A DNA stretch of 49,716 nucleotides, from IMG/VR virus record IMGVR_UViG_3300025146_000021, positions 1 to 49,716 of that record, one strand, 5' to 3'. Position 1 is the stretch's first letter; each line of letters starts with the position of its first letter. The position numbers were made by a program, and so were the translations under genes. The notes beneath the pieces were generated by a model. It saw only the letters and a program-made list of their open reading frames with translations, was not told the DNA's origin and searched no databases. Source of the stretch: a virus. Positions 1 through 49,716 of the stretch are shown here, piece after piece.

Positions 1-75
1 CCCCCCTTACTAGAGTACTATTGTATTGTCGGAAGTAATGATTGATAATAATGATGAGAAGGGAATTGGATATCC

Positions 76-588
76 ATGATGCCCCGGCTAACAGTCGATA
101 TCGATGATGTCTTGGCTGATTTTGTTGGTGGTATGAAGGTGCGCTTTGGAAATCCTGAGCATCGTGTGTTGTCTCCACTATGCCAGACATGGCCGGATGT
201 AGATTATGACACACTCTTCCATGATGATGAATTCCATCTTAGTCTACGTCCCATTCCCCTATCACAACATGGGCTGCAATCTCTATCCAAGACTCACGAG
301 ATCTACTACATATCAGCCCGTCCCCCCTCACTGCTCTCTATTACCCTCAAGTGGCTTTCATTGCACTCCTATCCAGAGAGCTTTACGTATTGTTTGGGAG
401 AGAGGGACAAGGCGAATTTTCTTTCTTGGCATACGACAGATATTATTGTAGATGACATGCCACACTATCTGGTGGCTGCCTATGCGCCCATGAAGTTGCT
501 CTTCGAGCGAGAGTGGAATGAGATGGATACGACATTCCGTCACGTATATGATTGGTTGCGCATTGTGGAAATCATTTCGTATGAATGA
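76..588 (+). CDS. HAD-superfamily 5'(3')-deoxyribonucleotidase-like protein
   Basis: The 170-residue product opens with the HAD motif I pattern DIDDVLADF (nucleophile D8, acid D10), typical of the cytosolic 5'(3')-deoxyribonucleotidase group. Near residue 125 a DIIVDDMP segment fits the acidic motif IV that binds Mg2+. Family members dephosphorylate nucleoside monophosphates, and phages use them in nucleotide-pool management or salvage. It is the first sizeable gene of the plus-strand early operon. The start is ATG-ATG at 76-81, with an AAGGGA purine tract about 12 nt upstream. The stop overlaps the HNH gene by 8 nt. The substrate cannot be deduced; related polynucleotide phosphatases share the same motif. 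Confidence 0.75.
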   Translation: MMPRLTVDIDDVLADFVGGMKVRFGNPEHRVLSPLCQTWPDVDYDTLFHDDEFHLSLRPIPLSQHGLQSLSKTHEIYYISARPPSLLSITLKWLSLHSYPESFTYCLGERDKANFLSWHTTDIIVDDMPHYLVAAYAPMKLLFEREWNEMDTTFRHVYDWLRIVEIISYE

Positions 589-859
589 TAGGGCGGAATT
601 TCGCAAGGCGATCTTGGCCATGTATCATAATCGCTGTGTGGTTTGTGGTACTCCATCCCGTATTGTTCACGAGATCATTCCCAGATCTCGCCTGCCCAGG
701 ACGTGGGCAATGATAGATAATGCAGTGGTACTGTGCAAAAGATGTCATGATGAGGCGCACGAGAGCACAGTGAAATCTGAGAAGATGCTAAGATATGTGG
801 CAGAGAGAATGAGAGAAATCTATAGCAAGGAGGGAAGTACATGCCCGAAACACCAGTAG
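581..859 (+). CDS. Small HNH endonuclease
   Basis: A 92-residue protein starting at ATG 581, eight bases inside the preceding gene; a longer in-frame start at 518 would lie deep in that gene and is unlikely. It has two zinc-knuckle pairs (C19-x2-C22 and C52-x2-C55) around a betabetaalpha-metal core: H30-E31, N47 and H56/H60, the HNH pattern. HNH proteins nick or cut DNA with one divalent metal. In phages, free-standing small ones act in packaging together with terminase or as homing nucleases. Terminase is on the other strand about 4.6 kb away if the genome is circular, so a packaging role is possible but unproven. Confidence 0.8.
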   Translation: MNDRAEFRKAILAMYHNRCVVCGTPSRIVHEIIPRSRLPRTWAMIDNAVVLCKRCHDEAHESTVKSEKMLRYVAERMREIYSKEGSTCPKHQ

Positions 860-1152
860 ATTACAGGGTTCGCATCACCGCATCTAGTACAACTGTGAGA
901 GAATCCTTCAAGGCTGTGTCCCAAAATCTTGGGCGCATTCTGCAAGGAACGACCGTCTCTGTTGTGGCTGTATACAAGGGATGGCTGAAGATTCATTGGG
1001 GCAATATAGACTATGAATATGCTTGGATTGAGGAGCGGGCGACAGAGCGGGTCGATGGTCCCGCCTCTCCTGTCGAATTGCCTCGCGATGTCACCGACCA
1101 AGAAATGCTAGCAGCAGTGAAGACACTGCTGAGGTGGGCGAGAAATGTTTGA
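841..1152 (+). CDS. Small protein with SH3-like fold signature
   Basis: 103 residues, start ATG 841 behind a good AAGGAGGGAAG ribosome site inside the end of the HNH gene. Residues about 8-65 (VRITASSTTVRES, then GTTVSVVAVYKGWLKIHWGNIDYEYAWI) read like a bacterial SH3 domain, a small beta-barrel that often binds peptides or cell wall. No signal peptide is visible, so it probably acts in the cytoplasm. The C-terminal 35 residues are a charged helix. The function is unknown; the SH3 call is by pattern only. Confidence 0.6.
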   Translation: MPETPVDYRVRITASSTTVRESFKAVSQNLGRILQGTTVSVVAVYKGWLKIHWGNIDYEYAWIEERATERVDGPASPVELPRDVTDQEMLAAVKTLLRWARNV

Positions 1153-1216
1153 GGCCCTGTTCATTCTGGTGCTCGTAATGGGCGTGGCCTCATTGCTATA
1201 TGGGAGAGAGCAATGA
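1145..1216 (+). CDS. 23-residue hydrophobic microprotein
   Basis: A tiny frame (ATG 1145, TGA 1214-1216) overlaps the gene before it by 8 nt and the next gene by an ATGA junction, so it fills the only gap in this part of the operon. The product begins MFEALFILVLVMG and continues as one hydrophobic helix ending in GREQ, which looks like a single membrane-spanning peptide. A GAGG-type site lies about 10 nt upstream. Its close fit between neighbours supports translation, possibly only as a coupling device. No function is known. Confidence 0.45.
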   Translation: MFEALFILVLVMGVASLLYGREQ

Positions 1217-1728
1217 ATCACCTGAGATACGTCTGGTACAGCTCTCATCTATGGCATTGGATATTGAGGCTGCGCGGGCGGGTTGCCTATGGCTATAGAC
1301 TTGGGTATTCCATCAGCCTAAAGGAGGCAAGGGAGCTCGCCCCTCCTGGTTGGTCAGGACTGATTGATGGATGCTTTGGGCTGTGCCTCATGACTGGTGC
1401 TGGAATCAGCCAAATCAAAGATAAGTACGGTGGTCTGAGATTCTATGCGTGGAATACATCTCCAAGTCTCCTTGACATGATTGATGCGGCTGAGGCATAC
1501 TCACTAACAATGTGTGAGGAGTGTGGGAGGCAGGCCAAGCAGTGGGGGAGTGGATGGATCAGAACTCTGTGTGACGATCATGCCAAGATAGAGGGATTAT
1601 TTGAGGGCATGGACGGTATCATCTCAGATGAATATGGCAACACATGGTCGGCATACTGTGCCATGTGTGATGAGGAGACAATGAGTATTGTGCGGCCCGG
1701 CGAAGTTCAGTGCGCTAATTGCGGATAG
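1213..1728 (+). CDS. Conserved phage protein with zinc-binding cysteines, function unknown
   Basis: 171 residues. The middle contains IKDKYGGLRFYAW followed by an acidic helix and a CxxC (MCEECG, about residue 100) with a later TLCDDH. This block, a GGLRFY strand plus a Cys/His metal site, recurs in small uncharacterised phage proteins. A second pair, CAMC, and a final CANC make a C-terminal zinc ribbon. It is coupled by ATGA to the microprotein upstream and followed after 9 nt by a membrane-anchored protein. No catalytic motif is seen. Confidence 0.7.
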   Translation: MNHLRYVWYSSHLWHWILRLRGRVAYGYRLGYSISLKEARELAPPGWSGLIDGCFGLCLMTGAGISQIKDKYGGLRFYAWNTSPSLLDMIDAAEAYSLTMCEECGRQAKQWGSGWIRTLCDDHAKIEGLFEGMDGIISDEYGNTWSAYCAMCDEETMSIVRPGEVQCANCG

Positions 1729-1737
1729 GAGATTGCT

Positions 1738-2358
1738 ATGAGGCGAGTAACAGCGATTGTACTTGGTGTGCTGGTTGGTATCTTAGTCTATCTTGGCCCA
1801 TTCCAGAACATCGACTGGCCACGTGTTGCCTCTTGGTCAGAACAAAACATTCCCTTCTACTACCGATTCTTTCCCCCAGATGATCCGATCAAGAGATTTG
1901 TTTGGGACTTAGAGAAGAAGTATGATGCCGTAGATGTAGCTTGGGTCAGCCACACATATACCAATCAGGGATTTGGAGTGTGGTCTGTAGGCTTGATGTG
2001 GGTAGGTCAGCCAAACATGGACGAACAGGAGATTGTGCGGCAGGTCAATGGCGTTCTAGATGATGTTATGTTGTGGTATGTTGGGATTGCTGCTTACCCC
2101 GATGCCGTCTTGATCGTCTGGGGATCACAGGAGAAATCTCCCAATCCCGGCGGACTATATCGTGGCATCCTGTGTGATGCACGTGAAGTCCTCATACTGA
2201 GATACACAGATTCGTTCCACTGCCAGGCCATCTCCGGTCCTGATGAGGGTATACGGGTTATTGTCAAAGGCCCTCTGTGGGTAGGACGCCTGAGATTTAG
2301 GGAAACCTTCTTGTCTCCTCCTGTATCAATGCCAGTCCCAGATGGGCCACGGGAGTAG
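1738..2358 (+). CDS. Membrane-anchored or exported protein, function unknown
   Basis: 206 residues behind a clear AGGAG site (start ATG 1738). The N-terminus (MRRVTAIVLGVLVGILVYLG) is a positively charged stub plus one hydrophobic helix, fitting a signal anchor or uncleaved signal peptide. The rest is a soluble mixed domain with many tryptophans and no motif I recognise. It ends by overlapping the upstream edge of the FtsH-like gene, another membrane protein. The two may act at the same membrane, which is inference from position only. Confidence 0.6.
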   Translation: MRRVTAIVLGVLVGILVYLGPFQNIDWPRVASWSEQNIPFYYRFFPPDDPIKRFVWDLEKKYDAVDVAWVSHTYTNQGFGVWSVGLMWVGQPNMDEQEIVRQVNGVLDDVMLWYVGIAAYPDAVLIVWGSQEKSPNPGGLYRGILCDAREVLILRYTDSFHCQAISGPDEGIRVIVKGPLWVGRLRFRETFLSPPVSMPVPDGPRE

Positions 2359-2362
2359 ACTG

Positions 2363-5056
2363 ATGAGAGTCTGGCTGGCAGACCGCATTGCTGTATTGTA
2401 CTGGATCAAGGATTTCTTGCAGTCGCACCGTAAGTTGACCAGGATGATCCTCTGGATCATCGCAATAGTAGTTTATCTCAGCATCGCCTATCCGGCGACG
2501 TTGAGGACTATCCTTCAGTTCGTCTTTCAGATTGCCTTCGCTATCTCATTCATGGTCGTGCAGTTCGGGGCGCTGTTCTGGTTCATCTCCCGAACCCGAA
2601 CGACGGTGTTGCGGCCCGGAGACCCGAAGCAGATCACGTTCTCCGACTATCGCGGTCAGCCCTACTTGCTGACCCGTGTTCGGGAATGGCTGGCCCTCCT
2701 CAAGGACCAACGGGGTGAGTTCAAGGCCATGGGCGGCAGACAGCTAAGTGGCTTGCTCTTGACGGGACCGCCCGGAACCGGCAAGACACTACTCGCCAAG
2801 GCCATGGCCGGAGAGGCTGGGGTGGCCTTCGTGGGAACCGAGGGTTCTGGATTCCGTGGCATGTTCTGGGGCATGGACCCGTGTCCTCTAGACAGCCTGA
2901 TTCTTACTCCTACAGGGTGGACAACAATGGGAGAAATCGGGGAGGGAGACAAAATCATCGGGCGAGATGGCTTTGCATATAACGTAACCGGACTGTCGCA
3001 TGTCAAGATTGCTCCTATGTATCGTATAGAGATGGTGGACGGGGCTGTGGTCAAGGCGTCGGACACTCATCATTGGACTGTACGTAATGCTCATTCAAGA
3101 ATCATTGGCGATCCGTATTATGGTGAGGAGAGAACGAAGTCCACTGTCGAGTTGCGTTCCGGGAAACATCACGATGTTATCCCATTTCCGGACCCGATAC
3201 AGTTTGGGGAAAGGGAATTCCTTATCCCTCCCTACACGATGGGGGCGCTTCTTGGAGATGGAGCACTTTCCGGCGTGGCTAGAATAGACGGAGCGGATCT
3301 TGAGGTTCTATCCAGGGCACAATCGGAGTGCAGAGATCTTTGGAAGCAAGAGTTCCAGATTAGGTCATATCAGAGAAACTTTTACAGAATGTATTTCTCG
3401 TGGGATAAGCATGGCCCACTCGAAACACCTATTGCTTACGCCCTAAGAAGTCTTGGTCTCCGTGGCAGAAAGGCCAAAGACAAGTTCATCCCCGCTGAGT
3501 ATCTCTTCGGATCTGTTCCACAACGCGAGGCTCTGCTTCAGGGATTGTTGGACACCGACGGCACCGTTGGCATTACCAAGGGCAGAGGATATGTCAGTTA
3601 CTGCACAATCAGCGAGCATCTAAGAGATGGGATGATCGATCTTGTTTCCAGCCTTGGTGGTAGGGCATCTTACTGCCAGTCGAAGAGAGAGGATGGCGGT
3701 ACATGCTGGCAGATCAATCTCTGGGTTCCGCCCAGTATAAAGCCATTCTATCTGAAGCGGAAGGCCGAGAAATACCGCGGTGATCATCCGCGTGTTATGG
3801 GCCGCGCAATAAAATCTATTGAGTACGTGGGCGATGAGCCCTGTCGCTGCATCGCGACCGATGCCCCCGATCATCTTTACGTCATGGAGCACTACGTTCT
3901 TACTCACAACACGATGAAGATGATTTCGTTTGTGTCCAAGGCGCGCAAGCTGGCCCGCGAGTTTACCGCCTGTATATCGTATATCGACGAGCTCGATGCC
4001 GTTGGGATGTCTCGCGGCGGTGTCCAGGGCGGGCAAGTTCAGGGCGGCATGATGGGCGGCATGATGGGCGGCGGAATGATGAATGGGGCTCTGACCCGCC
4101 TGCTCTATGAGATGGATGGCATCGGGGAGTTCTCGGTGCAGGACCGCGCCCGCAACAAGGCCCGGCGGCTCTTGGGGTTGCCCGATCTGGAATTGGGCAC
4201 CGTGCTCTTCATGGGTTCGACCAACCGCCCCGACTCTCTCGACCCGGCTCTTGTGCGGGCTGGCCGATTCGACTGGGTAATGCCGGTGGACTCGCCCGAC
4301 CGCAAGGGACGGGAGGATGTGATCGGCTACTACGTCGGCTCTATCAAGTCCGCGGCTGTCGATGTGCCTGGCCTGGCTTCCTTGACGGCCTGGGCCACTC
4401 CGGCCCAGATCATGTCCGCCATTACGAAGGATTCCGTCCGCCGTGCGTTGGTCGAAGGTCGGCCCGAAGTGACGCAGCGCGACATCGAGCGTGCCCTTCA
4501 GGAACAGGTGGTTGGGTTACAATCTCCCATCTCAGACCTAGATCCTGAGCAGAAGCGCCAGATTTGCGTCCACGAGGCGGGGCACACTGTCGCCCAGTAC
4601 CATCTGCGCAAGGATGAGCGTATCGCCTATGTGTCGGCTGTCCGCACATCGAAGTCCCTGGGGTACATGTTGCCGACGCCCGTTACCGACCTTTACTCCA
4701 TATCGTTCTTGACGCTGAAGCGTGACATCATGATCGGGCTCGCCGGGCACATGGCGGTCATTCAGGTGATGAAGCAGCCGTGGTCTGGTGCATCGGGGGA
4801 CATCCGGTCTGTCCATGGCACCCTGATAAAGATGGCGAACAACGGCGCATTCGGAATGCCCAAGCTTGATGGGACCCCGACGGCTGCTGTGGAAGAGGCC
4901 GTCGCCCGTCTACTGAAGGACTGCGCATCAGAGCTGGAGGACCTCCTGATAAAGTACCAATACCAAGTTGAGGCTGTGGCCGCTGCCTTAGAGGATCAAG
5001 GCGAGATTAGTGGTAATGAAGCCGTACAGATTATCGAGGAAGCGAGGAAAGCATGA
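2363..5056 (+). CDS. FtsH-like membrane AAA+ zinc protease containing an intein
   Basis: FtsH extracts and degrades membrane and short-lived cytoplasmic proteins. Here 897 residues show two N-terminal membrane helices (about 28-45 and 50-74), Walker A GPPGTGKT (135-142), aromatic pore loop MFWGM (about 167-171), Walker B IDELD (541-545), the second region of homology with STNRPDSLDPALVRAGRFD, and the M41 protease motif HEAGH (737-741). D813 in GASGDI fits the third zinc ligand. A 343-residue intein occupies residues 174-516. Removing it leaves 554 residues, somewhat shorter than typical FtsH. I chose ATG 2363, which has GGGAG 8 nt upstream, over ATG 2342, which has none. The Walker B region is followed by an unusual Gly/Met-rich loop. 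Exteins are GC-rich (42 of 60 bases at 4141-4200) while the intein is not (24 of 60 at 3361-3420). Confidence 0.93.
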   Translation: MRVWLADRIAVLYWIKDFLQSHRKLTRMILWIIAIVVYLSIAYPATLRTILQFVFQIAFAISFMVVQFGALFWFISRTRTTVLRPGDPKQITFSDYRGQPYLLTRVREWLALLKDQRGEFKAMGGRQLSGLLLTGPPGTGKTLLAKAMAGEAGVAFVGTEGSGFRGMFWGMDPCPLDSLILTPTGWTTMGEIGEGDKIIGRDGFAYNVTGLSHVKIAPMYRIEMVDGAVVKASDTHHWTVRNAHSRIIGDPYYGEERTKSTVELRSGKHHDVIPFPDPIQFGEREFLIPPYTMGALLGDGALSGVARIDGADLEVLSRAQSECRDLWKQEFQIRSYQRNFYRMYFSWDKHGPLETPIAYALRSLGLRGRKAKDKFIPAEYLFGSVPQREALLQGLLDTDGTVGITKGRGYVSYCTISEHLRDGMIDLVSSLGGRASYCQSKREDGGTCWQINLWVPPSIKPFYLKRKAEKYRGDHPRVMGRAIKSIEYVGDEPCRCIATDAPDHLYVMEHYVLTHNTMKMISFVSKARKLAREFTACISYIDELDAVGMSRGGVQGGQVQGGMMGGMMGGGMMNGALTRLLYEMDGIGEFSVQDRARNKARRLLGLPDLELGTVLFMGSTNRPDSLDPALVRAGRFDWVMPVDSPDRKGREDVIGYYVGSIKSAAVDVPGLASLTAWATPAQIMSAITKDSVRRALVEGRPEVTQRDIERALQEQVVGLQSPISDLDPEQKRQICVHEAGHTVAQYHLRKDERIAYVSAVRTSKSLGYMLPTPVTDLYSISFLTLKRDIMIGLAGHMAVIQVMKQPWSGASGDIRSVHGTLIKMANNGAFGMPKLDGTPTAAVEEAVARLLKDCASELEDLLIKYQYQVEAVAAALEDQGEISGNEAVQIIEEARKA
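2882..3910 (+). other. Intein with LAGLIDADG homing endonuclease domain, inside the FtsH-like gene
   Basis: The insert begins with Cys (codon 2882) in a block starting CPLDSLILTPTGW. It ends with YVLTHN, the usual His-Asn terminus, followed by extein Thr (codon 3911). The block B Thr-x-x-His region is at SDTHHWT (nt about 3061-3081). Two dodecapeptide-like motifs, LLGDGAL (about nt 3247-3267) and GLLDTDGTVG (about 3542-3571), mark a LAGLIDADG nuclease. All residues expected for self-splicing are present. The extein junction (MFWGMDP, then TMKM) lies where FtsH proteins have the pore loop, a slowly evolving site favoured by inteins. Confidence 0.92.
4018..4083 (+). repeat. Gly/Met-rich short tandem repeats in the FtsH-like gene
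   Basis: The unit GGCGGCATGATG and close variants are repeated in frame and encode a flexible stretch of GGVQGG and GGMMGGMM type between Walker B and the helix ALTRLLYEMDG. Bacterial FtsH has a short glycine-rich loop here (the hinge between the DEID motif and the MLVEMDG helix), so this is an expansion of a natural loop rather than a new domain. Met-rich loops can be sticky or redox sensitive; the role here is unknown. Confidence 0.7.
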
Positions 5057-5268
5057 GCGAGGGGGTGAGTGAGATGGGTGATGAATTGTACGTCAAGCTC
5101 TATGAAGACTGTGAGGTATGTGGCGGTGCCGGTGTGCTCAAAGAGATCGACATATATGATTATCAATGTAATGCTTGTCAAGGAACAGGAAAGGCTGCGG
5201 TCTACATTACACCAGAGGAATTTGGGGAAAGAATTGCTGCTGGGATGATGAGGAGGATAAATGGTTAG
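5053..5268 (+). CDS. Small DnaJ-type zinc-finger protein
   Basis: 71 residues joined to the FtsH-like gene by an ATGA overlap. It holds two CxxCxGxG-like repeats: CEVCGGAG (about residues 20-27) and CNACQGTG (about 40-47), the zinc module of DnaJ. The J domain and other DnaJ parts are absent. DnaJ zinc centres bind unfolded protein, so a substrate-feeding role for the neighbouring protease is an attractive inference, but similar small zinc proteins of unknown use are common in phages. An internal ATG at 5074 is an alternative start. Confidence 0.7.
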   Translation: MSEGVSEMGDELYVKLYEDCEVCGGAGVLKEIDIYDYQCNACQGTGKAAVYITPEEFGERIAAGMMRRING

Positions 5269-5521
5269 CTCAATCAAGATGTTCAAGGAAGCATTGGGGG
5301 CGGAATCGTTTGTGATGGCAGTCGAGGAGGCTTTGGATGGTGTGTCGCCCCATGATCGCCGTAGGATCGAGGAAGCCATAGCCAAGTTCCGGTCTTTCGG
5401 CATCGAGAGGGACACTGCCACAGAGCTTTTGGCCGCTATTGGTATTGAGATCATGCGTGCCGACCAGCGCAAGATGTTGTCTACTACAGGCGTCAATCTG
5501 AGTGAGAGCATTCTTTCATAG
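5261..5521 (+). CDS. Small helical protein, function unknown
   Basis: 86 residues, overlapping the zinc-finger gene by 8 nt (start ATG 5261, GAGGA upstream). The sequence is helical and charged (DRRRIEEAIAKFRSFGIERDTATELLAAIG) and no motif was recognised. It sits between the FtsH-like module and the phosphoesterase. Confidence 0.6.
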   Translation: MVSSIKMFKEALGAESFVMAVEEALDGVSPHDRRRIEEAIAKFRSFGIERDTATELLAAIGIEIMRADQRKMLSTTGVNLSESILS

Positions 5522-5529
5522 GAGACATC

Positions 5530-6405
5530 ATGACTGACAATCCACAAGAGCAGAAGCGCAGCGTCCTGGTTTTCATTGCGGATCTGCATACCAACTCGAA
5601 GTATGGCATACTTAGTCCAGATACGATCATCACCGAGGAGGATGCTGAGGGAAATCTTGTAGACCGGGCCGTGTCCCTGAATCCATTGCAAAAGCAATTG
5701 TGGGAATGGTACTTGTCCGATAAGGCAGATGTATCGAAGCTGGCAGACGGAGCACCAATCAACTTATTTGTCGTAGGAGATATCTCGCAGGGCACATTCT
5801 TCCGGCGCGGGTTGATCTCGACACGTGATGCAGATACCTATGAAATGGCATTTCGGGCACTTGAGCCATGGCTGGGTCTTCCCAATCTCAAGCGGGTACG
5901 AATGGTCAAGGGCACAGAAGTCCATGAGCAGGGCGAGGGTTCTGTGCCAGAGGTTTTGGTGCGGCGTATTCGAGATTCTTATCCGAACCTCGACATCTCC
6001 GCCCCCTATCATTCCGTGGTTATGGGCATCGATGTGTCACATCATGGACCTCAGCCCGGATCGAGGAATTGGCTGAAGGGCAATGTTCTGCGTCTCTATG
6101 TGCAGGACATCATGGATGCGGCGCTCAAGAATGAAGAAGATCCTCCGAAGCTGGTTGTGCGGGCACACTATCACACCTATACGTCTGAGGTCGTAACCAG
6201 AAGGGCCAGAAGAAGGACGTGGAGGACGGCAGGTATTATCTTGCCAGGCTACAGCGGCATTGATCCTCATGCCCGCAAGGTTGCACAGTCGAAAGATAGC
6301 ATCGACGTTGGCCTGATCGCATACGAGATCGTTGATGGACTAATCACTCGTGGTTTAGAATGTGTACGCACGGTCGATATCCGCACAAAGGAAGAATGGT
6401 CATGA
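5530..6405 (+). CDS. Calcineurin-like metallophosphoesterase
   Basis: 291 residues behind AGGAG (start ATG 5530). It shows the ordered metal-binding motifs of the fold: DLH in FIADLHTNSK (about residue 16), GD in FVVGDIS (about 82), HH in VSHHGP (about 175) and the final AHYHTYTSE (about 215). A canonical GNHE is not obvious; VKGTEVHEQG sits in that position and may be a variant. Such enzymes hydrolyse phosphomono- or diesters with two metals; in phages, DNA ends, nucleotides and RNA are all possible substrates. It ends with an ATGA junction to the winged-helix gene. Confidence 0.8.
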   Translation: MTDNPQEQKRSVLVFIADLHTNSKYGILSPDTIITEEDAEGNLVDRAVSLNPLQKQLWEWYLSDKADVSKLADGAPINLFVVGDISQGTFFRRGLISTRDADTYEMAFRALEPWLGLPNLKRVRMVKGTEVHEQGEGSVPEVLVRRIRDSYPNLDISAPYHSVVMGIDVSHHGPQPGSRNWLKGNVLRLYVQDIMDAALKNEEDPPKLVVRAHYHTYTSEVVTRRARRRTWRTAGIILPGYSGIDPHARKVAQSKDSIDVGLIAYEIVDGLITRGLECVRTVDIRTKEEWS

Positions 6406-6701
6406 CACATTCTCCATCGGAAACATGGCTGGCTCAGGTTGGTAATGTGCATGAGGTCCCCATGGATGAAGACGTGATAAAGTTCTTGCGTAGAAGTATT
6501 GGGGAGTTGGAGGCCCCCCAGATTCCAGAGGGCGGATTTACTCGGCGTCAATTTCAGAAGGAGTTCGGGGTAGGAAAGGCCACGGCGATTCGGATCTTGG
6601 GATCGATGGTCGAGGAAGGAAAGCTACGGCTTGTGCCATACGTGCCTGTTGGCCATAATACAACAACATTCTATGTTCCAGTGAAGGAGGATGAGACATG
6701 A
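6402..6701 (+). CDS. Winged-helix DNA-binding protein
   Basis: 99 residues from ATG 6402, which overlaps the phosphoesterase stop as ATGA; an in-frame ATG at 6360 would lie within that gene. Residues about 45-95 (FTRRQFQKEFGVGKATAIRILGSMVEEGKLRLVPY, then a wing ending FYVPVK) form a helix-turn-helix with wing, as in GntR- or MarR-like regulators. The first 40 residues are acidic and lack a ligand domain. It is the clearest candidate for a phage transcription regulator; its operator is unknown. Confidence 0.65.
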   Translation: MTHSPSETWLAQVGNVHEVPMDEDVIKFLRRSIGELEAPQIPEGGFTRRQFQKEFGVGKATAIRILGSMVEEGKLRLVPYVPVGHNTTTFYVPVKEDET

Positions 6702-7216
6702 AGGTAGCTGCATTCTTGTTGATCTTAGTGCTGGCTGTGACAGTGTGGGTTGTGGGTGTTGGAGCAAACAACACACAGTATCTAGATCCGATCTATGTGT
6801 TGACTTATAATGACCAGAATGTACCAGTTTGGTCCTTCGAGGTTGGAGGGCAGACCTATGTCTACATGGACGGCAACCTTACACAAATATGTCCTTGTTC
6901 CTGTCCAGATCGTGGTCCTGGCATTCCTGTTGCTACTGCGACATTGGAGAGTACCGAGGACACTCCTGTTCCATCTGAGACACCTGCTGCGACAGTGACA
7001 AGTCTTGCTTCCACAAGTACACCGCAAGCGACGCGTGTAGTTGATCCCAACAAAACTCCCAAGCCTACGCATACGGATAAGCCGGACTGCAATTCGGGTG
7101 TCGGCAACGGCAGCGAGGGATGCGATCCAGGTAATTCAGATCACGACGGAAGTAATGATGAGGGAGAGGATGACGAGCCGGGCAATCCTGGACATCGGGG
7201 AGGACCTAATCGATGA
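6698..7216 (+). CDS. Secreted Thr/Pro-rich protein with acidic Gly/Asn-rich tail
   Basis: 172 residues with a signal peptide (about 1-23, hydrophobic core AAFLLILVLAVTVWVVGVG). A short Cys cluster CPCSC lies near residue 66, then a Ser/Thr/Pro/Ala stalk, then a tail with CNSGVGNGSEGCDPGNSD and many Asp/Glu/Gly. The tail motif looks like the C-termini of secreted or surface proteins in bacteria such as Actinobacteria or Chloroflexota, so the gene may be host-derived. This is recollection, not a search. An exported protein in an early operon might alter the cell surface, for example for superinfection exclusion. Start and stop are coupled to neighbours by ATGA. Confidence 0.6.
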   Translation: MKVAAFLLILVLAVTVWVVGVGANNTQYLDPIYVLTYNDQNVPVWSFEVGGQTYVYMDGNLTQICPCSCPDRGPGIPVATATLESTEDTPVPSETPAATVTSLASTSTPQATRVVDPNKTPKPTHTDKPDCNSGVGNGSEGCDPGNSDHDGSNDEGEDDEPGNPGHRGGPNR

Positions 7217-7608
7217 AGGAGAATGTAAGCATGAAGGATGAAATTGTAGCCAAGCTGGACAGCCTTGCGGAGTTGCGGGCCAAGAGGATTCTCCTCAACG
7301 GAGAATTGCAGGCCAAGAAGGACGGAATCTTGACGGCGGAGCTCCGCGCTTCGCTCTCTTCACTTGACGCCGAGTTTCGGAGATATTTTTCCGCCCTCGA
7401 TGCGGAGGAATTTCTCCTAGAGGCGGTGATCAAGGACCGCGTGTTGGCGGATGGCTCGTCTGTCAAGGGGGCGTACTTGCAGGCCGTCCTGTCGGCGGGA
7501 CGAGTGACCTGGGAGACGAAAGCACTTGATGGCTTCATCGTGTCTTATCCAGAACTTGGGAAGTTCCGCAAGGTAGGCCAGCCATCGGTCGCCATTCGCA
7601 AAGTGTAA
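7213..7608 (+). CDS. Phage protein with N-terminal coiled coil, function unknown
   Basis: 131 residues, ATGA-coupled to the upstream gene; a second ATG at 7231 also has a good AAGGAG site. Residues 8-75 are a heptad-like helix. The C-terminal part (KGAYLQAVLSAGRVTWETKALDGF, then GQPSVAIRKV) is a compact conserved-looking block that I have a memory of seeing in small phage proteins with long helices, but I cannot name the family. Local GC content is higher than in its neighbours. Confidence 0.6.
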   Translation: MKENVSMKDEIVAKLDSLAELRAKRILLNGELQAKKDGILTAELRASLSSLDAEFRRYFSALDAEEFLLEAVIKDRVLADGSSVKGAYLQAVLSAGRVTWETKALDGFIVSYPELGKFRKVGQPSVAIRKV

Positions 7609-7625
7609 AGAGAGAGAGAGAGAGA
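7609..7625 (+). repeat. AG dinucleotide repeat in a ribosome binding region
   Basis: Directly after the stop codon at 7608, AG is repeated eight times plus one A, ending 2 nt before the ATG at 7628. It is the only purine tract available as a ribosome site for the next gene, so slippage in this repeat would change its spacing. Confidence 0.85.
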
Positions 7626-7627
7626 CC

Positions 7628-7831
7628 ATGGACTTGAAGCTTATCGTAACCGACACCGATCTCACACAGGAGGAACTGACCGAGGGCGCGATGCTGGTCG
7701 GTAGTCGAAGAGCCATCTCTTACGCATTCTTTCGGTTGATCGACGAGCTTTTCCACGCCCTTCCATTTGCCGCGGGGTGGATGTATAACTTCTGCCAATG
7801 GGCCAACCGCTATGAAATGGAGGAACGATGA
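7628..7831 (+). CDS. Small protein, function unknown
   Basis: 67 residues beginning MDLKLIVTDTDLTQEELTEG. The second half is aromatic (FFRLIDELFHALPFAAGWMYNFCQW) and may be an amphipathic or membrane-associated helix pair. It is preceded by the AG repeat and overlaps the next gene as ATGA. No motif was recognised. Confidence 0.5.
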   Translation: MDLKLIVTDTDLTQEELTEGAMLVGSRRAISYAFFRLIDELFHALPFAAGWMYNFCQWANRYEMEER

Positions 7832-8094
7832 AGCTCTATTTTGATGTGCAATCGCTCAAGCCTGATGGTACACAGTACAAGGGTTTTGATGTACAATTGG
7901 TTCCTGCGTCCTGTCTGCGGGTTTGGGTCGAGGTGCCGGATGATAAGATCAAGTACAATGAAGATGCCGAAACCCATATGACAGACCTGGAGACGCTGTT
8001 CCGTATCGCATCCCAGATCAACATTGCGACGAGAGTTGTGGAGGTGGAGCATAAGGACAACCTAAACAAACGAATGCAGAATCTAGCCAGATGA
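7828..8094 (+). CDS. Small protein, function unknown
   Basis: 88 residues with a predicted beta-rich start (MKLYFDVQSLKPDGTQYKGFDVQLVPASCLRVWVEVP) and a helical end. It is ATGA-coupled to the upstream gene. It is the last gene before a rare non-overlapping gap that carries a palindrome (8097-8116). Confidence 0.5.
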   Translation: MKLYFDVQSLKPDGTQYKGFDVQLVPASCLRVWVEVPDDKIKYNEDAETHMTDLETLFRIASQINIATRVVEVEHKDNLNKRMQNLAR

Positions 8095-8096
8095 TC

Positions 8097-8128
8097 ACTG
8101 AGTAAATTTACTAAGTCAACTGAGTAAA
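8097..8128. promoter_or_regulatory. Palindrome plus direct repeat, candidate operator
   Basis: Positions 8097-8116 form a 20-bp palindrome with one mismatched pair and a perfect 12-bp core, AGTAAATTTACT. Its left half, ACTGAGTAAA, is repeated directly at 8119-8128, 22 bp away (about two helical turns). It lies in the 48-nt gap just before the replication block. No loop is available for an RNA hairpin, so a DNA-binding site for a dimeric protein is the likelier reading. No -10/-35 pair is obvious here. Confidence 0.45.
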
Positions 8129-8142
8129 ATGGAGATGAGACA

Positions 8143-8829
8143 ATGCCACTCAATACTGAACTACGCAAACGATATGGACCGACTGGTTTGGGAGAAATCA
8201 AGTTTCTGAAGGATGGTAGCGCGAAGATCATTTCCTCGGATGGAGAGACATGGACCTTCCCTCCTGATAAGATCTGGGATAGTGTAATCAGGACCAACAA
8301 GAGGGGCATCTGCTACGGAATTTCTGAGGATGAGACAACGCTTCAATCCGTGCGTCCGTGGGAAGGATCTCACTATGCCTGCTTTGCTGGCTTCACGAAG
8401 CGCAAGCTACAGGATGGGACGGAGGAGCCGAAGATTGGTACACAGCCAGGACAGATGCGCACGAACAAAGGCGGAGGCCAATACTGGCAGGCGGAATACC
8501 AGAAGTTCACCGTCCTGATCAAGATTGTAGCGGGCGATTTCAAGGAGTACATCCTGATCTACCCGCTGCAATATGCTTTTGAGCCGGGGCCGGGCAGCGT
8601 ATGCAAGATCGCCAGCCGTTCTGCCCGTGTCCTACAAAAGCTGGAAGGCTTCCTCGATGCGGCGGGATTTGATCGAAGGGCGGAGGACATTCCCTACTCC
8701 AGCAATGTGCTGGCCCACCTAGAGCCATTGCTGCTGGCGAGGGCGGAATCCCATCCCTTTGCGGTCGTCGTAGAAAAGGGATGGATCAACGCGATCAACA
8801 GGATGCCTACGGGTATCACACTGTCCTAG
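8143..8829 (+). CDS. Replication-associated protein, function unknown
   Basis: 228 residues, good GGAGATGAG site, start ATG 8143. The N-terminal half is beta-rich (GEIKFLKDGSAKIISSDGETW) and the middle, AEYQKFTVLIKIVAGDFKEYILIYPLQYAF, has the alternating strand pattern seen in single-strand-binding-like OB folds. The place directly upstream of primase would fit an SSB-type partner. That is inference; the typical acidic SSB tail is missing and no family was recognised. Confidence 0.5.
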   Translation: MPLNTELRKRYGPTGLGEIKFLKDGSAKIISSDGETWTFPPDKIWDSVIRTNKRGICYGISEDETTLQSVRPWEGSHYACFAGFTKRKLQDGTEEPKIGTQPGQMRTNKGGGQYWQAEYQKFTVLIKIVAGDFKEYILIYPLQYAFEPGPGSVCKIASRSARVLQKLEGFLDAAGFDRRAEDIPYSSNVLAHLEPLLLARAESHPFAVVVEKGWINAINRMPTGITLS

Positions 8830-8844
8830 GCGTCGGAGGCTGAG

Positions 8845-9687
8845 ATGGAGCGGAGAAGGTTGGAGGACTTTGCATCGCGCCTGGCATCTGGTCGGCTTCA
8901 TTCAAATTATGTCACCGGCCAGTGTGTCTTCCACGATGATCACAATCCCTCTTTGATCGTATACGCGGATGGTTGGTTCCGGTGCTTTGGGTGCGGTGCT
9001 CGTGGTAAGTGGTCAAAGCTATGGGACAAGATCTCTGGACGACCGGCGCGGCTCTCCGCTCCATCAAATGCTGTAGCACGTCTGGGCAATCTTGATGATT
9101 TTGCATACACGGCACATCAGGCTCTCAAGAACTCGGAGGGTCTGATGTGGCAACTTGAGAGAAGGAAGTTGGAGGAAGCAATTGATCGCTTCATGTTGGG
9201 ATGGAAGGAGGGATGGTTCGTCATTCCTGTCTTCAGCCGCGAGATGGAAGTACAGGGCATCGTCTTCCGCGCCGATGATGAACAGAGCAAGATATCTGTG
9301 ATTCGGTACAGGACACCAGCGGGCCAGGAATCGATGCTCTATGTGCCAGACTGGAAGCTGCTTATGCAATCAGATGGTCCGATGTTCGTGGCATTTGGCA
9401 TGTTCGATGCCATCACTATTGCATTGATGGGCTTTCCTGCTGCTTCTCCAACGGGGGGCCAGAACAGTACCAAGGCTGAATGGTTCGATGAGATGCGTCG
9501 CAAGATCGTGTTCGTGCCCGATGATGGAGAGGAGAATGCCGCACATAAGGCAGCGAACAAGCTGGATTGGAGGGGGGCAGTCATGGCTATTCGCCATCCT
9601 GATGGTTGCAAAGATCCGAATGACATGGTAGTATCTGGTCATGAGCAAGAACTGCTTCGATTGTTGGAGGAAAGCAGTGATGGCTAG
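8845..9687 (+). CDS. DnaG-like primase with CHC2 zinc finger and Toprim-like domain
   Basis: Primase makes the RNA primers for DNA synthesis. The 280 residues carry a CHC2 zinc site (C26-x2-H29, then C46-x2-C49 in FRCFGCG). A Toprim-like domain follows: MFVAFGMFDAITIA (180-193) and FVPDDGEENAAHKAANKL (from 223). In Toprim proteins a Glu stands just before the Gly of the first motif; here that residue is Phe184. The D188 and D226/D227 acids are kept. The enzyme is shorter than cellular DnaG and lacks its own helicase domain, but a DnaB-like helicase is encoded 165 nt downstream. Start ATG 8845 follows GGAGGCTGAG. Confidence 0.8.
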   Translation: MERRRLEDFASRLASGRLHSNYVTGQCVFHDDHNPSLIVYADGWFRCFGCGARGKWSKLWDKISGRPARLSAPSNAVARLGNLDDFAYTAHQALKNSEGLMWQLERRKLEEAIDRFMLGWKEGWFVIPVFSREMEVQGIVFRADDEQSKISVIRYRTPAGQESMLYVPDWKLLMQSDGPMFVAFGMFDAITIALMGFPAASPTGGQNSTKAEWFDEMRRKIVFVPDDGEENAAHKAANKLDWRGAVMAIRHPDGCKDPNDMVVSGHEQELLRLLEESSDG

Positions 9688-9925
9688 ACGGTGCTGGGCT
9701 TGTGGATCGAGCGATGGCCTGTCCTATTTCTACGCAGATGATTGGATGCGCTCACTCTATAGGGAGGGGAGATTGTTTTTGAGTGACGGCATATATCTGT
9801 GTGCTGAGCACGCCACCGATCCTGTCACAGAGAAGATGGAGAAGATGCACAATGAATTGGCGCAGCGCGAGCGAGATCACGGCAGGCTGCATTCTTCGCG
9901 GAAGACTCGGCGCTCTGGAGATTGA
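9680..9925 (+). CDS. Small zinc-binding protein
   Basis: 81 residues from ATG 9680, overlapping the primase stop by 8 nt and preceded by GGAGG. It begins with CWACGSSDG and has a later CAEHA, giving a CxxC...CxxH zinc site (about residues 5-50). The C-terminal half is a charged helix that overlaps the helicase start in another frame. Similar little zinc proteins are common in phage replication regions; the role is unknown. Confidence 0.6.
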   Translation: MARRCWACGSSDGLSYFYADDWMRSLYREGRLFLSDGIYLCAEHATDPVTEKMEKMHNELAQRERDHGRLHSSRKTRRSGD

Positions 9926-11030
9926 TCCGAGTGATTTGTGTGAGCCTTATGACAAGCTGGTGCGTTTGGTTGCTGAGGGAGCAGAGGAGGTTGATCTTCT
10001 TGAGCATCTATCCATACAATCTATTCATCATGCCAAGACTGCTGCCGACAATGTAAAGGGCGATCCACAGACGTATGCTGAGGCGGCGCGGCGGGCGGCG
10101 GTAAGGGTCAATGCAGGCGAGCGCATGCACCCGATTGTGCAGAAGCTACGCTCTGGTGAAGACGCGGACATTACTCCGGTCCATGAGGCGATGAATCTCT
10201 TGGGCAGCAATCTGTCTGACTTCGTGCCCCTGTCGGATGTTGAACCGGAGCAAGTGATCTTCACCCCGTCGTACTATGGGCCACTAGATGAATATGTTGG
10301 GGGCTACCCGAAGTCCGGCCTGACAATTGTAGCGGCTCTTCCTGGGTCGGGAAAATCCACGTTCCTTATGGCGCTTGCCAAGTGTGCTGCTCGCAAGAAG
10401 AAGAGATGTGCTATCATCTCGCTCGAAATGACCCTGGGGCAATTCGCCTATCGTATGTTGGAAATTGATCCGGAGCTGTCACAGGTGGACAAGAAGCGCA
10501 TTTTGATGAGCTCTAGCAGCTATGATACCGACGAGGTATTTGCGGCGGCATCCCGGATTGCGGCCAAGTATCCCGATCTACATTTCATTGGCATAGATTA
10601 TGCCGATCTCATGGTCTGGAACAAGGAGCAGGATGAGGGCAACATGGGGCGGGCATACAGCATGATGGCTGTCCTTGCTAAAAGGATAAATGTGCCCATA
10701 ATTCTCCTTGCACAATACCGTCGCACAGATGGGCAGGTACCGGCAATTGACGATATCCGTTACTCAGGAAGGGCGGAGCAGGCGGCCACACTGATCCTCC
10801 TGCTGCACAATCCTGATCTTACATGGTCAAAGGCCACGGCCAACAGGCAAAACGGGAACCATGGTAAGATCGAGTACATTCCTGGCATGGCAGATATCAT
10901 TGTTGGCAAGAGGAGGTTTATGGGGGGGACGAAGAGGGTAGCGCGGGTTGGTTCAATCAAGGTACAGTGGGATGATAGTAGGGGGGCGTGGGGCGAAACC
11001 GGAAGCTGGATCGATATGAGTGGGAGGTGA
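9852..11030 (+). CDS. DnaB-like replicative helicase
   Basis: 392 residues from ATG 9852 (GGAGAAG upstream); the frame is open further upstream but that part overlaps the zinc-protein gene and is unlikely. An N-terminal helical domain (about 1-120) is followed by a RecA-type motor: Walker A LPGSGKST (163-170), an Arg/Lys-rich segment, the SLEM motif and Walker B HFIGIDYADLM (D249). The later LLAQYRR and GRAEQAATLILLL blocks match DnaB motifs 3 and 4. It unwinds the fork as a hexamer together with the primase. The gene sits between primase and polymerase genes. Confidence 0.88.
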   Translation: MNWRSASEITAGCILRGRLGALEIDPSDLCEPYDKLVRLVAEGAEEVDLLEHLSIQSIHHAKTAADNVKGDPQTYAEAARRAAVRVNAGERMHPIVQKLRSGEDADITPVHEAMNLLGSNLSDFVPLSDVEPEQVIFTPSYYGPLDEYVGGYPKSGLTIVAALPGSGKSTFLMALAKCAARKKKRCAIISLEMTLGQFAYRMLEIDPELSQVDKKRILMSSSSYDTDEVFAAASRIAAKYPDLHFIGIDYADLMVWNKEQDEGNMGRAYSMMAVLAKRINVPIILLAQYRRTDGQVPAIDDIRYSGRAEQAATLILLLHNPDLTWSKATANRQNGNHGKIEYIPGMADIIVGKRRFMGGTKRVARVGSIKVQWDDSRGAWGETGSWIDMSGR

Positions 11031-11033
11031 GAA

Positions 11034-11237
11034 ATGAAGAGCAGGATCAGTAAGCGAGATAAGTATTGCCCATTGTGTGGCGCACTATTGCACGTGAGAA
11101 CAGAACAATTCTTGTTTGATAAGAAAACAGGGAAACGGAAATACGAGGTATTGAAGAAGCTGTGTCCCGACAAGTGTTGGGCGGTCGAATGTACGTGGAG
11201 GGTTCCAGCTGTAACGACAGTTCAGGGGAGGTGGTAA
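11034..11237 (+). CDS. Small zinc-ribbon protein
   Basis: 67 residues, GGGAGGTGAG site, start ATG 11034. It has a CPLCG knuckle (about residues 12-16) and a second pair CPDKC (about 44-48), with basic residues between, so it is a probable zinc ribbon that could bind nucleic acid. It lies 3 nt after the helicase and directly abuts the polymerase gene. Confidence 0.6.
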   Translation: MKSRISKRDKYCPLCGALLHVRTEQFLFDKKTGKRKYEVLKKLCPDKCWAVECTWRVPAVTTVQGRW

Positions 11238-12902
11238 ATGACGCTTCCCCGTCCAGCCAAGAAGGGGGAGATGGTGGCGCTCGATCTGGAGATGTTTGGC
11301 CAAGACGTGAAGCGCCTGCATCGACCACACGGCACATTTGCCTGCCTAAGCATTGCATACAGCGCGGAGGAGCATTACCAGATTACAGACAAGGCCGACT
11401 TGCCAAAGGCTCTTGAGCGGCTGAAGAGTGGCATGTGGATCTTTCACAACGCGTTGTATGATCTGCGCCAGTTGCGCGGTTTGTGCAACACCCCCCCAGT
11501 TAGCAAAGTATGGGATACTATGCTGGTTGAGCGGGCCATGTTTGGTGGCTACTATAATGATTTTAGCCTGGCAGGCCTGACACGGCGTTGGCTACATGTT
11601 TATCTTTCCAAAGAGCAGCAAAGTGAATTTGGGCAGGCAGAGCACATGACTACAGAGATGGCAGAATATGCAATCCGAGACGCCATCTCGACTCTGCTCA
11701 TAGCTCAAGCACAGAGGCATCAGTTGGATGAGAGTGAGGATCAGCTTCGTTCGTATTGGGAAGTAGACGAGCCAGCTATCTGGGCATTTTTGGATCTTCA
11801 GCCAGTCGCTATTGATGCCGACGGCTGGAGAAAGCTGGCTGAGGAGAATGATGCAACCGGCGTGAGCATACAGCTTGATCTGGGCTTCAATGTGAAATCT
11901 CCCAAACAGACAATTGAGCATGTGGAGAAGATGACGAGGGTACATCTGCAAGATAGCACAAAGTTATCTCTTGAGCAGCTTGCTTTGGGCATGCGATCTG
12001 AGGGCTACGACAGCGCCGCAGAGTTCATTGAGAAGATCTTGGAGGCCAGGTCATATCGTGATGCGTCGAGCAAGTATGGCATGAAGTGGTTGGATGAGTA
12101 TGTGGAAGAGGAAAATCTTGTCTATCCAGACTTCAAGGTATCTGGCACGGAGACCTCCAGAACGTCCTGTTCCTCGCCCAACGTGCAACAGATACCCGTC
12201 CGCAAGATGCCAAAGTTCCGCGAACTGTTTGTCTCGCGCCATCCTGGTGGAAGTATCATCATTGCGGACCAAAACCAACAAGAGCTGCGCTTTCTGGCTT
12301 GGTTCTCCGGGGACACCGTGCTGAGGAAGGCACTTCTCGATGGGAGAGATTTGCATCAAGAGGTGGCAGACGACTTTGGCCTAACAAGGCGCAAAGGCAA
12401 GGACATCAATCTAGGATTGGGCTATGGCATGAGTGCTGCGGGTCTTGCTTCGCGTGTTGGTATCAGCATCGAGGCGGCGGAGGCCGGTATCCGCAAGCGC
12501 AATGCTCGATATCCACTTGCGGCAATCTGGTCATCTAATCAGAAATCCAGAGGAGCGGCACTCGGCTATGTAACATCTGCTCTTGGGCGGCGCATGTGGA
12601 TCAACCCATATCTTGAGCAATGGGAACGAAATGCCATCAATAGTCCTATCCAATCATCGGCGGCGGAGCAAACGAAAATATGGCTGCGGCTTATTTTTGA
12701 TGAGGCGAAAGCCCGCGACCTGCCGTTTGCTGTCACAATGCTTGTGCATGACGAGCTTGTGGCAGATGTGCCAAAGGGCATGGTAAGGCAATATGCAAAG
12801 CTTCTGAAAGAGACGGGCATCGAATCGGGCAAGATGGTGGCACCTGATATGGAGTTCGATGTCGCCGTAGCATACGGACCAAATTGGGGAGCGAAGGCAT
12901 GA
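11238..12902 (+). CDS. Family A DNA polymerase with 3'-5' exonuclease
   Basis: 554 residues. The proofreading domain has exo I D16-L-E18, exo II HNALYDLR and exo III YAIRDA. The polymerase domain has motif A IIIADQNQQELR (D344), motif B RRKGKDINLGLGYG (K388, L392, Y396) and motif C LVHDELV (H504-D505-E506). No 5'-3' exonuclease domain is present, as is usual in phage enzymes. The position equivalent to Phe762 of E. coli Pol I is Leu392. It replicates the phage genome with the adjacent helicase and primase. The ATG follows GGGGAGGTGGTAA directly after the previous stop; the end overlaps the next gene as ATGA. Confidence 0.95.
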   Translation: MTLPRPAKKGEMVALDLEMFGQDVKRLHRPHGTFACLSIAYSAEEHYQITDKADLPKALERLKSGMWIFHNALYDLRQLRGLCNTPPVSKVWDTMLVERAMFGGYYNDFSLAGLTRRWLHVYLSKEQQSEFGQAEHMTTEMAEYAIRDAISTLLIAQAQRHQLDESEDQLRSYWEVDEPAIWAFLDLQPVAIDADGWRKLAEENDATGVSIQLDLGFNVKSPKQTIEHVEKMTRVHLQDSTKLSLEQLALGMRSEGYDSAAEFIEKILEARSYRDASSKYGMKWLDEYVEEENLVYPDFKVSGTETSRTSCSSPNVQQIPVRKMPKFRELFVSRHPGGSIIIADQNQQELRFLAWFSGDTVLRKALLDGRDLHQEVADDFGLTRRKGKDINLGLGYGMSAAGLASRVGISIEAAEAGIRKRNARYPLAAIWSSNQKSRGAALGYVTSALGRRMWINPYLEQWERNAINSPIQSSAAEQTKIWLRLIFDEAKARDLPFAVTMLVHDELVADVPKGMVRQYAKLLKETGIESGKMVAPDMEFDVAVAYGPNWGAKA

Positions 12903-14014
12903 CAATCCTGGCATGTGCATCTTCAATCTCAATGCCGCTTGCTGATGAGTCGGTCGATTGTATTGTGACCTCCCCTCCTTACTGGAGGCTTCGAGATTAT
13001 CAGGTGGGTAAGTGGTTTGGTGGCGATCCAGAATGTGCCCATCTGGTCGGTCGCTTTGCCTATACTATAGGTGAGAAACAGGCCAGTAACTTTGGATCAT
13101 CATCACAGGCTGAACATGTATGTTCTCATTGTGGGGCCACAAGAGAGGGCAATCACCAGCTGGGTCAAGAGGACTTACATGATTGTTTGGGATGGGCAAC
13201 CGGACAGGACTGTGGCGAGTGCTTCGTCTGCCATACACGGCAGTGGGCACGCGAGGGATGGCGCGTCCTGAAATTACGAGGTACAATGTGGCTCAATCTG
13301 GGAGATACTTATGGCGGATCGGGGGGCGCTGGCGGAGATTACAATCATGGCGGCCTGCGTGCAGGACAGCCAAAATTCCGTGGCACACAGGGGGTCAAGA
13401 CACTCAAGGTAAAGGATCTCGTGGGCATTCCTTGGCGTTGTGCGTTGGCTCTCCAGGCGGACGGGTGGTATCTTCGTTCTTCCATTATCTGGGAGAAGCC
13501 AAACCCAATGCCGGAATCTGTGCGAGATCGCCCAACGCGTGCGCACGAGCACATCTTTCTGCTTACGAAATCTCCCCAATATTTCTACAACGCGGATGCT
13601 ATCAAGACTCCGGCGAAAGAATCTAGTGTGAAGAGGATAAATAGCCCGACGGAGGCTATATATGGTGGGCGCAATAAGCATGCCGGATTCGGAACCCGCA
13701 TTAGCAGTGGAAATGAGGATAATAGATCATATATCCAGAATGGTGTGAATGCGCGCAATGTCTGGAGCATTGGAACGCGAGGATTCAAGGGGGCACATTT
13801 CGCTGTCTTTCCAGAAGCCTTGGCCGAGAAGATGGTCTTGGCTGGATGTCCCAGAGGAGGCGCCGTCCTAGACCCATTCTGTGGCAGTGGGACAGTGGGT
13901 GTGATCTGCAAACATCACGGCATGGAATTCATCGGCCTAGATATCAGTACTGTGTATCTGCAAGATATTGTGGGACCGAGAATCGCTGATGCGGAGGAAA
14001 TATATGACGCCTAA
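12899..14014 (+). CDS. DNA methyltransferase (N4-cytosine or N6-adenine type)
   Basis: 371 residues from ATG 12899 (ATGA overlap). The catalytic motif TSPPYW is at 24-29 and the SAM-binding motif DPFCGSGT at 325-332, so the order is motif IV before motif I (beta-type). SPPYW favours N4-cytosine, but N6-adenine is not excluded. Between them are Cys/His pairs (CAH, CSHC, C..CFVCH, about residues 50-115) that look like a zinc-binding insertion, possibly for target recognition. No cognate restriction enzyme is seen, so it probably protects phage DNA or marks it for replication. Confidence 0.88.
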   Translation: MTILACASSISMPLADESVDCIVTSPPYWRLRDYQVGKWFGGDPECAHLVGRFAYTIGEKQASNFGSSSQAEHVCSHCGATREGNHQLGQEDLHDCLGWATGQDCGECFVCHTRQWAREGWRVLKLRGTMWLNLGDTYGGSGGAGGDYNHGGLRAGQPKFRGTQGVKTLKVKDLVGIPWRCALALQADGWYLRSSIIWEKPNPMPESVRDRPTRAHEHIFLLTKSPQYFYNADAIKTPAKESSVKRINSPTEAIYGGRNKHAGFGTRISSGNEDNRSYIQNGVNARNVWSIGTRGFKGAHFAVFPEALAEKMVLAGCPRGGAVLDPFCGSGTVGVICKHHGMEFIGLDISTVYLQDIVGPRIADAEEIYDA

Positions 14015-14387
14015 AGCATTCATTGCTAGTATGAATAAGCTATGCAGGAAATGGCGGGCCACGATGGGCTTGGGTTATTGGGATGTCAGGTTCCACTATC
14101 ACATGGAAATACCAGATGAGCATGTCGGAACGGGATGCGTTGCCTGGACGGTTACAGTCTGGCCATATCACATGGCCGATGTCCATTTCATTGTTCCAAG
14201 ACTGACAATACAAAGTGACAAAAAGATTGAAGAGATCATTGTCCATGAGATGCTGCACATCTTGGCGGCTGAAATACAAGATACAGCAGAAGAGCCCGAT
14301 AGCCAGAAGCATGTTGAGCGTGCAGTCACAGATTTGGCATCGGCAATGTTGTGGGTACGTGACGCGGCCAGGAGGGGGGACATCTAA
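14004..14387 (+). CDS. Zinc metallopeptidase-like protein (HExxH)
   Basis: 127 residues from ATG 14004 with GCGGAGGAAA upstream, overlapping the methyltransferase by 11 nt. The motif HEMLH (81-85) inside EEIIVHEMLHILAAE is the zinc/catalytic helix of small metallopeptidases such as SprT-like proteins. Acidic residues after it could supply a third ligand (for example E95). SprT-like proteins cut DNA-crosslinked protein, and the gene lies among replication and repair genes, so a similar job is possible but not shown. Confidence 0.65.
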   Translation: MTPKAFIASMNKLCRKWRATMGLGYWDVRFHYHMEIPDEHVGTGCVAWTVTVWPYHMADVHFIVPRLTIQSDKKIEEIIVHEMLHILAAEIQDTAEEPDSQKHVERAVTDLASAMLWVRDAARRGDI

Positions 14388-14929
14388 TGCAAAGGCGTAA
14401 ATGTCCAATCTGTAATACACGAATTATCATCGACGCTCGCGGACCAACGGGCGGCATTCTCTTGGCAGGAGAGTTTCCTGGCTATCTCGAAAAGATACAG
14501 GGCATGCCTTGGGTCGGCCCAGCGAGCAAGGTATTGCGCTCCGAGATGGCCCGCATCGGTATGTCGATGGACCAATGCCGCCTGACAAATCTCTGGTTAC
14601 ATGATAAGACTGAGGAAGAGGGGGAGATGAATTGGCACTTGAAGCAATTGATCGAAGAGATGAAGCAGGCCAGGGCTGTTCTGTTGATGGGCAGCGAGCT
14701 TGCCCCACTACTCTTCGACCATCCTGTGTCCGAGATCACGGGCCTGACGAATCTACCCTCCTCTCTCATACCAAAGAATGTGAAGGTGGTTGGCGTCTCA
14801 ATCAATCCTGCATCAGTCATTGCGGGGAACGATGGTGGGGTTGTGGGGGAATTGAGATTGGCTCTCCGAAATTTCAACCGGGCGTTGGCGTCCAACGAAT
14901 CCGGGAGAGAATCGCTCTATGGATGGTAA
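14387..14929 (+). CDS. Uracil-DNA glycosylase superfamily protein
   Basis: 180 residues. The block GEFPGYLEKIQGMPWVGPASKVL (about 27-49) matches the GEAPG...G.PFVG.AG signature of family 4/5 uracil-DNA glycosylases, and RLTNLW matches the following (Y/I)TN strand. Near the C-terminus the usual HPS motif is replaced by NPAS (VSINPASV), and only an N-terminal CPIC pair is present instead of the four iron-sulfur cysteines. The fold is likely; glycosylase activity is less sure. Its place between two methyltransferases suggests DNA repair or base-modification work. TAATG overlap with the gene before. Confidence 0.65.
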   Translation: MQRRKCPICNTRIIIDARGPTGGILLAGEFPGYLEKIQGMPWVGPASKVLRSEMARIGMSMDQCRLTNLWLHDKTEEEGEMNWHLKQLIEEMKQARAVLLMGSELAPLLFDHPVSEITGLTNLPSSLIPKNVKVVGVSINPASVIAGNDGGVVGELRLALRNFNRALASNESGRESLYGW

Positions 14930-15455
14930 ACGGACCAAGAAGCCAGTTCTTATGGAAGCTGGGCACTCTGATGAATTCAAGACACCATCATGGATCGTGG
15001 ATTTATTGGGCCCGTACCTCCGTCATATTGGATGCAACACAGTATGGGAGTGCGCCTATGGAAAGGGCGTGATGGCCAAGGCGCTGCAAGATAATGGCTT
15101 CGCTGTGATTGGTGATCCATCCATGAATTTCTTGCTCTCCCAAGCCGGGGCCCGGTTCGATGCAATTGTCACCAATCCCCCCTATAGTCTCAAAGATGAA
15201 TTTCTCGAACGATGCTATGGATGGAAGAAGCCATTTGCTCTGCTTATGCCACTAACTGCACTGGAAGGGAAAGTTAGGGGCAGATTATATGCTGAGCATG
15301 GCATACAATTGCTGATCCCCAACAAGCGTGTCAATTTTGGTACACCGTCTGGCACAGGTAGCGGATCTTGGTTCGCAACGGCCTGGTTCACCTGGGGTCT
15401 TGAATTGCCCCATGATCTAAACTTCATTGATGTGGAGAATCTGAATGGGCGATAA
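14919..15455 (+). CDS. DNA adenine methyltransferase-like protein
   Basis: 178 residues. WECAYGKGVMAKAL (about 44-57) matches a SAM-binding motif I and NPPYS (N86-P-P-Y89) is the catalytic motif of N6-adenine methyltransferases. The recognition domain is very short, so specificity may be low or depend on a partner. It overlaps both neighbours by 11 nt. Phage proteins of this small type are often annotated as N6-adenine methyltransferases of unknown target. Confidence 0.75.
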   Translation: MDGKRTKKPVLMEAGHSDEFKTPSWIVDLLGPYLRHIGCNTVWECAYGKGVMAKALQDNGFAVIGDPSMNFLLSQAGARFDAIVTNPPYSLKDEFLERCYGWKKPFALLMPLTALEGKVRGRLYAEHGIQLLIPNKRVNFGTPSGTGSGSWFATAWFTWGLELPHDLNFIDVENLNGR

Positions 15456-16131
15456 TCTGGTTTCTGATCCGCATGATGCAGCAATCGCAATTGCTCATGA
15501 TGTCATGCGAGAATTGAGAGATGTTGATCTGATCGTTGCCGATGCCGAAAAGCACCGGGACGCAGAGATTGCATTCAGTTATGCGGCCAAGATTCGGCGC
15601 ACACGGCAAGTGCAAGGCTATGCCCTGGCGAAGCTGCTCTATGAGATGAATGAGCGGTGGGGCACAGCGTTTATCAGTGATGATGATTTCACCACCTATG
15701 CCGCCATACGCATGAACTACTCGCCCAATACGATCCGCAGGTATCTCAAGGTGTGGACGTGGGTCTTCGTAAAGCCAGAGCACGGCCCTGATCGTATCAA
15801 GAAGCTATTGGGCCATGAGTTAGATGCTGTCTATCGTTTGGCGGCGGCATCGAAGGAAGGAGAGCTGACTGAGGAGGATTGGCAGGAGGCAGAGCGGGCA
15901 CCCAACAAGGAAGCTCTCATGGAGATCCGTGATCGCATTAGGGGCAAGCAAACATCCAGCGGCTCGGCCCTAAAGCTCATGTTGGATCGCGACGGCACCC
16001 TGCGAGCACGAAAGGGAGAGAGTGGCTATATTCCATTCGGATTTCTCAATGTGGACGAGGAGGACAATGACGAGATTATTGCCGCTGCCATAGAACGGAT
16101 CGTCAATTCTGCCGGTCTATTCCGGCGTTAG
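15445..16131 (+). CDS. Possible DNA-binding protein with helix-turn-helix
   Basis: 228 residues, mostly helical. Residues about 75-110 (FTTYAAIRMNYSPNTIRRYLKVWTWV) read like a helix-turn-helix; the following GHELDAVYRLAAAS and EEDWQEAERAPNKEALMEIRDRI helices resemble the region after the HTH in ParB/KorB-type proteins. The ParB CTPase domain is missing. It could be a replication or partition-like DNA-binding protein. The call is weak. Confidence 0.5.
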   Translation: MGDNLVSDPHDAAIAIAHDVMRELRDVDLIVADAEKHRDAEIAFSYAAKIRRTRQVQGYALAKLLYEMNERWGTAFISDDDFTTYAAIRMNYSPNTIRRYLKVWTWVFVKPEHGPDRIKKLLGHELDAVYRLAAASKEGELTEEDWQEAERAPNKEALMEIRDRIRGKQTSSGSALKLMLDRDGTLRARKGESGYIPFGFLNVDEEDNDEIIAAAIERIVNSAGLFRR

Positions 16132-16142
16132 GAGGTATAGTC

Positions 16143-16403
16143 ATGTTAGATCAAGAGTTCATTGATGAGTTCATTGCAACTTACCTAAGTGACGAAGAAA
16201 TTGCATCGATGAGCAGAACTGATGCGCTCCGCCTTGCACGTCAAAGAGACGAGAACGCGGCCTTAGATTTGGAGGAAGAATTCCAGATCTGGAATGATGC
16301 TTCCGACGAGGACAGTCTGGATGATGCCCCCATAAGAGATTGGGATCTGGTTGAGGACGACTACCCCTGGGATATTCCGCCAGAAAGAACCGGGTGGGAC
16401 TAA
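16143..16403 (+). CDS. Very acidic small protein, possible DNA mimic
   Basis: 86 residues behind an excellent AGGAGGT site. I count 28 Asp/Glu and only 6 Arg with no Lys, a net charge near -22, spread along the whole chain (DLEEEFQIWNDASDEDSLDD). This composition and size resemble phage DNA-mimic proteins that block restriction or other DNA-binding enzymes (Ocr, ArdA, some anti-CRISPRs). There is no sequence match I can name. It immediately precedes the RecA-like gene (TAATG overlap), so it might instead modulate that protein. Confidence 0.55.
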   Translation: MLDQEFIDEFIATYLSDEEIASMSRTDALRLARQRDENAALDLEEEFQIWNDASDEDSLDDAPIRDWDLVEDDYPWDIPPERTGWD

Positions 16404-17386
16404 TGACTGTAGAGATAACAGGAGGTGCACCTTCTGTGGTGCGTGTGCCGACGGGATTGGCGAAGCTCGATATGGCTCTGGGAGACGGCAAAAGTCTTGG
16501 CCTGCCTATTCGGTGTGGTGTGGAGATCTATGGTCCGCCAGAAAGTGGCAAGTCCACCTTGGCCTATTATCTATCTGGCCGAGTAAGGGGGTCGGGCACG
16601 ATTGCGCTCATCGACCTTGAGGGGGCGGGCAGCTCTGAGTATCTGGTCATCACGCTGAATTCTGCGGGATTTGATGGTAGGCTGCACTATGTCGAGTTCA
16701 GAGAGCCGGATGGCAAGGCCCGCACACACGAAAGAGTTCTGAAGATCGGAGCGGACATGCTGTTGGAAGATGATGTGCATGTCTTGATTCTCGACAGTGC
16801 AGCGATGATCCAGCCCGTGCTGGAGCGCGAGGCCGAGATTGAAGAGGTAGTGTGGGGCCGCAGGGCGCAGGTTCTTGCCCGCTGGAGCAGGCGGTGGTTG
16901 GCCTGGCTCAATCTGATGGAAGATGCGCCCAAGTCGGTCTTCATCATCAATCACAAGTTGAAGGGCATGGATGGTCCATATAGTGTTGTGACGCCCGGAG
17001 GGGATACAATCAAATTCGGGTGTGCTGTGCGCCTGAATGTGACACGTTCGGAGACATTTGATGATGGTTCATTCGAGGCAGAAATAAGGGTAGATAAGAT
17101 GCGCTTCGGAGGCAAGAACAAGCATCGTCTAGGGCGCATGATTGTCCTTCCCGGCATGGGCATCTCAGTAGATATGACGACCGCATTTGACTGCATGGAA
17201 TTTGGCTTTGCTCGGCGTAAGACATCCGTGCAGGTTCTTACCAGCAAGGATGCAGATCCGAAAGATGATGGTTCTTGGCAGAATGTAGCCAAGTTGGCTA
17301 CACTTTTGGATGATGCCAAGGATGGCAAGAAGGAACGCTTTGAGGCATTTCACGAAAGGATGGGATGGTACGATGCAGGTGAATGA
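16403..17386 (+). CDS. RecA-like recombinase
   Basis: 327 residues from ATG 16403 (TAATG overlap; GTG 16394 is possible). The N-terminal VPTGLAKLDMALG leads to Walker A GPPESGKST (44-52, K50), then the Walker B-like VHVLILDSAAM (about 125-135) and SVFIINHKLK, which matches the strand ending in an Asn/Gln sensor in RecA. It should form filaments on single-stranded DNA for recombination or fork repair, with the RuvC-like protein encoded just downstream. The insert GGDTIKFGCAVRLNV fits the RecA L2/C-terminal area. Confidence 0.85.
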   Translation: MTVEITGGAPSVVRVPTGLAKLDMALGDGKSLGLPIRCGVEIYGPPESGKSTLAYYLSGRVRGSGTIALIDLEGAGSSEYLVITLNSAGFDGRLHYVEFREPDGKARTHERVLKIGADMLLEDDVHVLILDSAAMIQPVLEREAEIEEVVWGRRAQVLARWSRRWLAWLNLMEDAPKSVFIINHKLKGMDGPYSVVTPGGDTIKFGCAVRLNVTRSETFDDGSFEAEIRVDKMRFGGKNKHRLGRMIVLPGMGISVDMTTAFDCMEFGFARRKTSVQVLTSKDADPKDDGSWQNVAKLATLLDDAKDGKKERFEAFHERMGWYDAGE

Positions 17387-17831
17387 CGTTCTAGCACAGA
17401 TTGATGGATCAATCAAAAGCCAGGAGAGGCTCATCAAGTTGTTCAGTTCTTTCTATCGCGAGGAGGCGCGCTGCAAAGTTGCAGTAGACCGGGCTGAATT
17501 GAATTTTGAGCATGAGAAGGATGCACTGAGTCGGGCACATCGCAGCCGATCATTGGCAATGATGGGAGAGGCTGAATATCAGCAGGCATCAGAACAGCCA
17601 GACGATGTGCGCCAGATGATCTTGGATCACATGCTCCAGGATGATGTTGATTTTTCGGCTGCTATCGGAAAATACTATCAGGCACAGGAGGCTTTGCTTG
17701 ATGCCAAGGCAGAGCTAGTTCAGGCGTCTTCCGAGGCTAGGAGTCTGGCAGAGGAGATTGGCATTCTGCGCAGCCGCTTGGCAGTTCTGGCCGCAGTCCT
17801 AAACTATCTTTCCGGGGTTGATCGTGATTGA
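17373..17831 (+). CDS. Coiled-coil protein, function unknown
   Basis: 152 residues from ATG 17373, overlapping the RecA-like gene by 14 nt. It is almost wholly helical: EARCKVAVDRAELNFEHEK early and LLDAKAELVQASSEARSLAEE late are heptad-like. Its place between recA-like and ruvC-like genes suggests an accessory role in recombination, by position only. Confidence 0.6.
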   Translation: MQVNDVLAQIDGSIKSQERLIKLFSSFYREEARCKVAVDRAELNFEHEKDALSRAHRSRSLAMMGEAEYQQASEQPDDVRQMILDHMLQDDVDFSAAIGKYYQAQEALLDAKAELVQASSEARSLAEEIGILRSRLAVLAAVLNYLSGVDRD

Positions 17832-18399
17832 GTGGTCTCGCGTAACCGTTCCTGTTCCCCAGGAAGTGCAGTCCCCGTGGAAGATCCGCCTCTATGAATT
17901 CCTTCTTCCAGAACTCAATGGCATACCGCGGCACGTTATGGGTATCGATCCTGGGCGGAATTTTGGCGCGGCTGTTATCTGGCCCTCCGGCTTGGTGCGC
18001 ATCCTATACGGCAATCTGCACAGAAGGCGGGATGCGTCCTACGCAGAAGATGGCTGGGAGGCTTACACGCTAATCAGGCTATATTGCTATGATGCGCCGT
18101 GGAGCTTGGCAGTCGGGGTGGAGGGAGCAGCCCACTCAAATCATTATGGTCAGGCAAATCTGGCCTACATTAGGGAGGGCTTCTATTTGGGCGTTCAGAG
18201 TCTAAGAGCAGGATTAGCTGAAATTCAGATGGTGCCTGTTCAGGCCGCGCGCAAGGATGCTACTGGATCGGGAAACATACCAGTCTGGAGGCTCCTGCCG
18301 GATATGAACGAGAATGCAGCGGATGCTCTGGGCATCGCTGTTTATCTGGCCATGAAGGATTTGGAGGAGGTGACGCATGACAAAGATTCTAAGAAATAG
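17824..18399 (+). CDS. RuvC-like Holliday junction resolvase
   Basis: 191 residues from GTG 17824 (GGGG 6-7 nt upstream; a TTG six bases earlier is also in frame). The RNase H-like active site is visible: D42 in MGIDPG, E100 in VEGAAHSN and D167 in NENAADALGIAVYL. RuvC-type enzymes cut four-way junctions; phages use them to clear branched DNA before packaging. The RuvC DPG and E...N.ADA patterns are clear. It overlaps the preceding coiled-coil gene. Confidence 0.8.
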   Translation: MIEWSRVTVPVPQEVQSPWKIRLYEFLLPELNGIPRHVMGIDPGRNFGAAVIWPSGLVRILYGNLHRRRDASYAEDGWEAYTLIRLYCYDAPWSLAVGVEGAAHSNHYGQANLAYIREGFYLGVQSLRAGLAEIQMVPVQAARKDATGSGNIPVWRLLPDMNENAADALGIAVYLAMKDLEEVTHDKDSKK

Positions 18400-18583
18400 G
18401 GCCAGGTGTCTTGGATGCGGGAAGACAATAGAATCACTGCACGGGTATGACTTTGTGTCTTGCTACTGCGGGAACTTGGCTGTGGATGGTGGAACAGACT
18501 ACATAAAGCGATCATACGAAGATTCCAGTCTTGTGGAAGAACTATCTGAAATGGAGGAGGAACAGAATGCAAAATCTACTTAG
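18377..18583 (+). CDS. Small zinc protein of a conserved phage type
   Basis: 68 residues, GGAGGTGACGC site, overlapping the ruvC-like gene by 23 nt. CLGCGKTIES...HGYDFVSCYCGNLAVDGGTDYIKR is a recognisable phage family pattern: two Cys pairs around HxxDFV, then VDGGxDY. Function unknown. The last third is acidic. Confidence 0.7.
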   Translation: MTKILRNRARCLGCGKTIESLHGYDFVSCYCGNLAVDGGTDYIKRSYEDSSLVEELSEMEEEQNAKST

Positions 18584-18692
18584 TATGATTTATCTAGGGA
18601 TATGGGTCTGGTTCTTGGAAAGAGAGATCGCCTTGTTGTGGCTATTGAGATGGGGATGGCTGTGGTTATCTCCCCAAAAGCAAAGAGCCTAG
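18567..18692 (+). CDS. 41-residue Trp-rich hydrophobic microprotein
   Basis: ATG 18567 follows a very strong GGAGGAGG site inside the previous gene. The product MQNLLSMIYLGIWVWFLE...LLWLLRWGWLWLSP contains seven tryptophans and looks like a membrane hairpin. Its stop is part of the left arm of the terminator hairpin, so it is the last gene of the early operon. It may be a small lysis-timing or membrane effector; nothing more can be said. Confidence 0.5.
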   Translation: MQNLLSMIYLGIWVWFLEREIALLWLLRWGWLWLSPQKQRA

Positions 18693-18708
18693 CACTGCTA
18701 GGCTCTTT
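18682..18708. terminator. Bidirectional terminator between early and late operons
   Basis: A perfect 11-bp stem (AAAGAGCCTAG and its complement CTAGGCTCTTT) closes a 5-nt loop. The right arm ends in TTT on the plus strand, and CTTT-TGCTTTT follows on the minus strand. It lies exactly where plus and minus transcription converge. Confidence 0.8.
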
Positions 18709-18757
18709 CCGTCTGGGCGTTGCTCACATAGAGGAAGCCCAGAAATATTTGCCCCGT

Positions 18758-18946
18758 CTATAGTTTGACGGGCTGCTTGGTGAAGAAGCGCAGGATGATG
18801 TTCACCAGAGCAACGATCACCGGGACGAAGATACCCCATCCCGCCGGAAGTTCGCCGGTGTAGCCAAAGTTGGCCAGAACTGCGATGACGAGGGCGATGA
18901 CGTTGAAGATAACTGTTTTGCTAACATAGAACTTCTTTGCTTCCAT
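18758..18946 (-). CDS. Holin-like membrane protein
   Basis: 62 residues, AGGAGGCACAG site. There are two hydrophobic segments (about 12-27, VIFNVIALVIAVLANFG; and 37-54, GIFVPVIVALVNIILRFF) with a charged C-terminus, the layout of small phage holins. It is the last gene of the lysis group after endolysin and a coiled-coil membrane protein. Holins form the membrane hole that times lysis. Confidence 0.75.
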   Translation of the reverse strand: MEAKKFYVSKTVIFNVIALVIAVLANFGYTGELPAGWGIFVPVIVALVNIILRFFTKQPVKL

Positions 18947-18979
18947 CTGTGCCTCCTGAGAGTTTGGTCTATTCTACCA

Positions 18980-19261
18980 CTAATTGAGCTTTATGCCAAG
19001 TATCCCCGCGATCAGTGCGGAGATGACGGTAAGGGCGGCCAGACTTCTGTCCCAGATACGCAGGGAGTGGATCTCCTGATCTGCATCTTCCACTTTTTCA
19101 GCTAGGTAGGTGGCCTGTGCGGCTAATTTGGCAGCTAGTTCGTGATAGTCTTTCATGCTCTTTTGGATGTTGGACAGTGTTGCGGCAATGCGGCCTTCTA
19201 CACTGCGTATCTCGTCAAAGAGCTGCTTCTGTGTTACCCTGTCGCCGGATGGTTCTGCCAT
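18980..19261 (-). CDS. Coiled-coil protein with C-terminal membrane anchor (lysis accessory, XhlA-like)
   Basis: 93 residues, overlapping the endolysin end by 28 nt (ATG 19261, GGTGAGGAT upstream). Residues about 10-65 form a long heptad helix and 72-91 (LAALTVISALIAGILGIKL) one membrane helix. This is the architecture of XhlA-type haemolysin/lysis proteins that work with holin and endolysin. A spanin role is less likely because there is no lipobox. Confidence 0.65.
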   Translation of the reverse strand: MAEPSGDRVTQKQLFDEIRSVEGRIAATLSNIQKSMKDYHELAAKLAAQATYLAEKVEDADQEIHSLRIWDRSLAALTVISALIAGILGIKLN

Positions 19262-19935
19262 AAGATCCTCACCTTTTCTTCAATCGATAATGGTCTTCCT
19301 CCTGTCATCTGATAGAGGGCATTCGCGTCCCCGTTGAAGTAGTTCAGGTCAATGTTGCCGGTCGCCCCCATAAGGCGGCCCGTGCTGGTCCACTGCCAGA
19401 AGAGCCATTCCGTCCAACCAATGGGTAGATAGGGCTTGATGGGCTTCTTCTGATAGTTGGCTACCCAGAGTGGATAGGTTCCAAGTTTGTGGTTTGGCAT
19501 CCTGGGCCTGATATACCAATCTGCGGTGTAGATAATTGGTTTTCGTTCCCATAACACTTCAATCTCTTCCAGGCAAGCACGGACGCGGGACTCTAGGTCA
19601 TTGCCTTTGCGCAGAGCCCCTGTGTCTTCAAGATCAAGGCTTGGGGGCAGATTACTCCCGCTGCCCCCCGCCACATTATAGAAGTGTCGGGCTTGGGCAA
19701 CTGGATCAACAGCATCACGATAGAAATGATATGGAGCCTGTGCCAGGCCGATACTCGATGCATCCACAGCACCTTGCTCGTAGTATGGACTGGCATAGCC
19801 GATGCCCTCGCTGGCCTTGATGAAGACGAAGCGTAGATCTCTTACATCATAGCGCACATCTTGCCAGCGCAAGCATCGCTTGTTTATCTGGTCGATCTGC
19901 CACCCACTTATATCGAAGCCTTCGATGTATGCCAT
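19234..19935 (-). CDS. Endolysin, GH25 lysozyme (muramidase)
   Basis: 233 residues from ATG 19935 (AAAGGAATAAGT upstream; an in-frame start 36 nt earlier has no good site). The GH25 signature is clear: IEGFDISGWQ (catalytic D8), FVFIKASEG, PPSLDLED with the acid/base Glu, PIIYTADWYI and FWQWTSTG. It cuts the beta-1,4 bond between MurNAc and GlcNAc. There is no signal peptide, so it needs the holin. The C-terminal 30 residues may be a short binding tail. Confidence 0.93.
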   Translation of the reverse strand: MAYIEGFDISGWQIDQINKRCLRWQDVRYDVRDLRFVFIKASEGIGYASPYYEQGAVDASSIGLAQAPYHFYRDAVDPVAQARHFYNVAGGSGSNLPPSLDLEDTGALRKGNDLESRVRACLEEIEVLWERKPIIYTADWYIRPRMPNHKLGTYPLWVANYQKKPIKPYLPIGWTEWLFWQWTSTGRLMGATGNIDLNYFNGDANALYQMTGGRPLSIEEKVRILWQNHPATG

Positions 19936-19937
19936 AC

Positions 19938-20198
19938 TTATTCCTTTGGCTTTTCTGGGGCAGATTGCCACTCGATGTACAGTGGGCCACTCTGCTGATC
20001 CTGCATCACGACGAAGTTGCCTGCGTCATCCTGAGCGCCCAGGTGCTTCAGTCCGAGGTCCTGCACGATCTGGTTGGTGTACTGCTGTGCCTCCTGAAGA
20101 GCGGCCTGAAGCCGGTTGCCCTCCATGACCATCGCCTTGATGCTGAAGACTTCGGCGTCGTCCAGTCTGCGTCGTTCGGGACTTGCTTTCTTGGACAT
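19938..20198 (-). CDS. Small helical protein upstream of endolysin, function unknown
   Basis: 86 residues, AGGAGAACAACT site. A basic start (MSKKASPERRRLDDAEVF) and a central helix lead to a Gln/Pro/Glu-rich end. It is the first gene behind a candidate promoter (20219-20245) and ends 2 nt before the endolysin. No motif was recognised. Confidence 0.6.
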   Translation of the reverse strand: MSKKASPERRRLDDAEVFSIKAMVMEGNRLQAALQEAQQYTNQIVQDLGLKHLGAQDDAGNFVVMQDQQSGPLYIEWQSAPEKPKE

Positions 20199-20218
20199 AG
20201 TTGTTCTCCTAAGTGACT

Positions 20219-20245
20219 ATTATAGCACCGTATACGCTTTGTCAC
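20219..20245 (-). promoter_or_regulatory. Candidate promoter of the lysis genes
   Basis: On the minus strand a perfect TATAAT (20219-20224) stands 15 bp from GTGACA (20240-20245); the short spacer makes it weaker. GTATAC occurs at 20230-20235 and 20251-20256, 21 bp apart, in the spacer and just upstream of the -35, and could be repressor sites. Confidence 0.5.
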
Positions 20246-20259
20246 CAGTGGTATACAAA

Positions 20260-20523
20260 TCAGGCGTTGGGTATGCGCTCGTAGCCTGTATCTTTCTCGT
20301 AGTTCCCAAGGACCTTCTTGACGATCTGGCGCAGGCGGTTGATGTCCTGTTTATCAGATTCCGCGTCGATTGCGATTTGCTCCCGCCCCATCTCCCTCAG
20401 GTCACTCGTGTGAACTGACACCAACAGCATAGCGATAGGGTTGTCGTCGGCATCAACCGTGATGTCGAACGAGATGAAGCGGTACTTCTTGGGAGTGAAG
20501 TCCTTGGCTTGCGGTCTTGGCAT
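20260..20523 (-). CDS. Small protein, function unknown
   Basis: 87 residues, AGGAGACCAAG site. It begins MPRPQAKDFTPKKYRFISFDITVDADD; a beta-rich first half and a helical second half. It lies between the tail fibre gene and the lysis promoter. It could be a fibre chaperone or virion part by position only. Confidence 0.55.
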   Translation of the reverse strand: MPRPQAKDFTPKKYRFISFDITVDADDNPIAMLLVSVHTSDLREMGREQIAIDAESDKQDINRLRQIVKKVLGNYEKDTGYERIPNA

Positions 20524-20532
20524 CTTGGTCTC

Positions 20533-22647
20533 CTAATGCTCTAGCTTTTCAATCCGCGCATCTAGTTCCTTGATGGCTCCAATCATAATGGACACCAGGG
20601 CTGTAAGCTCGGCTCCGTCGTCACCCATCTTATCTCCGGGGCGAAAACGCAATCTTGATTCACGGTCAGGCCCGGTCTCGTATACAGCCTCCGTAGCAAT
20701 GGGCGCTGGGCGAAAGACATGCCGGGGCATAGTCGAGTAGTCTAATCTAGGAGCGCCAGACCCAGTGCGAAGCGTTGGGTGCTTTTGAATATGATGGAGC
20801 GCCGCAACGTCGCTCACCAATGTTCCGTCGGGCATCTCCACCCCATCGTCGTACCATCCGAGACACCCCCGGTCGGTAAGGGTCTTGTAAGACACATCGC
20901 CCCAGTAGTCGGACGCGTTGCCCAAGTTCTTTGTTCCTGCGCCCGATGGGAGGAGTTCGCTTCCATAGAGCGTCACCGTCCGCGTCGTCTTGGCAATACT
21001 CAATGCGGTGGCGATCCAGCTTCCAATCGTGTTGGCCTCCGAAATGTTGAACGCTCCGTCCTGCGAGAAAAAAATCCATCCCCCATCAGTGGTGTCGAAC
21101 ATGACAAACTCGGCATTGCCGGTGCCTGTGGCCTTGGCTATAAGGCGGGGGTTGGTATTCACCTCCTCGATGATCAGGTCGTTGGTCATCGTGTCCCCGG
21201 CCTTCTCAACCCAGATGTCGCCCGCTCCCCCTGCCACGAGACCCAGGTTTGTCCGCGCGGTGGCCGCGGTGCTTGCCCCAGTGCCGCCGTTGACAATCGC
21301 CAAGTCGGTGTCCAATGTCAGCTCGCCCGCGACATGGAGCTTCGTGCTCGGCGTCGCCGTCCCAACACCCACTCGGTCGGTTGATGCTTCTATAAAGAGC
21401 AGGTTGACATCGTTGTCGCCCTCGAGGCGGGTGTCTAAATCTCGCCCGTCCTCGTTGAACACGAGGCTGAGTGGCGCAGACAATCCCTGAACAGTCATGA
21501 TCGCCGCGCCGGAGGCATTGATGTCTGAGTTGGACGCTAGTTGAAAGAGGGAGGAAGTTGTAATGCCAAGCGAGTAAGCGTTGTCAATGGAGAGCCATGA
21601 TTTGCGGTTGGTATAATCATGCCAGACAGAAAAGGCCAATGACCACGAGCCAGCCTTCCCTGTAATTAGAGATAGGGCCTCATCATAGGTAGTCGTATCC
21701 CCCTGCGCCCATAGGACAAGGTATGTCTGCCAATCACTGGTGGTGCCATTGGACAGTGCCCCCAGTTCCAGTAGGCCGTTCTTGAATCCTGCAACATATC
21801 CATCATCGGAATTAGACAAGAGAGATGTCCAGGCCGTACTGACGGCTGTATTTAGGTGTGTGAAGATGATACCTAGCTCACTGGTAACATAGTCCTTGTC
21901 GTAAAAGTGAATAGATGCTTCGGCATCTCCGACATCTCGCACTTGCTGATAGAACGATAATCCAGTATTGTTGAGCTTGACTGCTCCCGCCCCAAACACC
22001 GCTGCGCCCGTGGTATCGACATAGCCTTGCGTGGTTGTGCCGCCGCGAAATTCAATCTGCCCGTCCGATACATCCCAGAGTAGGTTGGCCTTGAGGTCCG
22101 AGTTGTCTCCCAGCAGCACGTCGCCAGCCCCCATGCTCTCCCAGTTGTAGGTCTGGGCATTGGAGAAGATGACGAAGGCGGTGGTTGCTGGCGCTCCAAT
22201 GTTAGAGCCGAAGAAGGCGTCACCGTCCGACTGGAGATTGATTCGATCTGCCCCACTAGAGGTGATAAGCAGTCCGCTGCTGTCTAGGACGATATTGCCT
22301 CCCCCAAATACAGCTTTGCCATCCGTGCTACGAATACCGAACTGGAGGACATCGTTATTGACGCCTACGACATTCCAGGTAGCACTGCTATAGCTGAAGG
22401 CGGGCCAACCGATGCGTGTTCCAGTAAAGCCGTCGCCTGGCTCGACATTTGTCCCAGCACGAAACTCGCCCGCACGAATGAGGCCGAAGTCTGCCACAAG
22501 CTGGTCAAGGGTACTGACCTGTGTTTGATTGGGTGTATTGATCAGAAGCGAGGGCAGCAGATCGACCTTGACATCGATCTGTTGAGCAAGACCAAGAACC
22601 ATATCTACTGTGGATTGTGATCCGCGATCTGGCAAGATTATAGTCAT
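20533..22647 (-). CDS. Tail fibre / receptor-binding protein
   Basis: 704 residues from ATG 22647 (ATGA overlap). The chain is rich in Gly, Asn, Ser and Thr with short beta repeats (DGKAVFGGGNIVLDSSGL, NGGTGASTAATARTNLG), typical of trimeric fibres. The segment VGVGTATPSTKLHVAGELTL and LGNASDYWGDVSYKTLTDRG are found in many fibre C-terminal regions. The last 30 residues (ELTALVSIMIGAIKELDARIEKLE) form a trimeric helix like the end of S74-type intramolecular chaperones, though I cannot see the S74 catalytic pair. It should bind the host receptor. Confidence 0.8.
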   Translation of the reverse strand: MTIILPDRGSQSTVDMVLGLAQQIDVKVDLLPSLLINTPNQTQVSTLDQLVADFGLIRAGEFRAGTNVEPGDGFTGTRIGWPAFSYSSATWNVVGVNNDVLQFGIRSTDGKAVFGGGNIVLDSSGLLITSSGADRINLQSDGDAFFGSNIGAPATTAFVIFSNAQTYNWESMGAGDVLLGDNSDLKANLLWDVSDGQIEFRGGTTTQGYVDTTGAAVFGAGAVKLNNTGLSFYQQVRDVGDAEASIHFYDKDYVTSELGIIFTHLNTAVSTAWTSLLSNSDDGYVAGFKNGLLELGALSNGTTSDWQTYLVLWAQGDTTTYDEALSLITGKAGSWSLAFSVWHDYTNRKSWLSIDNAYSLGITTSSLFQLASNSDINASGAAIMTVQGLSAPLSLVFNEDGRDLDTRLEGDNDVNLLFIEASTDRVGVGTATPSTKLHVAGELTLDTDLAIVNGGTGASTAATARTNLGLVAGGAGDIWVEKAGDTMTNDLIIEEVNTNPRLIAKATGTGNAEFVMFDTTDGGWIFFSQDGAFNISEANTIGSWIATALSIAKTTRTVTLYGSELLPSGAGTKNLGNASDYWGDVSYKTLTDRGCLGWYDDGVEMPDGTLVSDVAALHHIQKHPTLRTGSGAPRLDYSTMPRHVFRPAPIATEAVYETGPDRESRLRFRPGDKMGDDGAELTALVSIMIGAIKELDARIEKLEH

Positions 22648-23366
22648 GCTACTCTCCACGACCCAAGCATGCGTAGCAGGTCGTCAACCCTCGAATCAAT
22701 GTGTACGAAGAGTGCATGGAGTTCATTCAGGTCGGCAGGATCAACAATGTGCTCTCGATCCGCCTCGTGTGTGCCAAGAGCGCCCCCGCTTCCACCAACG
22801 CTGGATGCCAGATTGAATGTGCGTCGCGCCCATTCCTCAAGGGCATATTCATTGTAGATAGTAGTGTCATCAATATCGACGATACGAAAGCCCATCTCTT
22901 CCAGGGCCATGCGCTGTTCCTCGTCCTTGCGCACAACAAGAAATTGTCCGTGCGTCGGCCCCTGCACGCGGACGATCATTTGCAGACTTTGTATGATGAA
23001 GTCTGCTACGATGCCCCCCAATTCCAGGCGGCCCCCGCTGAGACTTGACTGAAAATCCACGTCCGCCGTGCTGAAGAATAGGCGCTCAATCAGATAGCGA
23101 TACATGATGCGCTCTGGCAAGGTGCCGGGCACTCTCTCTTTCGAGTAGGCCCTAGCTTCGAGTGGATCTTCCCCAATTTTGAGGCGTCGCGGCCCTCTCT
23201 TATGGATTGTCATCCACCACGGATTGGGTTGTATCAGTTGCCAGCGCACCAGATCACGGCCCTTCAATTGCAGCGGGCGCGCAAAGATCTTCTCGGAGGT
23301 CCTCTTGAGCTTCTTGCCTATCCTTACTTCGACATTTTTGGTGCGCTTTACAAATCGTTTGGCCAT
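22644..23366 (-). CDS. Virion-region protein with degenerate restriction-endonuclease-like domain
   Basis: 240 residues from ATG 23366 (TGATG overlap). The basic N-terminus (about 1-70) is followed by PGTLPERIMYRYL, then LELGGIVADFIIQ (D122) and MIVRVQGPTHG, then KDEEQRMALEEMGFRIVDID. This order resembles the PD-(D/E)XK or Vsr-type fold (D...E-x-Q/K), but the second acid is Arg133. The nuclease may therefore be inactive and reused as a structural piece. Placed between the nozzle-like and fibre genes, it is probably tail-associated. Confidence 0.5.
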   Translation of the reverse strand: MAKRFVKRTKNVEVRIGKKLKRTSEKIFARPLQLKGRDLVRWQLIQPNPWWMTIHKRGPRRLKIGEDPLEARAYSKERVPGTLPERIMYRYLIERLFFSTADVDFQSSLSGGRLELGGIVADFIIQSLQMIVRVQGPTHGQFLVVRKDEEQRMALEEMGFRIVDIDDTTIYNEYALEEWARRTFNLASSVGGSGGALGTHEADREHIVDPADLNELHALFVHIDSRVDDLLRMLGSWRVA

Positions 23367-25231
23367 CACGATATCTCCACAAAGTTGACTGTGATGGCAT
23401 TCTCGATATCAGGGAAGTCCTCTCTTGTCTCAAGGCCATGGCGAGTGATCGCCCGCCGCTCAATTGAAGAGAGGTATCCCTGATGTGATTCACCCATAGG
23501 ATCAACGAAGGTGATGGGCGACACAGATGCCCTGGCTGTCTCAAGAGCAGAATAGATGTCCCGCGCGGTCCTGTCCGCAAATGAGTTGCCGACGCGCATA
23601 CGGTCGCTGGCCGGTATGGTGAAGAAGTGGCCGTAGAGTACGTTGGGTCGCAGGATGAAGCGCAGTGTGATGCCTTCTAGGATGGGCGATTGTGTGCCGC
23701 TGTCTGTCACGAAGTCGATGCGCAGCTTGAGATAGTAGTATTCGATGGTTGAGTTGGCTGTGCCCAGAGGATTGACAAGTTCGGTCACGCCATTGCTGGT
23801 GATGCGCCCATTACCAGAGCCGCCCCATTCTGTGAAGGAGCCGCCATTCAATGAGTAATAGACGACGAGATAGCGCGCTGATGTGACATTGCTGGCCTCG
23901 ATAAACATGGACGGAGTAGATTTCTGTATGCGGCGAAAGCCCATGTCGATGCGAGGCGATAGCAGGTTGTGGGTGCCAGATGTCTTGAAAGCTGCCTTTG
24001 GATAGTCGGAGAAATTCTGGAGCGGAATATACCAGGTCTGATCTGCCGAAGCATCATCCTCATGGAACCAGAGATAGTTGTTCTGTACGTCGTAGGCCAT
24101 CATGGAGATCGTGTCGGAGCTGGTGAAGCCATCATTCAGCTTGTGCCATCCTGTGCCATCAAAGGCCAGGATGTGTTCATTATAGGTGGCCTCGTTCGTT
24201 CTAGCTGTACAATAGAAATATCTGCCGACAGATACGAAGTTATCGAAGCGTCCGTAGGTTGTATACGGAAAGGTATCGGTGAGTGGTGGGGGCGTGATCT
24301 CAGACAGCGAGGCACCATTCCACATATAGAGCGCATCTCTGATCGGAAAGATGATCTTGTTATTGAAGACGGCCATCGAGCGGAAGTTTGCAGAGGATAC
24401 CTCGCCGGAGTAATCTAGCACCTTGCGGGCAACAAGGTCTTGTCCAATCTCCCACAATCCATCCTGCCTAGATACAAAGAGCCTACCCCATAGCGAAAGT
24501 GCTCCGATAGTGGGGAGCAGGCCGCCGATTATGATCTCGTCCGTGTCATCAACCACATCACCAGGCAGTGTGCTAAGATCAGACTGATCGTCTCTGAAGA
24601 TGATCGAGGAATTATCTTTGCCTGCATAGATGAAGCCGCCGTGGATGATGGACCACCTATAGTCGGTTGAGCTGGCGTTCACTCCAGTAACACTGGCTGC
24701 ATCAGACGTGCTGAGCTTCTCTACTCGCGCTCCGTCAGGAAAGATGAAGAGATAGTCGCGAGTTGCAAGGGCAAAGTTCACAGTGCCATAGTCGCCCCCG
24801 GCAGCTTGGGCAATATCTGCCCAAGACGAACCATTGAACTTGCGTAGCCCACTAACCGTGCTGCCCCCGGTGCCCCAAGCATAGGCCGCTCCGTTGAAGA
24901 CTGTCAGGCCCTCCTTGGGCTGGTTGGCAGTATCGCTCGATGTGGCGGTCGTCATCCGCATGACGATGCCGGGATGTCGGGTATCCATCTCTCCTGTCGT
25001 GGCGAGATAGCCCATTGGATCGGTATGCCATTGGAAGCCAAAGCCATGCCGCCAATCCGTCATCAGATAGGGCTGCAAGATGCCCAACTCTGAGTGAATC
25101 ACACTTCCGCCCGGTGTGGCGGCCCGCGGGGCGAAATCTACGATATCCTTCACTCGCCATGATTCGAGCAGGATGCGGTATGGCTCGCCATTGATGGAAA
25201 TGTCGCCGAGTTCCGGGTCAACAACTGTCAT
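23366..25231 (-). CDS. Beta-propeller-like tail protein (nozzle candidate)
   Basis: 621 residues, nearly all beta strands, with repeats such as LTVFNGAAYAWG, YLFIFPDG, GGFIYAGKDNSSIIF and NKIIFPIRDALYMWNG that look like propeller blades. Short-tailed phages have a propeller-containing nozzle (T7 gp12). The next upstream gene encodes an adaptor-sized protein, so a podovirus-style adaptor plus nozzle pair is the best guess. No enzyme motif is seen. Confidence 0.6.
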   Translation of the reverse strand: MTVVDPELGDISINGEPYRILLESWRVKDIVDFAPRAATPGGSVIHSELGILQPYLMTDWRHGFGFQWHTDPMGYLATTGEMDTRHPGIVMRMTTATSSDTANQPKEGLTVFNGAAYAWGTGGSTVSGLRKFNGSSWADIAQAAGGDYGTVNFALATRDYLFIFPDGARVEKLSTSDAASVTGVNASSTDYRWSIIHGGFIYAGKDNSSIIFRDDQSDLSTLPGDVVDDTDEIIIGGLLPTIGALSLWGRLFVSRQDGLWEIGQDLVARKVLDYSGEVSSANFRSMAVFNNKIIFPIRDALYMWNGASLSEITPPPLTDTFPYTTYGRFDNFVSVGRYFYCTARTNEATYNEHILAFDGTGWHKLNDGFTSSDTISMMAYDVQNNYLWFHEDDASADQTWYIPLQNFSDYPKAAFKTSGTHNLLSPRIDMGFRRIQKSTPSMFIEASNVTSARYLVVYYSLNGGSFTEWGGSGNGRITSNGVTELVNPLGTANSTIEYYYLKLRIDFVTDSGTQSPILEGITLRFILRPNVLYGHFFTIPASDRMRVGNSFADRTARDIYSALETARASVSPITFVDPMGESHQGYLSSIERRAITRHGLETREDFPDIENAITVNFVEIS

Positions 25232-25234
25232 GCT

Positions 25235-26416
25235 CTACCATCCCATCGGATTGTCAATGCCAGATCCCGCCCCGTATGCGGTGTGATCTTCCTCGGTCCA
25301 CACTTGCCGAGAGGGCAGGTTGGCCCGGTGATCTGCAATGTAGGTCCTTGCCAGGTTCTCGTAAGTCTCGACCAGTCCTGCGTTCTCAGAGCGGTCCAGG
25401 CGCGAGTCGGCCAGCAGACTGGTGTAGAGATAGGCGAGCGACTTGAAGAGAATGTAGTCTTCTGGCACTCTCGTCTCATCGCTGTCCGCGGCCAGATCAC
25501 TGGATTGTGCCTCATATTTGATTCTGAAGCGCAGGCCCTCTGCCGCAGGATAGGTTTGTGTCAGATACATGAGATCCGGATTGTCTGGCGAGTCAAAGCG
25601 CAGCCCAGTCATGGGATACCAGTCGGTTGTCTCCTCGCCTGCACCAACCTTCCAGATTGCATAGAATGATGTCGTATCTGGTCCAGGAGCCATGGCCGTA
25701 TCCCACGCGATGCGGCCATCAGATGACCAAGACGTTACTTGCCGCAACTGGCCCCTGCCTGTTCCTGCATAGATTGAGACAAGCCAATCGCTAGAGGCTG
25801 TGGTATCTGGCTCTGTGTCGGTATCATCCAAGGCATAGATAGCAGTGCTGATCACTTCCGCAGTAACTTGGCCACGTTTGACATTATCGCTGCGCTCAAG
25901 CCAAACGCTCAGAATGCCTTTTGGATTTGGATAGTCGTCCTCAGATTGTTGGTTGAAGTCTGATGCAGCAAGGCCATAGACCAGCTTATCTTCCTGAACG
26001 ATCATCGTCTCTGCCGTAACGATATTGGGCCAGAAGTCGTTGCCCTCTCGGATCGCGCGGTTGATCGCAAGATGGATTAAGCTTGGCGGCCAAGTACCCC
26101 ATATTTCGAGTTCATCATCCGATGTTGGGGCAGCAGATAGGGGATAGTCTAGCAGAAGTTCGCCGTCGGAGCTTGATCCGACGATGGGCCTCTCCTCGCT
26201 GTCTGTGACGACGTATGCCCACTTGCCCTTCCAGTGATCCGTATCCTGTAGTAGATGATCCGAGGAACGGATGATGGTGGTTGTATTCGTTGAGCCAACA
26301 GGATCGGTGATGGGCAGGACACCGTTCAGGTTGGCAAAGCGCAGATAGGATTCTTGGCGAGTGACCGCGCCAATATTTCTGCGGAGTGCCTGACGCGTCG
26401 TTATCTTTTCTGCCAT
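25235..26416 (-). CDS. Head-tail connector / adaptor-like virion protein
   Basis: 393 residues from ATG 26416 (GAGG upstream; a TTG start 15 nt earlier is less likely). It has helical ends (PPSLIHLAINRAIREGNDFW and PEDYILFKSLAYLYTSLLADSRLDRS, ending in YENLARTYIADH) around a beta-rich centre. Helix-rich ring-forming adaptors between portal and nozzle have such ends. The position just before the propeller protein supports it. Not a firm family match. Confidence 0.55.
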   Translation of the reverse strand: MAEKITTRQALRRNIGAVTRQESYLRFANLNGVLPITDPVGSTNTTTIIRSSDHLLQDTDHWKGKWAYVVTDSEERPIVGSSSDGELLLDYPLSAAPTSDDELEIWGTWPPSLIHLAINRAIREGNDFWPNIVTAETMIVQEDKLVYGLAASDFNQQSEDDYPNPKGILSVWLERSDNVKRGQVTAEVISTAIYALDDTDTEPDTTASSDWLVSIYAGTGRGQLRQVTSWSSDGRIAWDTAMAPGPDTTSFYAIWKVGAGEETTDWYPMTGLRFDSPDNPDLMYLTQTYPAAEGLRFRIKYEAQSSDLAADSDETRVPEDYILFKSLAYLYTSLLADSRLDRSENAGLVETYENLARTYIADHRANLPSRQVWTEEDHTAYGAGSGIDNPMGW

Positions 26417-26423
26417 AGATACC

Positions 26424-27137
26424 TCACTCAATCCGCATTTCTATTGATGCCGATAGGCGGCATGGATGGCTGCCATTGAGCAGTATAGCACTAACCTTGA
26501 TATCCGCTGTTGCCGGAATAATCCTCGGCTCTATAAACACACGGGAGGAGGGACCATCTGAGGCGATGATAATATCCTGAAAGATAAAGGTTCCAGGCAG
26601 GATGGTACGGTCCTTCCAGGCACAGGTTGCCCTCAAAAGCATGAGGGCGATAGACTGTGATTGTGCCCCAGAGACACAGGGTCCCCAAGACAGAATTTTG
26701 CATGTTCTATTTCGAGGAACAGTGTAATGAGCTTGCAGAGACATATTCACGCCGGGTCCTATGGCATTGTAGGTATGTTCTCCAGAAAGATCGTAGATGC
26801 CTATCAGGCCCACAGACGCGGCTCCGGGCGCACCAACGTCCCTCGCGTGCATAGCATTGATCCTGCGATAAGACAGAGCTGTATTGACGGGGGTTGTCCC
26901 ATTGAGAGCCAGTGTTTCTTCAATTTCATTGAAGTTGTTATCCAGACCATAAATATCTATGGCTCTTACTCCGCTCCCGTGGGCTGAATCCCGATTGCTG
27001 GTGGAATTGACCTTCATCGGAATAGCAACAAGAGGTACAGGAATGATATTCTGGTCTGTTACCGTGACATCATTTTGCTGCCCTGAAGTAGTTTGCGCCC
27101 TGTACCCAGCAACGAATATGGAATAAGCAGGCGGCAT
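26424..27137 (-). CDS. Virion structural protein, function unknown
   Basis: 237 residues, AGGAGATAGCC site. It is beta-rich with VRAIDIYGLDNNFNEIEETLALNGTTPVNT, a phrase type found in small phage capsid- or tail-associated proteins. It sits in the row of tail-assembly genes and has no catalytic motif. Confidence 0.6.
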   Translation of the reverse strand: MPPAYSIFVAGYRAQTTSGQQNDVTVTDQNIIPVPLVAIPMKVNSTSNRDSAHGSGVRAIDIYGLDNNFNEIEETLALNGTTPVNTALSYRRINAMHARDVGAPGAASVGLIGIYDLSGEHTYNAIGPGVNMSLQAHYTVPRNRTCKILSWGPCVSGAQSQSIALMLLRATCAWKDRTILPGTFIFQDIIIASDGPSSRVFIEPRIIPATADIKVSAILLNGSHPCRLSASIEMRIE

Positions 27138-27146
27138 GGCTATCTC

Positions 27147-27611
27147 CTAGTTGGCAGTACCTGTGAGCTGCCGCCTCTCGCCCCTCTGCTCAACAAGCAT
27201 CTGGATGATAAGATCATCTGGGGTAGCATCACTGCCAGGATTGGCAATGGCCCCATTGTCAAATATCCGCACAGCAAAGCCTTGGGGTAGAATGATATTA
27301 GAGGGCAACGGAGAGCTGAAGAAGTCCGTGTCCCTCGCGGATGTCAGATCCATCATATCTGGTGCAAAGAGATAGTAGCGAGTTACACCTGCCGCCTGCA
27401 CCGCGCCAGAGTGGAGCTCTGCAAGGATATCACCAGCAGTGTCCTGAATCTCAATCTCAAGCTGCCGATTGCCTGTAGTAGCCGAAGATGTCAATTCGGC
27501 CCAGATAGACAATAAGTGCCATGTAATCCTATTTGGCACGTTCAGGGTCTTGTCACTGGAGCCTGTCGATTCATCTGCGATCAGGCTTGGTCTCCATTCT
27601 AGATTGGCCAT
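27147..27611 (-). CDS. Small virion-region protein, function unknown
   Basis: 154 residues from ATG 27611 behind AAGGAGACAAAA; the frame is open further upstream but overlaps the preceding gene. It is beta-rich (NRITWHLLSIWAELTSSATTGNRQLEIEIQD) and resembles a jelly-roll-like decoration or tail protein. No family was recognised. Confidence 0.55.
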   Translation of the reverse strand: MANLEWRPSLIADESTGSSDKTLNVPNRITWHLLSIWAELTSSATTGNRQLEIEIQDTAGDILAELHSGAVQAAGVTRYYLFAPDMMDLTSARDTDFFSSPLPSNIILPQGFAVRIFDNGAIANPGSDATPDDLIIQMLVEQRGERRQLTGTAN

Positions 27612-27621
27612 TTTTGTCTCC

Positions 27622-28428
27622 TTATGTGAGCGCGGGAGCTTCCCGCCCCACTCTATATTTATCGTCGATGGCTCTTTGAGCCAATTCCAGCGCCCCCGCC
27701 TCCATCCCAAGGCCCTCTTTGGACATAGCAGCCTTGCGCTCATCCTGTTCTCGTCGGCTGATCAGGATTTGCTCATAGCGGTTGGCCACAGTTATGGGCA
27801 CAGTATTTGCTCCTGGCTTTAGGACGAAGGTGCGGTGCAGGATGCGAATGATTTCCGGTCTCAGAATGTTCTGCATGCCATCATTGATCCGCACCGTCTC
27901 CCAAATACCGGCTACCTGTATTTCTACTTTTGGTTCATGATCTAGCTGCCAATCGAGTTGCAAGTGTCTGGCAGCCCTCTTCGCCTTTGCTTTGGCAATT
28001 GCATCCTGAAGCTGTCGAGTGACTTGCACCTTCATGCGCTCGGCCTGATCTCCTACCATCTTGTTCTTTTCGGCTGTGGCTATCGTGCCCTCGACAAATC
28101 CCTCTTGGTCGTTGGCGTAGTCTTCCTCAGCCCTGTCCCTGGCCTCGGCAGTCTCTCTCATCTTTTCCAGATTATCGGCAAGGGTGGGACTTTGCAGCAG
28201 CGACGCATCGCCGCGCACGAGATCTTGCAAGAGCAATGATGCCTCAAGACGCTCTCTGTTATTCTTGGCCCTCATCAGTTGAGCGAGAATGGCCTGAGCC
28301 TTTGGTGAGGCAAGGACGGCCTGATTGTGGGCCATCTCCAGCTCTTTGGTAATGTCCTGGCGGCTTGGATCAAACTGTGCCCCCGTTGGCATCTGCCGTC
28401 GTTGGTATTTTCTTTTCTGTGTACTCAT
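27622..28428 (-). CDS. Helical protein of the structural operon, function unknown
   Basis: 268 residues, ATGA overlap with the upstream gene. The start is basic (STQKRKYQRRQMPTG), and residues about 30-150 form long helices with coiled-coil character. A short beta part (KVEIQVAGIWETVRINDGMQ) and a final helix follow. It may be a tail-assembly or internal protein. No motif was recognised. Confidence 0.55.
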   Translation of the reverse strand: MSTQKRKYQRRQMPTGAQFDPSRQDITKELEMAHNQAVLASPKAQAILAQLMRAKNNRERLEASLLLQDLVRGDASLLQSPTLADNLEKMRETAEARDRAEEDYANDQEGFVEGTIATAEKNKMVGDQAERMKVQVTRQLQDAIAKAKAKRAARHLQLDWQLDHEPKVEIQVAGIWETVRINDGMQNILRPEIIRILHRTFVLKPGANTVPITVANRYEQILISRREQDERKAAMSKEGLGMEAGALELAQRAIDDKYRVGREAPALT

Positions 28429-29561
28429 GCCAATCCTCGCAAAATGGTTGCTGTGGGCACAGTGCGATCTTTCTTAGCCAATGTCTCAACCAATTCCGTC
28501 GCCTCTTGATCAGACATCGGACCCCGATAGCCGTCGTCTGGATTCTTGTCGGCATACATATTGTCCACAGTCTTGATTAGGCTCTCAAGCATCTTGACTT
28601 GGCCTCCATGATCATTCACGACGCCCATCTGGTTCATCTCTTGCTCATGTAGTTCTCGGATACGGGTCCGCAATATCTTCTTCTCGTCCCCCCTGGCTTT
28701 GCGCGCCAGCTTTTCTACTTCCAGTCTGGCCCCCCCAATTTGCTGTAGTCTTTGCATGTGCATATCTTTCATGTATTCGTGCTTCTTCAGAAGAAATTCC
28801 AGCCGTTGCCTGTTGATCATTCTGCTCACCTCATATCCGTAAAGTTCCCCTCGTAGTATGCGACACCCTGGAGGGAGATAGATGTTCTTACCCAGGCCCA
28901 TGGCCAGTCCGATCCAGAAGGATGTGCTCTCGCGTTGATAGCGATATTCCGTGTCCGTGGCCATTTCGTAGCCAAAACTGCCGATGTGATCAAATCCCAA
29001 AAGCAGGGCCAGGGCCATCTGATAGGAATAGGAGGAGGTGAAGAATTTGATTTGTTCATTGCCTCGATGCGCCTGCGCCAAGAAAGTCTGACATACTTCA
29101 TCAAGAGGAAAGGCCACAGAGGATGGCACCTCTGGGTCTATTTCTTGCATGTAGATCGGGAATGGGTGCTTCTGCTTCAGCCATTCCCAGTGTTCCTTGT
29201 AGGCTTTGCCTTCTTGCTTGGTATAGTCCCATTTCTCGTGGATCTGAAACCAGCGGGTCCAGCGTCGCATCCAGGGTTGGCGGTGCGCCTCATTGAGGCC
29301 CCAGATCTCAACCGATGGGTTTTGATAGGGAGCTAGGTTCCTTGTCGTGGCGGCAAAACCCACAAAGGCCAGATCCTCTCGTGTTCTGCGATAGGGAGGC
29401 ACAGTGATCCATGGTCTTACAGGATCGAGGCCCGTCTTTCGATCAAGTCCATACTTGGCTTCGAGTGAGCGAATGATCTTTTTGTAAGGTTCTATGAGAT
29501 GCGGCGAAGTACCACTGATTGTGGCCTCTTCGCCGCCCGCTTCTGTGCTATTTGGTAGCAT
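28425..29561 (-). CDS. Enzyme-like conserved protein in the structural operon (WGLNEAH motif)
   Basis: 378 residues. The N-terminal 230 residues contain a Rossmann-like pattern: DLAFVGFAATTRNLAPY, then EIWGLNEAHRQPWMRRWTRWFQIH, IKFFTSSYSYQMALALLLGFDHIGSFGYEM and an end KNIYLPPGC. I remember related small-molecule- or sugar-binding-looking proteins in phage genomes, but cannot name an activity. Residues 250-378 are a coiled coil. The gene is preceded by a strong 17-bp hairpin (29577-29615) and GGAGGAG, suggesting its own translational control. Confidence 0.55.
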   Translation of the reverse strand: MLPNSTEAGGEEATISGTSPHLIEPYKKIIRSLEAKYGLDRKTGLDPVRPWITVPPYRRTREDLAFVGFAATTRNLAPYQNPSVEIWGLNEAHRQPWMRRWTRWFQIHEKWDYTKQEGKAYKEHWEWLKQKHPFPIYMQEIDPEVPSSVAFPLDEVCQTFLAQAHRGNEQIKFFTSSYSYQMALALLLGFDHIGSFGYEMATDTEYRYQRESTSFWIGLAMGLGKNIYLPPGCRILRGELYGYEVSRMINRQRLEFLLKKHEYMKDMHMQRLQQIGGARLEVEKLARKARGDEKKILRTRIRELHEQEMNQMGVVNDHGGQVKMLESLIKTVDNMYADKNPDDGYRGPMSDQEATELVETLAKKDRTVPTATILRGLA

Positions 29562-29576
29562 GCACTATGCTCCTCC

Positions 29577-29615
29577 AGGCCGGAGAGAGATGTGGAGGAC
29601 ATCCCCCTCCGGCCT
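29577..29615 (-). promoter_or_regulatory. 17-bp hairpin with CCUCC loop before the WGLNEAH gene
   Basis: In the minus-strand RNA the arms pair over 17 bp (two G-U pairs), starting AGGCCGGAG and closing on loop CCUCC. GGAGG of the ribosome site begins one base after the stem, so loop and site can pair as a pseudoknot. There is no U-run, so it is not a standard terminator. On the plus strand the same sequence has two A-C mismatches, so the minus RNA is the better fold. Confidence 0.6.
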
Positions 29616-29629
29616 ACCAACTAGATTGT

Positions 29630-30091
29630 TTAGCCTCTAGCCAGACGCTCAACGTATCTTTGGTTCTCGAAGTTCGGTCGATAGCCGACCCACACCCGCA
29701 CCAAGCCCTGGGTCGCAGTTCCGCCGTGTTGCACGATGTTGGCAACCATCACGGCATCGGCGGTAGATTCCTCGAACACAAACTGTCCGCCGCGCTTGTC
29801 AGAAGAACCAAGCTGTGCAGCAGTTAGTGTGGCGAAGAGATCATAATCGCCAGTCGTGCCGATTTCGATGAGTGCCGGAACAACATTGTCATCTGAATCC
29901 TGCCAGGCATTCAGACAACGCCAGCCGACAGCCACCACGAGGGTACCGGCGGGAATGCCAAAGATTGCATTCTCGCCAGTGCTGTCGGACGACGCAATGT
30001 CGTCCGATTCGATCCAATAGGTCTGGAGTGTGAGTAGATCCTTGAGCGGATAGTCCCCAGCGGGCGGGAATTTGATGTGTCGCCTAGCCAT
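29630..30091 (-). CDS. Small virion protein, third of three tandem relatives
   Basis: 153 residues, GGGAGGGAATAAGAC site. The core (ENAIFGIPAGTLVVAVGWRCLNAWQDS then PALIEIGTTGDYD) follows the same order of strands as the next two proteins: a strand ending in VGW, a short turn, then an IGxTxD loop. It is probably a capsid decoration or head-completion protein, because the three lie directly behind the capsid gene. Confidence 0.6.
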   Translation of the reverse strand: MARRHIKFPPAGDYPLKDLLTLQTYWIESDDIASSDSTGENAIFGIPAGTLVVAVGWRCLNAWQDSDDNVVPALIEIGTTGDYDLFATLTAAQLGSSDKRGGQFVFEESTADAVMVANIVQHGGTATQGLVRVWVGYRPNFENQRYVERLARG

Positions 30092-30106
30092 GTCTTATTC
30101 CCTCCC

Positions 30107-30658
30107 TTAGCTCGAAGGACTCTGGAAGAACGCGCTTTGGGCCATCATATAGATTTCGATGAGGCCCCCAACGATATCGGTCATCGTGCCAGCAGTCACG
30201 ATATTCATATTGAGAGGTGAGCCGACCGTATCTGCTTCGACAAACCGTCCCATTGCGGCGTATGCAGGAAAGACTGTCGTATCAGCAATGTCCGTAGTCG
30301 AGGCGAGGAACTCAAAAGCCACGCCTCTTGACCACAGGACTTCTGTATCGACAACTGTGGCGGCAATATCGCCGGTCTTCGCCCAACCATCAGCATCGTC
30401 TGTATCGCCAATGGTCAGGGTTGCGCCCGCGGTAAAAGCCGTCACGACTCTCCATCCCACATCGTAGATGTGGTAGCCATAGGGAACGGTGAAGATCGCT
30501 ACAGTTGCGGCGCTGTCACCAGATCCAACACGTCTATCGAACTGAGTGGCAGTCGTGTCACCGGAGACGGTGACTTTATAGACCTTCAAGGCGGAGGGCA
30601 CGCCCTCCGGGATCGGGTCCGTCCGTAGAGGTAGGGTGATTGCGCTGCCGTCAGCCAT
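30107..30658 (-). CDS. Small virion protein, second of three tandem relatives
   Basis: 183 residues, GGAGGTGACTA site. The core YHIYDVGWRVVTAFTAGATLTIGDTDDADGW is strikingly close to the corresponding stretch of the protein encoded at 30672-31178. The beta-rich composition and lack of enzyme motifs fit a structural role on the head. Confidence 0.65.
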   Translation of the reverse strand: MADGSAITLPLRTDPIPEGVPSALKVYKVTVSGDTTATQFDRRVGSGDSAATVAIFTVPYGYHIYDVGWRVVTAFTAGATLTIGDTDDADGWAKTGDIAATVVDTEVLWSRGVAFEFLASTTDIADTTVFPAYAAMGRFVEADTVGSPLNMNIVTAGTMTDIVGGLIEIYMMAQSAFFQSPSS

Positions 30659-30671
30659 TAGTCACCTCCTC

Positions 30672-31178
30672 TTAGGTGCTCAACGGTGTGCCACCGCTTG
30701 AGCCAAGATTGGCATAGAAGATCACGACACGCAGACGCCCAACGGCTGCCTCTGCGCCGCTATACTCCAAGTCGATAGTCTGGCTTGAAGGATAGTGCTT
30801 GCCCATGGACGGAAATTTGTACACAGGCAGGTCATCGCTCGTCAAGGCATCTGAGTCAACGTTCGGATTGAAGAGTCCGGTACTGGTTGCGCCAACCATA
30901 ACGGCACTTGCCCAGCCGAAAGCCTGATCCGAGTCGCCAAGTCCCAAGGCCACGGATGCGGTGAAGGCAGTCTCAACGACTCCCACAACATTCGCAACCC
31001 AGACATTGGCTTGCACGTCGAAGAGGTTGACCAGGGCCGTATCGGAACCCACGATGATATCTTCATCACCGTCAGAGGTCGTCGCGGCCACAATGATCGA
31101 GGCCATCTTCAGTGCATGTGGATAGAGGTCAGCATCCCCAAGGGGCGGGACGATGAAAGGTCCACCAGTTTGTGCCAT
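30672..31178 (-). CDS. Small virion protein, first of three tandem relatives
   Basis: 168 residues, AAGGAGAATGAACG site. The core VANVVGVVETAFTASVALGLGDSDQAFGWA shares the V.TAFT....L..GD.D...GWA pattern with its neighbour. It lies 36 nt after the major capsid gene, behind a small hairpin (31203-31220). A decoration role is inferred from size, composition and position. Confidence 0.65.
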   Translation of the reverse strand: MAQTGGPFIVPPLGDADLYPHALKMASIIVAATTSDGDEDIIVGSDTALVNLFDVQANVWVANVVGVVETAFTASVALGLGDSDQAFGWASAVMVGATSTGLFNPNVDSDALTSDDLPVYKFPSMGKHYPSSQTIDLEYSGAEAAVGRLRVVIFYANLGSSGGTPLST

Positions 31179-31202
31179 CGTTCATTCTCCTTGTTAGACT
31201 AG

Positions 31203-31220
31203 TCGTAGTCTTTACTACGA
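31203..31220 (-). terminator. Weak stem-loop at the end of the capsid gene
   Basis: A 7-bp stem (TCGTAGT/ACTACGA) with a 4-nt loop overlaps the capsid stop codon. It lacks a T-run, so it is more likely an mRNA stability or partial attenuation element than a full terminator. Confidence 0.35.
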
Positions 31221-32204
31221 GAAGTCATTGACGTGTTCCAGGTTGCGCACCCATGTGCTATTGAGCACGGCGTCACTGAACGCGAGCTTCCATGCGATAG
31301 TCGCCCGCTGCTCCAGCGGATCTTCACCGTGCCCAAGATCATGCAGAATGACCTTGACTGCATTCACTTTCTTGCCAGTCATTCCACCGCGCACCGCGGG
31401 AGCAGACGTATCTGCATCCAGATTCGGAAAGAGATTGGTGAAGCCAGCCACTGCATGCGCCTGCTCACCAATGAAGAGCATCGAGTACACATCCTCGGTG
31501 CTATTCTGCCCCGCATCCACATACTCACGAACATTCGAGGACATGTAGAAGCGGCAGTTCAGCACGACACCCAGAGCGCCGGAGCGCAACGACTCACCAC
31601 CCTCGCGAGTGTAGAGCGTAGAGAAGGTGGCATCCTGAACGATGGTCGCCCAGCTGTGAGGATGAATCAAGACGGGATAGTACGGCCCATCAGCGGGACG
31701 TGCATTCGCGGCTTCCAGCTCAGCCACGTTCTGAATGATATCCGTGAAGGACAGGATGTCATTAGTCAGATCGAGCGTGGCACGGGAGGTTGCTCCGCCA
31801 GAGTAATCGGCGGTTGCGCCATCCGTGATGCTGTTGCGCAAGAGCGTGTCAACCGACAGCCCTGCTTGCTCGCCCAAGATCGCAACGGTCTCAGATACGA
31901 AAGGATCGAAGGCAGTGGCATCGAGCTTGTCAGTATACTTCACCCACGTGCCGTACCAAACCGGCGTGATTGTGGTGACAGTGATGGTGGGCTGTGCTTG
32001 TTCATTGGGCGTGATGCCCTCAGACAAGGGAGTAGAAACGAGTCCAAGTCCATTCCAGCGCCGCACTTCGTAGGCATTGAAGCCTCGATACTTGGCTTGG
32101 GAGGACCATTTGCCGTGGATCAAACGGGGCATCGCCCGGTTCAAGAGACGCTTTTCATAGAGCGTCTTGACCGTATCACTCAGATTGGAACTGGTAAGAG
32201 CCAT
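31215..32204 (-). CDS. Major capsid protein, N4-gp56 type
   Basis: 329 residues from ATG 32204 (AGGAGATGCCAA); the frame is open 27 nt further but without a site. The opening VKTLYEKRLLNRAMPRLIHGKW, then RRWNGLGLVSTPLSEGITP and ITPVWYGTWVKYTDKL, is the characteristic start of the N4 gp56 capsid family (HK97 fold). Later GVVLNCRFYMSSNVREYVDAG and MLFIGEQAHAV complete the pattern. Several hundred copies form the head shell. It follows the scaffold gene under a strong promoter (33116-33144). Confidence 0.9.
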   Translation of the reverse strand: MALTSSNLSDTVKTLYEKRLLNRAMPRLIHGKWSSQAKYRGFNAYEVRRWNGLGLVSTPLSEGITPNEQAQPTITVTTITPVWYGTWVKYTDKLDATAFDPFVSETVAILGEQAGLSVDTLLRNSITDGATADYSGGATSRATLDLTNDILSFTDIIQNVAELEAANARPADGPYYPVLIHPHSWATIVQDATFSTLYTREGGESLRSGALGVVLNCRFYMSSNVREYVDAGQNSTEDVYSMLFIGEQAHAVAGFTNLFPNLDADTSAPAVRGGMTGKKVNAVKVILHDLGHGEDPLEQRATIAWKLAFSDAVLNSTWVRNLEHVNDFS

Positions 32205-32243
32205 TTGGCATCTCCTATTGCTTCCCGCCAATGGCCCCTGGCA

Positions 32244-33011
32244 TTACTCCTCTGTTTCGAGGGTTGCCAGTTCAGCTTGAATGGCAGGAAGAACTTGGTT
32301 TAGATCAACTCCCGATTGCGGGTTCTCGGCCAGATCAAACAGCTCGTCTTCCGAGATCACATCCTTCTTGCCCAGTCGTTGAGAGACACTCTTGCGTAGA
32401 TCGTAGAGTGTCGGCGTTCCCTTGGCCACCCCCCGGCTGTCCGTCACGACATCCGGCGGTTCTGTGACTTCTGCCGCCTTGGTCCCAGTCTTCGTTCCTG
32501 TTTCCTTGAGCTTTGATAGTTCTTGTTCAAGTTGCTGAGATCGCTGACGCTGTTCCTGGAAGGCTTTGGCAGCAGCACTCCAGCCACTTGCTGTCAAACT
32601 ATCAAGGCTTTCAAGATCCAGTTCCTCGACCTTGACACCGAAGGCGCTCGTCAGGCCCTGAACATAGGCTCCCATATTACGTGAGGCTTCGAGTTCGGCT
32701 GATATCTTGTCGAGCTTTGCTTCGAGTGCATCAGCCCGCTCTTGCTGTCTCTTGGCCTCGTAGGAGGCTCTGGCAGGCTCATCAAGGTCTTTCGTTGCCA
32801 AACCGTGAAGCTGTTCTTCAAAACCTTGGCGTTCCTTTTCCCATCCAGCCTGCCTACGTGCGTGTGCTTTCGATAGATCAGATCGCACCGCAGAGACATC
32901 GCGCTCTCTTGCCTCATTGAGTTCTTGCCGGAGCTTGTTCAGCATTTCCTCAACTTGGGCTTTGTTGAACGACTCCTCTTTCGCTTGCTGCTGGCTCTGG
33001 TCCTTTCCCAT
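32244..33011 (-). CDS. Scaffold-like coiled-coil protein
   Basis: 255 residues from ATG 33011, which has a perfect AAAGGAG 7 nt upstream; the earlier ATG at 33038 has none. It is rich in Glu, Lys, Gln and Ala with long heptads (EEMLNKLRQELNEARERD, YEAKRQQERADALEAKLDKI) and lies directly upstream of the capsid gene. That is the usual composition, size and place of a phage scaffold that guides shell assembly and is then lost. No protease gene is evident near it. Confidence 0.75.
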   Translation of the reverse strand: MGKDQSQQQAKEESFNKAQVEEMLNKLRQELNEARERDVSAVRSDLSKAHARRQAGWEKERQGFEEQLHGLATKDLDEPARASYEAKRQQERADALEAKLDKISAELEASRNMGAYVQGLTSAFGVKVEELDLESLDSLTASGWSAAAKAFQEQRQRSQQLEQELSKLKETGTKTGTKAAEVTEPPDVVTDSRGVAKGTPTLYDLRKSVSQRLGKKDVISEDELFDLAENPQSGVDLNQVLPAIQAELATLETEE

Positions 33012-33115
33012 TCGGGACTCCTTTGCTATGGTGGGCATTCATTGACGTGAATCCCACTCAGCGCAGCGACAGCAAATCGTCTTTGGACGTTCGCTCCGCT
33101 ATTCGGTTTGTAAGA

Positions 33116-33144
33116 ATTGTAGCACTTGCAAGATAAATTGTCAA
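33116..33144 (-). promoter_or_regulatory. Strong sigma-70 promoter of the scaffold-capsid genes
   Basis: On the minus strand, TTGACA (33139-33144), 17-bp spacer, TACAAT (33116-33121): a perfect -35 and 5 of 6 in the -10. It lies in the 137-nt gap between the giant gene and the scaffold start, giving about a 98-nt leader. Confidence 0.85.
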
Positions 33145-33148
33145 GGGG

Positions 33149-36100
33149 CTATATCTTCTTCTGCGGTCCCCCTCTCCCTCCGCCCCCCAGCTTGTAGTTC
33201 TCCTTGATGATGGCATCAATCGTCGGGCCTGCTTTAGGATACTTCCTCCCCATCTCGCCAAGGTACTGCACGCCCGTAGCAGAAATAGGCACACCACTCT
33301 GCATATCTGCAATCTCCTTCTCCATTGTTGGACCGAGCAAGTCGAGCACCCATGTAGGCCACGGCGGGCGCTTGGCGTAGCCCCCCTTACCTAGCTGACC
33401 GGCCTTCAACAGTTGTCTGGCATCCAGTGTGGCTCTATACCCACCAGGTAGGATGGAGGGTGGGGGCGATGGCCTGCGAGCTGCCGTGCCCCTACCGCCT
33501 CCCCCTCCCCCTCCGCCCCCAGTTGTTCTGCTCGTGCTAGATTCTTCGCCAACTTCTGGTAGGTAGTATTTCTTCCAGATGGCGTGTGTCGTGGCAAAGT
33601 CCTCTCGTAGGTCAAAGTATTTCTGAATGCGCTCATAGTCCTCTGGATATGCCTCGCGGAATACCCTGCGTTCTTCACGATCTCGGCGCATATAGTATCC
33701 GAGCAGGCTATAGAAGTCTTCGCCCAGCTCCTTCTGCACCGACGCTCTGAATTCTGTGTTTTGTTCCTTGGCAAGAACGCGCTCTCGGAGATTGGCATCC
33801 GTTGGCACAGGAAGGCCCATCTGTTGAATGGTCTCCTTGACCTTTTCCTGGAAAGTACGGAATACTTCAGAATTGGAGAAGGAGGCAGAATCTCCGCCAG
33901 TAACATACCAGGCGCTCAGATGGTCCTCGTCGCCTCCAAGGTCCAAGAAGAGCCGCTTGAATTTGTTGTATTGATCTCCGGGCGATACGCGGCCCAGATA
34001 GTCCCATAGGTCGTCTTCTACGATATTCGCAATGCCCTCCTTCTCCGAAATCTTCTGTTCAATCTCATAGGTCTCGTTCATGTTGAGAATGCGCTGCAAT
34101 TGCTCATCAGTGAACTTCTCGCCGTAGATTTCCTTGACTTTGGCAATCAACTGCGCATCGGACGGTCTTCCACCAGGAAATTGGCGCAGGAACTCTCGTT
34201 CTGCTAATGTGCGCTCGGCGCCTTTTTTCCCCTCTACAGTATCCCAGTATGGGCTCCAGTAGATCTCCTCATAAGCACGGTTGAGTGCCTCCCACTCAGA
34301 GTCGTTCTCCTTCCAATAGTTCAGATAGCCATCACGACTCATCTCTTGTAGCAGGCGTCCCTCTACGTCCCTTGGATAGTTCAGTTCGGGATGCAGAAAG
34401 TTCAGTTCTTGGAACTTATGCCCCATTCTTTGTAGCAAGGCAGGGGCATTCTCTGCCAGGTCATCGAGCCATTTCTCTTTGCGTGCCTTGAATTCCAGAT
34501 AGGTCTCAGATGCAGTGTCCCACTGTGGCGACATATTCAGTAGAGCATGGAAAACAATACTGCGGAAATCATCAAAGACCAGCTTTTCTGGCTTGTATCC
34601 GATGAAGTTATTGGTTCGAGCATTGGGATATCGGCTATTGATTTGGGCTATCTTATCGGCATATGCATCTCGTACCGCCCCAATCGCCTCCCGCGACGCC
34701 CCTGTCGGCAGATTATTCATGGCGCTGGTGAATTCGGCCCGTGCTTGGGTTGTGGCTGTATAGTAAGCCTCTGAATCGATTTGATCCAGAATACCCTCCG
34801 CCACCTTCTGGTCACGCTCCTTCCCATAAAGTGGCAGGCCCTCTGGCGTCTGAACATAACCGATGACGTTGTACAGTTCGGACAGAAAGCCCTCGGCAGT
34901 ATCATAGCGATAGGTCAAGTAGTGGCTGTTTCTGGCATGTGCATCTTGGTCCATATCAAAAATGTTGGCCACAACCTCATTGTTGAGTGAGGATTTGAGC
35001 ATATTGATTTCGTTCCGAATTTGGAGCATTTTCACGTCTGCATCAGTGAACTGCTTGCCATAGAATCCTGTCATGTAGCCTGCGAGATTGCGCACCCAAT
35101 CAACCTTGTCTAGTTGGCGCACAGCCTCATTCCAAATGTGTGTCGTCTCCTCTGTGCTGAAACGTGTATCGACACTGATCGCCTGTCGTGCAACTTCCAC
35201 CAGGCGCAGCTTCTCTGCCTCGGACATCTCAGTGCCACTAATTGTTCGCAGTGTGTTGTAGAGAATTTGTCTCTCCACCAAGAATGATTTCCAAGACACT
35301 GCTGGGTTCATCATTTCAGTCGTGCCCAGCTTGGGAACAGCCATGCCCCGCAGATTTCTGTAGAGATCATTGAGGAAGAATCTGGGCACCAGTCCAAGTT
35401 GGGGAACGACAGACCCCTCTGGTATACGATTCTTGTCTAGTATATTCCGGCCATACAGCACCCACATGACCCAGGGTGGGGGTCTCATGCCGAAGGCAGA
35501 GGCGGCAGTATAGACGTAATGGCCGATTTGTTGGGTGGGTGTCATCCTTTCTTCTTCTGCCTCGGAAAGATTGTTCTTGAAGATGGGTAGGATATAGCGA
35601 GAGGACATGGCGGCGAGTGGATTGAACCAGATGTTTGTTCCAGGAATGGGAATATAGCCTTCAAGAGAGGGAAGTTGCTTGCCCGAACGTGTGGTCGCCC
35701 CCGCGGCGTAGGCCACGTTCCTAGATGCTTGTAAATACTTGACATGAAAGTTGAGCACCCAAGGTTTGGCAACCATCGTCTCTAGCCAGAAGGGAAGTGA
35801 TCGAGAGGGGAACATCCAGAATGGGGTGATGTTGTCCTTGATGAAGCGATCAAACTGGTTGAAGTCCTTATAGTCAATCATGATGCGATTCGTGCGAGGT
35901 ACTGCGCCCTCGAAGGTGTGGCCCAAGAACTCGCCCCCATTTGTAACGGCATCCATGCCGTCTGACATGAGCAGAGATCCCCTGTCCGCAAAGGCGCGTA
36001 GAGCTTGCTTATCGCTACGGCCTATTACCTTTGTGAACCAAGAGCCGTCGGCCAGTGATTTTTCCAGGGATTGCCACCACTCGCCAAGCGCACCCTTTGC

Positions 36101-39100
36101 TAGAGCCGAGTCAAAGTAGGCCGCACGAGCATCAGAAATGGAGGCTCGTACATTGAGAGGCAGCATATATTCCGGCACAGATCCAACGAAGGCTCTTTCG
36201 GTGAGCCCCTCCACACGAAGCACCTGGTGAAATTCATTGTCAATTTCACCCCACCACCTCTTCAGCACTTGCAGTTGGCTGACCAGATTGGGGTCGCTCT
36301 CTGTCAGGGCCATGAGTTCGTATGCTGCATTACGAAACGCCTCCGGGTCGTCGGGATCAATTTTGATTCCGGAGGCCTTGAATGCTGCTTCCCACTTTTC
36401 TCTAAGTGTGACAGATTTATCGTCTAGGGTATCGAGGATATTCTGCCAAATACGCTTTGCCTCTTCAACCTTAGAAATATCCGCGTAGAATTGGCTTGGG
36501 GTTACTTGAGAACGATAGAGGATGGTCTTCAGGGGGACGGTCTCGAACTCCTCCCTAGATGAAATATTGAAGATCTTCCTGAATTCGTCACCATGCCCCC
36601 GACGATCCACACCAAGCGCCCGGTTGCTTTGGGGCGTGATAAAGTCCACAAGCTCATTGCCATCCCAAGCGAAATCCCACCCAGATCTCTTCAGAAATGC
36701 AGATGCAGAGAGGGCGTCGGAGGATGTCACATAAGCCGCAATGCCCTGCCAGTCCTTCCTCTTGGCCATCTCAAGTAGTTCGTTGGCCACGCCCTCCGCC
36801 GTCTGGTATAGCCCCGCATTCACAACGAAGTACTGATTGAATTTATTGCCCGCCCCCGTGCCATGGATACCGACATGCAAGGGGCCGGGGTCAAGATACA
36901 ATCCCACCCGCCGCGCGGGGCCTCTGATAGCCCCGTCCAAAACACTCAGATAGGATTGCATGTAACTTGAGGCCATCAGGCCGCTGATATCAATCCTTCC
37001 CTCTTTGGCCAATTGGTTGACTGCATCATCGAAAGTCATCCCACCCTGCATAAGTTCTGCGACTTCTGGTATCTTGCCATATTCATCTACAATATCTTGA
37101 GATATCTTAGCAATCTCTCGGTTTAGCTTGGCCATGCGCCGTCCCGTTTCGATAGCATGGTCTCGTGCTGATTGTCTCAATTGTTCCGCAATCGCTGCCG
37201 AGATGTCCCCGTCGCCAACCGCCCTGTCGATAGCCTGGTTGGATTCAGCCAAATTCTGTTGCACAGACATTTCGATATTTTCTGCTGGCTCTGCACCGAT
37301 GGGACCTTCGGGAGATATCTCACCAACAACACGCTGCTCGATCTTCGGGCCCCCTCCCTCTTCTATATTCCTCAGAAGTTCCTCGGTGAGTTGGGTTTGC
37401 TCTAGTTCTTGTCCATGAGGCAGGTCAGCATGCAGACCCGACGCTCGGATTTGCTCTGCGTTTCGTAAGCGCGCGTCGAGGTGGTCATCAATTTCTGTCA
37501 ATAGCCTGTCGAAATAGGAGGTTATGGCCTCATCCGTGAAGTTCTTTTGATTGACAAGCATCTGTAGATCGCCAGATACGCGGCGAATGATGCTATCGGC
37601 CATGGCAGGCCCAACAGCCTTGGCCAGGCTGGCCCGAAGTTCTTCAGTCACGAAGAAGGAGTGGATGCCCCCCTTGCCCCGCAGGGCTTCCAAAAGTGCT
37701 CCCGGATGTCCTCCAGATCTCAGCCACGCTTCTTGGGCAATGCCCTTTAGGTGCTCAGGCAGCTTTGCTATTTCCTCTTCAATAGAAGGTCTCAGAATTC
37801 TGCGCATGAGATTGAGGTCTTCCACATAAAACTTGTGATAGACCCTGGCCCGCCAGACAAACTCGCTGGCGTTATTCAATGTGCGCAATGCCTCCAGCAC
37901 GCTGTTCTCTTTTATCGAGAAGATGCCCTTTCCGCGATTCCATCCCTCGCGGATAATGCTGAAGATATCTGTTCCGACTTCCTTGCTCAATATCTTGCGG
38001 CCAATGCTTTCTACGCTCCCCTCTTTCAGGCTGGCCCCGAAGCCCCCGGACCACGATTCCAACACAGTCCTATCTATATCGTCCAGAACTTGCTTTATAT
38101 TCAAAAGTGGATTGACCCCATGCACAACCGCCCGCCACGCATTGTCGATATAGTTGTAGACCGTGTAAGCGGGGCGGGCTGTTAGAACAAGCGGTATCCA
38201 GACCTTGCGCACCGCATCCTGAACAGACAGGTATGCCTGGGCAACAGCCACATCAATGCGGCCACCCTCTGCAATAAGCCTTCCTCCCTTTTCCGTGATA
38301 CCCCCAGTCTTCTTCAAGAACCACGCAATCAAGCCCTCATCCAGTGCCCTCGGAAGACCTTGGATCTTAGATCCGGCAAGGAATTCGCGCGCAACCCCCT
38401 CTTGTAGATATTGGATGAAGTTCCTTGGGCGTTGCGCCCATTCATCAGCTTGAAGTTTTATGAGATCGGCGGCCATATCAGCAGATCTCGTCTGAAGAAA
38501 CACCTGCCTGATCTCAGACGCCCGCTGTATAGCTTTGTCCACAGTAGCCTGTAGCTTCTGCCAGCTCATAAATTTAGTGATCGGTTCCAGGGCCGCGATG
38601 GCCCGCCTTCCCGGCCCCCACTTGGCCACATCGCTAATGATATCTTCGGCACCAGGAACAGAGGCCCGGAGCGCCTGTCCCAGGAGAGACTTGAATTCTC
38701 TGGCATCCTCAACGTTTGCTGCCAGCCGGACGGCCACATTATCGACCAGGCTGCCGTATTTCTTCGCCAAAGATATCGCTGCTCCCTCAGTGAAGAACTT
38801 GGACAGGTTTGCGTACATTGTTGGATGTACATGGGCCAGAACTTTGGTGGCCCCCTCGCCAAGAAATCCCAATCCTCCCCTCAACAGATTTGCAAGTGGC
38901 TTGAATGAGATGTAGTTTGTGACATCGAAGACCATATCGCCAACGAATTCTGATCCGAAATCGGTGAAGTAGGATGTAACCTGATCAATCTCGTGTGGCT
39001 TCAGCCAGCGGCCCTTCTGCATCATGGCGTCTACAATGGCACTATCAGCCGCCGCCTCAAGCTCCGGTCCATTTCCTGCCCAAATAAAGCTCCATCTTCC

Positions 39101-40696
39101 GGACATCGAGAAGCGGCGCGGATCTTGTTTTACTGCGGCCCAAGCATTCTGGAGGTAGTCTCTGGCCTGATCATAGAGTTTGTTGATCTCTTCCTGCGGG
39201 ATCTCTGCACGGAACTGTTCCGCCGCGTAGATCATAGCGAATCCAAGATTCGCATCAGAGATGGTTTGATCAAACTTCTTGAATTCCTCGGATCTCTGTC
39301 TTTCATATTGATCCGGGTCCGTGCCAGAGAGTTCTATGAGTTTGGCTTTTGCTGCCGCTCGCGCTTCCTCGGATGCTCCAGGAGGGAGGAGGATGGCTTC
39401 TTGGGTAGATACATTGGCCAGCCCAGCAACGGCCTGCCTGAAAGCTGCCAGGTGGGCCTGCTTGTTTTGTAGTGTTTGTATATTCTGTGGATAGAGAAGA
39501 GACGAGATTGGCATACCAGCTATGGTTGCCGTTTCAATGTCGCTGACATCCTTCCCAGATGCAATAGCCACCAAATCGGCGGTAGCTCTCAGGCCACCGA
39601 GAGCGATTGGCTTGGCGGCATATGTCCAATAGATTTCAGGTAGACGTGCTAGTACTCGCAGCTTATCAATGCCAGTAGCCTGATTTGCCTCATCAAAAAT
39701 CTTGTCTGTCTCAATAACAGCTTGGTAATATCTGCTTACCCATCCCGCCGTTCCCAGCCAGTCTTCCCCTATATCCCACAGCACCGGCAGGACCCTGAGT
39801 GGCACATCGAGAATTGGTTCTTTCTCAACAGCCTCTTGAGCAAATGCCCTTACTGGCCTGGTCAGAATATCAAGCCATGTCAGAACCGGCATGCCCTCAA
39901 CTGTGTGACCATAGAGCAGCTTTTCCATCCATTCCGCAATCTCTAGTTTGCCCTCTTCTACGACAGACATTGGCTGTACTTGGCCTAGGCGTCCCGACGA
40001 GTAGACAGTATCTACCCTGCCGCGCCAGCTTCCCTGCATCTCTTCCCTGCTCTTATCCAGATCCAAAAGCTGTTGGCGTCCTTCGGGCGTGCCTAGTGTC
40101 CCCGAACGCACAAGATCCAAGATCTGCCTATCGATATCTCGTATACGTTGCTCCTCCTGCTTGAGCGCATCAATGATCGTGTCGTTATCCAGTCCGCCCA
40201 TATTTGCGCGGGCGGTCTGTTGGCGGGATGCAGACGTTGCTCTCTCTGTCTGTGTCCGCTGTTCCACAAGGGCCTCTTTGTTGGCCTCACGAAAATCGAT
40301 GATAGCTTGGCGGAATTCTGGTGCATAGGGGGCAACCTGGCCCTTATATGCCTTCACTCCGGTCGCCTGGGGCGTGATAACCCGCCGCATCGGATCATAA
40401 TAGAGAGGTATATCCGTTACGGCAGTTGTCTGTTGCAAGTTTCGTTGGTCGAAGTACAGAGGAGACCCTGTATCGGGATATGGCGGGCCGAGAGGAACAG
40501 CAGGGGCAGCGGGAGCAGCAGGAGGGGCCTGCCGTGGTAGATATGGGGCACTGGGTTGTTGGGCGGGAATGTTCGTTCCCGGACGGGGCCTAAGACCAAT
40601 TCCCCCCTCCCCTGTCGGGGATGGTGCGGGAGGAGGGGGGAGTGGAAGCGGGGGCGGACCCTGCTGGGGTTTGCGTCGAGGCTTGAACGGAGGCAC
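33149..40696 (-). CDS. Giant 2,515-residue virion-associated protein
   Basis: One uninterrupted frame of 7.5 kb, about 15% of the window, starting at GTG 40696 with AGGAG 6 nt upstream. The N-terminal 80 residues are Pro-rich (PQQGPPPLPLPPPPAP). The bulk is helical, with Ala/Gln/Glu-rich coils and a few hydrophobic stretches (for example near DNITPFWMFPSRSLPFWLE). A run of nine glycines followed by RGTAARRPSPPPS lies near residue 2390. Lying between the portal and scaffold genes, it could be an internal ejection protein or a multi-domain minor head protein. I find no T7-like RNA polymerase or lytic transglycosylase motif. Confidence 0.7.
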   Translation of the reverse strand: MPPFKPRRKPQQGPPPLPLPPPPAPSPTGEGGIGLRPRPGTNIPAQQPSAPYLPRQAPPAAPAAPAVPLGPPYPDTGSPLYFDQRNLQQTTAVTDIPLYYDPMRRVITPQATGVKAYKGQVAPYAPEFRQAIIDFREANKEALVEQRTQTERATSASRQQTARANMGGLDNDTIIDALKQEEQRIRDIDRQILDLVRSGTLGTPEGRQQLLDLDKSREEMQGSWRGRVDTVYSSGRLGQVQPMSVVEEGKLEIAEWMEKLLYGHTVEGMPVLTWLDILTRPVRAFAQEAVEKEPILDVPLRVLPVLWDIGEDWLGTAGWVSRYYQAVIETDKIFDEANQATGIDKLRVLARLPEIYWTYAAKPIALGGLRATADLVAIASGKDVSDIETATIAGMPISSLLYPQNIQTLQNKQAHLAAFRQAVAGLANVSTQEAILLPPGASEEARAAAKAKLIELSGTDPDQYERQRSEEFKKFDQTISDANLGFAMIYAAEQFRAEIPQEEINKLYDQARDYLQNAWAAVKQDPRRFSMSGRWSFIWAGNGPELEAAADSAIVDAMMQKGRWLKPHEIDQVTSYFTDFGSEFVGDMVFDVTNYISFKPLANLLRGGLGFLGEGATKVLAHVHPTMYANLSKFFTEGAAISLAKKYGSLVDNVAVRLAANVEDAREFKSLLGQALRASVPGAEDIISDVAKWGPGRRAIAALEPITKFMSWQKLQATVDKAIQRASEIRQVFLQTRSADMAADLIKLQADEWAQRPRNFIQYLQEGVAREFLAGSKIQGLPRALDEGLIAWFLKKTGGITEKGGRLIAEGGRIDVAVAQAYLSVQDAVRKVWIPLVLTARPAYTVYNYIDNAWRAVVHGVNPLLNIKQVLDDIDRTVLESWSGGFGASLKEGSVESIGRKILSKEVGTDIFSIIREGWNRGKGIFSIKENSVLEALRTLNNASEFVWRARVYHKFYVEDLNLMRRILRPSIEEEIAKLPEHLKGIAQEAWLRSGGHPGALLEALRGKGGIHSFFVTEELRASLAKAVGPAMADSIIRRVSGDLQMLVNQKNFTDEAITSYFDRLLTEIDDHLDARLRNAEQIRASGLHADLPHGQELEQTQLTEELLRNIEEGGGPKIEQRVVGEISPEGPIGAEPAENIEMSVQQNLAESNQAIDRAVGDGDISAAIAEQLRQSARDHAIETGRRMAKLNREIAKISQDIVDEYGKIPEVAELMQGGMTFDDAVNQLAKEGRIDISGLMASSYMQSYLSVLDGAIRGPARRVGLYLDPGPLHVGIHGTGAGNKFNQYFVVNAGLYQTAEGVANELLEMAKRKDWQGIAAYVTSSDALSASAFLKRSGWDFAWDGNELVDFITPQSNRALGVDRRGHGDEFRKIFNISSREEFETVPLKTILYRSQVTPSQFYADISKVEEAKRIWQNILDTLDDKSVTLREKWEAAFKASGIKIDPDDPEAFRNAAYELMALTESDPNLVSQLQVLKRWWGEIDNEFHQVLRVEGLTERAFVGSVPEYMLPLNVRASISDARAAYFDSALAKGALGEWWQSLEKSLADGSWFTKVIGRSDKQALRAFADRGSLLMSDGMDAVTNGGEFLGHTFEGAVPRTNRIMIDYKDFNQFDRFIKDNITPFWMFPSRSLPFWLETMVAKPWVLNFHVKYLQASRNVAYAAGATTRSGKQLPSLEGYIPIPGTNIWFNPLAAMSSRYILPIFKNNLSEAEEERMTPTQQIGHYVYTAASAFGMRPPPWVMWVLYGRNILDKNRIPEGSVVPQLGLVPRFFLNDLYRNLRGMAVPKLGTTEMMNPAVSWKSFLVERQILYNTLRTISGTEMSEAEKLRLVEVARQAISVDTRFSTEETTHIWNEAVRQLDKVDWVRNLAGYMTGFYGKQFTDADVKMLQIRNEINMLKSSLNNEVVANIFDMDQDAHARNSHYLTYRYDTAEGFLSELYNVIGYVQTPEGLPLYGKERDQKVAEGILDQIDSEAYYTATTQARAEFTSAMNNLPTGASREAIGAVRDAYADKIAQINSRYPNARTNNFIGYKPEKLVFDDFRSIVFHALLNMSPQWDTASETYLEFKARKEKWLDDLAENAPALLQRMGHKFQELNFLHPELNYPRDVEGRLLQEMSRDGYLNYWKENDSEWEALNRAYEEIYWSPYWDTVEGKKGAERTLAEREFLRQFPGGRPSDAQLIAKVKEIYGEKFTDEQLQRILNMNETYEIEQKISEKEGIANIVEDDLWDYLGRVSPGDQYNKFKRLFLDLGGDEDHLSAWYVTGGDSASFSNSEVFRTFQEKVKETIQQMGLPVPTDANLRERVLAKEQNTEFRASVQKELGEDFYSLLGYYMRRDREERRVFREAYPEDYERIQKYFDLREDFATTHAIWKKYYLPEVGEESSTSRTTGGGGGGGGGRGTAARRPSPPPSILPGGYRATLDARQLLKAGQLGKGGYAKRPPWPTWVLDLLGPTMEKEIADMQSGVPISATGVQYLGEMGRKYPKAGPTIDAIIKENYKLGGGGRGGPQKKI

Positions 40697-40709
40697 GGCG
40701 ATCTCCTAA

Positions 40710-40961
40710 TTACTTTTCGCTGTCGCTGCCGGTTTCGTTGGGATTGGCAAAGTCGGCAGGTAGATCCTCAATTGCCAGCTTGCGATAGACCCTCTTTTTG
40801 GTCTGTTCTGCCTCACGAGACAACCAAATTGCATAGGCGTTATTGACAAAAATGGCCGTGCCCGCAACTGGTTCCCATCCATCAGCAGCCAGATTGTTCA
40901 TCTTCTCTGTGGCAAGATCATTGTTATTGATCGAAAATCTCTCAAAACGATACTCTTTCAT
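40710..40961 (-). CDS. Small DUF4177-like protein
   Basis: 83 residues, AGGAGATGCC site. The start MKEYRFERFSINNNDLATEKMNNLAADGWEPVAG and the following VNNAYAIWLSRE match the short DUF4177-type beta-alpha-beta proteins (a strand, a helix ending GWEPV, and strands). Function unknown; it lies between two virion genes. Confidence 0.6.
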   Translation of the reverse strand: MKEYRFERFSINNNDLATEKMNNLAADGWEPVAGTAIFVNNAYAIWLSREAEQTKKRVYRKLAIEDLPADFANPNETGSDSEK

Positions 40962-40969
40962 GGCATCTC

Positions 40970-42133
40970 CTAGGTGGTTAGAAGTGGATTATATTGCCCA
41001 AACAAAACACGGCCCGCCTGGGTCTGTGTCGTAGGCGTCAAAGCTCCAGCACTGAAGAATGGGCGCGCCAACATCTCGCCCAAGACACCGAAAGATCCAA
41101 GTTCTTGTGATTTGCCCTGTGCCAGGAGGGGGTCGAGAGATCCAAGCATCTGCAACTGCTGGGTACGGGTAGGAAGTGCTCCCCCCTTTCCTCCAGAAGC
41201 CTCGGCTGAACCAAGAACTTGCTGGAGCCATGTGTACCCAGGCCCCAACTTCCAACGATTGCCACCAACGGTCTGCTCCCGCATCTGACTCAGGGCTTCG
41301 ATGGCCGACCGTGCGCGTTCTGCCGACTGGAAATACTGACGATTGATCGTTGGAAGCCCCTGTTTTTCTGTCAGGCGGGCTTCCGTTTCGGTGATGGGGG
41401 CTGTCACAGTGATATTTTCTGGCTTGTAGGCAGAGAAGGCATCTGCTGCCGCGGAGTAGAGAGTTGCTGCCGCCCTTCGCTGATCCTCTGGCGACATGAA
41501 TGGAATCATGGTGTTCAAGGTCATCAAGAAAGATACATCTGGCCGGGCCGCGTCCTCTGAATTCTGGGGAACCAGGGGCCGCCACCAGGAGGGGGCATTG
41601 GCATTGGTTAGATTGAATGTACCAGGCTTCCATTGTACGTCATGGATGGGAGGAATTTCGGCAGATACTCCGCCCCCACCGCCTCCTCCGCCATCACCGC
41701 CCGCTCCCGCGACACCCCCGCCCCCTACATCCCCCAGTGGGGTAAGGACGCCTGGACTAGAAGTAGGGACCAATCCTTGCTCATAGGCCCCTCCTGGCCC
41801 GGCAATTGCCATAGCAAGGGGATCATAACGGTAGTCCCCCAGCGGCAGGCCCGCGCTGGAAGTTCCGCTTCCTCTGCCTAACTTACCATAGTAGGCTTGC
41901 AGCTCCTCCTGTGTAGGCCACAGGCCCGCCGCGGGTAGAGGCTTAGCCTTCGGCTTTCCTTGAGGGACAGCAAATCGTGCCTCACTGGGCCACACAGATG
42001 GGGCAGGAAGTGCTGCCAGTTTTGCGGGAGGTGTGCTCCTCGGAGGAGGGGGAGGCGGAGTGCCGGTCGGGGGCGGAGGGGGTGGAGGGGGAGGCCCCTT
42101 TGGTGGTCGTTTAGGCGCTATCTTCTTTGCCAT
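40970..42133 (-). CDS. Pro/Gly-rich minor virion protein
   Basis: 387 residues, AAAGGAATAAGCG site. The first 40 residues are basic and proline-rich with a run of nine prolines; residues about 139-160 include an eight-glycine run. The C-terminal 200 residues are helical (DQRRAAATLYSAAADAFSAYKP). Such linkers suggest an extended or flexible head-internal protein. It lies between the portal-associated genes and the giant gene, which shares its Pro-rich start. Confidence 0.6.
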   Translation of the reverse strand: MAKKIAPKRPPKGPPPPPPPPPTGTPPPPPPRSTPPAKLAALPAPSVWPSEARFAVPQGKPKAKPLPAAGLWPTQEELQAYYGKLGRGSGTSSAGLPLGDYRYDPLAMAIAGPGGAYEQGLVPTSSPGVLTPLGDVGGGGVAGAGGDGGGGGGGGVSAEIPPIHDVQWKPGTFNLTNANAPSWWRPLVPQNSEDAARPDVSFLMTLNTMIPFMSPEDQRRAAATLYSAAADAFSAYKPENITVTAPITETEARLTEKQGLPTINRQYFQSAERARSAIEALSQMREQTVGGNRWKLGPGYTWLQQVLGSAEASGGKGGALPTRTQQLQMLGSLDPLLAQGKSQELGSFGVLGEMLARPFFSAGALTPTTQTQAGRVLFGQYNPLLTT

Positions 42134-42296
42134 CGCTTATTCCTTTCTCCAAAAAGTCTTGAAGGGCCTTCATGCCCGATGCAGGATTTTGATCCAATCT
42201 GTTGCCTGCCATCTCGATGCTATAAATGTCCCCCAAATTGTCAGAGGCCTGATCATAGATGGAGAACATTTCTGAGAGATCAAACTTCTTAGCCAC
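42111..42296 (-). CDS. Small protein next to the portal, function unknown
   Basis: 61 residues from GTG 42296, overlapping the portal end by 8 nt and the next gene by 23 nt. The sequence is helical and acidic (FDLSEMFSIYDQASDNLGDIYSIEMAGNRL). It is kept as real because it fills the junction in frame and with codon use like its neighbours; no motif was recognised. Confidence 0.5.
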   Translation of the reverse strand: MAKKFDLSEMFSIYDQASDNLGDIYSIEMAGNRLDQNPASGMKALQDFLEKGISDGKEDSA

Positions 42297-44118
42297 CTTC
42301 TGTCATCCTCGGCGCTGTATTGGCCATTTCCTGGAATACGTCCTCAAAGTCCATGCCAGGAGGGGCCGCCCCCTCCGCCTGTGGAGGCGCAGCGCCCGTT
42401 GCGCTTTGCGTGCCCAGAGCATTCGGCATCGGAGGCTGTTCCGCGGCTTGCGGTTCCTGCGCCTGTCCTCCTGCCATGCTTCCCTGAAGCTGCTGTAGAG
42501 TTAGGGCAGCGGCGGCAGCAATGGTCTGATCTTCAGACTTCGCTGCCTGCAACAGGAGCCTCATCATGGAAAATAGCTGCATCTGTGGCAGGCTCATCGC
42601 TTGGTCAATCAATCTGCGGCGACGCTCGTCGTCTGGCTGTTTGATGTCCAGATATCTTTCCATGATCGTACTCTCAGATAGCATGCCCTTGGCCTGCGTT
42701 GCCATGGCGTGCTTGCGCACCTCTTCATTCGGGAATTTGGCCTTGACTTCCGCCTTCACCATATAGCGATGCAGGTCTCTGGCCTGCAAATTCTTTGTGA
42801 AATCTTGGCCCCTCAGCTGTCCATACACTCGAATCAGGGCGCTGCCGTCTGTCATCTTGCGTGTTAGGCTGAGAACCTTCCGTGCCCAGTTTGTCCAGAG
42901 CATTTCCAGGTGGCGTACCGGTTGTTCGAGCCGAATACGGTTCTGATCTCCCATCTGGCTAAGAGCATATCCAGAGACCTGGCTGGTCCCCGATCCGTAC
43001 ATGACATCAGCAAAGCCAGTCTGCTGCAATCTCGATCTCATAAATTCAATGTGCATCTGCACATCTGGGGCATTGCCTCCCCAGCTGGGAATTTCTAGGC
43101 TCTCTTCAGTACTCAACTGCACATGAGATCCCAAGGCCGGATCGAGCCGGATCGGTCTTCGTCCAGGCAATGTCCTCGATACGAGAGGCATGCCGGTATA
43201 GATCAGGATTTGCCGATTGCGTCTGTTGATAGCCTTTTCGAGAAAGCGCACTGTCTCAGATATCGGCTCAATAATACTCTGCCAAGAGGAGGCATTGTCT
43301 CTCAGGAGGGGCTTGAAGAATGATACGGTGTAGGGAATTTCATCATAGCCTTCCATCATCCTGAGAGGCCGCAATACATAGCTATCGGCCACAAGAGCAT
43401 TCTCGACCGACATGGTATCGGCCTTCTTGACATAGCGCCAATAGTCCTGAACAGTGACCTCCGTCTGCATCCGATCTGCCAGAGAGCGATCTTGATGATT
43501 GGGTAGGCGGATGCCATAAAGCAATTCAACATCATAGACGCTCATCTTCCACTCGCGCACGATTGGCGACCAACGATGCGGCCCCCCAGGAAGGAAATAC
43601 ATCTGTAGTGGATCAATCACTTGCACTCGCAGGGGCGTCTGTTCGTAGATCACTCTGCCTTCGGTCTCCGTCTTGTGCTGCTTCGCTAACTCCTTGTCCC
43701 ATACTGTGTAAAGAACCGCCCCGCCGTCTCTGACAAAGTGGGTATTCACCTCGTAGGGAATATGATATTCCTCCCGCACTCCATTGATGTACATCGTTCC
43801 TGCCAGATACTTCTCGACATCAGAGCTGTCCGATTCCTCCCCTATATCTGGCTCCCACCCCGACGCTGCCCATTCAATATCGTTTGCAAGAAGTATCCCG
43901 ATTGCAAGATCTACTGTATTCTTGGGCGTCGGATCGTTATAGCGTTCCTCGAATTGCTTGGCTGGCTTATCATAATGATCGTCGTCGTACCATCTACGCC
44001 AACGGCGTATATTGGTATGCCAATCTTCGACAAATCTACGAGCCATCGAAGTGTACGTTTCGACTTCTTGTAGCGTCTCGATGGTCCGGTCAGATGTCTG
44101 CGATTTGAGATTCGCCAT
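42289..44118 (-). CDS. Portal protein
   Basis: 609 residues, AGGATT upstream of ATG 44118. The N-terminal part (ARRFVEDWHTNIRRWRRWYDDDHYD, then NTVDLAIGILLANDIEWAA) and the PLQMYFLPGGPHRW and SFFKPLLRDNASSWQSIIEPISETVRFLEKAINRRNRQ segments are typical of phage portals: an exposed wing, then the long helix and stem. The last 60 residues are Pro/Ala/Gln-rich. Twelve copies form the DNA gateway that docks terminase and, later, the tail adaptor. It follows the terminase gene directly. Confidence 0.85.
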   Translation of the reverse strand: MANLKSQTSDRTIETLQEVETYTSMARRFVEDWHTNIRRWRRWYDDDHYDKPAKQFEERYNDPTPKNTVDLAIGILLANDIEWAASGWEPDIGEESDSSDVEKYLAGTMYINGVREEYHIPYEVNTHFVRDGGAVLYTVWDKELAKQHKTETEGRVIYEQTPLRVQVIDPLQMYFLPGGPHRWSPIVREWKMSVYDVELLYGIRLPNHQDRSLADRMQTEVTVQDYWRYVKKADTMSVENALVADSYVLRPLRMMEGYDEIPYTVSFFKPLLRDNASSWQSIIEPISETVRFLEKAINRRNRQILIYTGMPLVSRTLPGRRPIRLDPALGSHVQLSTEESLEIPSWGGNAPDVQMHIEFMRSRLQQTGFADVMYGSGTSQVSGYALSQMGDQNRIRLEQPVRHLEMLWTNWARKVLSLTRKMTDGSALIRVYGQLRGQDFTKNLQARDLHRYMVKAEVKAKFPNEEVRKHAMATQAKGMLSESTIMERYLDIKQPDDERRRRLIDQAMSLPQMQLFSMMRLLLQAAKSEDQTIAAAAALTLQQLQGSMAGGQAQEPQAAEQPPMPNALGTQSATGAAPPQAEGAAPPGMDFEDVFQEMANTAPRMTEGG

Positions 44119-44127
44119 GTCGCAATC

Positions 44128-45651
44128 CTAGTCCCTGAATGGCCAGGGAAGATTTTCTTCTTCTGAGCTGATATGCTTGATCCCAGAAGCATCACTGAAT
44201 GGGGATTCAATAACAATCTCCCCACGGGTATCTACACCGCCACGCTTCACAGCATCGTAGCATGCCATGGCCAGAGCGATGGCGGCATCAATCGGCAAAC
44301 GGTCATGCAATGATTTGGGGCGGGTTAGACGATAGCCATTCTTCTTCTGTTCGGCCACAGCCAACTTGATGTGCATCCGCAACTCTTCATCAGGATAAAC
44401 CTGAAGTATGCGATACTTCAATATCTCAAACAGGTTTTGTGAGGCGGGAATCATATTGCTGTCCGTCTGATAGAACTCGATAATTGGCAGGCCCTCTTTC
44501 TGTAGTGCTGTTATCGAACGGAGCATTTGTGATGGGTCACACAGAATGGCATAGATGTTGAATGTGCGGAACATCTCACGCAGATATTTCTCAACAGTCT
44601 CCTCAAGATCAAGGATCGTCCCGCTCTGAGGCGTCCATATTTGGTGAAATGCTAGGCCAATCTTCTTTTCTGCTAGATCATAATATACGCCGACTACAGC
44701 TGTGCAATCATGTTTCAGGCCCGCATCTACCGCTATGGAGATCGGATATTGGCGATAGGGACTATCCGGCTGAAAGATGAGAGGTGACTTCAGCGTGACA
44801 GCCCGATCCCACAATGCCATGTCAATGAATTGGTCCTGCGGCGATACCCATTCGTTTCTATGAAGTCGCAGAAATTGATTGGGGCGCAGACGTTGTAGCT
44901 CACTGTCATAATATATCTGGGTCTGCCAGGGCATGCGCGGCTCGTGATCCCAATAAGCGAAGATGGACCCATCCTTGCTCACATAACATGGCAGGTCGCC
45001 CAGGCTCTCGACTCTGTCTCCATCCAGCACGGTCAATTTGTAGAAGTTCCAGAGTAGATCGCTCTCGCCATCAAACCCAGCATAGGTAACGATCAATTGC
45101 AGAGGGCAGGGCTGGGTTGGCGGAATCGTCATTTCTTCATAAAGACGGCGGTCCTGGTCGCTAGTAAAGTTCCACAGTTCATCCCACACCACCAACGCTG
45201 GATCTAGCCCAGCAGCAGATGTGTAGCGAGACGAGAGAACATCAATCTTTGTGCCGTTGGGCAAGCGGATGCGATACTGTGTCGGCTCCAAACCCAGGTG
45301 GGTATAGTGATAGATCAGATCGGTGTAGGCCAGGTTTTCAGCCTGTTGCTTTGTGCTGGCCATCATGTACACTTCAGATCCAGGGAGAACCTGGTCTGCA
45401 TACCAAGCCACCGTGGCCGCCGCCAGAGTCGTCTTCCCGGATTTTTTCGGGCAGCTCACGATCACCGTCTGATGAGGAAATGTTCCATCCTTCGTCAATC
45501 TCATGCAGTAATCAAATATACGTTCCTGGTGAGGAAATAGCTCTAGCTTATAGCCCTTACCAGCAACCCATTTCCCGGTCCCCCGATCCCATGTCTTCTG
45601 TACCCAAAAACCGTGGTCGGGATGCTTCATCCATTCAACGAAGGGCATCAT
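44128..45651 (-). CDS. Terminase large subunit
   Basis: 507 residues from the ATG-ATG at 45651, overlapping the upstream stop as ATGA; the frame is open 75 nt further but inside the preceding gene. The ATPase half has Walker A CPKKSGKTT (about 65-75) and Walker B LVVWDELW; the nuclease half has AVDAGLKHD, AILCDPS and LPIDAAIALAMA, supplying the usual acids. It drives packaging into the prohead and cuts the concatemer. No small terminase was recognised; one of the two upstream small genes may fill that role. Confidence 0.93.
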   Translation of the reverse strand: MMPFVEWMKHPDHGFWVQKTWDRGTGKWVAGKGYKLELFPHQERIFDYCMRLTKDGTFPHQTVIVSCPKKSGKTTLAAATVAWYADQVLPGSEVYMMASTKQQAENLAYTDLIYHYTHLGLEPTQYRIRLPNGTKIDVLSSRYTSAAGLDPALVVWDELWNFTSDQDRRLYEEMTIPPTQPCPLQLIVTYAGFDGESDLLWNFYKLTVLDGDRVESLGDLPCYVSKDGSIFAYWDHEPRMPWQTQIYYDSELQRLRPNQFLRLHRNEWVSPQDQFIDMALWDRAVTLKSPLIFQPDSPYRQYPISIAVDAGLKHDCTAVVGVYYDLAEKKIGLAFHQIWTPQSGTILDLEETVEKYLREMFRTFNIYAILCDPSQMLRSITALQKEGLPIIEFYQTDSNMIPASQNLFEILKYRILQVYPDEELRMHIKLAVAEQKKNGYRLTRPKSLHDRLPIDAAIALAMACYDAVKRGGVDTRGEIVIESPFSDASGIKHISSEEENLPWPFRD

Positions 45652-46073
45652 GGCCGAGGTTTCCGTTTTGGTTTTCTCGTCGATCCCTTGGCAAACATCT
45701 TCGCCTGTTTGAGGTAATCTTCCCACTGCCCAGCTGTAGCGAAGTTCCCTGGCTGGGGAATATCTGTGCGTAGTGGTTGTGCCGATCTGGGCTGGGAGGG
45801 CTTCGCAAGATCAGATTGTGACCCTCCCAAAGACAGAAGCAGGGATACGGGGGAGACTTTCTTCGCCGCCGCTCCCGCCCCCTTCATGCCTGCCGTGAAG
45901 GGATCAGATGGTATGGGCAGCTTTCTCATCAAGTTCGGAAACCAGCGTTGTAACAGAGTATAGGCCGAAGCCCCACCAAATTCTGGTATTCTTTTGAAGA
46001 GGTCCCACAGATATTGTGCCCGCTGTTCTCTGGCAAGATCTTCGGGCGTGCGAGGATCATCATCGTAGGGCAT
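45648..46073 (-). CDS. Small protein upstream of terminase, function unknown
   Basis: 141 residues, AGGAGGAGCC site. A charged N-terminus (PEDLAREQRAQYLWDLFKRIPEFG) precedes a Pro/Ser/Gly-rich middle and a very basic end (FAKGSTRKPKRKPRP). It could be a terminase small subunit by position, but a clear DNA-binding helix-turn-helix is absent. Confidence 0.5.
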   Translation of the reverse strand: MPYDDDPRTPEDLAREQRAQYLWDLFKRIPEFGGASAYTLLQRWFPNLMRKLPIPSDPFTAGMKGAGAAAKKVSPVSLLLSLGGSQSDLAKPSQPRSAQPLRTDIPQPGNFATAGQWEDYLKQAKMFAKGSTRKPKRKPRP

Positions 46074-46081
46074 GGCTCCTC

Positions 46082-46510
46082 CTAGATCATCATGTCTTCT
46101 TCGTTCATATCCTTCATGGGCAATATCATGCCCATTTCCTCTTCCTCATCACCTTCCATCATCCGTTTCTTATTCCGCATCTTGCTCTCAGCATCACCAA
46201 TACCCTCAGCAGCATATAGGGCTCTCATGTGCTGGACGGCCTCTTCGCGATTTGCGTGCGGCTTACTGTGTACTTTATCAGTTGTGCCCTCCTCGACAAC
46301 CCACCACCCCTCTTCGTCCTTCATAACTTCCCACGGATTGAATTTACGCAGGGTCAGAGCCAGGCGCGCCCTGGCTCCCATCTTGTTCCCTCTCTTGGCT
46401 GCTGCCCGGAGGGTGTCCAGGGGAATTTCTTCATCTTCGCCCATGCCCAAATCGCGGTGCAGTGCACCCTTACTGCCGATTGCTTCGTCAATCCAATACT
46501 TCTTCGCCAC
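46082..46510 (-). CDS. Conserved phage protein with GALHRDLGM motif
   Basis: 142 residues from GTG 46510 with AGGAGGG 6 nt upstream. IDEAIGSKGALHRDLGMGEDEEIPLDTLRAAAKRGNKMGARARLALTLRKF is a block that I have seen in many phage proteins (basic, short, of unknown function, often near head genes). The remainder is acidic and Met-rich. It is the first gene of the late transcript behind the 46541-46569 promoter. Confidence 0.65.
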   Translation of the reverse strand: MAKKYWIDEAIGSKGALHRDLGMGEDEEIPLDTLRAAAKRGNKMGARARLALTLRKFNPWEVMKDEEGWWVVEEGTTDKVHSKPHANREEAVQHMRALYAAEGIGDAESKMRNKKRMMEGDEEEEMGMILPMKDMNEEDMMI

Positions 46511-46540
46511 GGTCGCCCTCCTGAGAATGTGTCAGATTAC

Positions 46541-46569
46541 ATTATAACATAATGGCTTGCAAAGGTCAA
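46541..46569 (-). promoter_or_regulatory. Strong sigma-70 promoter of the late operon
   Basis: Minus strand TTGACC (46564-46569), 17-bp spacer, TATAAT (46541-46546): 5 of 6 and 6 of 6 to consensus. It points to the head-gene operon starting at 46510 and is divergent from the promoter at 46618-46647. Confidence 0.8.
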
Positions 46570-46610
46570 CGATACTGCAATTTTCTCTGCAACCAGTTCT
46601 GTTGGTTATA

Positions 46611-46639
46611 TGGCCTATTGCATTAGTCATGTGGCCTAT
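46611..46639. promoter_or_regulatory. Two TGGCCTAT direct repeats, candidate operator
   Basis: TGGCCTAT occurs at 46611-46618 and 46632-46639, 21 bp apart, so on the same face of the helix. The first touches the -35 element and the second lies in the spacer of the plus-strand promoter, the expected place for a repressor. Confidence 0.45.
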
Positions 46640-46647
46640 GGTATACT
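46618..46647 (+). promoter_or_regulatory. Promoter of the zinc-ribbon methyltransferase gene
   Basis: TTGCAT (46618-46623), 18-bp spacer, TATACT (46642-46647). The start of RNA would be near 46654, so the in-frame ATG at 46651 would not be transcribed, supporting the ATG at 46732. Confidence 0.6.
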
Positions 46648-46657
46648 GGCATGAATG

Positions 46658-46716
46658 AAACGGGACGCAAGAATCCTCCACATCAAACTGCCCAGGATTT
46701 CTCTTGCGTCCCGTTT
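46658..46716 (+). promoter_or_regulatory. Leader hairpin (15-bp perfect stem) before the methyltransferase
   Basis: AAACGGGACGCAAGA (46658-46672) pairs fully with 46702-46716. An inner ATCCT/AGGAT stem (46673-46677 with 46694-46698) continues it. TTTATTTT overlaps and follows the right arm, as in an intrinsic terminator, then GGAGG and the ATG at 46732. It may stabilise the RNA 5' end or act as an attenuator; it lies only a few bases after the predicted transcription start. Confidence 0.7.
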
Positions 46717-46731
46717 ATTTTGGAGGATAGA

Positions 46732-47631
46732 ATGAATTGTCCAGTATGTAAAGGAGAGGTAGTAGACTTCACTACCCATGTTCCAATAGATCGTCGATCC
46801 ACAGAATTTGTGATCTGCAATACGTGTGGCTTGGTTTTTGCCAAAACTATGCCAGATCAGCAAGAACTCGATGAATACTACAGCACGGGCAAATATCGCG
46901 AGGAGGTTTCTGGCACAAGTGCAGTAACAGCAAAGAACCTCAAGGAGGAACAGGCGCGGGGTATGAGGATGGTATTCTATCTGAAACGCCATCTTCCAAG
47001 GATCAAGTCTCACTTGGACATTGGCAGCTCGACAGGCATATTCTTGGCCTGTATCTACGATGCCTACAACAGCAAGACCACCAAATCCATAGGCGTAGAA
47101 CCCGGCGAAGTATTCCGTACTTTCGCGGGGGATCGTACAAAGGAAGCGGAGGAAAAGCTAAAGATAAAGCTGCCGCAGAAATTCTATGCCAGTTTTGATG
47201 TTGTGCCCAAGAACCTCAGGTTTGATCTAATCTCAGTGATTCAGGTATTGGAGCACATGATAGATCCACTCTCCTTTCTTCGAGAGATGCGATCCAAGCT
47301 ATCTCCCGGCGGAGGCCATCTACTGATCGAAGTTCCCAATCTTTATGGGGGCAATGTATCGGCGCTTCAGTGGCCCCATCTCTGGGCACTTACGTCACAT
47401 TCCATACAGGCCCTCTTGGGAGCAGCTGGCCTTGATGCAGTCAATATCGAGACTTTTGGCAGCTTGCCCCCCTTCTATGGCGCTCCGTCCAGTCTTATGG
47501 TTCTTGCCCGCCCGCGGGATGCCGAGCGAGAAGTCCCCCGCAACGAGACCATGAGGCAATACAATCTCTACTTGCAGGATCGTGAGAGGATTATTGCAGC
47601 AGGAAGGGGGGCTGGGGGGCAGTTCGGGTAG
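46732..47631 (+). CDS. SAM-dependent methyltransferase with N-terminal zinc ribbon
   Basis: 299 residues from ATG 46732 behind TTGGAGG. The N-terminus has a zinc ribbon (CPVC at 3-6 and CNTC at about 29-32). The class I fold follows: LDIGSSTG (SAM motif I, about residue 94), VIQVLEHMIDP and LSPGGGHLLIEVPN. This build is found in methyltransferases of the sugar C-methyltransferase or capsule-modifying kind, so the substrate may be a sugar rather than DNA. It is a lone plus-strand gene inside a minus-strand region with its own promoter and terminator, as in moron cargo genes. A surface-modifying role is an inference. Confidence 0.8.
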   Translation: MNCPVCKGEVVDFTTHVPIDRRSTEFVICNTCGLVFAKTMPDQQELDEYYSTGKYREEVSGTSAVTAKNLKEEQARGMRMVFYLKRHLPRIKSHLDIGSSTGIFLACIYDAYNSKTTKSIGVEPGEVFRTFAGDRTKEAEEKLKIKLPQKFYASFDVVPKNLRFDLISVIQVLEHMIDPLSFLREMRSKLSPGGGHLLIEVPNLYGGNVSALQWPHLWALTSHSIQALLGAAGLDAVNIETFGSLPPFYGAPSSLMVLARPRDAEREVPRNETMRQYNLYLQDRERIIAAGRGAGGQFG

Positions 47632-47634
47632 TAC

Positions 47635-47663
47635 TTGACAAATTGTGTGACTTGTCGTACAAT
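47635..47663 (+). promoter_or_regulatory. Orphan sigma-70 promoter
   Basis: TTGACA (47635-47640), 17-bp spacer, TACAAT (47658-47663), matching in quality the scaffold-capsid promoter. It starts 4 nt after the methyltransferase stop and points at a terminator 29 nt beyond the -10, with no plus-strand gene after it. Confidence 0.75.
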
Positions 47664-47667
47664 AATT

Positions 47668-47730
47668 ACGTTTCTCCTCCTTCTCTCCTGCGCAAAAGCA
47701 GTGCCACCCCCGGCGCTGCTTTTGCCTTCT
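47668..47730 (+). ncRNA. Predicted 60-nt small RNA with anti-Shine-Dalgarno tract
   Basis: The predicted transcript starts near 47668-47670. It has a single-stranded pyrimidine 5' part including UUUCUCCUCC (47671-47680) and ends with the hairpin at 47692-47725. No start codon or frame of note is present. UUUCUCCUCC is perfectly complementary over 10 nt to the ribosome site (GGAGGAGAAA) of the minus-strand gene starting at 48585, and over 7 nt to the site of the gene starting at 48368. A translation-blocking RNA is the working idea. Confidence 0.5.
47692..47725. terminator. Bidirectional terminator between island and minus cluster
   Basis: GCAAAAGCAG pairs with CTGCTTTTGC and the stem continues after one T-G pair as GCC/GGC, 14 positions in all, with a 6-nt loop. 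CTTTTGC arms provide short U-rich ends in both directions. It ends both the plus transcript and the minus cluster that stops at 47739. Confidence 0.75.
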
Positions 47731-47738
47731 ACCTCATG

Positions 47739-47936
47739 CTATCGCCGCTTGAGCCAGTCTGTGAATCGCTTCTCTTGCTTGTCGGGCAGAATGCGCTCGA
47801 TGAATGAGTTATTCATATGATCATCCAATAAGTTTCTCGTCTCCATGAAGACAAAGTGCAAGAACAGTAGGGTGATCAGGCCGGGGGCGAGGAAGATCAT
47901 GCAGGCGAATAGAATTTCCACGACCTCACCTCCCAT
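47739..47936 (-). CDS. Small membrane protein, function unknown
   Basis: 65 residues with one hydrophobic helix (about 7-31, EILFACMIFLAPGLITLLFLHFVF) and a basic, soluble C-terminus ending DWLKRR, so probably a single-span protein. It overlaps the upstream gene by 11 nt. The start is uncertain: ATG 47936 lies very near GAGGGAG, while GTG 47921 has GGAGG at better spacing. Confidence 0.55.
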   Translation of the reverse strand: MGGEVVEILFACMIFLAPGLITLLFLHFVFMETRNLLDDHMNNSFIERILPDKQEKRFTDWLKRR

Positions 47937-48174
47937 GCTCCCTCTTTGCTTCTAGGAGGCGTCGGTCCTCACCCATAGTCCATCTGGCCCATGATCTCTT
48001 ATAAGCCTGCATGTGTTGCTTGCAGTAGGGAGCGAGCCCGTCCCAGCGTGACGTATACTTGGCGAACTCGGCTATGTGGGCGAAGTGCCCTCTAGAGCCC
48101 GGCCCGCCTCCCCTTGGGCACCATTTCATGCCATCTGGGGTCTTCATGCCTGATGTATTCTGTCCGCGTCTCAT
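47926..48174 (-). CDS. Small basic protein with possible zinc site
   Basis: 82 residues from ATG 48174 (TGATG overlap; AGGAG 7 nt upstream), preferred to ATG 48180, which is too close to that site. WCPRGG early and a later KYTSRWDGLAPYCKQHM give a Cys...CxxH pattern like small HNH-associated zinc proteins (DGL..YCK.H). The C-terminus is basic. No function is known. Confidence 0.55.
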   Translation of the reverse strand: MRRGQNTSGMKTPDGMKWCPRGGGPGSRGHFAHIAEFAKYTSRWDGLAPYCKQHMQAYKRSWARWTMGEDRRLLEAKREHGR

Positions 48175-48368
48175 CACCATACTCCTGTGCTAGTGACATT
48201 GGTGGTACTGATCCTCCAGATGGGAAATGAATCGGAATCTACTACCTCATCGTACTCTGAAATTTCTGCATCAACTGGACTGCCACATCCATCACACTTG
48301 AGTACTCCTTCGTAATTATCTCCAAAGACGGTGCTGGCACCACAGTAGTCACATTGTCCCTTGAGCAT
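48174..48368 (-). CDS. Small zinc-ribbon protein
   Basis: 64 residues, TAGGAGGAAGACA site. CDYCG (residues 6-10) and CDGCG (25-29) form a zinc ribbon; the rest is acidic. It is TGATG-coupled to the next gene. Its ribosome site has 7-nt complementarity to the predicted small RNA. Confidence 0.65.
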   Translation of the reverse strand: MLKGQCDYCGASTVFGDNYEGVLKCDGCGSPVDAEISEYDEVVDSDSFPIWRISTTNVTSTGVW

Positions 48369-48378
48369 TGTCTTCCTC

Positions 48379-48585
48379 CTAATTCATAATGAGTGGCACA
48401 TCATAGTATTGTAGGCTATTGCCTTCCAGATCGACGAGCAGATAGCACGGAAAGAACGAAGTGCATCGCACTTCTCTACCCATTATCCGCTTCTCCCCCA
48501 CAAAAATGTCCGTATTTGAATGCAATGGAAATCTGGTTTTTATAGAAATCGTGCCCATAACAATTCTCGACTGCTCTTCAGACAT
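48379..48585 (-). CDS. Small beta-rich protein, function unknown
   Basis: 68 residues (MSEEQSRIVMGTISIKTRF...) with GGAGGAGAAA immediately before the ATG. That 10-nt site is the perfect complement of the pyrimidine tract of the predicted small RNA at 47671-47680. No motif or membrane segment is visible. Confidence 0.55.
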   Translation of the reverse strand: MSEEQSRIVMGTISIKTRFPLHSNTDIFVGEKRIMGREVRCTSFFPCYLLVDLEGNSLQYYDVPLIMN

Positions 48586-48597
48586 TTTCTCCTCCGG

Positions 48598-48810
48598 CTA
48601 GGCTAGCAGATCGAGGACGACGTTGAGGGCCCTTTTGAGAAAGGGATATGGACACATGCCGTCGTGGCCCTGTTTTCTATCACACCAAGGACAGGTGGGG
48701 GCTGCGTCGGCAAGATGCAGCAGCTCCTGTATATTCATGCCCTGCGGCCAATCTGTATTGATCAGCATGTCATACGCTTTTTGATATTGAGCATCTGCAT
48801 GTCTCGTCAT
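48598..48810 (-). CDS. Small protein with Cys pairs, function unknown
   Basis: 70 residues, ATGA-coupled to the microprotein upstream. CPWCDRKQGHDGMCPYPFLK (about residues 40-60) has the CPWC...H...C spacing of a small zinc-binding module, as in proteins that advise on phage sample-type zinc fingers of unknown use. The rest is helical. Confidence 0.55.
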   Translation of the reverse strand: MTRHADAQYQKAYDMLINTDWPQGMNIQELLHLADAAPTCPWCDRKQGHDGMCPYPFLKRALNVVLDLLA

Positions 48811-48923
48811 CTCGGAGCTCCCAGCACCGAGGCCAGGATAATCAGAAAGAGTACAAGGAAGGCTGGCCCCATCAGATCTTTCTTGCTGCCGTTGTTGTAT
48901 GGATGAAATGGATCTCGAAACAT
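48807..48923 (-). CDS. 38-residue membrane microprotein
   Basis: ATG 48923 has GGGAGG upstream and starts 1 nt after the peptidase stop; its TGA overlaps the next ATG as ATGA. MFRDPFHPYNNGSKKDLMGP is followed by one hydrophobic helix (AFLVLFLIILASVLG). The exact fit between two genes makes it credible. No function is known. Confidence 0.5.
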   Translation of the reverse strand: MFRDPFHPYNNGSKKDLMGPAFLVLFLIILASVLGAPR

Positions 48924-48924
48924 G

Positions 48925-49623
48925 TCAGCCTCCCGCCTCTCTGATAAGATCTTCGATATGCCACAAGATTAGCTTATGCACATTGACTCTTGCTCTTAGT
49001 GGCCACATTGCTGGTGTCTCAACAACCGTCACTGGCACTCCCGTCTCCTGCCAGATCCAATCATCAATCGAATCATCCTCCACAGCCTGTATCAGAGCGC
49101 CCTCGACCTTCTCGCCAAACCTAGACTCCCACGCCGACAGCAGCGGCACCTGATTATTCGCCAGCATAGCAATGAGTGCCCGCTGCACCTGGAGATTGCC
49201 GCCGTGTTGGTAGAGATATACTCCATTGAGTGCCGCCAGATCAATCAGATCTCCATCAATGGCCTGACCCTGTGCCACCGGCGAGCCGTCATCTTCATGT
49301 AGATCAAGCACGAATGCTGGTTCCTCGTCTACGATCCAATCTATGAGCTCCCGAACGAACATGAAGTTCCCGCGCACTCCAAGATAGGGTGATGTACCAA
49401 ATCTAATCCGCTCTGATAGGCCGTCCAGGTTTGCCTGAGGTATGATAAGGCAAGTGAGATCGGGTGACAGGAAGGGCAGAGTTTCCATGATCGCCTGCGG
49501 CCCGGCTGGTTCCTCTCCATGGATGCCAGATAGAATGACAACTGGCACAGTCTTGCCCTCTTGATAGAAGGCCATCACATTGCCCAGAGAGAGTATCTCC
49601 CATCGATTCATCGCTCGATACAT
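48925..49623 (-). CDS. Zinc carboxypeptidase-like protein (M14 / AstE-AspA type)
   Basis: 232 residues from ATG 49623 (AGGAGGTGGTC); an in-frame start 36 nt earlier would lie in the promoter. The zinc site is present: H35-G-E-E38 in LSGIHGEEPAG and H109 in VLDLHED, with VVETP near residue 210 carrying the catalytic Glu. Such proteins remove C-terminal residues or deacylate amino acids. It has no signal peptide. In a phage it may act on peptidoglycan stem peptides or host peptides; the substrate is unknown. It is the first gene of a promoter-driven minus cluster. Confidence 0.8.
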   Translation of the reverse strand: MYRAMNRWEILSLGNVMAFYQEGKTVPVVILSGIHGEEPAGPQAIMETLPFLSPDLTCLIIPQANLDGLSERIRFGTSPYLGVRGNFMFVRELIDWIVDEEPAFVLDLHEDDGSPVAQGQAIDGDLIDLAALNGVYLYQHGGNLQVQRALIAMLANNQVPLLSAWESRFGEKVEGALIQAVEDDSIDDWIWQETGVPVTVVETPAMWPLRARVNVHKLILWHIEDLIREAGG

Positions 49624-49649
49624 GACCACCTCCTGTGCTAGATATCCGT

Positions 49650-49678
49650 ATCCTATCACAATTGTTTCATGATGTCAA
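49650..49678 (-). promoter_or_regulatory. Promoter of the carboxypeptidase cluster
   Basis: Minus strand TTGACA (49673-49678), 17-bp spacer, TAGGAT (49650-49655). The RNA would begin near 49643, about 20 nt before the start codon. It is back to back with the promoter at 49684-49712. Confidence 0.65.
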
Positions 49679-49683
49679 TACCC

Positions 49684-49712
49684 TTGACACAGAGAAACAG
49701 ACATTGTATACT
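49684..49712 (+). promoter_or_regulatory. Strong sigma-70 promoter at the window end
   Basis: TTGACA (49684-49689), 17-bp spacer, TATACT (49707-49712). Nothing follows on the plus strand within the window. If the molecule is circular, RNA starts near position 3 and reads the early operon beginning at 76, which otherwise has no visible promoter. Confidence 0.8.
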
Positions 49713-49716
49713 ATGA

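Follow-up and report, generated by a model that had tools for sequence, protein, structure and literature searches.

A probable orphan promoter ahead of a predicted two-way terminator, and a candidate ~61-nt RNA, in an unclassified phage

Introduction

The RNAs OOP of phage lambda and sar of phage P22 have a terminator end and an intergenic context. In lambda, the pR'-tR' leader RNA comes from a promoter closely followed by a terminator. OOP (77 nt) and sar (68/69 nt) are phage antisense/regulatory RNAs (review PMC12197685). In streptococci, the csRNAs of 51-202 nt were found via an intergenic promoter followed by a terminator; these RNAs form recurring families, are driven by CiaR promoters and contain, in addition, an element directed against the start codon, in most cases CAU (PMC3091779).

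Here, we describe a promoter-hairpin unit in a virus record of 49,716 bases, which was analysed as a whole (the window) and belongs to an unclassified phage. As in lambda pR'-tR', a promoter is followed by a close terminator, but there is no same-strand downstream gene.

Results

Gene context

Terminase, major head protein, DNA polymerase A and DnaB-like helicase genes are present in the window, with plus-strand genes from position 76 to about 18.7 kb and minus-strand genes from about 46.5 to 18.8 kb. The unit sits in a 107-nt gap between a methyltransferase gene and a converging minus cluster (Table 1).

Table 1. Features of the promoter-hairpin locus and its surroundings
Feature	Position	Strand	Basis or remark
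SAM-dependent methyltransferase gene (Methyltransf_23), lone plus-strand gene	46732..47631	+	transcript would end at hairpin
Orphan sigma-70-type promoter, TTGACA-N17-TACAAT	47635..47663	+	11/12 consensus match; predicted
Predicted ~61-nt RNA	47670..47730	+	placed by where the promoter and the hairpin lie; RNA fold
19-nt uninterrupted pyrimidine run UUUCUCCUCCUUCUCUCCU, anti-Shine-Dalgarno-like	47671..47689	+	unpaired in predicted RNA
14-bp hairpin GCAAAAGCAGTGCC/GGCGCTGCTTTTGC, putative bidirectional intrinsic terminator between convergent units	47692..47725	.	fold, terminator scan
Converging cluster, small genes and a 244-aa gene	47739..49659	-	promoter 49678-49650 (minus)
Ribosome site GGAGGAGAAA of gene starting at 48585, earlier proposed target	48586..48595	-	10-nt match, not significant

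The methyltransferase leader (46618-46731, +) contains an extended -10 promoter, TTGCAT-N18-TATACT with TG before it, and then an inverted repeat of 15 perfectly matched bp (46658-46672/46702-46716). After the repeat comes TTTATTTT and directly behind that the Shine-Dalgarno (SD) sequence; judged by its sequence, this repeat resembles a terminator or attenuator. Elsewhere in the window, an FtsH-like protein (2342-5056, +) has AAA and peptidase M41 parts with a LAGLIDADG/homing-endonuclease region between them, which is probably an intein; similar stretches are annotated in the terminase genes of phages. A giant gene of 2,413-2,515 aa (33149-40696, -) has the terminase-side genes on one side and the gene for the major head protein on the other, and a near-consensus promoter (33144 minus) is found just after it. 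At the right end, the promoter TTGACA-N17-TATACT (49684-49716; L003:6948-7311) abuts an ATG and has no room for a leader.

The orphan promoter

The near-consensus promoter reported in the initial annotation is present as claimed, 4 nt after the methyltransferase stop codon: TTGACA (47635-47640) and TACAAT (47658-47663) are separated by a 17-nt spacer. Sites with at least 11/12 matches to the promoter consensus number four in the window versus 0.5 expected, and all of them fall in gene gaps. Three head operons (46569 minus for the late genes, 33144 minus and 49684 plus) and the fourth is the orphan one. In shuffles of the promoter's own 60-nt gap, an 11/12 match arose in only 0.035% of cases (P = 0.00035; about 0.01 after 36 gap-strand tests). 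No comparable promoter is present at the other convergent junction of the phage (18584-18757). Because of the excess of consensus sites, the gap-shuffle P, the z-score of the hairpin and the rare pyrimidine run (both below), a chance origin appears very unlikely and the orphan promoter is probably real.

A hairpin shared by two converging units

The hairpin begins 28 nt beyond the promoter end and has a folding energy of -25.7 kcal/mol on the plus strand and -23.5 kcal/mol on the minus strand; together with the leader it folds with z = -7.9. In a scan of the whole window, no more than two terminators rated as strong, at 18680-18710 and at 47691-47726. Both are symmetrical and each lies at a convergent junction. 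A stable hairpin, a T-run on both strands, if a short one, and convergent genes on either side are the features of a bidirectional intrinsic terminator. The T-run consists only of TTTT, which is paired with AAAA inside the stem and followed by GCCTTCT, and the resulting weak U-tract is alike in both directions. The earlier description as a strong hairpin terminator thus holds for the stable 14-bp stem but not for the U-tract, and the strength of termination is uncertain because the T-run is short. The last stop codon of the minus cluster lies 14 nt from the hairpin. Given this distance and the symmetrical terminators at the convergent junctions, we infer that the main job of the hairpin would be to end both converging units, the methyltransferase gene and the minus cluster. 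A hairpin that exists for the sake of the small RNA is not supported, as it adjoins the stop of the minus cluster and would serve both units.

The predicted RNA and its leader

Assuming a start 7 nt past the -10 box and an end after the hairpin tail, the unit would give a ~61-nt RNA whose 5' 22 nt are single-stranded in the predicted fold. Pyrimidine runs of at least 19 nt occur twice in the window versus 0.33 expected, and the run in this leader ties for the longest. As had been stated, no plus-strand gene follows: none starts after the hairpin before the minus cluster, and none for 2 kb. A promoter and terminator of its own and no coding capacity are what is expected of a trans-acting small regulatory RNA, here as a prediction only. 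Rfam covariance models gave no match at the locus. The purine-rich complement of the run was considered as the ribosome site of a minus-strand gene and rejected, as there is only a 23-codon TTG frame. What survives of the original reading as an orphan promoter-terminator pair making a small RNA is the real-looking promoter and the short untranslated product, but not a hairpin dedicated to that RNA.

Pairing with ribosome sites

The leader was compared with the 62 called ribosome sites of the phage, with shuffles and the 16S rRNA tail as comparison. It pairs over at least 7 bases at 13 of the 62 sites versus a shuffle mean of 4.3 (P = 0.017), and the 16S rRNA tail reaches 11-12 sites with at least 7 paired bases in the same test. 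The mean pairing energy between leader and ribosome sites was not significant (P = 0.08). Since the number of paired sites is above that of the shuffles and close to that of the 16S tail, the leader is anti-SD-like in aggregate, and the resemblance first proposed is borne out for the leader as a whole. The initial annotation had further singled out the gene starting at 48585 as a target. UUUCUCCUCC in the leader is indeed perfectly complementary to GGAGGAGAAA, which abuts the start codon, but this 10-nt match is reached or exceeded by 6% of composition shuffles (P about 0.06) and by about 14/130 pyrimidine windows of the genome (about 11%). By duplex energy the 48585 site ranks only 11 among the phage ribosome sites, ten of which pair more strongly, with 6698 as the best. 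Pairing above chance at a named mRNA was therefore not found among these sites, and the claim of a special target fails.

Relatives and search for a family

The sole relative found is a 7,870-base contig that, one gap aside, matches the window at 100% identity across 7,539 bases; because it shows no divergence from the window, it is uninformative on conservation. This contig extends about 326 bases beyond the right end of the window. Protein scans of viral contigs for relatives returned only the identical contig or nothing, and among phage records the matches were limited to distant ones of terminase and capsid. The promoter plus UUUCUCCUCC pattern matched one unrelated phage contig (L007), in which a 12/12 promoter is followed by the core, extended to UUUCUCCUCCUU, and by a strong terminator. 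This unit lies just after another methyltransferase-like gene, and beyond the terminator come further same-strand genes. No shared protein was detected between L007 and our phage in the stretch compared. L007 is a suggestive single parallel and no proof of a family.

A relaxed motif pattern was found at 44 loci in a viral scan and 44 loci in a genome scan, and the control was a motif matched in composition but not complementary to the SD. There was no enrichment: a terminator accompanied promoter and motif in 3 of 34 distinct viral hits versus 1 of 30 for the control (Fisher P = 0.62), and the motif hits were not clearly above the motif-less promoters of the same loci, where 5 of 146 had a terminator (3.4%). 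Terminators after motif hits occur in L007, L022/L023, L013, L094 and L063, and in 16 of the 34 viral hits the motif appears to be an SD plus start codon read in antisense. L022 at first resembled a second convergent copy, but its promoter is weak (TATTGT) and the resemblance may be due to chance. Among 400 genomes of Chloroflexota, considered as host, there was no pattern match except one already-known hit. Two unrelated contigs, at L013:2071-2021 (-) and L094:7804-7752 (-), have TCACCATTTCTCCTCC and ATTAGTA in common at the same spacing; in both, CACCA could pair with UGGUG into a hairpin whose loop holds the anti-SD, and a terminator lies downstream of each. A Clostridia contig (L070:700-820, +) carries a perfect promoter and UUUCUCCUCC in a leader ahead of the SD AGAGGAGAAAAACAUG of its own gene, and this looks like an SD-sequestering leader.

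Discussion

The reading we favour, with somewhat better than even confidence, is a shared two-way terminator into which a genuine promoter fires, yielding a ~61-nt RNA. RNA polymerase would start at about 47670 from a host-type (sigma-70) promoter inside the convergent gap, transcribe an unpaired, pyrimidine-rich leader of 22 nt and then the terminator hairpin, and stop at this hairpin to release the untranslated RNA. If it is more than a by-product, the RNA would most likely pair weakly and broadly with SD sequences and not with 48585 alone. Promoter match, hairpin, convergent layout and SD complementarity can be read from the sequence; transcription, termination efficiency and any regulation are inferred. 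The locus could instead be a bidirectional terminator only, with a promoter that is a relic or negligible, a pyrimidine run that arose by chance or helps termination, and no functional RNA. The convergent layout, the two-way hairpin and the lack of motif enrichment agree with this, but the promoter is rare in shuffles of its own gap even after correction for all gap-strand tests, and we regard a mere terminator as rather doubtful.

Other explanations appear far less probable. The promoter-proximal terminator might await antitermination in the style of lambda pR'-tR', which would extend transcription antisense to the minus cluster. The layout is like that of such promoter-terminator pairs and same-strand genes do follow the terminator in L007; still, with no plus-strand gene within 2 kb and a separate promoter (49684) for the next plus unit, this seems improbable for our phage. 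A small phage RNA acting specifically to block translation at the 48585 gene and its minus-cluster neighbours could draw on the perfect match abutting the start codon, yet the frequency of such matches in shuffles and pyrimidine windows and the ten stronger sites make it very improbable. Equally slim is the chance that a ~60-nt decoy of the 16S tail lowers translation of many mRNAs and that the unit evolved separately in unrelated phages, e.g. L007. The run itself, unstructured, C-rich, G-poor and just before the hairpin, could be a rut-like site where Rho binds and helps to terminate transcription of the methyltransferase gene. However, at about 22 nt it is much shorter than usual rut sites and its role as such would leave the promoter unexplained, and we give this idea hardly any credence.

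Turning back to the orphan transcript, it is fairly likely that the ~61-nt RNA is made, while a function as trans-acting regulator is only a tentative suggestion. What has been observed so far speaks for an orphan transcript at a terminator between converging genes and not for a regulator. Overall, the transcript is probably real and represents an ordinary candidate for a small RNA with a putative function.

The predicted RNA has the unpaired anti-SD stretch in common with the csRNAs, and the same search logic of promoter and terminator leads to both. However, it has neither the anti-start element of the csRNAs, nor their recurrence as families or their CiaR promoters; of the two elements expected in an unpaired region of a csRNA-like anti-TIR RNA, the leader has the anti-SD but lacks a CAU. 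The antisense targets of OOP and sar are defined, whereas the predicted RNA has no overlapping target. Still, it shares with both that it would be very short and phage-encoded, and with OOP a promoter of its own. If transcribed, this very small anti-SD RNA candidate would add to the few small RNAs listed for phages and offer a compact unit for testing general translation control.
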